From an uncultured Nitratifractor sp. (GTDB taxonomy: Bacteria; Campylobacterota; Campylobacteria; Campylobacterales; Sulfurovaceae), in assembly GCA_913054475.1 (NCBI GenBank), contig CAJXJF010000010.1, positions 1 to 40,125 on the forward strand: a stretch of DNA of 40,125 nucleotides, written 5' to 3'. The translations under genes and the position numbers were made by a program. Below the pieces are notes generated by a model, which was not told where the DNA came from, ran no database searches, and saw only the letters and a list, made by a program, of their open reading frames with translations. This document shows positions 1-40,125 of this stretch, piece by piece (position 1 is the stretch's first letter; the number at the start of each line of letters is the position of its first letter).

Positions 1-104
1 CTGAAGCTTCCGGTTCCTTTGGGCTTTGGACTCCATCTCACAATGGCTAAATTTATCCGTTGCTCTATGCAAGATTTTACCGGCGACTGAAGTCGCCGCC
101 CCTA
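1..104 (-). repeat. Composite palindromic repeat, copy A
   Basis: The reverse complement of this stretch aligns along its whole length, with scattered mismatches and one 1-nt gap, to 27141-27244. It contains the perfect palindrome CGGCGACTGAAGTCGCCG at 81-98 (8-bp arms, 2-nt loop) and, at 1-20, the inverse of an AAGGA..CGGA.GCTTCAG element. The arrangement resembles dispersed REP-type sequences. It lies downstream of the minus-strand psrB-like gene and may run off the window's left edge. Confidence 0.75.
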
Positions 105-147
105 TAAAGAGACTTATCATCGTAAAGCTATGTTTTGGTGTTTCATA

Positions 148-185
148 CTCTCGTATGCATTCCCACCGAGGACGGTGGGAACGAG
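148..185. repeat. Hairpin repeat TTCCCACC..GGTGGGAA
   Basis: TTCCCACC (160-167) and GGTGGGAA (174-181) form a perfect 8-bp stem with a 6-nt loop, flanked by CTCTCGTATGCA on one side and CGAG on the other. A degraded inverted copy, with the same CTCTCGTTCCCA and GCATACGAGAG flanks, lies at 27299-27342. It could act incidentally as a transcript end for the psr-like operon, but its recurrence marks it as a dispersed repeat rather than a dedicated terminator. Confidence 0.65.
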
Positions 186-248
186 AAAAGGGGTGAAAAA
201 GAAGAAGCGGAATATCCCTTTTCAAGAGATTTTTTCGGCGGGTATCTT

Positions 249-812
249 CTACTTCAGATAGTATAGTCTGGGTTTCGTACCCTTTTCCGTCTTTAGCTGG
301 AAATACTCCCTCTCTTGCAGGATGATACTTATCTCACTCCTAGGGTCGTCGAGGTCTCCGAAATATCGTACCTTCGCAGGGCAGCTTGCCTGACAAGCAG
401 TTGTCTTCTCTCCTCTTGCGAGTCTCGTATCGGCACAGAATATACACTTGTCGGTGATTCTCTTCTTGTGGTCTATATAGCGGGCGTTGTAGGGGCAGGC
501 TTTGACGCACTCGAGAGTCAAATCGCACTTCTCTTCGTGGAGTCTGACTATACCATTTGGGTCTCTGTATATCGCTTCGTTCGGACAGGCTTCGAGGCAG
601 GGGGCGTTTTCGCACTCCTGGCACTGCATCTGCATGAAATTCACGACACTTTCACCCGGCTTGAAATCTTCGGCATCTAGGTCGGGATGCTCTATCCACA
701 ATCTATGTTTATCCGCTCCGAGTAGTATGCCGTTCTCCTCTTTGCAGGCCACTTCGCAGGCTCTGCAGTTGATACAGAGCTTGTAGTCGAAAGCCATAGC
801 GTACCTAGCCAT
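249..812 (-). CDS. PsrB/PhsB-like iron-sulfur electron-transfer subunit
   Basis: This 187-residue ferredoxin-type protein is the size and pattern of the B subunit of DMSO-reductase-family enzymes (polysulfide, thiosulfate, tetrathionate reductases). It would pass electrons to the adjacent catalytic subunit. Cysteines fall at 13, 16, 19, 23; 64, 67, 72, 76; 96, 102, 106; and 123, 126, 140, 144. Four clusters normally need sixteen ligands, but only fifteen are present. Residue 99, expected to be Cys in the third motif (C-x2-C-x2-C-x3-C), is Thr. That may make one cluster [3Fe-4S] or leave it altered. No signal peptide is seen; export would ride on the Tat signal of its partner. It starts 8 nt inside the end of the psrA-like gene, so the two are translationally coupled. 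No NrfD/PsrC membrane subunit follows in the 248 bases to the window edge. Confidence 0.85.
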   Translation of the reverse strand: MARYAMAFDYKLCINCRACEVACKEENGILLGADKHRLWIEHPDLDAEDFKPGESVVNFMQMQCQECENAPCLEACPNEAIYRDPNGIVRLHEEKCDLTLECVKACPYNARYIDHKKRITDKCIFCADTRLARGEKTTACQASCPAKVRYFGDLDDPRSEISIILQEREYFQLKTEKGTKPRLYYLK

Positions 813-3153
813 TTTTCACCTTTCTTATCTCCACATCGGTATGGTGCATAGCCGCACAGCCGTAGATCTTCTCCATCTTCTCCTCTATGAGGGCGTTGTC
901 GCTCGCTCCGTTGCCGTAGGCGTAGTGCAGTGCGTCGTTGCGTACACCGAAGCCGTGGGCGAACCATACGACGCCTTCCGCTATACGGTTGGTCGGCTCG
1001 GCCTCTATCCTGACACTCCCGACCGGACTCCTTATCTCCACGATATCACCTCTCTCTATACCGAGCCTTTTGGCGGCCTTGTGGTTTATCCAGACTCTGT
1101 TACTCTTTTGCAGATCCCTGAGCATGGCGTTGTTGGTGGTGGCGCTCTGGGTAAACATCACATATCTGCCCGTAATCAGGCGAAATCTCCCCTCTGCGAC
1201 TCTAAAATCATACTCGTCTCTCCATGTGGGCATAGGGTCGTAGCCCTCTTTGTGTAGCTTCTCGAGGTAGCATTTGACCCTGAACTCTCTGCCACTGCTA
1301 TATCTGCGCTTCTCTTCGGGATAGTATTCGTAAACCCCGTTTCTCAACTCTTTGTGATAGCGCTCGATACCCGGATACCAGACCCCTATACGCATAAGCG
1401 AATCGTAGGCCTCTTTGCCGAAACTCGCATTTATCATATCCCGGTTGCGCTGCGAAATATCTTTGCGGTAGAGTTCGGCCAAGTCGTATCCACCCTCGCT
1501 GTATGCCCTCTTTTCGCCGAGCTCCTTTATGCTCTCCTGCAGGTCTTCGTCGTACTTCGCGCTTATGGTGAAAAGCTCCCGGGAGAGTCTGCGTCCGAGA
1601 CCTCCGAGAATCTCCTGCATCGTTCTGCTCTCGTAGAGAGGTTCGACGACTCTCTTTCTCAGGGCGATGGAGGGCTCTATACGATTGAAGCTCACCGCAA
1701 GATCCTCTCTCTCGAGATAGGTGCACTCGGGGAGAATCACATCCGCCATCAATGCTGTATCGGAGGGCATCGTATCCATCAATACCACCAAGTCCATCTT
1801 GCGAAGCATCTCTTCGGTTTTGGATATCTCGGGCATATTCTGCATCAGATTGTGTTTTCGTATAAAGAGGGCTCTCACCCTGTATGGGGCGCTCCCGTCG
1901 AGAACCTTCTTTCTGAAATTGAGCCAGCTTCCCCCCTTGGATGAGCCATAGACGAGACCGTCGAGATCGAATCTCTCTTTGGCGTTGGCGTAGATGGGGC
2001 TGTTTATCTCCTCTTCCGCCAGTTTGAGCGGCTCGCTCAGCACGATACCCCCCTTTCTGTCTATACTTCCGGCCAGGGCGTTGAGCAGCACCATCGCCCG
2101 GCGCAGTTGAAAGTCGTTCAGAGCCCATACGCTCCTTCGCCCCAGATAGAAGAGAGGCCTCCGTGCCGAGAAGAAATCTCTGGCGAGTCTCTCTATCTCT
2201 TTCGCCGGTATCGAGGTTTTCGACTCGGCCCATTGCGGAGTGTAGGAGGAGCCGAGTATATGCTTTTGATACTTTTCGAAATCGTCGAAGCGCTCTTTTA
2301 CAAATTTCTCGTCGTAGAGTCTCTCCTTTAGAGCCACATAGCTCATAGCCAGGCAGAGGGCGAGATCGGTGCCCGGATGTATCATGAAGTATCTGTCGGC
2401 CTTCGCGGCGGTGGTAGTGAAACGGGGGTCTATGAGCACCAGCTTTTTGCCTCTGTCTCTCATGAGGTCTATACTGTCGGGGGTTATCAGAGATTCGAAG
2501 CGGTTGGCACCGCATATGATGAGAAAATCGCTCCCCGCCACATCGGGCTCCCCCGTATCTCCTATCGTCAGGACGGTGGCGCCGAGTTTGGTATTGAGAC
2601 AGATGGAGCCTTCGTCGAGGAAATTGGGACTGCCCATCTTGTCTCCGAAAAACTTGATGAATTCATCTTTGTTGAAACCCTCTCCGTTGCAGTAGGCTAT
2701 GGTGGCCCTGTTGTCCCTCTCTTCGTCGAGAATCCGGCACAGCCCCCCGAAACGCTCCGTCCCCTTCGCTATCGCTTCGTACGCCTCCTCCCAGCTCACC
2801 CGTCTATATCTCCCGTCACCCCTCTCACCTATGCGTATGAGAGGATATTTGAGCCTGTCGGGGTCGTATAGAGCCTGGATACCGGCATTGCCTTTGGGGC
2901 AGAGCATATTGCGGGATTTGGGAAAGTAGGGATTTGGGTCGAGCTTGGTCACAACCCCCTCTTCCACACGGGCGAATCCGGCACATTTGTTCCTGCACAT
3001 ATTGCACAGATAGGGGATTTTGGCACTCTTGCCCGTTCCGGTACGGGTGGTCACGGAAGCGGGCAGAGAGGCCCCTTTGGACGAAGAGGCGAATACCGTA
3101 AGCGCCACACTCCCCTGCAAAAATCGTCTGCGTGAAACTTCGACTATCTTCAT
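805..3153 (-). CDS. PsrA/PhsA-type molybdopterin oxidoreductase, catalytic subunit
   Basis: This 782-residue protein belongs to the DMSO reductase family and probably reduces an inorganic sulfur compound in the periplasm. A twin-arginine signal (SRRRFLQ, residues 7-13) precedes a hydrophobic stretch. The [4Fe-4S] motif has Cys50, Cys53, Cys57 and Cys85, the last in a MLCPKGNAG context typical of the family. Cys185 (GSICLNTK) sits where PsrA/PhsA enzymes carry the molybdenum ligand. The C-terminal part (from about residue 660) resembles the molydopterin dinucleotide-binding domain. The gene begins 17 nt after the NYN gene and overlaps the psrB-like gene by 8 nt. Polysulfide, thiosulfate and tetrathionate reductases cannot be told apart from sequence inspection, and the absent membrane subunit leaves the electron donor open. 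Confidence 0.85.
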   Translation of the reverse strand: MKIVEVSRRRFLQGSVALTVFASSSKGASLPASVTTRTGTGKSAKIPYLCNMCRNKCAGFARVEEGVVTKLDPNPYFPKSRNMLCPKGNAGIQALYDPDRLKYPLIRIGERGDGRYRRVSWEEAYEAIAKGTERFGGLCRILDEERDNRATIAYCNGEGFNKDEFIKFFGDKMGSPNFLDEGSICLNTKLGATVLTIGDTGEPDVAGSDFLIICGANRFESLITPDSIDLMRDRGKKLVLIDPRFTTTAAKADRYFMIHPGTDLALCLAMSYVALKERLYDEKFVKERFDDFEKYQKHILGSSYTPQWAESKTSIPAKEIERLARDFFSARRPLFYLGRRSVWALNDFQLRRAMVLLNALAGSIDRKGGIVLSEPLKLAEEEINSPIYANAKERFDLDGLVYGSSKGGSWLNFRKKVLDGSAPYRVRALFIRKHNLMQNMPEISKTEEMLRKMDLVVLMDTMPSDTALMADVILPECTYLEREDLAVSFNRIEPSIALRKRVVEPLYESRTMQEILGGLGRRLSRELFTISAKYDEDLQESIKELGEKRAYSEGGYDLAELYRKDISQRNRDMINASFGKEAYDSLMRIGVWYPGIERYHKELRNGVYEYYPEEKRRYSSGREFRVKCYLEKLHKEGYDPMPTWRDEYDFRVAEGRFRLITGRYVMFTQSATTNNAMLRDLQKSNRVWINHKAAKRLGIERGDIVEIRSPVGSVRIEAEPTNRIAEGVVWFAHGFGVRNDALHYAYGNGASDNALIEEKMEKIYGCAAMHHTDVEIRKVKNG

Positions 3154-3170
3154 CTCTCTCCTTGTGTCTG

Positions 3171-4130
3171 TTATCTCTCCACCCTTATATTCTCCGCACT
3201 CTCTCCTCTTTCGGTATTTATGGTGTAGAAAGAGAGAGTATCGCCTATCTCGAGATAGTCGAACGAGCCGCTCTCCATGTTACTGCTGTGAAAAAAGATA
3301 TTTTCACCTCCACTTTCTGGGTGTATGAAGCCGTAACCCTTGTTGTGATTTATCATCACCACCTTGCCGCTCGCTCTCTCCTTGCGCGGTTTGTCTTTCG
3401 TGGTACGCGCCAGTGCGACGGTCTTCTCGTAGTTGTCGTATTTTATCTCTATATTCGGTATGTCGTCGAGCAGTCCTACCAGTTTGGAGTATCCGAAATC
3501 CTTGTGTGAGAAGTCCGGGTCTTTGCGCTTGAGTGCCAGCCCGACGGCCGAGAGATTCACCCATCTGTCGTTTGCGGAGCTCTCTTCGAGCTCCTTGATG
3601 GTCTCCGAGACGAAATCATGAACCTCTTCGGGGTCTATCTGTTCTCTCTCCTCCTCTCTGTCTCTCTCTCCCATTGGAGCGTCGTAGGCTATCACATCAT
3701 CCACTATTCCGATGAGGTCACTCGAAAGCGTATCGGGCACGGCGAGGATGACGACATTTTTACCTATCGCCTTGAGCTCCGCTATGAGGGGTATATAGTC
3801 TCTATCCCCAGAGGCGAGGATCATCGTATCGATGGTTTCGTTCTGGAAAAAGAGCTTCATGGCCGATACGGTGAGGTAGCAGTCCAGACTGCTCTTTCCG
3901 TTTTGCGACAGCGGTACGAAGATGGGTTGAATACCGTTTTTCTGTATCTGGGGTATCTCCCGGGAGAACTCCACCCAGTCTCCGAAAGCCTGGATAGAGG
4001 CTATTCTCCCTCTCTCCCTGCATACATTCACGATCCACGACCAGTCTGGAGTCTCCGAATAGGCGTTGAGTGTGGAGTAGTGTATATTCTCCACATCTAT
4101 GAACACTGCTACCGATTCTCTATCTCTCAT
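3171..4130 (-). CDS. NYN nuclease-like protein with LOTUS and cold-shock domains
   Basis: This 319-residue protein joins three RNA-related modules. Residues about 8-140 are a NYN (PIN-like) domain with acidic positions at D12, D51, D83, D109 and D111 and the motifs FIDVENI, FGDW and ASGDRDY. Residues about 165-240 resemble the OST-HTH/LOTUS fold that follows NYN in many bacterial proteins. Residues about 253-318 are a cold-shock/S1-like OB fold, with the KGYGFI and ENIFFHSS motifs. NYN-LOTUS proteins are predicted metal-dependent RNases; the added cold-shock domain points to single-stranded RNA binding. The gene lies 29 nt after the gspI-like gene and 17 nt before the reductase gene, so it may be co-transcribed with either. 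Its substrate is unknown. Confidence 0.8.
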   Translation of the reverse strand: MRDRESVAVFIDVENIHYSTLNAYSETPDWSWIVNVCRERGRIASIQAFGDWVEFSREIPQIQKNGIQPIFVPLSQNGKSSLDCYLTVSAMKLFFQNETIDTMILASGDRDYIPLIAELKAIGKNVVILAVPDTLSSDLIGIVDDVIAYDAPMGERDREEEREQIDPEEVHDFVSETIKELEESSANDRWVNLSAVGLALKRKDPDFSHKDFGYSKLVGLLDDIPNIEIKYDNYEKTVALARTTKDKPRKERASGKVVMINHNKGYGFIHPESGGENIFFHSSNMESGSFDYLEIGDTLSFYTINTERGESAENIRVER

Positions 4131-4159
4131 ATTTCATCCTTCCACGGATATTGGACTCC

Positions 4160-4597
4160 TCAGCGAAGCCTCTCGCCTCTTCTTTTCTCTTTTGCATCAT
4201 CGTTTCGGGTCTTTATCCCTATACGATAGTATCTGGCCGGATACTCCGCCTTGAGCATAATGGCTCTAAGCTCGATATTGACGGGCAGCTCTTCGCCTAT
4301 CGGTATGGGGTCGGATATCCTGAGCTCTCTTTCGATACTCTTGAGTATATCTCTGCTCTCCTCCTTTTTTATCCTGAGTGTGTCGGATAGCAGGGTGTAG
4401 GCATCGACTTTTTGTGTATTTTTCGCTTCGAGCTCTTCGCCGAGAAAGAGAGAGTTGGCCAGTTCGGAATCGGCACGCATCGTTATATAGTGCGCCATAT
4501 CCATGCTCCTCTCCTCCATTTTGGCTATCGCGAGAATCACTATCGAAATGAGCATCACAGATACCATTATCTCTATCACGGTAAAGGCGCTTCTCAT
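4160..4597 (-). CDS. Type II secretion pseudopilin, GspI-like
   Basis: This 145-residue protein has a type IV prepilin N-terminus: a short leader ending MRSA, then FTVIEIMVSVML with Glu at +5, followed by a hydrophobic helix and a small soluble domain. The start is taken at the ATG whose A is the last base of the upstream gene's TGA (TGATG); a longer in-frame start only adds an arginine-rich stretch that overlaps the neighbour. It is third in a gspG-gspH-gspI series, and short minor pseudopilins in this position are usually GspI. The -1 residue is Ala instead of the usual Gly. Assignment as GspI rather than another minor pseudopilin rests mainly on order and size. Confidence 0.65.
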   Translation of the reverse strand: MRSAFTVIEIMVSVMLISIVILAIAKMEERSMDMAHYITMRADSELANSLFLGEELEAKNTQKVDAYTLLSDTLRIKKEESRDILKSIERELRISDPIPIGEELPVNIELRAIMLKAEYPARYYRIGIKTRNDDAKEKRRGERLR

Positions 4598-5139
4598 CAA
4601 TAGTAATCTCCTTTGTCCGTGAACTCTCCTTCGCCGCGCCGCCATCTTGTAACCGCCTCTTCGAGAGAGTCGAAACTCTCCACTTTGGCAAAAAGGGTGG
4701 GATAGTATAGAAATCTGCCTTTGGACTCTATTATCATCTCACTGCTACTGCCGTTGGGATAGTATCTGAAGCGCAGGCATATCCGATGGTCTCGAAATCT
4801 TCCGAAATCGACCGGTACAGCCTCTCCACTCTTATCCACGATATAGGCCTTGAGGCTCCCAAGAGCGCTTTCGAGCTCTGCTGTGACTTTTCCTCCGCTA
4901 TAGATGTAGCACTCCCTACATTCGTTCAGACATAGAAGTTGGGCACCCTCGGCAGGCACCCTACCTCGCAGAGGATATCTCCTGAGATTCTCGAGCTTCA
5001 CACTCTCCGACTCCCTCTTCTTCAGAGAAAAGTTCACGGATATCAGAGAGTAAAATACCGAAATTATCACTATGACAATCAGCAGTTCGAGCAGAGAGAA
5101 GGCTTCTCTCCCGCTCCCTTCTCGTAGCTTCGAAAACAT
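4597..5139 (-). CDS. Type II secretion pseudopilin, GspH-like
   Basis: This 180-residue protein has a class III signal: leader to Ala13, then FSLLELLIVIVIISV with Glu at +5. A soluble region of about 140 residues follows, with two Cys pairs (LLCLNECREC). Minor pseudopilin H caps the pseudopilus together with I, J and K. The gene starts 18 nt after gspG ends and overlaps the next pseudopilin gene by one base. Cleavage would follow Ala rather than Gly. GspH is favoured because it lies between a clear gspG and a GspI-like gene, but sequence identity of minor pseudopilins outside the N-terminus is low. Confidence 0.65.
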   Translation of the reverse strand: MFSKLREGSGREAFSLLELLIVIVIISVFYSLISVNFSLKKRESESVKLENLRRYPLRGRVPAEGAQLLCLNECRECYIYSGGKVTAELESALGSLKAYIVDKSGEAVPVDFGRFRDHRICLRFRYYPNGSSSEMIIESKGRFLYYPTLFAKVESFDSLEEAVTRWRRGEGEFTDKGDYY

Positions 5140-5157
5140 CGCTTGGGTTTTTTTCTC

Positions 5158-5574
5158 CTACTTACGGCATCTGCTGTAGTAGATATCGGCCGCTTCACCG
5201 CTACCGCCCTCTTTCCTGTCTGCACCGAAGCTGACCAGTTCGAAGCCACCATCATCCGTCTTGAGGTAGGTGAAGGTGTTTCTCCACGAATCTTTGGGCA
5301 TCTTCTCTACATAGGGGTGTGTGGAGTAGTTGGGATACTTCTCTTCATCGGGATTGGAGAGCAGCGCCTGCAATCCCTCTTCGGTATCGGGATAGCTGCC
5401 GTTGTCGAGTTTGAACATCTTCAGAGCCTGTGCGACATTGCTCATCTGTGAACAGACCAAATCTCTTTTGGCTCTCTCTCCCGCACCTATCAAGTTGGGT
5501 GCTACGAACGCGGCCAGAATACCGAGTATGACGATAACGACCAGCAGTTCGAGCAAACTGAATGCATTTCTCAT
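5158..5574 (-). CDS. gspG: Type II secretion major pseudopilin GspG
   Basis: This 138-residue protein is a clear GspG. It has the leader MRNA, then FSLLELLVVIVILGILAAFVAPN with Glu at +5. The region with DNGSYPDTEEGLQALL and the KDSWRN stretch is typical of the calcium-binding GspG fold, and FGADRKEGGSGEAADI matches the family's C-terminal loop. It polymerises into the periplasmic pseudopilus that pushes substrates through the secretin. It is the first gene of the minus-strand arm, transcribed away from gspK across a 69-bp spacer. Cleavage would follow Ala4 instead of Gly. Confidence 0.88.
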   Translation of the reverse strand: MRNAFSLLELLVVIVILGILAAFVAPNLIGAGERAKRDLVCSQMSNVAQALKMFKLDNGSYPDTEEGLQALLSNPDEEKYPNYSTHPYVEKMPKDSWRNTFTYLKTDDGGFELVSFGADRKEGGSGEAADIYYSRCRK

Positions 5575-5602
5575 CTGCCATCTTCCTTTTAACGCTTTTT
5601 TC

Positions 5603-5614
5603 CTATAATTATAG
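5603..5614. promoter_or_regulatory. Symmetric divergent -10 element between gspG and gspK
   Basis: The perfect palindrome CTATAATTATAG holds TATAAT on the plus strand (5604-5609) and TATAAT on the minus strand (5608-5613). It sits in the 69-bp spacer between the divergent gspG and gspK starts, leaving leaders of roughly 27-28 nt on each side. Neither direction has a good -35, which is usual for Campylobacterota sigma-70 promoters. Confidence 0.55.
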
Positions 5615-5643
5615 CCAATTGTATAAACGAAGAGAGGAGAGGA

Positions 5644-6543
5644 ATGAGAAGAGCTGTCGCACTGCTGATAACACTCTCCGTAATAGCGGTGATGATCTCA
5701 TTGCTGGGGGTTCTTTTCAGATATCTCGACAGAGCGAGGGAGGAGGCTCTATCCCATTGTGCCCTGATAGAGGGAGATATTCTCTATAGCGACTTCTCCC
5801 GTGCTCTCAAAGAGGGCATAGGAAGCTCACCTTCGCTTGAGACACTAAATACATTCTACTCCTCTCCTATCGTCATAAGTGCCGAAAACGGGGAGTTCGA
5901 TCTAACCTTCTACTGCGAACCCGCTTTCAACAAAATACCCATCTCTTGGCTTGGAAGGAGAGATGAGAAGGGGTACCGAAGATATTATGAGCTGGCATCC
6001 TCACTCTTCGACAAGCTGGTTTCGGATGCCGGTCTGAGAGATTCCGGGAAGTTTAGAGAGCTTTTGCAAAAGCAGCTTTCGGGAGAGAGCGACCGCCAGT
6101 TTTCCGTAGATTCGAGACTTGGCGGGAAAAAAGATATAATGACGAAGAGAAAATTCCATGAATTGATGGATGAGTACAGATTTGCCGAAGATGACGAAAA
6201 TATCTACAAAGTGAAGTGGGAGAGATATTTCTCTTTTGCAGACTCTGCGAAAGAGCCCAAATCATCGATAGACGGGGAGTTCATAACGCCTCAGCTGTTG
6301 GCGTTTATAAGCGATATAGATGAGAGTCTGGTCGAAGAGAATTTCAAAAAGGGTGAATTGAAAAACTTTTTCGATAGCGTAGGAGAGAATATGAAAAGTT
6401 ATGAGTGGCTCTTTTCCAAAAAGCCTTCGGCGAATATGAAATGTACTGCAAGATATGGATACAACGACAATTACTATACCATTTCGTTCGATTACAGAGC
6501 CGGGTGGAGCAAGGGGTTCGAATTTGTTCGGGAAGAGAAATAG
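5644..6543 (+). CDS. Type II secretion minor pseudopilin, GspK-like
   Basis: This 299-residue protein begins MRRAVALLITLSVIAVMISLLG, a prepilin-like hydrophobic helix that lacks the +5 Glu. Lack of Glu+5 and a large soluble domain are the marks of GspK, the tip pseudopilin. The body has no motif I can name, so the call depends on N-terminus, size and position as first gene of the plus-strand secretion arm. The start has a strong ribosome site (GAGAGGAGAGGA) just upstream. Its end overlaps the likely gspL start by 20 nt. Confidence 0.65.
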   Translation: MRRAVALLITLSVIAVMISLLGVLFRYLDRAREEALSHCALIEGDILYSDFSRALKEGIGSSPSLETLNTFYSSPIVISAENGEFDLTFYCEPAFNKIPISWLGRRDEKGYRRYYELASSLFDKLVSDAGLRDSGKFRELLQKQLSGESDRQFSVDSRLGGKKDIMTKRKFHELMDEYRFAEDDENIYKVKWERYFSFADSAKEPKSSIDGEFITPQLLAFISDIDESLVEENFKKGELKNFFDSVGENMKSYEWLFSKKPSANMKCTARYGYNDNYYTISFDYRAGWSKGFEFVREEK

Positions 6544-7447
6544 ACTCTATATCTTTCATGAAACGGTGAAGATTGCAGATAGGAACTCTGCGATAGACAT
6601 CCTGCTCACGCCCAAGCACTACCTCGTGCGCAAAGAGAGTCTGCCGGTAAAATATCCGTTGCGGGCCAGGAAGTTGGCCCCCTCGATTATGGATGAGTTG
6701 CTCGATGACGGAGAGTATGAATATGTCGTTTACAAAGAGGGGGATGAGTGGGTATTCATAGCCTTCAAACCCGAGGAGCTCGAAGAGAGAGCTGCTCTTA
6801 TGGGTATAGGCTTGGACAATATAGGAAAGATATATTTCGCTCAGCAAATATGCGACAGGCTCGAAAAGCCTCTGAGGCTCGAGAGTGGAGAGGTGCTCGC
6901 CGTCGTGGATGGCAAGGCGACCCTCATGCCAGGAGCTCTTTTCGACGACAGAGATATCGGGAGCGTGAGCGATACGGAGGCTCTAAGACCGGCGAAATCG
7001 TATGCACAGGGGATAAGAAGAGGCAAATTCATAGGAGAGAGGGAGAGTTATATACTTGCGGGAGCACTCACCTTTATAGCTCTTCTCTTCTTCCTCGAGG
7101 GGATGCGCTACAGGGGTGCGGCCGAAGCGGAAATAGAGAAAATAGAGCAGGCTGCCGGAGACGATACTGCACTTGCCGGTACTCTTACGAGAGAAAATAT
7201 ACTCTCCAAATATAGGAAAATAGACAAAAGGCAAAGAGAGATTAGACATAGAGTTGCGAAGATGGCTTCGCTTCTAAGTAGAGGGGTGGTGCTTAGAAGC
7301 CTCAAGAGTGACAAGAAAGGTTTCGAAGCGGTGCTGGATATCGAGTCTCCTTCGAAAAAAGGTATAGTGGAGTATAAACTCAAAAAGATGGGCATGAGAT
7401 ACAAGAGCTCGGGAACGACGATAGTTATACGGGAGAGTGGGGGATGA
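6524..7447 (+). CDS. Type II secretion inner-membrane protein, GspL-like
   Basis: I choose the TTG at 6524 (307 residues) because AAGGGG lies six bases upstream. An ATG at 6455 is in frame but would overlap gspK by 89 nt without a ribosome site. The N-terminal two thirds look like the cytoplasmic actin-like (PilM-type) domain of GspL. One membrane helix (YILAGALTFIALLFFLEG, near residue 195) is followed by a charged helical stretch and a small ferredoxin-like periplasmic domain. GspL anchors the GspE ATPase to the membrane. It overlaps the next gene by 4 nt. Sequence similarity between distant GspL proteins is low, so the call leans on topology and gene order (K-L-M-N-C-D-E). Confidence 0.65.
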   Translation: MFGKRNRLYIFHETVKIADRNSAIDILLTPKHYLVRKESLPVKYPLRARKLAPSIMDELLDDGEYEYVVYKEGDEWVFIAFKPEELEERAALMGIGLDNIGKIYFAQQICDRLEKPLRLESGEVLAVVDGKATLMPGALFDDRDIGSVSDTEALRPAKSYAQGIRRGKFIGERESYILAGALTFIALLFFLEGMRYRGAAEAEIEKIEQAAGDDTALAGTLTRENILSKYRKIDKRQREIRHRVAKMASLLSRGVVLRSLKSDKKGFEAVLDIESPSKKGIVEYKLKKMGMRYKSSGTTIVIRESGG

Positions 7448-7842
7448 GCCGATATCGCAACGAGGTGATGGTGGGGGTGGCGCTTTTGGCTCTGATATTC
7501 GCATATCTGTTCAAAAATGTCTCGAGGAGCCATTTTGACGAGACCAGGGCTTTGGTAAAGAGAAGTGTGGAAGAGATAGAAGAAGCAAAGAGGCTGAAGT
7601 CTTTGTGGCATGTCGGGAATATGAGAAAGAGGGTGGAGGCTCTCGGGAGTGCGGTCGCACCCTCCAAACTTTCCGCTTTCAAAATACAAAGGAGAAAGGT
7701 TACTATGTTTGTGAAGGATTTGAAGGCTTCGGAGCTAAACAGGCTTGTCAACAAGATAGCTTCGATGCCGCTAAGAATCGAAAAACTCTCCATAGAACGC
7801 AAAAACAATGGTTTCACTCTGGAGTGCCTATGCAAATGGTAA
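7444..7842 (+). CDS. Type II secretion protein, GspM-like
   Basis: This 132-residue protein has a short cytoplasmic N-terminus, one membrane helix (about residues 7-24), a coiled-coil-prone stretch rich in Glu and Lys, and a small C-terminal domain. That topology matches GspM, the partner of GspL in the inner-membrane platform. It overlaps both gspL (4 nt) and the following gene (13 nt), so the three are translationally coupled. No catalytic motif is present. The identification is by topology and order. Confidence 0.55.
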   Translation: MSRYRNEVMVGVALLALIFAYLFKNVSRSHFDETRALVKRSVEEIEEAKRLKSLWHVGNMRKRVEALGSAVAPSKLSAFKIQRRKVTMFVKDLKASELNRLVNKIASMPLRIEKLSIERKNNGFTLECLCKW

Positions 7843-8348
7843 GATACACCCCTCTTTTTCTGCTTCTATTTTTCCTCTCTTTTCTCCTGCTTGCACCGAA
7901 GAGAGAGCTCTATTTCCAGCTCGAAAAGGAGATGGCCAAAAGCGGAATATATATCTCCGGCGAGAGTGTAAAGGAGACGACGCTGGGAGTCGAGCTGGAG
8001 CATCCCCGTATTCTGTACGAAGGAGCACAGATACTTTCGGCCAAAAGGATAAAGATAGTGACCGTACTTCTCTATACGAGAGTCGTGGCCGAGGGAATGG
8101 AGGCGCAAAAGGGTATCGATATGCTAATACCCCTCAAGAGCGGAAATCTGCTTGCTACATACAGGATATGGGAACCGAAAAAGATAGCTTTGGAGCTTTT
8201 TGGAAAATTCGGTAGAGCCGCGGGCTACTACGATATGCAAAATTCGCTTCTACATCTCGATATAGTGGAGGAGTCGGATATCTCCACCATAAAGAGACTC
8301 TTGAAAAAAGGAAAGAACGGATGGTACTATGAAGAGAGATTCCGCTAG
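7830..8348 (+). CDS. Type II secretion protein, GspN-like
   Basis: This 172-residue protein has one N-terminal membrane segment (PLFLLLFFLSFLLLA) followed by a periplasmic region with alternating hydrophobic strands. GspN proteins have this layout and are present in only some type II systems. I start at ATG 7830, which has GGAG eight bases upstream; a second ATG at 7836 is possible. It overlaps the gspM-like gene by 13 nt and the gspC-like gene by 20 nt. The match to GspN is tentative. Confidence 0.5.
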   Translation: MQMVRYTPLFLLLFFLSFLLLAPKRELYFQLEKEMAKSGIYISGESVKETTLGVELEHPRILYEGAQILSAKRIKIVTVLLYTRVVAEGMEAQKGIDMLIPLKSGNLLATYRIWEPKKIALELFGKFGRAAGYYDMQNSLLHLDIVEESDISTIKRLLKKGKNGWYYEERFR

Positions 8349-9177
8349 TTCGATCTTGGTCAAAGGTATCATATCAATCGTCTTCGTAATACTCTTCGCG
8401 AAGCTCTTCTGGATCGTTGCGGGGTGGTATCTTCCTCTCGAAAGTATCGAGATAGAGAGCGGAAAGGGCGAATCTGGTCTCTACTATCGCTACAGGCTCG
8501 CTTCCGAAAGACTTACAAGAGCCCCAAAGAGAGCAATCAAACCGAAAAAGAGAGCACCTACGATAAAGAGGCTGAAACTTATCGGTATCTATCATGACAG
8601 CATGAACAATATAGCCGTAGTCAGAAAAAACGGAAAAGACAAGGTCCTCGTAGCGGGCGAAAAGATAGACGGTTTCACACTCAAAGCCGTTGGAGAGAAA
8701 GAGGCTTGGTTCGAGAGAGATGGAAAGAGTTATGAATTGAAACTTTTCGAAGACAAGAGAGGCAAAAAAGAGAGATACGAGATTGTCCACAAGAGTCCGA
8801 CCGCCTCCATCCCTACCCCTTCAAGGAGGAAAAAGGTAGCCAAAGAGGATGCGGCGGGTGATGTCGTGAGTGTGGATAGGCGAGTCATAGAGGAATATAC
8901 GAAAAATCTCGATAAAATATGGAAAGATATAAGTATAGCAGATTTGAGAAAAAATGGAAAAGTGACGGGATTTAGGGTACGATATATCAGAAGAGGCAGT
9001 TTTTTCGATAAAATCGGGCTAAAAAGAGGCGATACCATTACAGCCATCAACGGTAAAGAGGTGACCGACTATTCGGTACCGTTGAATCTTTTCAGAAATA
9101 TAGAAACTTTAGAAAATCTGACGCTCACAATAGAGAGAAGAGGCAGAAGCAAGGAGCTGGAATATGAGATCGAATAG
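8329..9177 (+). CDS. Type II secretion protein GspC-like with PDZ domain
   Basis: This 282-residue protein has a single N-terminal membrane helix (about residues 9-32), a Lys/Arg-rich linker, and a homology-region-like domain (about 80-145; IGIYHDSMNNIAVVRKNGKD then VAGEKIDG). A C-terminal PDZ domain (about 200-282) contains SFFDKIGLKRGDTITAINGKEV. GspC links the inner-membrane platform to the secretin, its homology region binding GspD N0 and its PDZ domain contributing to substrate choice. It overlaps gspN by 20 nt and gspD by 14 nt. Confidence 0.8.
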   Translation: MKRDSASSILVKGIISIVFVILFAKLFWIVAGWYLPLESIEIESGKGESGLYYRYRLASERLTRAPKRAIKPKKRAPTIKRLKLIGIYHDSMNNIAVVRKNGKDKVLVAGEKIDGFTLKAVGEKEAWFERDGKSYELKLFEDKRGKKERYEIVHKSPTASIPTPSRRKKVAKEDAAGDVVSVDRRVIEEYTKNLDKIWKDISIADLRKNGKVTGFRVRYIRRGSFFDKIGLKRGDTITAINGKEVTDYSVPLNLFRNIETLENLTLTIERRGRSKELEYEIE

Positions 9178-11185
9178 GATTTTGCTGATACTGTTTTTTA
9201 TCTTGACGACACTTTATGCCGCAGAGACAGGGGATGGCATCAAACTCAATCTAAGAGATATGAATATACGGGATTTCGTCGAGATGGTTGGCAAAATAAG
9301 CCATAAAAACATACTCATAAGCGGCAAACTCAATGGAAAGATAAACTTCATCTCCTACAAAGCGATTTCGAAAGATGCTCTTTTTCCTCTGGCCAACTCC
9401 ATTTTGGCAAGCAAGGGTTACGCACTTATAGACCACGGGGCGTTCATGGAGGTGGTAAAGGCTTCGGAGGCTGCAGGGATGGGGCTGGATGTGGATAGGA
9501 ATGTGAGTGGAGAGACCATGAAGACTGTCCTTTTTCCCCTGAAATACAGCAACGCAGCCGTCATAAGGGCGAAGATAAAGCCTCTTCTGCATAGAGATGC
9601 TAGGGTGGTTTCATTCAAGGAGAACAATGTCCTAGCGGTCACCGCCTATCCCAAAACCCTCAAATCCATAAAAGAGTTGATAGACTCCATAGAGCAGGCC
9701 GGACACAAGGGCTCGAGTGTCGTCAAGCTCAAGAATGCGGATGTAAAAGATATATATATGAATGCCGTGAATATGGCCAAACAGCTTTTTGCACAGACCA
9801 TTGCAAGTGAAAAGGTGACAATACTCAAGGATGATGCCACCAACTCCATCATCTTGGTAGGGAAGAAGAGCAATGTCAATAAGATGATAAAGTATATCAG
9901 ACAGCTCGATATGAAGGGAGAGAGCGCTCAGCAGAGGATGTATGTAATTCCGCTCAAAAACTCCAGTGTAGAGGAGATGGAGAAGATTATCGGCAAACTG
10001 GTAGCCCAGATGAACAATATCACACTCAGAAGAGGGAAAAGAGGCAAAATCAAGAAAGCCATGGTCGTGGCCGACAGCGAAAGAAACTCGCTGATAGTCC
10101 TTGCTACCGGCGACCAGATAAGAAATATAAGAGATGTCATAAAGCGTATCGATATAGAGAAGCCACAGGTCTATATAAAGGCAAGTATTGTCGAGATAAA
10201 CAGTGAACTGGCACAGCAAATAGGGGCCAAATATGGTTTCGAAGCTGGTGCCATCACCAGCAACGGACTCTTTACCGTGGCGGGAAATATGGGTGCGAAG
10301 TCGCTTATGATATCTCCGAGAATCATGAATTTTCTCGATACCACCAAAGTGGTATATGACGACAAGGGAAATCCGGTAGAGGAGCAGGACAGCGCATTCA
10401 AATTCGCCAGCAATATATCGCAACTTTTTGCCATAGGGGCCAAGATAGACCTTCTGCAAGAAGACGGAGCGGCCCATGTATTGAGCGAGCCGTCCATCCT
10501 CTGCTCCAACAATCAGGAGTCGGAACTCTATGTGGGTGAGACTCGTTCAATACTCACGAGCAGTTCAAGCGGCAACAACAAAGACGACCTCGTACGAAAC
10601 AACTGGTCGAGAGAGGATATCGGGCTTACACTCAAGGTAAAACCGAGGCTTTCAAGTAACAACAAAGTGGTGCTCAATGTAGATGCGGTGATAGAGGATG
10701 TCGTTCCAGGTACTGGTAACAACAATCCGCGTCCGACCACCACTAAGAGGAAGGTAAATACCGTAGCCACGGTGAAAAGCGGACAGACCGTGATATTGGG
10801 AGGGCTCATAAAAAATGTCGCCGGTACGGTAAATAGCAAAATTCCCTATCTTGGAGATATACCTATCATAGGGAGGCTTTTTCAGGACGAGGGCAAAGCT
10901 GAGAGAAAAGTGGACCTCGTAATATATCTGACACCTTACATAGTCAGAAAAAGTTCCGATTTGGCCAAGCTGCGCAAATTTCTGGCCAAACTCGAAGATG
11001 TGCAGAAGCGCTATGTGAAATTTATCAAGGCTCACCTCGAGAAGGGAGATGTGGCATACGACAGGGAGCCCGGCTCCAATATAAATAGTAAAAATCCCGA
11101 CGAAAGCTACAGTGCAAGCTCTTCGCAGAATATCGAAAAGAGTTATCATCCCAACCCTATGAGCGTACTTAGAAGTATGCCCTGA
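9164..11185 (+). CDS. gspD: Type II secretion secretin GspD
   Basis: This 673-residue protein forms the outer-membrane channel. A signal peptide (residues 1-19, ending LYAAE) precedes an N0 domain (IKLNLRDMNIRDFVEMVGKISHKN region) and repeated N1-N3 ring domains, with the typical alternation of IPLKNSSVEEM and NSLIVLAT segments. The secretin domain (about 350-590) includes EPSILCSNNQES and the VPGTGNNNPRPTTTKR gate loop. It ends with the conserved GLIKN...KIPYLGDIPIIGRLF signature. A further 75-residue Ser/Asn-rich tail may bind a pilotin or be disordered. The start overlaps gspC by 14 nt. Confidence 0.93.
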   Translation: MRSNRILLILFFILTTLYAAETGDGIKLNLRDMNIRDFVEMVGKISHKNILISGKLNGKINFISYKAISKDALFPLANSILASKGYALIDHGAFMEVVKASEAAGMGLDVDRNVSGETMKTVLFPLKYSNAAVIRAKIKPLLHRDARVVSFKENNVLAVTAYPKTLKSIKELIDSIEQAGHKGSSVVKLKNADVKDIYMNAVNMAKQLFAQTIASEKVTILKDDATNSIILVGKKSNVNKMIKYIRQLDMKGESAQQRMYVIPLKNSSVEEMEKIIGKLVAQMNNITLRRGKRGKIKKAMVVADSERNSLIVLATGDQIRNIRDVIKRIDIEKPQVYIKASIVEINSELAQQIGAKYGFEAGAITSNGLFTVAGNMGAKSLMISPRIMNFLDTTKVVYDDKGNPVEEQDSAFKFASNISQLFAIGAKIDLLQEDGAAHVLSEPSILCSNNQESELYVGETRSILTSSSSGNNKDDLVRNNWSREDIGLTLKVKPRLSSNNKVVLNVDAVIEDVVPGTGNNNPRPTTTKRKVNTVATVKSGQTVILGGLIKNVAGTVNSKIPYLGDIPIIGRLFQDEGKAERKVDLVIYLTPYIVRKSSDLAKLRKFLAKLEDVQKRYVKFIKAHLEKGDVAYDREPGSNINSKNPDESYSASSSQNIEKSYHPNPMSVLRSMP

Positions 11186-11206
11186 CTCTCCTTTTCGAGG
11201 TTATAG

Positions 11207-12721
11207 ATGATAAGCATACCCAAAATCGAGCGTGTGGATTTCGTAGCCGACTGGATGGAAGATATCGACCATCGTCTGGCGATGAAGCACTATCTCCTTT
11301 TCGCCGAATACGAAGGGAAGAAACTGGCGGTTCTGCATCCTGAGCATATATCCGACGGCCTGAACCATCTGGCCAGACTGGGGCTCGAATATGAGGTCTG
11401 CGAAACCGATATAGAGAGTTTCGAAAGACTCAGAAACAAGTTTCTGGAGCTCCAGACAGGCAGTGAGTTCGAAAATATGCAGAGTGCCGGAGAGGAGCTT
11501 TTCGAAGCCGAAGCCGATCTGCTGGAGTTCATACAGAACTCTCAGGACCTTCTCTCGGGAGAGGCGAGCGCACCGGTCATAAAACTGGTCAATTCACTCT
11601 TTTTCCAAGCTATCAGGAAGAGTGCGAGCGATATCCATATAGAGAGTCTCGAAAATAGAGGGGTGGTGCGATTTCGTATAGATGGCGCGCTGAAAAAGCA
11701 TATAGATATCGACAAAAGGATAAGCACTCTCGTAATAAACCGTATAAAGGTCATATCCAATCTCGATATATCCGAAAAGAGGGTTCCGCAAGACGGTCGT
11801 ACCAGGATAACGATTTCGGGCAGAAATCTCGATGTGAGAGTCTCCATACTGCCCACCTATCACGGAGAGAGAGTGGTGATGAGGATATTGATGCAGAGTG
11901 AGCATATCCCCTCTCTCGAAGCTCTCGGTTTCGATATGGAGACGACACAAGCCTTCTATCGTCTGCTCACACACTCCCACGGTATGATACTGGTCACTGG
12001 ACCCACCGGTTCGGGAAAATCGACCACACTGCACTCCTTTTTGCAACATATCGCCTCACCGGATATTAATGTGATAACCATCGAAGACCCGGTCGAATAC
12101 AATGCAGAGAAGATAAACCAGATACAGGTGAACGACAAGGTGGGGCTCACCTTCGCTTCGGGTTTGCGCTCGATATTGAGACAGGACCCCGATGTGGTGA
12201 TGGTGGGAGAGATAAGGGACGAAGAGACGGCACAGATAGCGGTACAGGCGGCACTTACCGGACACCTGATGCTCTCTACGCTGCATACCAACGACTCCAC
12301 ATCCTCGCTGACGAGGATGATGGATATGGGTGTGGAGAGCTATCTGCTCTCATCGACGCTACTTGGCGTTTTGGCCCAGAGACTTGCCAGAAAACTCTGC
12401 GACAAATGCAAAGCCCCAGTCCTGCTCGAAGAGAAGAAGCTCGAAGGCACGGGGCTGGATTATCGCAAGGTTTACTACAAGGCGGTCGGATGTGCCGAGT
12501 GTGACTTCACCGGATACAGGGGAAGACAGGCTGTGGGGGAGCTTTTCGTCATAGACGACAGGGTCAAGGATATGATACACAAGGGTCTGAATGACCATGA
12601 GATAAGAGAGACTCTCAAGAGAGAGGGTATGAAGACTATATCCGACAGACTCTCTTCTATGCTCGAAAGAGGTGAGACGAGCTACGAAGAGGCTCTGCGC
12701 GTAGGACTTATGGACGGTTGA
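11207..12721 (+). CDS. gspE: Type II secretion ATPase GspE
   Basis: This 504-residue ATPase powers pseudopilus assembly. A short N-terminal domain leads into the conserved ATPase core: Walker A GPTGSGKST near residues 265-273, the Asp box TIEDPVEY, Walker B DPDVVMVGEIRDEET, and the His box LMLSTLHTND. The tetracysteine zinc element of GspE (Cys398, Cys401, Cys429, Cys432) is present, which favours GspE over PilT-type retraction ATPases. It lies 21 nt after gspD. The usual next gene, gspF, is not here; gspJ follows instead. Confidence 0.93.
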   Translation: MISIPKIERVDFVADWMEDIDHRLAMKHYLLFAEYEGKKLAVLHPEHISDGLNHLARLGLEYEVCETDIESFERLRNKFLELQTGSEFENMQSAGEELFEAEADLLEFIQNSQDLLSGEASAPVIKLVNSLFFQAIRKSASDIHIESLENRGVVRFRIDGALKKHIDIDKRISTLVINRIKVISNLDISEKRVPQDGRTRITISGRNLDVRVSILPTYHGERVVMRILMQSEHIPSLEALGFDMETTQAFYRLLTHSHGMILVTGPTGSGKSTTLHSFLQHIASPDINVITIEDPVEYNAEKINQIQVNDKVGLTFASGLRSILRQDPDVVMVGEIRDEETAQIAVQAALTGHLMLSTLHTNDSTSSLTRMMDMGVESYLLSSTLLGVLAQRLARKLCDKCKAPVLLEEKKLEGTGLDYRKVYYKAVGCAECDFTGYRGRQAVGELFVIDDRVKDMIHKGLNDHEIRETLKREGMKTISDRLSSMLERGETSYEEALRVGLMDG

Positions 12722-12722
12722 G

Positions 12723-13337
12723 GTGCACAAGGGCACAAAGGCGTTCACACTCATAGAGATGCTTGTCTCCGTAGCACTCCTGGGGCTTGTGTTGGCAGGG
12801 CTCTACTCCATGCTCGATAGACAGAGGAGGAGCAATGCGGATATAGTGGGATATCTCGAGAACTCATCCGCAAAAAATCTTGTAGCTTCGGTGCTCTATC
12901 GTGACCTGCTCTATAGTGATGGGAATATAAGTATAGTCGAAGGTGAGTTCGACAGAGTATGTATTGGTGCCACCAAAAACTCTCTCTATGGTTTGGGAGA
13001 GGCCGAGGTCTGCTGGCTTGTGGAGAAGGATGGCACGACACTGGTCAGGCTGGAGGGAAACGCCTACACTCTGCCACTCTCTCATGAGAGTAGAGTGGCC
13101 GTGGATAGAGTGATGGGGCCTATGAAACTTTTCGACCTCAGCTATGCCAAAGGGAGATTGCTCGTGCTTATGCAGAAAGAGGGAGATGTGGCGTACACCT
13201 TTCTTCTTCGGGGCATATACAAAGCTCCCAAGAGTTCGAAGAGGAAAAGAGCGGGAAAGAGGCGTCGAAAAAGGGGAGAGAGAGCTCCCAAGCACCCTTC
13301 CCAAAAAGCTGCCGCGCAGGTGAGTGAGAAGAGATGA
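12723..13337 (+). CDS. Type II secretion minor pseudopilin, GspJ-like
   Basis: This 204-residue pseudopilin starts with GTG one base after the gspE stop. The leader ends at Ala7, then FTLIEMLVSVALLGLVLAGLYSML with Glu at +5. A soluble domain of about 140 residues matches the GspJ size class. The last 38 residues form an unusual highly basic tail (SSKRKRAGKRRRKRGER and onward) likely to be disordered. The stop overlaps the next start by 4 nt (ATGA), so the following flavoprotein may be in the same transcript. Cleavage would follow Ala instead of Gly. Confidence 0.72.
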   Translation: MHKGTKAFTLIEMLVSVALLGLVLAGLYSMLDRQRRSNADIVGYLENSSAKNLVASVLYRDLLYSDGNISIVEGEFDRVCIGATKNSLYGLGEAEVCWLVEKDGTTLVRLEGNAYTLPLSHESRVAVDRVMGPMKLFDLSYAKGRLLVLMQKEGDVAYTFLLRGIYKAPKSSKRKRAGKRRRKRGERAPKHPSQKAAAQVSEKR

Positions 13338-14503
13338 GCAGGATTTGGGAGAATATCGTATTGGGGGCGGGAGCGTCCGGACTTATGCTCTGTTCCCTGT
13401 TGAAGAACAGGAGAGATACGCTCTTGCTGGAGAAGGGCAGGGAGATAGGTGCCAAGATAGCCATATCAGGAGGTGGACAGTGCAATCTGTGCAACATGAA
13501 TCCGAAAATATCCGACTATAGAGGCGAGCCGCAGTTTATCGAAGCTGTCATAAAGCGTTTCGATCGCAGAGAGTTGCTCAAGTGGTTTGAAAATAGAGCT
13601 CTGAAGACGACCCTCAGAGAAGGGGGAAAGATATTCTGTAGCGGCAGTGCACGGGATGTCGTGGATATTTTCGCCCGTGAGATAGAGGGTGTCACTCTGA
13701 AAAAGAGTTTCGAAGTCAAAAGGGCATACAGAGAGGGGAGACACTTTGTCGTAGAGGGTGAAAAGGAGAGCTTTCGTTCGAAGAATCTCATAGTGGCTCT
13801 CGGTGGCAGGAGCTATCCCAAGCTTGGTGGCGGAGATACGGGTCTGCAGATAGCCGAAAGCTTTTCGCACTCTATCGTCTCCACGGCTCCTGCTCTTACC
13901 GGCTTCACTCCCCAGAAAGAGCAGTTTTTCTTCAGAGAACTCAGCGGAATCTCCACTTATGTGACACTGAAAGTTGGAGAAAGAGTCTTTGCCGGAGATC
14001 TGCTCTTCGCACATAGAGGCATAAGCGGACCGGTAGTACTGGATGCATCTTTGTGGTGGGAGAGGGGGGAGATAGAGATAGATTTTCTACCCTCTTTCAG
14101 TTTCGATAGAGTCAGGAGCTCGAAAAAACTTCTCTCCACTGTGCTGCCTCTGCCCAAAAGGTTGTCGAAAGTCCTGATAGAGCTTGCGGGAGTCGAAGAT
14201 AGAAACTGCTACAGACTTACGAGAGGGGAGTGGAAGAGACTCGAAGTTCTCGGAAGCTACCGCTTCGCACCGGCCGGTACCTTCGGCTATGCGAGGGCCG
14301 AGGTGATGAGAGGTGGTGTGGATTGTGCCGAAATCGACCCCCGGACGATGATGAGTCGTCTCGAAGAGGGGCTCTTCTTCATCGGTGAGGTGCTGGATGT
14401 TACAGGGAGAGTGGGAGGATACAATTTCCAGTGGGCCTTCAGCAGTGCCAAAGTCTGCGCCGATACCCTCAACGGTGGAGACAATCGCCCAACTCCTACC
14501 TGA
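13334..14503 (+). CDS. HI0933/YhiN-family FAD-dependent oxidoreductase
   Basis: This 389-residue flavoprotein has an N-terminal Rossmann dinucleotide motif (VLGAGASGLMLC, residues 9-20), an acidic residue at the end of the second strand (LLLEKG), and the family hallmark GGGQCNLCN in place of the common GGGRCNVTN. The C-terminal FAD-contact region reads FFIGEVLDVTGRVGGYNFQWAFSSA, also typical. Its physiological substrate is unknown in this lineage; some relatives reduce C=C bonds (BaiN). It overlaps gspJ by 4 nt but has no evident role in secretion. Confidence 0.88.
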   Translation: MSRIWENIVLGAGASGLMLCSLLKNRRDTLLLEKGREIGAKIAISGGGQCNLCNMNPKISDYRGEPQFIEAVIKRFDRRELLKWFENRALKTTLREGGKIFCSGSARDVVDIFAREIEGVTLKKSFEVKRAYREGRHFVVEGEKESFRSKNLIVALGGRSYPKLGGGDTGLQIAESFSHSIVSTAPALTGFTPQKEQFFFRELSGISTYVTLKVGERVFAGDLLFAHRGISGPVVLDASLWWERGEIEIDFLPSFSFDRVRSSKKLLSTVLPLPKRLSKVLIELAGVEDRNCYRLTRGEWKRLEVLGSYRFAPAGTFGYARAEVMRGGVDCAEIDPRTMMSRLEEGLFFIGEVLDVTGRVGGYNFQWAFSSAKVCADTLNGGDNRPTPT

Positions 14504-14933
14504 GAAGAGCATAGCGACTACCGATACTCTCGATATGGTTATGAGTATGGTGAAAAAGCTTCAGATAGAAAGCGGCAAAGAGCAGAGAAGAAAAAAATGG
14601 ATAGAATATGAGCGAAGAAGCGAATGTAGCCAAGAGCTCGATAGGAGTGTTGCAAAGACAAGAGGTGCCAAGCAGGAGGATGAACATGGAGCATCCGAGC
14701 CAAAGGGATATAAAAAGAGCAATGGCAAGAGAGAAGTTACCCGGCTATGGAACGCTCTTCGAAACTTGCCATATAAAGAGCCGAAGAGGCGCAATAGACC
14801 CTTGCAAATCATAGAGGTAGTGGGTCTTGATGATATTGTATTGAAGTATGAAACTGTCACAAAAGGAGGAGAGAGTGAGCATAGAGATATCGACACACGG
14901 TATGGGAATGGATATAAAGAGAGTGGAGGATAG
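14475..14933 (+). CDS. Doubtful small ORF between flavoprotein and SpoIIAA-like gene
   Basis: A GTG-started frame of 152 codons fills the gap between two genes, overlapping the first by 29 nt and the second by 59 nt. The first 50 codons look protein-like (helical, Lys/Glu-rich), but the middle is low in hydrophobic residues. Another frame (14608-14814, 68 codons) has equally ordinary codon use. Neither has a clear ribosome site and I recognise no family. A decayed or frameshifted gene is as likely as a working one. Confidence 0.25.
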   Translation: METIAQLLPEKSIATTDTLDMVMSMVKKLQIESGKEQRRKKWIEYERRSECSQELDRSVAKTRGAKQEDEHGASEPKGYKKSNGKREVTRLWNALRNLPYKEPKRRNRPLQIIEVVGLDDIVLKYETVTKGGESEHRDIDTRYGNGYKESGG

Positions 14934-15264
14934 ATTTTTCATAGAGATAGATTTCTATGGAAAACTGAGGCATGAAGATTACGAAGTTATGATTCCTGTC
15001 ATCGAGAGAGCCATAGAAGCCAAAGGGGAGAGGGAGTTCGACCTTCTTGTGGATATGAGAGATTTCAAAGGGTGGACCTTCGAAGCCGCAATCGACGATA
15101 TGAGATTCGGTCTCTCTTTCAAAGACTCCTTCGATGCGATGGCGGTAGTGGGAGACAGAGAGTGGGAGGAGCTCTCCGTGAAAATGATGAACCATCTTTG
15201 CAGGGGTGAGCTGAGGTTTTTCGAAGATTACGACGAAGCGTTGAGGTGGATTGCAAAACGATAG
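14875..15264 (+). CDS. SpoIIAA-like (STAS-fold) protein
   Basis: This 129-residue protein starts with GTG, chosen because AAAGGAGGAGAGA lies directly upstream; an ATG at 14848 would add nine residues and swallow that site. It resembles the SpoIIAA-like family (STAS fold): IEIDFYGKLRHEDYEVMIPVIERAI, then LLVDMRDFKGWTFEAAIDD and a closing FFEDYDEALRWI. Family members bind small hydrophobic ligands or proteins and have no enzyme motif. It is the last gene before a terminator-like hairpin and the nos promoter region. Confidence 0.75.
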   Translation: MSIEISTHGMGMDIKRVEDRFFIEIDFYGKLRHEDYEVMIPVIERAIEAKGEREFDLLVDMRDFKGWTFEAAIDDMRFGLSFKDSFDAMAVVGDREWEELSVKMMNHLCRGELRFFEDYDEALRWIAKR

Positions 15265-15298
15265 TATATTCGAGACTCTCTCCATAGCTGGTATCACT

Positions 15299-15335
15299 GG
15301 GGGTATCGAGGGAATAAATCGATAGAATACCCCCC
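15299..15335 (+). terminator. Terminator-like hairpin after SpoIIAA-like gene
   Basis: GGGGGTAT (15299-15306) pairs with ATACCCCC (15327-15334). An alternative inner pairing is TATCGA (15304-15309) with TCGATA (15319-15324). A short AT-rich stretch follows but no run of Ts. It would end the gspK-to-SpoIIAA-like transcript before the nos region. Confidence 0.45.
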
Positions 15336-15605
15336 TTAATCGAAAATATTATGACAAAACTATCTGTCAACTTGCAGCAGCAAACCTCAATCATGGGCGA
15401 AATGGATTGACTACCATATTAAACAGTAGTCGTGCCTTATGCTCATACTGGCACCACGGAAATAGAGAAGAGTGTTATAGCCCAAACCCTGACAAGGCAA
15501 GCAATCTTTGAAGGCTATAGTACGAAATACTAGCAAGTCACCGAAATTGGAAAAACTCTTTAGAGATTGATTATAAGAGCTTGGTTTTATATTGCAAAAG
15601 TTTAG
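15336..15605. other. Non-coding stretch upstream of nosZ
   Basis: No convincing gene is seen here; the long minus-strand frame entering it from nosZ is a shadow. The one dyad I can point to is TGACA-N8-TGTCA at 15352-15369, of unknown meaning. The stretch leads into the Fnr-type box and -10 of nosZ. Confidence 0.4.
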
Positions 15606-15647
15606 ATGATTAAAATCAAGACCATTTAACAAAAAATTAACTATTAT
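15606..15647 (+). promoter_or_regulatory. Fnr/Crp-type box and -10 element of nosZ
   Basis: ATGATTAAAATCAA at 15606-15619 matches the Fnr consensus TTGAT-N4-ATCAA at nine of ten defined positions. TATTAT follows at 15642-15647, exactly 22 nt after the box, which places the box centre near -41.5 from a start at about 15654 (class II activator geometry). The nosB promoter has the same spacing. The regulator could be Fnr or an Nss/NssR-type homologue. Confidence 0.65.
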
Positions 15648-15707
15648 TCGATGGTGTGGCTCGTTTCGCAAGAGTCTATCTATATTATTTGAAAAGAAGG
15701 AGAGAGG

Positions 15708-18311
15708 ATGAAGAAGATGGTCAAAAGACTGTCTATGGCAGCGATAGGGACTCTCGTGAGCGTCTCTATGGCGTCGGCTCAATCTGAAATCGAAAAGGTG
15801 ATGAAAGAGCGCGGATTGACGCAGCAGGATCTGCTCGCGGCTGCCAAGACATATACACCCAGCGGCGGTAGGGACAAATATATCGTATTCAGCTCCGGCG
15901 GTCAGTCGGGTCAGATAATGGTATATGGCGTACCCTCCATGAGAATTTTGAAGTATATCGGCGTATTCACACCCGAGCCTTGGCAGGGATGGGGATACGA
16001 CGACGACACCAAAAAGGTGCTCAAGCAGGGCTGGATAAGAGGCAAGGAGATAACATGGGGAGATACTCACCACCCCGCCATCTCCGAAACCGACGGTAAA
16101 TACGACGGTAAATGGCTCGTCATCAACGACAAGGCCAACCCCAGAATCGCGGTTATCGACCTGAGCGACTTCGTTACGAAGCAGATTGTGGTCAACCCCG
16201 TATTCAAATCCGACCACGGTGGAGCCTTCTTCACTCCCAACAGCGAATATATCCTCGAAGCGTGCCAGTATGCCGCACCTCTGGATAACAACTACCATCC
16301 GATGGAAGATTACAAAGAGACATACAGAGGTGGTGTGACAGTCTGGAAATTCGATCACGAAAAGGGAAAAATTCTTCCTGAGAAATCCTTCACTATCGAG
16401 CTTCCTCCCTATATGCAGGACCTCTCCGATTCGGGTAAAGAGGCGAGTGCCGGATGGGGATTCACCAACTCTTTCAACTCCGAGATGTACACGGGTGGTA
16501 TAGAGAAGGGGCTTCCTCCTTTCGAAGCGGGATGTTCGAGAAACGATACGGACTTTTTGCAGGTTTACAACTGGAAGAAACTCGCGGAGTTGGCCAAGGA
16601 CGACAAGAATGTCAAGATTATCAACGGACATAGAGTCGTACCTATAGATGTAGCTGTCAAAAACGACGCTCTCTTCCTCGTTCCCGAGCCCAAGTCTCCC
16701 CACGGTGTCGATGTGTCTCCCGACGGTAAATATATCGTAGTCTGCGGTAAGCTCGATACACATGCGACCGTTTACAGCTGGGAGAAGATCAAAAAGGCCA
16801 TCGACAGCAAGGATTTCGTGGGTAAAGACCCCTACGGTATCCCCATCATAGACCTCAAGAAAGCGGCACACTGCCAAGCTGAACTGGGACTCGGGCCCCT
16901 GCACAACCAGTACGGTAAACACTGGAAAGACCAAGGTGAGATCTACACCTCTCTCTATGTCGACAGTCAGGTCGTCAAGTGGAACTATCTCACCTGTAAG
17001 GTCGAAGATCGCCAGAATGTCAACTACAATATCGGTCACCTCTGCGGTATGGAGGGCAAAACCGAAGATCCCCAGGGTGATTACATCATAGCCCTCAACA
17101 AACTCGCGATAGACAGATTCAACGAAATCGGACCTCTGCATCCGCAGAACCACCAGTTGATCGATATCCGAGGCAAGAAGATGCAGCTTCTCTACGATAT
17201 GCCTATTCCTCTGGGTGAGCCCCATCAGGCTGTAGCCATCAGAGCCGAAAAGCTCCATACGCATGTACGCTACAAGATGGGAACCAATCCTTTCACGGGT
17301 AAAGTCCATAAAGGCAAGACACTCGCAGGGCAGGAGAAGATCGTAAGAAAAGGAAATCATGTCTATGTATATGGTACGGCCGTGAGATCCCACATCAATC
17401 CCGAGCATGTGACAGTCAATCTCGGAGATACCGTCACATTCTATTTGACCAACCTCGAAAGAGCAGAAGACGAGACTCACGGATTCACTGTGGATCACTA
17501 CAATGTACACGCATCTCTCGAACCGGGTAAAACGGTAGCCCTCACATTCAAAGCCGATAGAGAAGGTGTATTCCCCTACTACTGTACGGAGTTCTGTTCA
17601 GCGCTGCACTTGGAGATGATGGGTTATCTGCTCGTAAAAGATCCCAACAAGAAATATGTCTCCGTACAAAAGCTCAAAATGGCCAAAATGAGCCCCGAAC
17701 AGCTCAAAGCCGAGTATGACAAGACTGTAGCTACCAATGCCGCTACCGACAAAGTCATCCAGAGTGTAGTCAAGTTCCTCAAAGAGAACCACTACGAGAA
17801 GTATCCGGTAGTCAAGAACCTCGTCGAAGACGCGCTCGATCAGTACGGCAAGATCGCAGAGCAGAAGAAACACTCCGACGAAGCGGTCAAAGAGGGTGAT
17901 CTCGAAAAAGCGATTCTCTTCGAAAACATGATTTGGCAGTATATGGTCAAAACTGCGGATGTCGGTATCAGAGCGAGAGATCTTCTCATCCGTAAAGTCG
18001 CCACACCTATGAGCGAAGCGGCCAAGCGCGGTGAAGAGGCCTTCAACGAAGGCGGATGCGGTGGATGCCATGTTATCGGTAAAGTCTCTTCCGGTCCCGA
18101 CCTTACAGGAGTTCTGCAGAGACACGAAAACGGTGAAAAGTGGGTAGCGGATTTCATCAAAAATCCCAAATCCAAGTATAAAGATCCATATGTAGAGTCT
18201 ATGATTAACTACTTCAACCTCAGAATGCCCAACCAAGGTATGAGCGATCAGCAGGTGAAGGATATCATAGAGTACTTCAAGTGGATAGACAAGAACGCCA
18301 ACCTCTTCTAA
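15708..18311 (+). CDS. nosZ: Nitrous oxide reductase, clade II, with C-terminal cytochrome c domain
   Basis: This 867-residue enzyme reduces N2O to N2 in the periplasm. A Sec-type signal peptide (residues 1-25, ending ASAQ), without twin arginines, identifies clade II. A seven-bladed propeller domain follows, with the DTHHPAIS motif and other His for the CuZ cluster. The CuA cupredoxin domain (about 555-650) has Cys626 and Cys630 in YYCTEFCSALHLEMMG. Beyond it lies a monohaem cytochrome c domain, Cys784-Cys787-His788 (CGGCH) with MPNQGMS as possible Met ligand region. The fused haem domain is characteristic of Wolinella-type NosZ and would take electrons directly from NosC proteins. AAGGAGAGAGG precedes the ATG. 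The gene stands alone before a hairpin and a second promoter. Confidence 0.97.
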   Translation: MKKMVKRLSMAAIGTLVSVSMASAQSEIEKVMKERGLTQQDLLAAAKTYTPSGGRDKYIVFSSGGQSGQIMVYGVPSMRILKYIGVFTPEPWQGWGYDDDTKKVLKQGWIRGKEITWGDTHHPAISETDGKYDGKWLVINDKANPRIAVIDLSDFVTKQIVVNPVFKSDHGGAFFTPNSEYILEACQYAAPLDNNYHPMEDYKETYRGGVTVWKFDHEKGKILPEKSFTIELPPYMQDLSDSGKEASAGWGFTNSFNSEMYTGGIEKGLPPFEAGCSRNDTDFLQVYNWKKLAELAKDDKNVKIINGHRVVPIDVAVKNDALFLVPEPKSPHGVDVSPDGKYIVVCGKLDTHATVYSWEKIKKAIDSKDFVGKDPYGIPIIDLKKAAHCQAELGLGPLHNQYGKHWKDQGEIYTSLYVDSQVVKWNYLTCKVEDRQNVNYNIGHLCGMEGKTEDPQGDYIIALNKLAIDRFNEIGPLHPQNHQLIDIRGKKMQLLYDMPIPLGEPHQAVAIRAEKLHTHVRYKMGTNPFTGKVHKGKTLAGQEKIVRKGNHVYVYGTAVRSHINPEHVTVNLGDTVTFYLTNLERAEDETHGFTVDHYNVHASLEPGKTVALTFKADREGVFPYYCTEFCSALHLEMMGYLLVKDPNKKYVSVQKLKMAKMSPEQLKAEYDKTVATNAATDKVIQSVVKFLKENHYEKYPVVKNLVEDALDQYGKIAEQKKHSDEAVKEGDLEKAILFENMIWQYMVKTADVGIRARDLLIRKVATPMSEAAKRGEEAFNEGGCGGCHVIGKVSSGPDLTGVLQRHENGEKWVADFIKNPKSKYKDPYVESMINYFNLRMPNQGMSDQQVKDIIEYFKWIDKNANLF

Positions 18312-18327
18312 TAGCTTTCGGCGGGAG

Positions 18328-18348
18328 TGTCGGGCACCCCGCCCGACA
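18328..18348 (+). terminator. Hairpin after nosZ (partial terminator or 3' stabiliser)
   Basis: TGTCGGGC (18328-18335) and GCCCGACA (18341-18348) form a perfect 8-bp GC-rich stem with a 5-nt ACCCC loop, 16 nt after the nosZ stop. Only a weak TTTT follows, 14 nt further on. This suits a leaky terminator or an mRNA-end stabiliser that raises nosZ over the accessory genes. Confidence 0.6.
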
Positions 18349-18404
18349 GTCGGGAGAGCCCTGTTTTGATAATGTTGTCTTATAATTATTATAAATTTAC
18401 ATTA

Positions 18405-18446
18405 TTGATATTTGTCAAAATATGATTTATATCTATAATGTATAAT
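18405..18446 (+). promoter_or_regulatory. Fnr/Crp-type box and -10 element of nosB
   Basis: TTGATATTTGTCAA at 18405-18418 matches TTGAT-N4-ATCAA at nine of ten defined positions. TATAAT at 18441-18446 starts 22 nt after the box, the same spacing as at nosZ, giving a box centre near -41.5. A second reading is a factor-independent promoter: TTGTCA (18412-18417), 16-nt spacer, TATAAT (18434-18439). In that case the box would overlap the -35 and could repress. Confidence 0.65.
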
Positions 18447-18475
18447 CATGCAAACCGGAAACGAAAGGATCCAAA

Positions 18476-19258
18476 ATGAAAAGCTCGATGATAAAGGCTA
18501 GGATATTTACCCTGATAGCCTTCGGAATATTGATGTACTGGTTCGTAGTACCGGCAGTACTGACCCACGGTGTCGTGGAGATGAACAGAGCAGGCAAAGC
18601 TGAAGCGATTCCCGCCATCAGCTACAAGGCATGGAACTTCTATCAGAAGGGGAGATATGTCAGCCCCTCCACCCCCAAAGAGGCGGCGGGAGACCTGAAG
18701 AAGATGATAGAGGAGGATGCCGAACTCTCAGTCGCCACCATGCCCATCTGGTATGTGGCTCTCGAGGCTCCCAACTATCCCAAAGAGGCCTTCCCCGAGG
18801 GCATTCCCGTCTACTACCACTTCGACGGATTCAGTGGCGATGTGCATGAGATGAATACCATCAACCACTACATAGGCATGGACCCGATGGAGAGAGGAGC
18901 TCCCTATCTGAGACTGATAGCTCCCTATGTACTGATATTCTTGGCTCTTCTGATGGTCTACTATATGCTCTACGATTCGAAAATTCTCGATCTGCTCATG
19001 CTCATACCCGTTTCTCTGCCGGTGATATTCCTGGGCTTCTACTCCTACTGGCTCTACTGGTTCGGTCACCATATGCATGAGTGGGGAGCTTTCAAAATCA
19101 AGCCCTTCACCCCTACGGTTTTCGGTGACGGAAAGGTCGCACAGTTTACGACACACTCATATCCGACTACTGGCTTCTGGCTGCTTCTGGCCATAAGCGC
19201 CTTCAGCCTTCTCGCGATAATAGCCAAGAGAAAAGCCAGAAAAGCCGCACAAGCCTGA
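18476..19258 (+). CDS. nosB: NosB, membrane protein of clade II nos clusters
   Basis: This 260-residue protein has an N-terminal membrane helix (about residues 10-28), a periplasmic region to about 135, and further helices near 140-160, 163-185 and 235-252. NosB is found next to nosZ in clade II clusters and is thought to be needed for N2O respiration; its exact job is unsettled. Here it directly follows nosZ, after a hairpin and a separate promoter, and begins the accessory operon. AAAGGAT lies upstream of the ATG. Confidence 0.85.
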   Translation: MKSSMIKARIFTLIAFGILMYWFVVPAVLTHGVVEMNRAGKAEAIPAISYKAWNFYQKGRYVSPSTPKEAAGDLKKMIEEDAELSVATMPIWYVALEAPNYPKEAFPEGIPVYYHFDGFSGDVHEMNTINHYIGMDPMERGAPYLRLIAPYVLIFLALLMVYYMLYDSKILDLLMLIPVSLPVIFLGFYSYWLYWFGHHMHEWGAFKIKPFTPTVFGDGKVAQFTTHSYPTTGFWLLLAISAFSLLAIIAKRKARKAAQA

Positions 19259-19275
19259 GAGAGGAACGAACCCGA

Positions 19276-20517
19276 ATGTTAGCTGTCGCCCTTTCACTCT
19301 TTGCCGTCGCCACCCTGCTGGGACACGCCACCACTCTGCAAAAGGTGATAGACAGTGCTAGTAGGGGGTCGAAACTGCAACTTCCCCCTGGGGAGTACAG
19401 AGGCAACATAGTGATAGACAAACCTCTGATAATAGAGGGAGTGGGCGAGAATGTCAAAATCGTAGGAGACGGCAACGGTACGGTGATAAAGATACGAAGC
19501 TCCTTCGTCACCCTCAAAAATCTCACCATCACCGGAAGTGGAGTGGAGCACGAGAGGATAGATGCGGCAATTTCGATCAAAAACGCCAGCAATGTGACGG
19601 TGGACCACTGCAAAATCGACGACTCTCTTTTCGGTATAGATATGGAGCAGGTACACCGCTCGAATATCACACACAATTATATCCGTTCCAAGCCCTTTTC
19701 GCTCGGTCTCAGAGGAGACGGTGTGAGACTCTGGTACAGCAACGACAACAATGTCAGTTTCAACCATCTGACACACAGTCGGGATATGGTGGTATGGTAT
19801 TCGCACGGAAACACCATATCTCACAACTTCGGAGAGTACAGCAGATACTCCCTGCACTTCATGTATGCAGGAAAGAATTTCGTCGAGTACAACAGATACG
19901 AGCACAACTCCGTCGGAATATTTTTCATGTATTCGCAGGACAGTATTGCCGTGGGAAATGTAATCAAAAGCTCTCTGGGTACGACGGGGCTTGGAATCGG
20001 TCTGAAAGATTGCAGCAACTTCACCCTCAGAGAGAATACGATGATATATTGCGCACGCGGACTCTATATAGACCGCTCCCCCTTCCAGCCCGACCAGAAC
20101 AACACGATAGAGCACAACAGGATACTCTACAATGCCATAGGTATCAACTTCCACTCTCTGAGTATAGATAACAATATTGTGGGAAACATCTTCAAAGGCA
20201 ATATAGATGATGTCTACGACGACGACCAGGTGACGCTCCACTCGGTCAAAAACCACTGGGATGGCAACTACTGGGACAGATACGAGGGTTTCGACAGAGA
20301 TGGCGACGGTATAGGAGACACTCCGTGGAGACTGCTATACTACGCCGACAGAATGTGGATGCTCAATCCCAATCTCAAGTTCTTCTACGCATCGCCCGTA
20401 ATATCGATCATGAATTTTCTGGCGAAGCTGGCCCCCCTTTCGGAGCCGGTGATGCTGCTGGAAGACAGACACCCCGTGGTGGATGAGAGCAAACTCGAAA
20501 AAGGAAGAGTAGAATGA
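19276..20517 (+). CDS. nosD: NosD, periplasmic copper-site maturation protein
   Basis: This 413-residue protein has a signal peptide (residues 1-18, ending LLGHA) and a right-handed beta-helix made of carbohydrate-binding/sugar-hydrolase-type repeats, seen as recurring N-x-I/V and HN-x-I motifs (NTISHNF, NTIEHNRI, NNIVGNIF). It closes with GNYWDRYEGFDRDGDGIGDTPW, a NosD signature. NosD works with the NosFY ABC complex in CuZ assembly. It starts 17 nt after nosB and overlaps nosG by 4 nt. Confidence 0.93.
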   Translation: MLAVALSLFAVATLLGHATTLQKVIDSASRGSKLQLPPGEYRGNIVIDKPLIIEGVGENVKIVGDGNGTVIKIRSSFVTLKNLTITGSGVEHERIDAAISIKNASNVTVDHCKIDDSLFGIDMEQVHRSNITHNYIRSKPFSLGLRGDGVRLWYSNDNNVSFNHLTHSRDMVVWYSHGNTISHNFGEYSRYSLHFMYAGKNFVEYNRYEHNSVGIFFMYSQDSIAVGNVIKSSLGTTGLGIGLKDCSNFTLRENTMIYCARGLYIDRSPFQPDQNNTIEHNRILYNAIGINFHSLSIDNNIVGNIFKGNIDDVYDDDQVTLHSVKNHWDGNYWDRYEGFDRDGDGIGDTPWRLLYYADRMWMLNPNLKFFYASPVISIMNFLAKLAPLSEPVMLLEDRHPVVDESKLEKGRVE

Positions 20518-21314
20518 GTGTAAGCAACAAAAAGAGAAGAGAGTTCATACAGCAGATGACAGGTCTCGGAGTTCTGGGATTGGCGGCGGCGGGCGGAATC
20601 TTCGCCGCACCCTATCTCAAAAATGAAAAAGCCATTCTCAGACCACCTGGGGCAGTACCCGAAGAGGAGTTTATCGGACTCTGCATCAAGTGCGGGCAGT
20701 GTCTGCAGGTATGTCCGTACGACTCTATCATTCTCGAAGATATTGACGGAAAAGCCGGTGTGGGCATGGCCTATATAGACCCCCACAGAAGAGGATGTTA
20801 TCTCTGCGAAGCCTTCCCCTGCATATTGGCATGTCCAAGCGGAGCGCTGAACCACGAACACGACAGTATAGAGTTCGTACATATGGGAATAGCGGTCGTC
20901 GAACCCTCCGGCTGTCTCGCCAAAATCGGGAAACCCGTACCGGACGAGGCGATAGACAGAATCTACGACCATACGACAGCCATAAGCGATAGCGAGAGAA
21001 GAGAGAGAAAGGTTAGCCTCAGCGACAACGACAGCGAAAAGAGCACCCTGCAGAAGAAACTTCTGCAAAAGCTCGAAAAGCACCGCAAAGAGGAGGTCTG
21101 CACCATATGTGCGGATATGTGCCCCTTCCACCCCGACCAGACTCTTGCCATAGCTATGGTGGATGCCAAAGGGGGCGGAATGCTACCTGAAATCAGAGAG
21201 GCCTGCAACGGATGCGGAGCCTGTGCGGAGCTCTGCCCTACACAGGTAATCAAGATAATACCGAGGAAAAACTATGCCGATATCTATACGAATGGTGGAA
21301 AAGAGAATGCGTAA
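20514..21314 (+). CDS. nosG: NosG, NapG-like polyferredoxin
   Basis: This 266-residue protein has a twin-arginine-like N-terminus (KKRREFIQQ, residues 6-14) followed by a hydrophobic stretch, suggesting Tat export and a periplasmic site. Ferredoxin motifs lie at Cys57/60/63/67, Cys95/98/103/107, Cys196/199/203 and Cys231/234/237/241, with a further Cys134. It resembles NapG and would take electrons from NosH on the way to cytochromes NosC1/C2. It overlaps nosD by 4 nt and nosC1 by 8 nt. Confidence 0.9.
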   Translation: MSVSNKKRREFIQQMTGLGVLGLAAAGGIFAAPYLKNEKAILRPPGAVPEEEFIGLCIKCGQCLQVCPYDSIILEDIDGKAGVGMAYIDPHRRGCYLCEAFPCILACPSGALNHEHDSIEFVHMGIAVVEPSGCLAKIGKPVPDEAIDRIYDHTTAISDSERRERKVSLSDNDSEKSTLQKKLLQKLEKHRKEEVCTICADMCPFHPDQTLAIAMVDAKGGGMLPEIREACNGCGACAELCPTQVIKIIPRKNYADIYTNGGKENA

Positions 21315-21864
21315 GCTTACGAAAGGTGCGCTGATAGTATCTATGGCGGCTCTGATAGCTGGTTGCGGAGATAAAAAAGAGTCGCATGAAAGCGCTACGG
21401 CGGATGCGGGAAAGATAAAGATAATCGAAAACGCCGTCAGCGAAAAAGACAATAGTATCAAAGGGGAAGAGAACAGCGGACAGTTCTACTACTCCTACAA
21501 CAAAGAGAAAAAAGAGTCCGAAGAGGAGAAGGTCAGAACGACACTCGACGCTTACCTCAATATCCGTTCACCCTACGAGAGGGTGCAGATAGAGATGATG
21601 ATTCACAAATTGAGCAAAGATTTCAGAATCAAATGCTCACCCTGCCACGACGACTACGCCAACGGAGTCATTGGGCCATCACTGTTGGACAAAAACGGTA
21701 CATTCATCTACGACAAGCTGATAGCGTTCAAGAGCGGAAAAGAGAAAAATGTACTGATGAAACAGCTCGTCGGAAAGATTGACGACGAGAAACTCAGAAA
21801 TATAGCCGACGAGATAGCGGTATTCAACAAACAGATTCAGGAAATGAGAAGGAGTAGAAAATGA
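21307..21864 (+). CDS. nosC1: NosC1, monohaem cytochrome c lipoprotein
   Basis: I take the ATG at 21307 (185 residues), which overlaps the nosG end by 8 nt; upstream in-frame ATGs lie deeper in nosG. The N-terminus is a lipoprotein signal with lipobox LIAGC (Cys20). A charged, probably flexible linker leads to one haem site, Cys110-Cys113-His114 (CSPCH). It is a small class I cytochrome that would carry electrons from NosG/NosH to the NosZ haem domain. The lipobox implies a membrane-tethered rather than freely diffusing carrier. It overlaps nosC2 by 4 nt. Confidence 0.88.
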   Translation: MRKLTKGALIVSMAALIAGCGDKKESHESATADAGKIKIIENAVSEKDNSIKGEENSGQFYYSYNKEKKESEEEKVRTTLDAYLNIRSPYERVQIEMMIHKLSKDFRIKCSPCHDDYANGVIGPSLLDKNGTFIYDKLIAFKSGKEKNVLMKQLVGKIDDEKLRNIADEIAVFNKQIQEMRRSRK

Positions 21865-22385
21865 TAAGACACATAATCGCGGCGATAGCTACACTGCTGG
21901 CCCTCTGGGCGGCCTATTTCCTCTATACCATAGACGCTACATCGCAGAAGATGAAGCAGATAGAAGGTGTTATAGCCAAATCCCGGGTAAAGGTACATCT
22001 GAACAACAACAGCATCACTCCCATCAAGAAGAAGAGTGAAACGAATCTACAAGAGGAGAGGAAGAAGGCCGACGAAGAGGTACAGAAGAAGCTCAAGGCC
22101 CTCAGAGAGAGAGCGGGAAGCGCTATGGCTTTCAAGGTCAGCCCTCTCTACAAGCAGAAGTGCTCATCCTGTCACGGAGTCAACGGCAAGGGTATCGTCG
22201 GTCCCAAACTCATAGGCAAGAGCGAAGAGTATGTATATCGGGCGCTGACAGACTTCAAGAGCGGTAAACGAAAAAACTATGTAATGTACGGACTTCTCAC
22301 GAAGATGAGCGACGAAGACCTCAAGGCTCTAAGCAAGGAGATATCCACTTTCGAAGCCAAGATGAAAGAGGCCGCGGCTCAATAG
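21861..22385 (+). CDS. nosC2: NosC2, membrane-anchored monohaem cytochrome c
   Basis: This 174-residue protein has an N-terminal membrane helix (about residues 4-23) that is probably not cleaved, a Lys/Glu-rich coiled-coil-prone linker, and one haem site, Cys101-Cys104-His105 (CSSCHGVNGKG). It belongs to the same family as NosC1: both share the phrases FKSGK(E/R)K and a C-terminal IADEI/LSKEI helix, suggesting tandem duplication. It starts within the nosC1 stop (ATGA). Confidence 0.88.
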   Translation: MIRHIIAAIATLLALWAAYFLYTIDATSQKMKQIEGVIAKSRVKVHLNNNSITPIKKKSETNLQEERKKADEEVQKKLKALRERAGSAMAFKVSPLYKQKCSSCHGVNGKGIVGPKLIGKSEEYVYRALTDFKSGKRKNYVMYGLLTKMSDEDLKALSKEISTFEAKMKEAAAQ

Positions 22386-22403
22386 TGCGCGGTTGACGAC
22401 AGG

Positions 22404-22418
22404 AGCCCCGACGGGGCT
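22404..22418 (+). promoter_or_regulatory. Small hairpin between nosC2 and nosH
   Basis: AGCCCC (22404-22409) pairs with GGGGCT (22413-22418) around a 3-nt GAC loop. It sits in the only sizeable internal gap (59 nt) downstream of nosB. No T-run follows, so RNA processing or stability is more likely than termination. Confidence 0.35.
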
Positions 22419-22444
22419 TAGAGACTGAAGCAAAGGATAAGCAT

Positions 22445-23356
22445 ATGGATAGGTACAACGGCTCGATCAGAGAGATTATAAGGGCCTCTTTTCTCTCCAC
22501 CTTCTACTACAAGACAAAAGAGGGTGGATACAGACCGACATGGCGTTTCTGGAGATGGCTGAGCGTAATCGTCATAAACATAGCCTTTTTCATCTCCTAC
22601 CATGTGGATGTACAGCTCCTCGAAGGTACGATGAACGGTTCGAGACTGCTCGGTTTTCATCTGATAGACCTCTTCACGGCCATCGAGACCTGGACTGCAA
22701 CACATGCGATTCATACCAATATGATAATCGGCTCGGCAACGATACTGGTATTCTATCTGCTCGTCGGGGGCAAAAGCTTCTGTGCCTGGGCCTGCCCCTA
22801 TGGAATCCTGAGCGAAATCGGTGAGCATATACACCAGAAGCTGGTGAGCAAAAGAGTCATCAAAGAGAGAAAGTGGAACCCCAATATCCGCTTCGCCTTC
22901 TGGGCGGTTTTTCTGGGGGTGACCTTCATCGACGGTTTCCTTGTCTTCGAGATAATAAACCCGATAGGAATCTTAAGCAGATTTATCGTATATGGATGGA
23001 GTCTCGCCATTGTCTGGGTGCTGGTGATACTGCTCTTCGAGATATTCTACTCCCGCAGAATGTGGTGTAAATATATCTGCCCCGTAGGTACGACATACAA
23101 TCTGCTGGGTTGGGTGAGCGCGACGAAGGTACAGTGGGATATGGACAAGTGCGACCACTGCGGAGCGTGTCTGGATGCCTGCTTCGAAAACCATGTAATC
23201 GAATTTGTCAAACCCAAATACGACAAAGAGAGAAAAGAGAAGGGCAAGACGAAGCAGATAGTGATAAACGGTGACTGTACGCTCTGTGGCAGATGTTTCG
23301 ATGTCTGCCACACCGATGCCTACAACTATACCTTCAGACTCAAGGATCTTGTCTGA
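22445..23356 (+). CDS. nosH: NosH, NapH-like membrane iron-sulfur protein
   Basis: This 303-residue protein has four to five membrane helices, with the NapH/NosR-type motifs CAWACPYGILSEIGE and CKYICPVGTTYN at cytoplasmic helix ends. The C-terminus carries two ferredoxin motifs, CDHCGACLDAC and CTLCGRCFDVC. NapH-type proteins oxidise menaquinol and pass electrons to a G-type polyferredoxin, so NosH is the likely quinol entry point. The ribosome site AAAGGAT precedes the ATG, and the stop overlaps nosF by one base. Confidence 0.92.
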   Translation: MDRYNGSIREIIRASFLSTFYYKTKEGGYRPTWRFWRWLSVIVINIAFFISYHVDVQLLEGTMNGSRLLGFHLIDLFTAIETWTATHAIHTNMIIGSATILVFYLLVGGKSFCAWACPYGILSEIGEHIHQKLVSKRVIKERKWNPNIRFAFWAVFLGVTFIDGFLVFEIINPIGILSRFIVYGWSLAIVWVLVILLFEIFYSRRMWCKYICPVGTTYNLLGWVSATKVQWDMDKCDHCGACLDACFENHVIEFVKPKYDKERKEKGKTKQIVINGDCTLCGRCFDVCHTDAYNYTFRLKDLV

Positions 23357-24003
23357 TGTCCGTGATTGTCGATATCTCTTCGGCTACGAAAAGCTTCATG
23401 GGCGTAAAGGTGCTCGACAGTATCGACCTGAAGATATCGTCCGGAGAGAGAATAGCGATGCTCGGCCCCAACGGAGCGGGAAAGACCACTCTCGCACGCT
23501 CCATCCTCGGCTTCTACCACCTCGAAAGCGGTTCCATCACCGTAGCGGGGCACGACCCGATAAGAGAGAGGGTAGCCGTACTGGAGAAGGTGGCATTCAT
23601 CCCCCAGCTTCCTCCGCCGGTGAAGCTGACTCTCGACGAACTGCTCGATTTCGTACAAAAAAGCAGCGGGGTAGCCCGTAACAGGATAGAGAGTTTCGCC
23701 CGAAAGATGGAGCTCGATATAGATGCACACGCAAACAAGCCCTTTTTCAAACTCTCGGGCGGAATGAAACAGAAAATGCTCATAGCCATAGCACTTGCGA
23801 GGAGAAGCGCTCTTTTCATCTTCGACGAACCGACCGCAAGTCTGGACCCGAAAGCAAGAAAACTGTTCTACGACCTGCTCTCTTCTCTCGATTACGACTA
23901 CTCGGCGATATATATCACACATAGACTTGAAGAGCTCGAAGGCCTGATAAACAGAAAGATATATATGGAGCTTGGCAGGGTGGTGAGCGATGAGAAGATT
24001 TAG
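23356..24003 (+). CDS. nosF: NosF, ABC transporter ATPase for copper-site assembly
   Basis: This 215-residue ATPase starts at the ATG sharing a base with the nosH stop. Walker A GPNGAGKT (residues 37-44), signature LSGGMKQKM, Walker B LFIFDEPTASLD and the switch His (YITHR) are all present. It pairs with the membrane protein NosY and periplasmic NosD to supply the sulfide or a related species for the CuZ centre. It overlaps nosL by 14 nt. Confidence 0.94.
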   Translation: MSVIVDISSATKSFMGVKVLDSIDLKISSGERIAMLGPNGAGKTTLARSILGFYHLESGSITVAGHDPIRERVAVLEKVAFIPQLPPPVKLTLDELLDFVQKSSGVARNRIESFARKMELDIDAHANKPFFKLSGGMKQKMLIAIALARRSALFIFDEPTASLDPKARKLFYDLLSSLDYDYSAIYITHRLEELEGLINRKIYMELGRVVSDEKI

Positions 24004-24466
24004 CGCGATTCTGTTTACGATATTCTTAGTGACTCTCTTTGCTACGGGCTGTCAGGAGAAGAGAGAGAAGGGTGGCTACGAAAAGGTTCACTGGGACAGA
24101 GATATGTGCGAGCGTTGCAAGATGGTATTGAGCGAGAGGAAGTATGCGGCGCAGATTATCGACCCTAGGAGCAACAGAGCCTACAAGTTCGACGATATAG
24201 GCTGTGCCGTACTCTGGCTCGAGGAGGAGAAAATCCCTTGGGCGAAAGAGGCAAAAATCTGGGTCACCGACGCCAAGAGCGGTGAATGGATAGACGCAAG
24301 AAGGGCCAAATATACCGACGATTCGATAACGCCCATGGCCTATGGGGTGGCGGCATTTACACAAAAGACCTTTCCAAAAGGCCACAAGGCTCTGAACTTC
24401 GATGAAATCGTCATACTGATAAAGAAGATAGAGAGAGCCAACAATCAGAAACGGGGAGTTGAATAG
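23990..24466 (+). CDS. nosL: NosL, copper-chaperone lipoprotein
   Basis: This 158-residue protein has a lipoprotein signal with lipobox FATGC (Cys21). The copper-binding motif is Cys40-x2-Cys43-x-Met45 (CERCKMVLSERKYAAQI). NosL delivers Cu(I) to apo-NosZ in the periplasm. The family C-terminal pattern of DAKSGEWIDARRAKY then SPIxxMAYGVAAF-like text is present (here DSITPMAYGVAAF). It overlaps nosF by 14 nt and shares one base with the nosY GTG. Confidence 0.92.
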   Translation: MRRFSAILFTIFLVTLFATGCQEKREKGGYEKVHWDRDMCERCKMVLSERKYAAQIIDPRSNRAYKFDDIGCAVLWLEEEKIPWAKEAKIWVTDAKSGEWIDARRAKYTDDSITPMAYGVAAFTQKTFPKGHKALNFDEIVILIKKIERANNQKRGVE

Positions 24467-25293
24467 TGGGAAATCTGCTCTTGATAGCATATCTGGATAT
24501 AAAAGAGTCTCTGCGTTCGAAATGGTTCTATGTCTATACCTTCGTATTCGGCGGATTGATGGGGCTCTTTTTCATAAGCGGTATCACCGATTCGGTGGTG
24601 ATGGGTTTCACCGGGCTCAGCAGACTTCTGCTGATCTTCATGCAGGTCACGATAGTGATACTGCCCATCTTCATACTGATAACGACCGTCAAATCGATAT
24701 CGGCCGATAGGGAGAGCAATATCCTAGAGTATATGCTCTCCTTCCCCATATCTCTGAGAGACTACTACTGGGGTAAGTTTCTCGGTCGTTTCGCGACCGT
24801 CTTCCTGCCGGTAATGATGGCTCTCATCATCGGGATTGCCTGGGGACTCTACAAAGGCGGAGAGATTCCCTGGGGGATGGTTACACTCTACTCTCTTCTG
24901 ATTTTTTCCATCTGTACCGTATTTCTCGGAATCTCCTTTTTCATCTCGACTCTCGTCAAGTCGCACGATATCGCACTGGGGCTATCCTTCACGGTCTGGA
25001 TAGTTCTGCTTGCCTTCATAGATGTGGCCCTCATAGGTCTGATGATGCAAAACAGAGTCTCCGACCAGCTTATAATAACTCTGGCCATGCTCAATCCGCT
25101 GGAGACATTCAGAATAGGAGCCATTACACTCTTCGACCCCGAACTCACCGTCATAGGACCTGTGGCCTACTATCTGCTCGATACCCTAGGGCACGGATTC
25201 CTGATGCTCTATGCGATACTCTACCCCGTCGTACTCGGTGCGCTGTTTACCCTGCTGGGCTATACTCTCTTCAGAAAAAAAGATATCTTGTAA
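24466..25293 (+). CDS. nosY: NosY, ABC transporter membrane subunit
   Basis: This 275-residue ABC-2-type permease starts with GTG overlapping the nosL stop. About six membrane helices are visible, with the conserved SADRESNILEYMLSFPISLRDYYWGKFLGR coupling region between helices two and three. It forms the NosDFY complex with the NosF ATPase. Confidence 0.92.
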   Translation: MGNLLLIAYLDIKESLRSKWFYVYTFVFGGLMGLFFISGITDSVVMGFTGLSRLLLIFMQVTIVILPIFILITTVKSISADRESNILEYMLSFPISLRDYYWGKFLGRFATVFLPVMMALIIGIAWGLYKGGEIPWGMVTLYSLLIFSICTVFLGISFFISTLVKSHDIALGLSFTVWIVLLAFIDVALIGLMMQNRVSDQLIITLAMLNPLETFRIGAITLFDPELTVIGPVAYYLLDTLGHGFLMLYAILYPVVLGALFTLLGYTLFRKKDIL

Positions 25294-25302
25294 GGAGATG
25301 CC

Positions 25303-25803
25303 ATGTCCGTGATAGCTTTGATAGTTGCGGCGTTTATAACGACGACTATTTCGCCGGCGGCGGATACGCAAAAAACTATATCCGAGAGCAACGCCTCGAA
25401 GGCTTTCGTAAACAAACTCGACCCCGTCTATATGATAGATATAGACAAATATCCCAAATTCTCCACCGAAATGGTACTCAAAAACGGCAAGAGATTGCGC
25501 TTTGCTTCCGTAAAGGCGATGATGAACTACTACTTCCATCCGGAAAAGTATCTGGGTTTCGGAGCGCATAGCAAGGCTGATGTAAAGAAGATGTATGTAA
25601 AGGACTATCTCACAGGCGAAAAGATAGATGCCAAAGATGCTTGGTATGTCTTCGGCTCACGCATAATAGGACCCCACGGAGACGACCTGATACCCCTCTC
25701 GAACGAAATATCGGCAAAACTCTTCACCAAGAAGTATGGAGGGAGCAGAATAATGAGAATAGAGAGATTCACCTTCGGACTGATTCACTATCTCGACATG
25801 TAG
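25303..25803 (+). CDS. Second NosL-family protein lacking all cysteines
   Basis: This 166-residue protein follows nosY by 9 nt and is the last gene of the operon. Its C-terminal half matches the NosL pattern (MYVKDYLTGEKIDAKDAWYVF, then a GPHGDDLIPLS segment where NosL has its PMGGG-type loop). The N-terminus is a cleavable or uncleaved hydrophobic signal (VIALIVAAFITTTI). There is no Cys anywhere: the lipobox and CxxCxM copper motif of nosL are both missing. Met43, Met56 and several His remain as possible ligands. It may be a copper-independent partner, a scaffold for NosL, or a chaperone using Met/His. Confidence 0.75.
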   Translation: MSVIALIVAAFITTTISPAADTQKTISESNASKAFVNKLDPVYMIDIDKYPKFSTEMVLKNGKRLRFASVKAMMNYYFHPEKYLGFGAHSKADVKKMYVKDYLTGEKIDAKDAWYVFGSRIIGPHGDDLIPLSNEISAKLFTKKYGGSRIMRIERFTFGLIHYLDM

Positions 25804-25835
25804 CCACCCCCTCTCTGCTTCGAAATCAAAGTATT

Positions 25836-25860
25836 GGCGGCGACTGAAGTCATCGAAGCT
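25836..25860. repeat. Degenerate copy of the GGCGACT palindromic repeat
   Basis: GGCGGCGACTGAAGTCATCGAAGC shares the GGCGGCGACTGAAGTC core of copy A (its plus-strand form), but the right arm is broken. It marks the start of the accessory patch just after the nos operon. The rest of 25804-26113 holds no gene that I can see. Confidence 0.5.
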
Positions 25861-26057
25861 CCGCGATTACTTTATGAACCGAAGGCAGCTTGGATGGCTA
25901 TCTGGTGTTATGATACGATTATGAACTGCTTCGGATTGACACAAAATATTGAATAGTCTCTCTTGAGTCGATTTTTCAGAGAGCTCGACTCTATCTGTGC
26001 AAAGCCCATCTTAAAAAGATTTTCGGATAATTATGCAGGATATCTAATCTCCATATG

Positions 26058-26085
26058 GTATCATAGGCACCCTATCTCATGATAC
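26058..26085. promoter_or_regulatory. Dyad upstream of the HTH/PD-(D/E)XK gene
   Basis: GTATCAT (26058-26064) and ATGATAC (26079-26085) are perfect inverse copies whose centres lie 21 bp apart, two helical turns. Imperfect ATATG/TGCATAT arms extend the symmetry outward. It sits 29 nt before the start codon and looks like an operator, perhaps for the protein's own HTH repeats. Confidence 0.45.
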
Positions 26086-26113
26086 TGCATATAAGCAAAA
26101 AGAAGGGGGAGAA

Positions 26114-26983
26114 ATGAAAAAGATGCTCTCTACGAGCTCGCTGGCGAAAAAACACTCCATAAGTGCAAAAGAGCTCTTTGGCTATTTTGCAAAAAACGGT
26201 TTTATTGAAAAAAGGGATGGCTCATGGCTCTTGAGCGATAAAGGAAAAGCCATAGGAGGCGAATATAGAGAGTCCAAACAGTATGGAAAATATATAGTCT
26301 GGCCCGAAAATATACAGCTGGATCTTGGAGTCAATGAAAAGTTCTTGAGCGCCACAGCCATAGGAAAACACTTCTCTCTCTCCGCAAACAAGATGAACTT
26401 CATCTTGTCGGAAATCGGCTGGATCGAGAAGGGTCTCAAAGGCTGGAAAGTCACTATTCAGGGAGAGAAACAGGGAGGAGTTCAGGCCGAAGATCCCAGA
26501 AGCGGTATTCCGTTCGTCAGATGGCCGGAAAAGATACTCGAGTCGAAAACTCTCCTCGAGACCATATCTCAGGTAAAAGGTACACAGGAGAACACCCAAG
26601 ACAAAGAAAATCCGTCACAAAAAGTGGATTTCAGAGAAAAGTTCGAAGCGAAACATCGTAGCGCCGACGGGCACTTCGTTCGTTCCAAAGCTGAAATGTT
26701 GATAGACAACTGGCTCTATATGGCTGAAATTGTGCATGCCTATGAGAGGAAGCTCCCTATAGAAGAGGATGTCTATAGCGATTTTTATATCCCGACTGGA
26801 AAGGTTTATATCGAATATTGGGGTTACGAAAACGACGAAAAATATCTTGCCAGAAAAAAGAAAAAGATAGAAATCTACAAAAAATACGGTTTCAATCTCA
26901 TCGAACTCAATGATAAGGATGTACAGAATCTGGATGATGTACTACCCAGAATGCTGCTCAAATATGGTGTACAGGCATATTGA
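26114..26983 (+). CDS. Duplicated-HTH protein with PD-(D/E)XK-type nuclease domain
   Basis: I do not recognise a named family. Residues about 5-67 and 78-141 of this 289-residue protein are repeats of one another: each opens with LSxxxxxKxxSxSA, continues with a GF/GW-IEK turn and a G-W strand, and ends WPE-N/K-I. They look like winged-helix domains of the KilA/antirepressor C-terminal type. A Gln/Lys-rich linker (145-175) leads to a C-terminal domain with RSKAEMLIDNWL (Glu194), DFYIP (Asp223), YIEYWG (Glu234, Trp236), then a Lys-rich helix and NLIELN. This order fits a PD-(D/E)XK nuclease of the DUF559-like or helicase-associated variety, with Trp where Lys is usual in E-x-K. AGAAGGGGGAG precedes the ATG. 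A stand-alone DNA-cutting or regulatory role is an inference. Confidence 0.6.
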   Translation: MKKMLSTSSLAKKHSISAKELFGYFAKNGFIEKRDGSWLLSDKGKAIGGEYRESKQYGKYIVWPENIQLDLGVNEKFLSATAIGKHFSLSANKMNFILSEIGWIEKGLKGWKVTIQGEKQGGVQAEDPRSGIPFVRWPEKILESKTLLETISQVKGTQENTQDKENPSQKVDFREKFEAKHRSADGHFVRSKAEMLIDNWLYMAEIVHAYERKLPIEEDVYSDFYIPTGKVYIEYWGYENDEKYLARKKKKIEIYKKYGFNLIELNDKDVQNLDDVLPRMLLKYGVQAY

Positions 26984-27099
26984 TAGTCAAAACGAAAAGC
27001 GATGAGCACGAGACACATGCGGGAGTGAAACTCCACTTCGTATGAAGCAGCCGTCTCTTTTTCTTGCCGATAGCAAGCTCGTATGGACTTCGACGCCCA

Positions 27100-27117
27100 A
27101 ACGCGACTGAAATCGCA
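27100..27117. repeat. Degenerate GCGACTGAAATCGC palindrome
   Basis: AACGCGACTGAAATCGCACC is a decayed version of the GGCGACT/AGTCGCC palindrome, 30 nt before the full-length copy B. Together with copy B it fills the non-coding gap between the nuclease-like gene and the MNT gene. Confidence 0.4.
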
Positions 27118-27140
27118 CCCCCAAAAACGGCAATGCAATC

Positions 27141-27244
27141 TATGGGGCGGCGACTTTAGTCGCCGGTAAAATCTCGCATAGTGCAAGGGCTGAATTCAGC
27201 CCTTGCAGGATAGAAGCCAAACACGAAGGAGTCGGAGGCTTCAG
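27141..27244 (+). repeat. Composite palindromic repeat, copy B
   Basis: This stretch aligns end to end with the reverse complement of 1-104. The palindrome CGGCGACTTTAGTCGCCG is at 27148-27165. A second internal dyad, AAGGGCTGAATTCAGCCCTT at 27185-27204, is better preserved here than in copy A. The tail GAAGGAGTCGGAGGCTTCAG matches the A-copy end. No ORF of interest lies in the 428-base gap (26984-27411), which is made mainly of repeat-like pieces. Confidence 0.75.
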
Positions 27245-27298
27245 CCCCGAAAATGGTGCTATGACGGCACTTGAATCCCTGCTCCGGATAGAGAACTT

Positions 27299-27342
27299 CT
27301 CTCGTTCCCATCCCTCTTGGTGAAAACGCATACGAGAGCATA
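27299..27342. repeat. Degenerate inverted copy of the 148-185 hairpin repeat
   Basis: CTCTCGTTCCCA..GGTGAAAACGCATACGAGAG shares both flanks with the reverse complement of 148-185, but the central stem arms are eroded. It lies 55 nt downstream of copy B, whereas the intact form lies next to copy A. Confidence 0.55.
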
Positions 27343-27399
27343 AGGATCAAGGTAGCGACTGATCCCATTCTCCCCGAAAAGAGATGCCAAGCGTTACGA

Positions 27400-27405
27400 T
27401 ATAAT
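27400..27405 (+). promoter_or_regulatory. -10 element of the MNT-HEPN pair, possibly leaderless
   Basis: TATAAT ends 6 nt before the ATG at 27412, so transcription starting at the usual distance would begin at or within a base or two of the start codon. No ribosome site is visible upstream of that ATG. Confidence 0.45.
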
Positions 27406-27411
27406 AACTCC

Positions 27412-27726
27412 ATGAAAGCGACACGAGATGAGATACTCGCCTTTTTGCGAACGCTCAAAGTAGAATTGGTAGAGGAAGGGATAGAGGCTATCGCCCTCTT
27501 CGGAAGTTACGCAAGAGAGAAAGAGAATATCTACAGCGACATCGATATAGCAGTGAAAAAGAGGGCCGATTTCGTAGAGCGCTACGGTCCCTACGGCTAC
27601 TTCGAACTCTCACGAAAGCTCAAAGAGCGGCTTTCGCGAAGATTTGGCCGCAGAGTGGATATCTTCGACCTCGATGCCCCCTCCCCTCTCAAACGATACA
27701 TCGAAAAAGAGCTTATCTATGTCTGA
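27412..27726 (+). CDS. mntA: MNT-domain nucleotidyltransferase, MntA-type antitoxin
   Basis: This 104-residue minimal nucleotidyltransferase has the motif Gly31-Ser32-x10-Asp43-x-Asp45 (GSYAREKENIYSDIDI) and a later DIFDLD with the third acidic residue. In MNT-HEPN pairs it adenylylates the HEPN toxin on a Tyr near the catalytic motif and so neutralises it. It overlaps the HEPN gene by 8 nt. No ribosome site is seen and a -10 lies directly before the ATG, so a leaderless message is possible. Confidence 0.88.
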   Translation: MKATRDEILAFLRTLKVELVEEGIEAIALFGSYAREKENIYSDIDIAVKKRADFVERYGPYGYFELSRKLKERLSRRFGRRVDIFDLDAPSPLKRYIEKELIYV

Positions 27727-28078
27727 TACCGACAAAGCGCTGCAACGACTCGAAAAAATAGTCAAAAAAATCACTTTTATCAAGAATATTGTCGATGAGT
27801 ATGGTTCCGTTTCTCTCGCCCTCGAAGATGAATGTAAAGGGCGCGCCGCTATTTTGATGCATCTGACCTCCATTGCCGAGCAGTTCGACAAGCTTCTTCA
27901 TGCCGGAGAACTTGAGATATTGTCCCATTTCGAAAAGCAGGATATCAAAGGCAGTTACGACTTGCGCAACTATATAGCACGCGACTATGAAGGTGTCGAT
28001 CTCTATATCGTGGAGTCGGTAGTCTCCAGTCGTCTGCCTCTCATTCTACGACAGGCCCGAGAGATTCTGAAGCGATAG
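27719..28078 (+). CDS. hepT: HEPN-domain protein, HepT-type toxin with altered motif
   Basis: I start at ATG 27719 (119 residues), which overlaps the MNT gene; an in-frame ATG at 27644 would lie far inside it. The protein is a four-helix HEPN of the HepT/DUF86 type. The catalytic R-x4-6-H motif normally reads RN-x3-H-x-Y. Here it is Arg83-Asn84-Tyr-Ile-Ala-Arg88-Asp-Tyr90, with Arg in place of the His. The Tyr that MNT partners modify is kept. The RNase activity may therefore be lost or altered. The pair stands alone between repeats and a convergent gene. Confidence 0.82.
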   Translation: MSDTDKALQRLEKIVKKITFIKNIVDEYGSVSLALEDECKGRAAILMHLTSIAEQFDKLLHAGELEILSHFEKQDIKGSYDLRNYIARDYEGVDLYIVESVVSSRLPLILRQAREILKR

Positions 28079-28179
28079 GGAAAATAGAGCGCATTTCCTT
28101 TTTTTAGAGATACCGAAAAAGAAGCACCCTATTTCCACTCTACCGCCACTGGCCAAAAAGAGCGGCAATCCGCCCTACT

Positions 28180-29013
28180 CTACTGCGCGGCTCCACCGCT
28201 ATGCAGAGCGGGACTGAGCTGAGGCTGTCGTTGCCCTCCTCCCGCTCCATAGGCGGGCTGTGACGCTCCGGCAGGTTCGAGAATCACTCTTCTCTCTCCT
28301 CCCTCTGCTTTTTTACTTGCATTTTGAGCACTGCCGAGATGCTTGAGCATATTGAGTGTATCTTCTATATTTTTATCGTTGTTCTGCTTTGCAGTAGTTA
28401 TGAGTCTATACTCTTCTTCGTAACCAAGTCTGCTTCCTGAACCAAGAGAATTGGCCATCTTGTAGTCGGTTATCGATCTTCTCGTCATCGGGCCGGTAGA
28501 GCCGTCGAGCTTGCCGTGATAGAATCCCAGTACTTTAAGCGCTGTCTGGACTCTTTTCATCTTGGTGCGGCTATCTGTACCTTGCGCTATGAGATTGCGG
28601 TCGAAATCGAGCAGTGTAGCCAGATATATCAGCGCATCTCTCTCTTGGGGACTCATATATGAGGTATCGCCTATCTCGTAAGCTCTATTGAGCTCCTTTA
28701 TAGCAGTTCTGCTTTCGAAGGAATTTATCTGCCCATCTATGGGACCCTTGTAGAATCCAAGGCTTTTAAGAGCCTTTTGTATCTTCATCTCGTCACTCTC
28801 TACGGGAGCTTTCGCCCGTCTGTGATGAGCTCTGTGAACACTTCTGTGACCACCCCTATGCCCTCTATGATAGACCCCGTTAGTAATTACAGAGCCCACC
28901 ACTCCTCCGACCACTCCTCCCACCAGGGCATCCCCAAAACCTGCGGATGCGAACTGGGGTGCATAGAGCAAGGCGGCAAAAGCCACTACCCTCAATGACA
29001 AAAGTTTTTTCAT
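28180..29013 (-). CDS. Secreted protein with two peptidoglycan-binding domains
   Basis: This 277-residue protein has a signal peptide (residues 1-24, ending FASAG), a glycine-zipper stretch (GDALVGGVVGGVVGSV) and a His/Arg-rich segment (HRGHRGGHRSVHRAHHRR, about 50-67). Two PG_binding_1-type repeats follow: IQKALKSLGFYKGPIDG (about 78-94) and VQTALKVLGFYHGKLDG (about 154-170). The C-terminus is Gly/Gln/Pro-rich and probably disordered. It probably binds the cell wall; the His-rich segment could bind metal. It lies 57 nt downstream of argS on the same strand, with its own AAGGGGGAT ribosome site. Confidence 0.75.
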   Translation of the reverse strand: MKKLLSLRVVAFAALLYAPQFASAGFGDALVGGVVGGVVGSVITNGVYHRGHRGGHRSVHRAHHRRAKAPVESDEMKIQKALKSLGFYKGPIDGQINSFESRTAIKELNRAYEIGDTSYMSPQERDALIYLATLLDFDRNLIAQGTDSRTKMKRVQTALKVLGFYHGKLDGSTGPMTRRSITDYKMANSLGSGSRLGYEEEYRLITTAKQNNDKNIEDTLNMLKHLGSAQNASKKAEGGERRVILEPAGASQPAYGAGGGQRQPQLSPALHSGGAAQ

Positions 29014-29070
29014 AAACTTATCCCCCTTTGATTTTAATAGGATATTTTAGAACAACTTAACTTTGATTTT

Positions 29071-30768
29071 TCAGAGTCTCTGCAAAACTCCTATCCCCAT
29101 AAGCCCCAGTGCTCTCTTTATCGTTTCGGCCGTAAGGGAGGCCAGAGCGAGTCTGCCCGCCCTTACTTCGGGGGGAACATCAGCCCTGAGAATGGGATTG
29201 TTCTCATAGAACTTCATGAAGAGAGTCGTAAGCTCATAGAGGTAGGATGCTATATAGTGGGGCATGGCATCTCTCGCCGCGGCCCTGAGCACATCTTCGA
29301 GTTGGAGCAGCTTGAGCGCCATCCTTCTCTCCAGCTCGTCCGAGAGAGATATCTCGGCCGAAACTCCCTCCCCACTCTTTCTGAGAATGGACGATATTCT
29401 GGCGTAGGCGTACTGAAGATAGAGAGAGGTGTTGCCGTCGAGACTGAGCATCCTGTCCCAGTCGAAAATATAGTTGGACTCTCTGTTTATGGAGAGGTCT
29501 GCATATTTTACCGCCCCTATCCCCACTATTTCAGCGACTTTTTGCAGTTCATCCTCGCTGAACTTCTCTCTCTGCGTTATGGCGGCCCTGGCTCTCTCCA
29601 CAGCCTCGTCGAGAAGCTCTATGAGCTTGACCGTACCACCCTCTCTCGTTTTGAAGGGTTTGCCGTTTTTGCCGAGCATCATTCCGAAAGAGATATGTTC
29701 GAGTTTTACATCTTCAGTCACGAAACCGGCCTTGAGAGCCACCGCGAAGACCTGTCGGAAGTGGGCGCTCTGGCGGGCATCGACGACATACGATATCCTC
29801 CTGGCCTTCAGAACCGAAGCTCTGAAGCGTATTGCGGCAAGATCGGTCGTGGCATAGAGATAGCCTCCGTCGCCTTTCTGGACTATGAGGGGGTTCTCGT
29901 CACCCTCTATGAATACACACTTGGCGCCCCTGCTCTCTTGAAGCAGACCCTTTTCATCCAGCTCTCCTATCACTTCGGGAAGGTCGTCGTTGTAGCTGCT
30001 TTCAGCCTTCACATCCTCTCTCGTCAGCCCTATACCGAGCCTGCCGTAAACCTCCTCGCAGTGTCCGAGAGATTTGTCTATGAACTTTTCCCACAGATGG
30101 ATACAGTGGATATCTCCTCCCTGGAGCTTGACCACATACTCCCTAGCCTTGTTAGCGAAAGCATCGTCTTCGTCGAATCTCTCTTTTGCCTCTTTGTAGA
30201 ACTGCTCTAGGTCGCGGAGCGTACCTTCCGAACCTTCGCCAAGCTCTTCGAGATAGGCTATAAGCATACCGAACTGGGTACCCCAGTCTCCGATATGGTT
30301 CTGTCTAATCACCTCGTGACCGAGGAAAGAGAGAAGATTGGCGATGGTATCCCCGATTATCGTGGACCTAAGATGGCCTACATGCATCTGCTTGGCCATA
30401 TTGGGACTGGAATAGTCCACCACTACTCTATAGGGCTCTTCGTCTCTCTCCACACCCAACCTCTCGTCGGCGAGTGCCGCAGAGGCCTTCTGCGCCAGCC
30501 ACTGCGAGGAGAGTCTGATATTTATGAAGCCGGGGCCGGCCACCTCCATACTCTCCACCATATCGCTTAGCACGATTGCCTGTAGCAGCTGCGTAGCCAG
30601 CTCGCGCGGATTTCTCTTGTACTTTTTGGCTATCGCCATCACCCCGTTGTATTGATAGTCTCCAAATTCAGGCTTGCCGGCTTCGGTGACCTGTACGCTC
30701 CCTCCATCTATATCGAGAGATTCGAGAGCATTCGATATGAGTTCGTTCAGTCTCGATTTTATCTGCAT
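29071..30768 (-). CDS. argS: Arginyl-tRNA synthetase
   Basis: This 565-residue class I synthetase charges tRNA-Arg. The N-terminal Add-1 domain is followed by the catalytic core with YSSPNMAKQMHVGHLRST (HIGH-type motif HVGH at 129-132), and a C-terminal DALR anticodon domain (from about 450) ending in LMGIGVLQRL. Length is normal. It lies 114 nt downstream of tatA, a neighbour pair common in Campylobacterota, with a hairpin in the gap. Confidence 0.97.
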   Translation of the reverse strand: MQIKSRLNELISNALESLDIDGGSVQVTEAGKPEFGDYQYNGVMAIAKKYKRNPRELATQLLQAIVLSDMVESMEVAGPGFINIRLSSQWLAQKASAALADERLGVERDEEPYRVVVDYSSPNMAKQMHVGHLRSTIIGDTIANLLSFLGHEVIRQNHIGDWGTQFGMLIAYLEELGEGSEGTLRDLEQFYKEAKERFDEDDAFANKAREYVVKLQGGDIHCIHLWEKFIDKSLGHCEEVYGRLGIGLTREDVKAESSYNDDLPEVIGELDEKGLLQESRGAKCVFIEGDENPLIVQKGDGGYLYATTDLAAIRFRASVLKARRISYVVDARQSAHFRQVFAVALKAGFVTEDVKLEHISFGMMLGKNGKPFKTREGGTVKLIELLDEAVERARAAITQREKFSEDELQKVAEIVGIGAVKYADLSINRESNYIFDWDRMLSLDGNTSLYLQYAYARISSILRKSGEGVSAEISLSDELERRMALKLLQLEDVLRAAARDAMPHYIASYLYELTTLFMKFYENNPILRADVPPEVRAGRLALASLTAETIKRALGLMGIGVLQRL

Positions 30769-30820
30769 TTATCATCCGTTTCTATAAAGATTTTCGATAG
30801 GTTGTTATATTTCGTGAAGT

Positions 30821-30847
30821 TTTCATACGGCGGGAAACCGCATGAAG
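30821..30847 (-). promoter_or_regulatory. Hairpin between tatA and argS
   Basis: On the minus-strand transcript CUUCAUGCGG pairs with CCGUAUGAA around a 7-nt loop, nine pairs including one G-U; on the plus strand that position would be an A-C mismatch. That bias suggests it acts in the tatA-argS transcript. No U-run follows, so processing or attenuation is more likely than termination. Confidence 0.45.
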
Positions 30848-30882
30848 TTTCTTGAAGTAGTTGCACGATTCAATGAGAAGAA

Positions 30883-31122
30883 TCAGACTTTGGCACTCTC
30901 TTTCTCTTCGTTCTCTACCGCGGTCATCTTGCTCTCGTCTCTGTTTTCGAGCTCTTTTTTGCTCGCTACCTGCTCTTCGTCGTCATCTTCGTTCATCGCT
31001 TTTTTGAAATCTTTTATACCCTTACCCATGCCTTTGGCAAGCTCCGGTATCTTTTTGGCTCCGAACAAAAGAACTACGATTGCCAACACTACAAGCAGTT
31101 CCGGCATACTTGGCATACCCAT
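30883..31122 (-). CDS. tatA: Sec-independent translocase subunit TatA
   Basis: This 79-residue protein has the TatA layout: a short N-terminus ([24 protein letters not shown]), the [24 protein letters not shown] amphipathic helix with the conserved Phe-Gly hinge, and an acidic tail. It forms the Tat pore with TatC and would serve the Tat signals of the PsrA-like and NosG proteins in this window. GGAGGATAG precedes the ATG. Confidence 0.93.
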
Positions 31123-31138
31123 TGTCTATCCTCCATGG

Positions 31139-31174
31139 CCCCGAACGGGGATAATTTGATTCGGGCTTATTATA
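31139..31174 (-). promoter_or_regulatory. tatA promoter and leader hairpin
   Basis: On the minus strand TATAAT occupies 31174-31169, giving a leader of about 40 nt. That leader contains CCCCGTTCGGGG (31150-31139), a 4-5-bp hairpin just before the ribosome site. Confidence 0.5.
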
Positions 31175-31271
31175 CTCGAAAAGTTTTAAGAAGGCTTTGC
31201 ATAGACGACACCGATACAAAGAGTCACTCTCGAGTCTAAGGCAAAATAGAGTAGATCCGTACCTTGATTCT

Positions 31272-32120
31272 TCAATTACCAGAACTACTTTCATATCGAT
31301 TTTTCTTATATAGGAGGTAGCAGAATCTCAAGCCGTGAAGAAATATGGCCCATGAGATATATATCCAGAGGAAGAAAAAGAGCAGAGTACTAAGGCCGCC
31401 GTATATGGTGGTGTAGGTTTTGTTGTAGAGAATATAATATATAAAGAGGGATTTGGCCAGATACCATAGTGCAGATGCTACAAAAGAGGATATTGCGGCC
31501 TCTTTTTTCCCTACAGATACCTGTGGCGAGAATTGGTAGGCGAGATAGAAAAGCATCCATATTATTAAGTAGGGGAGAACGAGATAGATATGAATGCTCG
31601 AGGCTATTTCGAGATTCTCCGTCATCCTCTCTATCGTAGAGGATATCCAGAAAGAGCCTCCCAGCATAAAGGGTAGCAGAAGCAAAAGCCCGAAATAGGT
31701 TTTGACGGCATCGGCGAGTCTCCTTTGTGGTGTTTCGAAGATATCGTTGACTATGAAGTCGTAATCTCTGAAAAAGAGGAGGACGGCAACGAGAGCGTAG
31801 ATGAGGCCGATATAGCCGAGTCTGTCCGCGTTTTGTACGAATCTGTCGAGGTAGTTCATTATCGTAGTAGTGTCCGAACTTACAAGAGAGTGTGCCAGAA
31901 GCTTGTGTATCTCCATATATGCCCTGTCGAAGATGGGCATATATGTGAAGAGTACCAATAGAATAACCATGAAAGGGATAATGAAAAATATCGTACTCCA
32001 GCTCATACTCGCAGCGTAGAATCCGAGTCTGCTATGAAAAAACTCTTCGAAAAAATCCCGAACGAAGAAGTATGAATCGGATAAGAGAGGCTCTCTCTTC
32101 CTCACACCTCTATCCGTCAT
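31272..32120 (-). CDS. YihY/BrkB-family membrane protein
   Basis: This 282-residue protein has six membrane helices in the pattern of the YihY/BrkB (formerly RNase BN) family. Conserved stretches include FYAASMSWSTIFFIIPFMVIL, a central GGSFWISSTIER and KTYTTIYGGLSTLLFFFLWIYISW. The molecular function is unknown; the RNase BN label is historical. It starts 4 nt after glcD ends and is part of the pgbA-like/glcD/yihY run. Confidence 0.85.
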   Translation of the reverse strand: MTDRGVRKREPLLSDSYFFVRDFFEEFFHSRLGFYAASMSWSTIFFIIPFMVILLVLFTYMPIFDRAYMEIHKLLAHSLVSSDTTTIMNYLDRFVQNADRLGYIGLIYALVAVLLFFRDYDFIVNDIFETPQRRLADAVKTYFGLLLLLPFMLGGSFWISSTIERMTENLEIASSIHIYLVLPYLIIWMLFYLAYQFSPQVSVGKKEAAISSFVASALWYLAKSLFIYYILYNKTYTTIYGGLSTLLFFFLWIYISWAIFLHGLRFCYLLYKKNRYESSSGN

Positions 32121-32124
32121 ATAT

Positions 32125-33504
32125 TCAAAGTCCCATCTTGCCCGGATTGAGAATACCGTTCGGGTCGAAAGCCTTTTTGATATCTCTGAAGAGCTGTAGC
32201 TCGGCCGGCGTGAAGGCTATATCCATAAATTCGGCCTTGCTCAGACCTATACCGTGCTCTCCGCTGAGGGTACCTCCCATATCAACTACGAGTTGGAATA
32301 TCTCTCTTATGGCTCTATGACCCCTCTCGAGCTCTTCATCGTCACTACCGTCCACCATGACATTTACATGTATATTTCCATCTCCCGCATGTCCGAAACA
32401 TGGCACCTTGAGGCCATACTTCTCTCCAGTGGAGTATATCCTCTCGAGTGCTTCGGGCAGTTTGCTTCTGGGGACCGATATATCTTCGTTGAGTTTTTTG
32501 CTGCCATATATGGTGATAGAGGGAGAGGCGCTTCTGCGTGCATGCCAGAGCAGCTCTCTGTCTTGCTCTTTTTCGGCGACTCTGAAGGCCATCGAACCGT
32601 TCTCTTCGAAGGATTTTTTCAATATGGAGAGTTGGAAATCTATCTCTTCGGGAACATTTCCATCGACATCGCCTATAAGCAGGGCACCCGCCTCTTCCGG
32701 TAGTTGCACACCGGTCTTTTCTCTAACCGCTTTGACGACCAGAGAGTCGAGAAACTCCATGGCTACAGGATTCGCGCCGGAAGCCAGAGATTTGAAAACG
32801 GCGTTCATGGCCGCTTTCACATCGGGGAAAATTCCCATGTATGACTTGGCATATCCTGGTTTTGGCAGAAGCTTTAGCGTGATTTCCGTAATTACGGCGA
32901 GTGTCCCTTCACTGGCCGTCAAAATACCGGCTATATTGTAGCCGGCCACATCCTTGATAGTTCTTTTGCCTGCCCTGATGATGTCGCCGTTGGCCTTGAC
33001 GGCACGCAGAGCCATAACGAAATCTTTGGTGATTCCATACTTCGCGGCTCTCATTCCACCGGCATTTTCACTTACATTTCCGCCTATGGTGGAGTACTCT
33101 TCGCTTGCCGGATCCGGCGGGTAGAACAGTCCCTGTTTTTCGACTGCGCGCTGAAGCTCCTTGTTGACCACACCGGGCTGTACGACAGCGAGCATATTTT
33201 CCATATCTATCTCTATGATTTTGTTCATATGCTTTTCGAAAGCGAGCACCACTCCCCCTCTTGCGGGCAGAGCCCCGCCGGTGAAGCCGCTACCCGCCCC
33301 TCTTGCGACGACAGGTATGCGGTGAGCGTTGCAATATACGAGAATACGGCTTACATCCTCTTCATCTCTGGGAAAGAGTACGGCTTCGGGCTGATAGTAG
33401 GTTTTGGTAGCGTCGTAGCTATAGGCCCTAAGATGGGCCTTGTCGCTAAAGATATTCTCTCTGCCGACTATACTCGAGAGAGCTTCGACATCTCCAGGAT
33501 TCAT
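32125..33504 (-). CDS. FAD-linked oxidase, GlcD-like 2-hydroxyacid dehydrogenase
   Basis: This 459-residue flavoprotein oxidises a 2-hydroxyacid such as glycolate or D-lactate. The FAD-binding PCMH domain has VVARGAGSGFTGGALP (about 65-80) and the GGNVSENAGGMRAAKYG loop. The C-terminal FAD-oxidase domain has PCFGHAGDGNIHVN and LSGEHGIGLSK. The size and motifs match Campylobacterota GlcD. GlcE/GlcF partners are not adjacent, so D-lactate dehydrogenase activity is also possible. It overlaps the upstream gene by 4 nt (ATGA). Confidence 0.88.
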   Translation of the reverse strand: MNPGDVEALSSIVGRENIFSDKAHLRAYSYDATKTYYQPEAVLFPRDEEDVSRILVYCNAHRIPVVARGAGSGFTGGALPARGGVVLAFEKHMNKIIEIDMENMLAVVQPGVVNKELQRAVEKQGLFYPPDPASEEYSTIGGNVSENAGGMRAAKYGITKDFVMALRAVKANGDIIRAGKRTIKDVAGYNIAGILTASEGTLAVITEITLKLLPKPGYAKSYMGIFPDVKAAMNAVFKSLASGANPVAMEFLDSLVVKAVREKTGVQLPEEAGALLIGDVDGNVPEEIDFQLSILKKSFEENGSMAFRVAEKEQDRELLWHARRSASPSITIYGSKKLNEDISVPRSKLPEALERIYSTGEKYGLKVPCFGHAGDGNIHVNVMVDGSDDEELERGHRAIREIFQLVVDMGGTLSGEHGIGLSKAEFMDIAFTPAELQLFRDIKKAFDPNGILNPGKMGL

Positions 33505-34187
33505 TGCAGCAGAGCCTCCACCTCTTTGTAGTAGTCTCCTGCACTACCGCCGAAAAATCCGCTCCTGAATCTGTTGAATCTCATATAGAAAGGATATCTA
33601 CTCTCGCTGCCTTTGGGAGTGTAGCTCTTTCTGGCTACAACATGCCCGCTTATGGGATCGAGAAGAACAGCTCTATCTCTGCCTACGATATAGACGAGAC
33701 CTACCTGTGCCTCTTTTGCAAAACCTGCGAGATTTTTTCTATTTATGGATGAATCCCCCTCTCTACCGAGATAGGCTGCGAAGAGATCTGGGTGGATCCA
33801 GTGCTTTCGGCTCGAAGTGGTAATCGAAGCGTATGTCTTGGCATTTGGCGCTATGAGCAAAACATTGTCGTAGAGATATCCCCCTATCACCCTATCTCCG
33901 ACTACGGCCGTTTTACTAGGGCCGGGCAGATTGTCCGCACCGAGCAGATCGCCCTTTCGGAGTTTCACTTTCGACGATGAGCTCTGTACGGCGATAGCAC
34001 TTACGACAGATCTCCCTTTGCCAAAGTCGTGTATGACTATCCCGCTCATACCGTTTACGGGGAAAGGCCTGTCTATGACCGCTCTGTTACCGTTTACGCT
34101 CACTATCCTACTCCTGACGCTCGATGGAAAGAAACCAGGAAACAGCGGCGCACCCATCAGGAGAAAAATAATTATCTTTTTCAACAT
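33501..34187 (-). CDS. PgbA-like (plasminogen-binding N-terminal domain) protein
   Basis: I start at ATG 34187 (228 residues) because AAAGGAT lies upstream and the next residues form a signal peptide (LKKIIIFLLMGAPLFPGFF); a longer frame to 34355 has no such support. The body has VNGMSGIVIHDFGKGRS, then VVGDRVIGGYLYDNVLLIAPNAKTY and WIHPDLFAAYL, which I recognise from the family named for the Helicobacter plasminogen-binding proteins PgbA/PgbB. In free-living relatives the native role is unknown, and plasminogen binding should not be assumed. Confidence 0.65.
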   Translation of the reverse strand: MLKKIIIFLLMGAPLFPGFFPSSVRSRIVSVNGNRAVIDRPFPVNGMSGIVIHDFGKGRSVVSAIAVQSSSSKVKLRKGDLLGADNLPGPSKTAVVGDRVIGGYLYDNVLLIAPNAKTYASITTSSRKHWIHPDLFAAYLGREGDSSINRKNLAGFAKEAQVGLVYIVGRDRAVLLDPISGHVVARKSYTPKGSESRYPFYMRFNRFRSGFFGGSAGDYYKEVEALLQ

Positions 34188-34218
34188 CTCGACTATCCTT
34201 TTACTATGATTGTGTATG

Positions 34219-34224
34219 ATTATA
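34219..34224 (-). promoter_or_regulatory. -10 element for the pgbA-like/glcD/yihY operon
   Basis: The minus strand reads TATAAT at 34224-34219, within GAAAGTATAATC, giving a leader of about 25 nt before the ATG at 34187. The region 34188-34318 is shared with the divergent peptidase gene, which has a TATATT at 34263-34268. Confidence 0.5.
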
Positions 34225-34318
34225 CTTTCAAAAGAATGAAATTTCGATGAGTTGCGAAGAACTATATTTTTCGGGGAGCTTTTCGGATGCCCATTCATGA
34301 GTTGTTTAGGGGGTACGA

Positions 34319-35626
34319 TTGAGAATTTTGATACTTTTTGCAATCTTTTATGCACATATCTTCTCTGCCGTAGTCAAAGAATCGATATGGAGAAGTGCAG
34401 AGACATTTTCGGACTATATCAGTAGAAAACACATACCTCTGGGGCTACTCAAGGAGATTTCGCCCGAAGATATGAAATATGTCTCAGAGATACAGGCTGG
34501 AGAGAGATTTTATGAGCTCGAAGAGAATGGTACGCTGCTTCAGATGCTCATTCCCATCGGTGAGGAGATGCAAATCGAGTTGTTCAAAAAGCGAAACTCC
34601 AAGGAGTACACTTTCGATATCATCCCGATTGCCTACAAGAGAGTTGCAGACGAAGTCAGTGTGAAAATCGATAGGAATCTATATAGCGACATCGATGAGA
34701 AGACCAACAATCCCAGACTCGGTTTCATACTGAAGACGATGTACAAGGGGAGTGTCGATTTCAAAAGACTTAGAAAGGGAGACAGGGTGGTTTTCCGATA
34801 TGTGCAGAAGAGTCGTCTGGGAAAACCGTTTGGACAACCTTTGGTCAAAAGCTCGATAGTCGTAACAGGGGGAAAGAAGAGATTCGCTTTCGTGGACGAG
34901 AATGGAAATGTCTGGCACGATATCAAAAAGAAAATCAGATATAGCAAAGAGGGAAGAAGGACGGTGGTGATTACAAAAAGTAGATTCATCAAAAAGAGAA
35001 ATCGAAGATTCACAATGCCTGTAAAGAAGGGTCATATCACATCCAGATTCAGTTATAAACGCTGGCATCCAATACTCCATAGGTATCGGCCCCATCTCGG
35101 TGTGGACTGGGGAGCTCCAAGAGGTACGAAAATATATGCGGTCAACTCTGGCAAAGTCATCTTCTCGGGCTGGTTGGGCGGATATGGGAAAGCGGTGAAG
35201 ATATCCCATCAGGGAGGCTATGTCTCGCTATACGCACATATGAGTCGCATAAAGGTAAGAAAGGGGAAATACATCAAAAGAGGTGAGATTGTGGGTTATG
35301 TGGGCAGTACGGGCAGAAGTACTGGAAACCATCTTCACTTCGGACTATATCTCAATGGCAAGGCTATAAATCCCCTCAAGGTTTTGAATAAAAAAGGCAT
35401 ATCGGCTGATAGAGTCAAAATAACCACCAAATACAAAAAGGTGGAAAAGTACAATATAGTCAAGACAAAAACCGTCGCCATAGAGGGAGCACAAGAGGAG
35501 AAGGAGAGACTGTTGAAGATATTGGAGTCCAAAGAGCGCAAAAGCTACAGATGGGACGATATAGCTTCGGCATTTATATATGTAAAGGATAGAAAGAGAT
35601 ATGAAAATGAGAATAGAAGATTTTGA
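34319..35626 (+). CDS. M23-family peptidoglycan peptidase, Csd3/Pgp3-like
   Basis: This 435-residue protein starts with TTG, supported by TTTAGGGGGT five bases upstream. A signal peptide (residues 1-17) precedes two beta-rich domains and a LytM/M23 zinc peptidase domain. Zinc ligands are His259 and Asp263 in HLGVDWGAP, and His340 in HLHFG, with His338 as general base. The two extra N-terminal domains and overall length match Helicobacter Csd3/HdpA and Campylobacter Pgp3, which trim cross-links and shape the cell. It overlaps the Nudix gene by 26 nt. A highly basic stretch (210-240) is unusual. Confidence 0.82.
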   Translation: MRILILFAIFYAHIFSAVVKESIWRSAETFSDYISRKHIPLGLLKEISPEDMKYVSEIQAGERFYELEENGTLLQMLIPIGEEMQIELFKKRNSKEYTFDIIPIAYKRVADEVSVKIDRNLYSDIDEKTNNPRLGFILKTMYKGSVDFKRLRKGDRVVFRYVQKSRLGKPFGQPLVKSSIVVTGGKKRFAFVDENGNVWHDIKKKIRYSKEGRRTVVITKSRFIKKRNRRFTMPVKKGHITSRFSYKRWHPILHRYRPHLGVDWGAPRGTKIYAVNSGKVIFSGWLGGYGKAVKISHQGGYVSLYAHMSRIKVRKGKYIKRGEIVGYVGSTGRSTGNHLHFGLYLNGKAINPLKVLNKKGISADRVKITTKYKKVEKYNIVKTKTVAIEGAQEEKERLLKILESKERKSYRWDDIASAFIYVKDRKRYENENRRF

Positions 35627-36182
35627 AACATGCGATTTGAACGAGAGTAGATACATACATCCGAAACTCGCAATCTATAAACAGAATGGGGAGTCAAGGA
35701 GTTGGGAAATTCTCGAGAGTGCCGACAGTGTGGCCATCCTTCTATACCACAGGGGGTATGACTCCTTTCTTTTCGTCAGACAGTTCAGACCGGCTTTGTA
35801 TGCCAGAAATTCCGATGGTATGACGGTAGAGCTTTGTGCAGGACTCGTGGATAAGGAGCTTCCTCTATGCAGGATAGCATCCGAAGAGATAGAGGAGGAG
35901 TGCGGTTACAGAGTGGACCCCTCCGCCCTCGAAAAGCTTGGGACTTTCCATACCTGCGTAGGTTATTCGGGCAGTAGGCAGACACTATATTATGCAGAGA
36001 TAGACGAGAGTATGAAGGTCGGAGAGGGTGGCGGAATCGACGGCGAGGATATAGAGCTTCTTTTTGTCTCCGTCAAAGAGGCGAAAAGATTCATTTTCGA
36101 CGACACTATAGCTAGGACTCCCGGGCTCATGTTCGCCGTTACATGGTGGTTTTGCGATAGAGAGAGCCCCGATGACTATTGA
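35601..36182 (+). CDS. Nudix hydrolase, NUDT14-like UDP-sugar pyrophosphatase
   Basis: This 193-residue Nudix protein resembles UDP-glucose pyrophosphatases: VRQFRPALY, VELCAGLVDK, then EEIEEECGYRV and CVGYSGSRQTLYYAEID. The Nudix box is one residue shorter than consensus, and Ser replaces the Arg before the EE pair. The metal-binding EExxEE core is intact. It starts inside the peptidase gene, at ATG 35601 or 35607. Substrate choice is an inference from family resemblance. Confidence 0.8.
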   Translation: MKMRIEDFETCDLNESRYIHPKLAIYKQNGESRSWEILESADSVAILLYHRGYDSFLFVRQFRPALYARNSDGMTVELCAGLVDKELPLCRIASEEIEEECGYRVDPSALEKLGTFHTCVGYSGSRQTLYYAEIDESMKVGEGGGIDGEDIELLFVSVKEAKRFIFDDTIARTPGLMFAVTWWFCDRESPDDY

Positions 36183-36199
36183 GAATCTTTGAAGGCGTC

Positions 36200-38557
36200 T
36201 TACTTCCTTCTCTTTGTCGTATCGATAATCTTCAGATATTCAAAGGATATTCCCAGTTTCCTCGGATCTTTTTCGGGTGAGGAGGGGAAAGGCGGGTAGA
36301 TATCCAGATTCTTGGAATCGACATTGGAGAATTCGATTCGATAGACTCTGGGGCTATTGCTTTCGAGCAATAGCTCTCTCTTTTGTAAGCCGGCCTCTAT
36401 GCGGAGTTTTTTCCCGAGATTTTCACCATAACATCCGATTTTCATCTCCAGTATGAACGAAGTGGGAAGTTTTTTGGAAAACTGAAATTTCACATCTTCG
36501 TAGAGCCTCGCATCGCTCCATCTTCCCCAACTCTCCCTTTCCGATATACCCCACACTCTTTCGAGAAACGACGGGTATCCTTTTTTGGAGAAGTCTATAC
36601 CATCCTCGAGAGAGGCTTCGTAATATCTATCGCTCGCTTTGTCGAAAGAGGGAGAGAGTATCTTTGTATGGTCGAGCTTGTTGAGTCTCTCAATTCTCTC
36701 GTTGTATAGTTTCGTATCTCTTTTTTCGCCATACAATATTTTCCTCTCGAGAGTTATTCCCTCTTCGCTCTTTTCCAGTGCCTCCACTTTTATATCCCCA
36801 TCGAGTCTGCCTGTAGCTATGCAGTATTTGGAACTCTCGTTCTTATCGAAGGCGTATGATATCCTTTGACACAGGTCTATCCACAAGAAAGATTCGTTCC
36901 TGTCGAAAGAGGGTAGATAGCTATGGAGCCTCTTCGGAGCGAAAGAGTCGAATATCGGTTGCATATCTCCATTTGGGGAGATTCTCAGCAGAATAGGAAA
37001 ACTGTACTTCTGTGTAGATATCGATACCTTTTTTGCCTTCAATTCTATCTCTATCTCCTCCGGCAATTTGGGGAAATTCCAGAATTTCAGTATTTCTTCT
37101 CTCCATGAGTAGAGCTTTTTGTCGAAATCTTCGAATTTTCCTATCAGAGACTCTTTCTCGAATAGGTCCCTGCCCAGACCGTAGTCCACCCCTTTCGCTC
37201 CCAGCAGGTGCAAAAGAGTGGGTGCCACATCGAGCATACTGCCCTCTTTCGATATCTGCCTGTATCCATCTTCGCCTCTTTCCAGAATGATGAAACTGTC
37301 TCTTCTTCTACCTCTTTTCAGGATAGAGGTGGCTCCGTTTTTCATCGCCAGATGATCGGAGCTCAAAACGACAATGCTCTTGTCGGCATATACAGAGTTC
37401 TCTATTTTTTCTATGAAATCGGCTATGAGATAGTCACTGCATTTGAGGGCGTTGAGTATTTTGTTTTTTCCATCTTTGTACTCTATTCCCTTTTGCCGGC
37501 AGCTTTTCGAGATATGGCCGTCGGGATGATGGGTATCGAGTGTCATTACGACAAGAGCGAACGGTTTGTCGCTTTTGGATAGCTCTTCGAACTTCTCGTA
37601 CGCTATATTCAGAGTGCTGTCGTCATAGAGCCCCCAAGCATTGAGATATCTTTTGTCTCTCAATCTCTCAATCAGCTCGTTTCTTCCGTAGATTTCGTCG
37701 AAACCGTGTGTTTTGTAGAATTTGTCTTTGCCGGAAAATCGTATATCGGCTCCCTGGATATAGCTTAGATGGTATCCGGAATTTTTCAGGGTATCTCCAA
37801 GACATACGGCATTTGCGAGAAATCGGCTCATTCCGCTCATAGAGTTGCCCTGTGCCGGTGCCGGTGTGAAGAGTGGAATGGAGCATTGACTCGTGACCAT
37901 CCCGCCTATTGTCCAGGTCGAGCCTATTATCTGTCTGATATCGCTGAATTCGGTGGAATTTTTCCTTATGCCGTCGAGTCTCTCCAAGAGATTAGGGAAG
38001 AGTCTGTCGTCGAAATAGGTTCTCTCCAGACTCTCGGCATAGATATAGACAATGTTTTTGGGATTGCCGATATCGACTTTCAGAGGCGGTTTTTTGTAGT
38101 AATCGAGAAAATCACCAGACTGGGCAGTCAGTCTGTACGATGCTATCTTGTAGAGATTGTGCAAGAGAGGATGAAATGAAAAGGCGAGAATCATAAAGCT
38201 CTTGTGTATGAATCCTTTGATGCGTCTGGGTTTGGGAATGGATATCCTCTTTAGCACCCTGTAGTAGAGATAGGCCAGTGCGAAGACGGCGACAAGTGCG
38301 CTGACGGTTGCGAAGATGAGGAGTATGTAGTCTCCGAAACCGGCTTTGCCTAGGCCATATTGCAGAGTGTATATGACCGCCTCGTCCACTCCGTGGCCTG
38401 TGAAGAAATTTGCCGAGAGATATGCAATCGTCATCAAGAGATATAGAAAAAGAGAGAAGGTATCGATGAGTAGGGATAGCCTCTCTCTCTTTCTATATCC
38501 GACAGTCGCAATCGCTATGAGCAGAAAAGCAAAAGAGAAGTAGAAGAGTGTATTCAT
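36200..38557 (-). CDS. OpgB/MdoB-like phosphoglycerol transferase, sulfatase fold
   Basis: This 785-residue membrane protein has four N-terminal helices with the OpgB-like GHGVDEAVIYTLQYG stretch between them, then a sulfatase-fold catalytic domain. Metal and nucleophile sites include YIYAESLERT (Glu175), Thr222 in TIGGMVTSQC, and SSDHLAMKN. OpgB transfers phosphoglycerol to periplasmic glucans. A C-terminal domain of about 250 residues has no motif I know and is extra relative to short LTA synthases. I use ATG 38557; a GTG at 38626 is in frame but lies against the rpsI terminator. Confidence 0.78.
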   Translation of the reverse strand: MNTLFYFSFAFLLIAIATVGYRKRERLSLLIDTFSLFLYLLMTIAYLSANFFTGHGVDEAVIYTLQYGLGKAGFGDYILLIFATVSALVAVFALAYLYYRVLKRISIPKPRRIKGFIHKSFMILAFSFHPLLHNLYKIASYRLTAQSGDFLDYYKKPPLKVDIGNPKNIVYIYAESLERTYFDDRLFPNLLERLDGIRKNSTEFSDIRQIIGSTWTIGGMVTSQCSIPLFTPAPAQGNSMSGMSRFLANAVCLGDTLKNSGYHLSYIQGADIRFSGKDKFYKTHGFDEIYGRNELIERLRDKRYLNAWGLYDDSTLNIAYEKFEELSKSDKPFALVVMTLDTHHPDGHISKSCRQKGIEYKDGKNKILNALKCSDYLIADFIEKIENSVYADKSIVVLSSDHLAMKNGATSILKRGRRRDSFIILERGEDGYRQISKEGSMLDVAPTLLHLLGAKGVDYGLGRDLFEKESLIGKFEDFDKKLYSWREEILKFWNFPKLPEEIEIELKAKKVSISTQKYSFPILLRISPNGDMQPIFDSFAPKRLHSYLPSFDRNESFLWIDLCQRISYAFDKNESSKYCIATGRLDGDIKVEALEKSEEGITLERKILYGEKRDTKLYNERIERLNKLDHTKILSPSFDKASDRYYEASLEDGIDFSKKGYPSFLERVWGISERESWGRWSDARLYEDVKFQFSKKLPTSFILEMKIGCYGENLGKKLRIEAGLQKRELLLESNSPRVYRIEFSNVDSKNLDIYPPFPSSPEKDPRKLGISFEYLKIIDTTKRRK

Positions 38558-38635
38558 GATATTCGAACCTGCTTTGTCTGTTTGAAGAATGACTACCTGC
38601 GACGCTACAGCCAATGGCTTTGACACCGTAGTTTG

Positions 38636-38661
38636 TAAAGAAAGAGAGGGAAAACCCTCTC
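38636..38661 (-). terminator. Rho-independent terminator of rplM-rpsI
   Basis: On the minus strand GAGAGGG-TTTT-CCCTCTC (38661-38644) forms a 7-bp stem, followed by TTTCTTTA. It lies just after rpsI and before the start of the transferase gene. Confidence 0.75.
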
Positions 38662-38671
38662 CGAAGTACTC

Positions 38672-39061
38672 TTAACGCTTGGAGAACTGAGGGCTTCTTC
38701 TCGCCTTCTTCTTTCCGTATTTCTTCCTTTCCACGACACGGGCATCTCTGGTGAGGAGTCCCATCGGTTTGAGGATCGCTCTGAAAGCGGGCTCGTACTC
38801 TACGAGCGCTTTGGATATTCCATGCTTCACCGCATCCGCCTGAGCGCTGTAACCTCCACCGAGGGTAGTGGCCTTTATCGTTACCGCTTCGAGCTGTTTC
38901 GTCGCCTCGAGAGGAAGCTTGACCTTCATCTTGAGCGTTTCATGTCCGCCAAGCCACTCGTCGAGGTTTTTGCCGTTGACACTGATACCACCGTTACCGG
39001 GAGTCAGCCAAACCTTGGCGATTGCAGATTTTCTCTTTCCTGTCGCATATACTGTCGCCAT
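38672..39061 (-). CDS. rpsI: 30S ribosomal protein S9
   Basis: This 129-residue protein is a typical S9: [19 protein letters not shown] at the N-terminus, a central [19 protein letters not shown] motif, and the Arg/Lys-rich tail ending SPQFSKR, whose last residues contact the P-site tRNA. It is co-transcribed with rplM, one base apart. Confidence 0.97.
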
Positions 39062-39062
39062 A

Positions 39063-39491
39063 TTAGTTTCCTTTGTTCAGTTGTGCAGTATGGGGATGCT
39101 CGGCACCCTCGTAAACTTTGAGTCTCTTTAGCATCTGACGGGCGATTTTCGTTTTCGGAAGCATACCTCTGACCGCGAGACGGTAGAGTTTTTCGGTATG
39201 GTTTTCGAGCATGTCGCTGAGCTTGTTGCTCTTGGTGCTACCGAAATAGCCGCTATGCCTGAAGTACTCTTTCTGCTCCATCTTGTTGTTACCGGTGAAT
39301 TTCGCATTTTTAGCATTGATAATCACTACATAGTCACCACAATCCACATTGGGTGTGAAGTTCGTTTTATGCTTGCCTCTGAGATAAGTGGCCGCTTCAG
39401 TCAGGATGCGTCCGAAAGTCTTTCCATCCGCATCGATCAGAATCCAGTCACGCTTGACCTCATGAGGTTTTACGACTTTTGTCATTTTCAT
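39063..39491 (-). CDS. rplM: 50S ribosomal protein L13
   Basis: This 142-residue protein is a clear L13 ([62 protein letters not shown]). It is the first gene of the rplM-rpsI operon. AAAAAAGGAA lies before the ATG, and a leader hairpin sits just upstream. Confidence 0.97.
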
Positions 39492-39513
39492 GATCGTATT
39501 CCTTTTTTATTTT

Positions 39514-39551
39514 AAACTCTTCGGGAAAAGAGTTTTGTGGCCGTGATTATA
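39514..39551 (-). promoter_or_regulatory. rplM promoter and leader hairpin
   Basis: The minus strand reads TATAAT at 39551-39546. The leader, starting near 39539, contains AAACTCTT (39535-39528) pairing with AAGAGTTT (39521-39514) around a 6-nt loop, an 8-bp stem ending about 15 nt before the ribosome site. In other bacteria L13 regulates its own operon through the leader, so this is a candidate site. Confidence 0.5.
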
Positions 39552-39676
39552 GCCCCTAAAACTTAAAGCATTATTAAATTAAGTATTTCCTAAGGAGATT
39601 GAGATAGCAGCGACGCTCTTCGAACTACTCGCAACCCCTCCCCTCATCCCTATATACACCCCAAGATTGTCACTAT

Positions 39677-39707
39677 TTCGGGGCCGCGACTAAAGTCGCC
39701 GCCCCGA
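39677..39707. repeat. Palindromic repeat GGGGCCGCGACT..AGTCGCCGCCCC
   Basis: TTCGGGGCCGCGACT and AGTCGCCGCCCCGAA form a near-perfect 15-bp dyad with a 2-nt loop and one mismatch. It is the same palindrome family as 81-98 and 27148-27165, with longer arms. The surrounding gap (39560-39763) holds no gene. Confidence 0.6.
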
Positions 39708-39763
39708 AGTGTCATAATCGTTTTAGAGTCATGACTTCACTTAGGCATTGAACTCTGCAATAG

Positions 39764-40125
39764 CTATACCCACTCACAATAGAGCAGCCTGAATCCCTGA
39801 AATATCACCACTACAGATCTATCTATGCCAAATTTGGAGCTTTGCCTGTATCTTCCTATCTGCTCTTTGGCTTGCTCTATTGTCTGTTGCAAAAGCTCAT
39901 CGCTTACTTTTTGCTTCTGTTTGAAGAATTTGAACTCTATCAGGATATTTGGTATCTCATCTTTTATATTGGGAGCTTTTAGAAGCAGTATGTCGCTATA
40001 GCCTTTGTTTAGCTCTATCTCGCTAATAGAGGCATATAGCCTATTTAGCGAGAAGTATGTCATATAAAACATCTTTATATCGCTCTCTTGAGAGACAAGG
40101 TCTCTAATAGAGCTTGTCTCATCCA
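39764..40125 (-). CDS. PD-(D/E)XK nuclease-superfamily protein, C-terminal part
   Basis: Only the last 119 codons are inside the window; the reading frame stays open to the edge. It has the pattern GYSDILLLK (Asp) then ILIEFKFFK (Glu-x-Lys), followed by a Gln-rich helix (QQTIEQAKEQIGRY) and a closing VVIFQGFRLLYCEW. This is the C-terminal domain of DUF1703/AAA-ATPase-like proteins, whose ATPase half would lie beyond the edge. Their role is unknown. Confidence 0.65.
   Translation of the reverse strand, partial: DETSSIRDLVSQESDIKMFYMTYFSLNRLYASISEIELNKGYSDILLLKAPNIKDEIPNILIEFKFFKQKQKVSDELLQQTIEQAKEQIGRYRQSSKFGIDRSVVVIFQGFRLLYCEWV

Follow-up and report, generated by a model that had tools for sequence, protein, structure and literature searches.

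Winged-helix (wH) domains joined to interchangeable nuclease domains are known from the wH-fusion modification-dependent endonucleases, such as DpnI, HhiV4I and the PLD-wH enzymes Aba4572I and CbaI, which are encoded by solitary genes (PMC11037411). Another described set consists of the I-Bth0305I, Vsr and DUF559-like (NGO0050) nucleases. In addition, PADLOC lists candidate families, the PDCs, which originate from a survey by guilt-by-embedding; most of them are unvalidated (PMC12988326) and untested (PMC11514479).

The protein analyzed here, P0001, is encoded by a 40,125-nucleotide stretch of DNA from an uncultured Nitratifractor sp., referred to below as the window. It resembles the wH-fusion endonucleases in combining wH-type units with a nuclease domain in a solitary gene, and differs from them in having two N-terminal units and no detectable homology to the wH of DpnI. 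The nuclease core fold is common to P0001 and the I-Bth0305I/Vsr/NGO0050 nucleases; in contrast to these, P0001 carries E-x-W at motif III and tandem winged helix-turn-helix (wHTH) units, and none of the PDB chains matched it in sequence, even in a profile search. No family above the cut-off was obtained in Pfam, NCBIfam or PDB sequence searches. The PADLOC profile PDC-S69, a listed single-gene phage defence candidate, matched the protein over its full length (1-289/289, E = 3.8e-115), with no sequence difference between the two. Judged by this match, P0001 belongs to a candidate family that is listed and uncharacterised. The PDC-S69 label itself says nothing about mechanism, partners or module relationships, and a literature search found no paper naming PDC-S69 and no report of a test.

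The P0001 gene lies on the plus strand at 26114..26983, with the ATG at 26114 and the stop codon at 26981-26983, and encodes 289 amino acids. Just 5′ of the ATG, a Shine-Dalgarno-like sequence, AAGGGGGAG, strongly resembling a ribosome-binding site, was found at 26103..26111 (+). The N-terminal part consists of two wHTH-WPE units of about 65-70 residues each: unit 1 comprises residues 1-67 (26114..26314) and ends in W63-P-E-N-I, while unit 2 comprises residues 74-141 (26333..26536) and ends in W137-P-E-K-I. The units are homologous. Alignment of residues 1-67 with residues 74-141 yielded a BLOSUM62 score of 90, which was reached by 0/2000 shuffles, and profile-profile comparison of the two units gave a probability of 99.3 (E = 4e-20), compared to E = 0.49 for unit 1 against the C-terminal domain. 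The two repeats with WPE-N/K-I ends described in the initial annotation were thus confirmed. For the unit profile, the best PDB hits were designed repeat proteins, which were dismissed as chance. The wHTH part of unit 1 resembles KilA-C/ANT (PF03374) at 22.6 bits, below the Pfam gathering cut-off of 25.3 bits, and the unit differs from that family in its additional β-hairpin ending in WPE.

The units are followed by a variable linker (residues 146-170; 26549..26623) and by a Vsr/I-Bth0305I/DUF559-like PD-(D/E)XK nuclease domain (residues 171-289; 26624..26980). Mean pairwise identity among homologues across phyla was 78% in the nuclease domain, 43% and 54% in the units, and 24% in the linker. 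As judged from these alignments, the reading units vary among homologues while the nuclease domain stays constant.

An AlphaFold2 model of P0001, built on 57 homologues (pLDDT 89.8), contained two wHTH units and an α-β-β-β-α-β core. The pTM was 0.44, so that the model does not fix how the domains are arranged relative to one another, and linker residues 157-168 were disordered in it (pLDDT < 50). The nuclease core was composed of helix 192-203, strands 209-213, 221-226 and 231-235, helix 242-258 and strand 261-265, the order of the PD-(D/E)XK core. Unit 1 modelled alone, with the alignment rows from plasmid records left out, reached a pLDDT of 93; the isolated unit resembled many wHTH proteins over the HTH core only (TM 0.3-0.5), the WPE hairpin being extra. 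In Foldseek searches, the wHTH units matched MarR-type regulators and the nuclease core matched I-Bth0305I (TM 0.76 of target), NGO0050 and Vsr; the E-values were weak (best 8e-3), yet topology and residue placement agree. Both the model and Foldseek therefore agree with the initial proposal of a duplicated HTH joined to a PD-(D/E)XK-type domain, with wHTH folds in the N-terminal halves and a PD-(D/E)XK fold in the C-terminal part.

The best solved structure, I-Bth0305I, is an EDxHD homing endonuclease, and P0001 could accordingly be read as a stand-alone homing endonuclease that propagates the gene encoding it. However, no conserved insertion site or flanks were found among 79 loci, full-length PDC-S69 homologues were not found in viral contigs, and two wHTH units are not the usual DNA-binding modules of homing enzymes. 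Such an origin is scarcely probable at all and was rejected, as there is no common site.

Conservation was evaluated in 78 homologues, which span about ten phyla. The predicted catalytic residue E194 on helix 1 (codon 26693..26695, +) was kept in 77/78, the predicted metal ligand D223 on strand 2 (26780..26782, +) in 78/78, and E234 on strand 3 in 77/78 (one D). This placement in the AlphaFold2 model is that of PD-(D/E)XK enzymes, in which acidic residues are conserved on strands 2 and 3. E234 is part of E234-Y-W236 (26813..26821, +), in which E-x-W replaces E-x-K; the motif III lysine (D/E-x-K) was not present in any of the 78 homologues, all of which carry W236 instead. The residues originally singled out as nuclease-like, Glu194, Asp223 and Glu234-x-Trp236, are thus the conserved ones. 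Several families of the PD-(D/E)XK superfamily lack the motif III lysine, and P0001 is for this reason filed under the PD-(D/E)XK fold and not under a classic D/E-x-K family. On the helix after W236, R247, K248 and K251 are nearly invariant and may substitute for the missing lysine.

An inactivated nuclease fold serving as a transcription regulator or in an antitoxin-like role, a variant of which had been suggested initially, would be consistent with the tandem wHTH and with the tryptophan at the position of the motif lysine. One such degenerate relative was found on a Photobacterium damselae plasmid (L099:5986-6876); its nuclease acidic residues are largely lost, with no equivalents of E194 and E234 recognised by eye, and it is possibly a natural dead variant. 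For P0001 itself, a dead nuclease is very unlikely, since E194, D223, E234 and W236 are nearly invariant across the homologues. The pattern of conserved residues is that of a live enzyme, and P0001 is probably a live nuclease.

A single scan yielded 117 stretches encoding relatives of P0001. The gene was present in 1/13 genomes of the genus and in 14/175 genomes of the family, and decayed copies were found in genome G003, with 25 C-terminal residues left (88% identical), and in genome G015, as a reading frame with stops. The GC content of the P0001 gene was 42.5%, compared to 48.0% for the window, and its GC3 was 0.49, compared to 0.58-0.64 in the upstream nos genes. In the tree, P0001 was placed beside Cycloclasticus (98/87), apart from an eight-row Campylobacterota clade; its closest kin are in Gammaproteobacteria. 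PDC-S69 genes are carried by plasmids too. By these distribution, composition and tree data, the P0001 gene is an accessory gene moved horizontally between very different bacteria. Other genomes of the genus contain the nos cluster and lack the P0001 gene, and the exact ends of the insertion are undefinable because the downstream flank lies elsewhere in them (about 586 kb away in genome G011).

The wHTH-WPE unit was also found on other proteins. A tblastn search with unit 1 gave matches in 426 plasmid records, 370 of them from Klebsiella, and most of the matches listed were annotated as phospholipase D (PLD) family. The full P0001 sequence matched seven filamentous Vibrio phages through the unit only. 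In all 32 viral-contig hits, and likewise in three Campylobacterota hits, the protein carried a PLD-type H-x-K motif, with the unit forming its C-terminal end or lying close to it. Two Vibrio plasmids encode a DUF2726 protein capped by the unit. In Pfam, the PLD and DUF2726 regions of these proteins are recognised, but not the unit. The PLD-family nucleases of filamentous Vibrio phages and of Klebsiella and other plasmids have the unit in common with P0001 (phrog_9329, E = 7e-12) and match PDC-S69 residues 5-69; unlike P0001, they carry a PLD catalytic domain and a single, C-terminal unit. As with PDC-S69, NERD (Acidovorax, L094) or Mrr-like (L101, L103) genes lie next to some of them. Short ORFs of 91-103 codons, at L109:1441-1713 and L112:1498-1806, consist of a wHTH-WPE-like unit alone. 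At L145:5353-6171 and similar Klebsiella loci on conjugative plasmids, the unit-bearing PLD gene adjoins genes for a thermonuclease-family and an H-NS-like protein.

The joining of one unit to several nuclease folds recalls the wH-fusion modification-dependent enzymes, PLD-wH included (PMC11037411), and P0001 is likewise a nuclease encoded alone, for which no methyltransferase partner is conserved. Both observations would suit Type IV modification-dependent restriction, in which a modified base would be recognised by the wHTH units, in the manner of DpnI-type wH domains on 6mA, and cleavage by the nuclease would take place nearby. However, neither the unit nor the whole protein showed a sequence match to DpnI in the PDB, and DpnI was absent from the best 50 structural matches. 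Moreover, the genome that contains the window encodes a Dam-type methyltransferase (contig C69:784-1605; TIGR00571, 299.7 bits, cut-off 114.85), which would make cutting at Gm6ATC self-destructive, and three other PDC-S69 carrier genomes encode one as well. A DpnI-like reader of 6mA in GATC is therefore disfavoured; a modified base other than 6mA might still be read. Taken as a whole, Type IV restriction is considered improbable.

Simple clustering of 79 loci revealed no single conserved operon partner across the PDC-S69 family, and a partner pattern emerged only when neighbours were compared by Zn-ribbon, NERD and Mrr profiles. At L002, L003, L022, L057, L058 and L074, as well as in genomes G023 and G362, a gene within two positions of PDC-S69 encodes a NERD protein, which in most cases bears a Zn ribbon of the topoisomerase type; in G015, the NERD and PDC-S69 genes are adjoining pseudogenes. 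An Mrr-like nuclease with a Zn ribbon adjoins PDC-S69 at L041 and L047, and at L007 Mrr-ZnR and PDC-S69 are fused in one uninterrupted reading frame at the start of the contig. A UvrD helicase with Zn ribbons lies directly upstream of PDC-S69 at six Methylococcales loci and on plasmid MEALZ_p, where the locus is near umuD and an SbcCD-like pair. The NERD and Mrr partners have an apparent N-terminal membrane segment.

Proteins of these Zn-ribbon, NERD, Mrr or UvrD-ZnR types accounted for 14/288 neighbours at positions ±2, compared to 2/604 at ±3 to 8. The one-sided Fisher test gave p = 6e-6, or 1e-3 with Methylococcales counted once, values that are optimistic, as the profiles were built from the same neighbours and the NERD/Mrr/UvrD-ZnR grouping was made post hoc. 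Among 60 relatives, PDC-S69 (remnants included) and a NERD protein co-occurred in 4/8 vs 4/52 genomes (p = 0.008, kinship ignored). The genome that contains the window (G000) encodes, on contig C80:188-1048 (L181), a NERD and Zn-ribbon protein of the subfamily of PDC-S69 neighbours, unlinked to P0001.

Module sharing and a recurrent Zn-ribbon partner are, as far as found, undescribed for PDC-S69; the evidence for them is correlative. A tentative and less likely reading is that wHTH-WPE is the shared targeting module of an unrecognised two-protein class, in which a reader nuclease (Vsr-like, PLD or DUF2726) would be licensed or restrained by a Zn-ribbon NERD, Mrr or UvrD protein. A NERD-ZnR integron cassette of Vibrio rotiferianus, supplied in trans, restored normal growth of a cassette-deletion strain (PMC3262767), and this cassette could be a restraining partner if the two-protein reading is true.

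The same partners bear on the possibility that P0001 is a repair or genome-hygiene nuclease acting on branched, mismatched or stalled DNA together with NERD or UvrD proteins, with defence as a side effect. The Vsr-type fold, a weak match to a Holliday-junction-resolvase family (phrog_9019, E = 3e-4), the upstream UvrD-ZnR genes with umuD and an SbcCD-like pair nearby on MEALZ_p, and the very strongly conserved nuclease domain speak for such a role, as does the situation on large secondary replicons of Vibrio (listed in the plasmid collection), where the PDC-S69 gene stands alone among housekeeping-type genes. In contrast, the gene is rare and patchy in the family and decayed in some genomes, the PDC-S69 match extends over the full length, and two wHTH units are typical of sequence reading. 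A repair function is thus regarded as rather unlikely.

In the neighbourhood of homologues, strong PADLOC hits at ±2 included PDC-S41 twice, Type I RM, a Type IV REase, SoFic, MADS and PD-T4-4_A among 219 neighbours, a count that has no matched genomic background and is not taken as general enrichment of defence genes. bSEFIR and OLD-like genes were found at +1 of some homologues. Most PDC-S69 loci have no recognisable defence neighbour. In the window, the only candidate defence genes beside P0001 are a PDC-S09-like/HEPN-like pair at 27412-28078 (+). This pair, initially described as a toxin-antitoxin pair, reads as a nucleotidyltransferase (GSYAR...SDID; PADLOC PDC-S09, E = 4.8e-15) and, overlapping it, a small HEPN-like protein, by motifs assigned by eye and, for the first gene, the PDC-S09 match. 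The HEPN-like protein has RNYIAR instead of the usual RNxxxH, the histidine being apparently lost (by eye). The repeats noted near P0001 are GCGACTGAAGTCGC-like palindromes at 25840-25853, 27103-27116 and 27150-27163; others in the window lie at 83-96 and 39686-39699. Matches of this type exceeded chance (9 vs a mean of 3.3).

The preferred reading, to which a probability of roughly 0.5 is assigned, is that P0001 is a DNA nuclease targeted by its two wHTH units, directed against foreign DNA and sometimes acting with a Zn-ribbon partner. The protein would be an accessory DNA endonuclease of the PDC-S69 family with its catalytic site intact. Its two divergent N-terminal wHTH-WPE units would bind DNA and supply specificity, and the flexible linker would present the nearly invariant Vsr/DUF559-like PD-(D/E)XK domain, so that DNA is cut. 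Metal would be bound by D223 and E234, with help from E194 and from the basic residues K248 and K251 in place of the motif lysine. Such an enzyme would hinder phage or plasmid DNA as a small restriction-like barrier, independent of a linked methyltransferase, and in some lineages would work with the NERD-ZnR, Mrr-ZnR or UvrD-ZnR protein encoded next door.

The replacement of the motif lysine by W236, the unlinked position of the NERD partner gene in the P0001 genome and the lack of a defence neighbour at most loci count against this explanation. The nuclease-domain identity across phyla is also unusually high for a role in an arms race and might indicate that the target is a conserved one in the host. 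The initial suggestion of a defence factor fits the full-length PDC-S69 match and the patchy horizontal spread, and a defence role is slightly favoured. A sequence-guided nuclease, likewise suggested initially, may be compatible with the presence of two DNA-binding-type units.

For PDC-S69, these results provide a testable mechanism, with two reading units, one nearly invariant cutter and specific residues to mutate, as well as a candidate partner in the Zn-ribbon NERD, Mrr and UvrD proteins. Through the common reading unit, the family is connected with nucleases of the PLD and DUF2726 types from hundreds of plasmids and from filamentous phages. Should this unit recognise a feature common to foreign DNA, a single biochemical finding would account for several nucleases that look unrelated.
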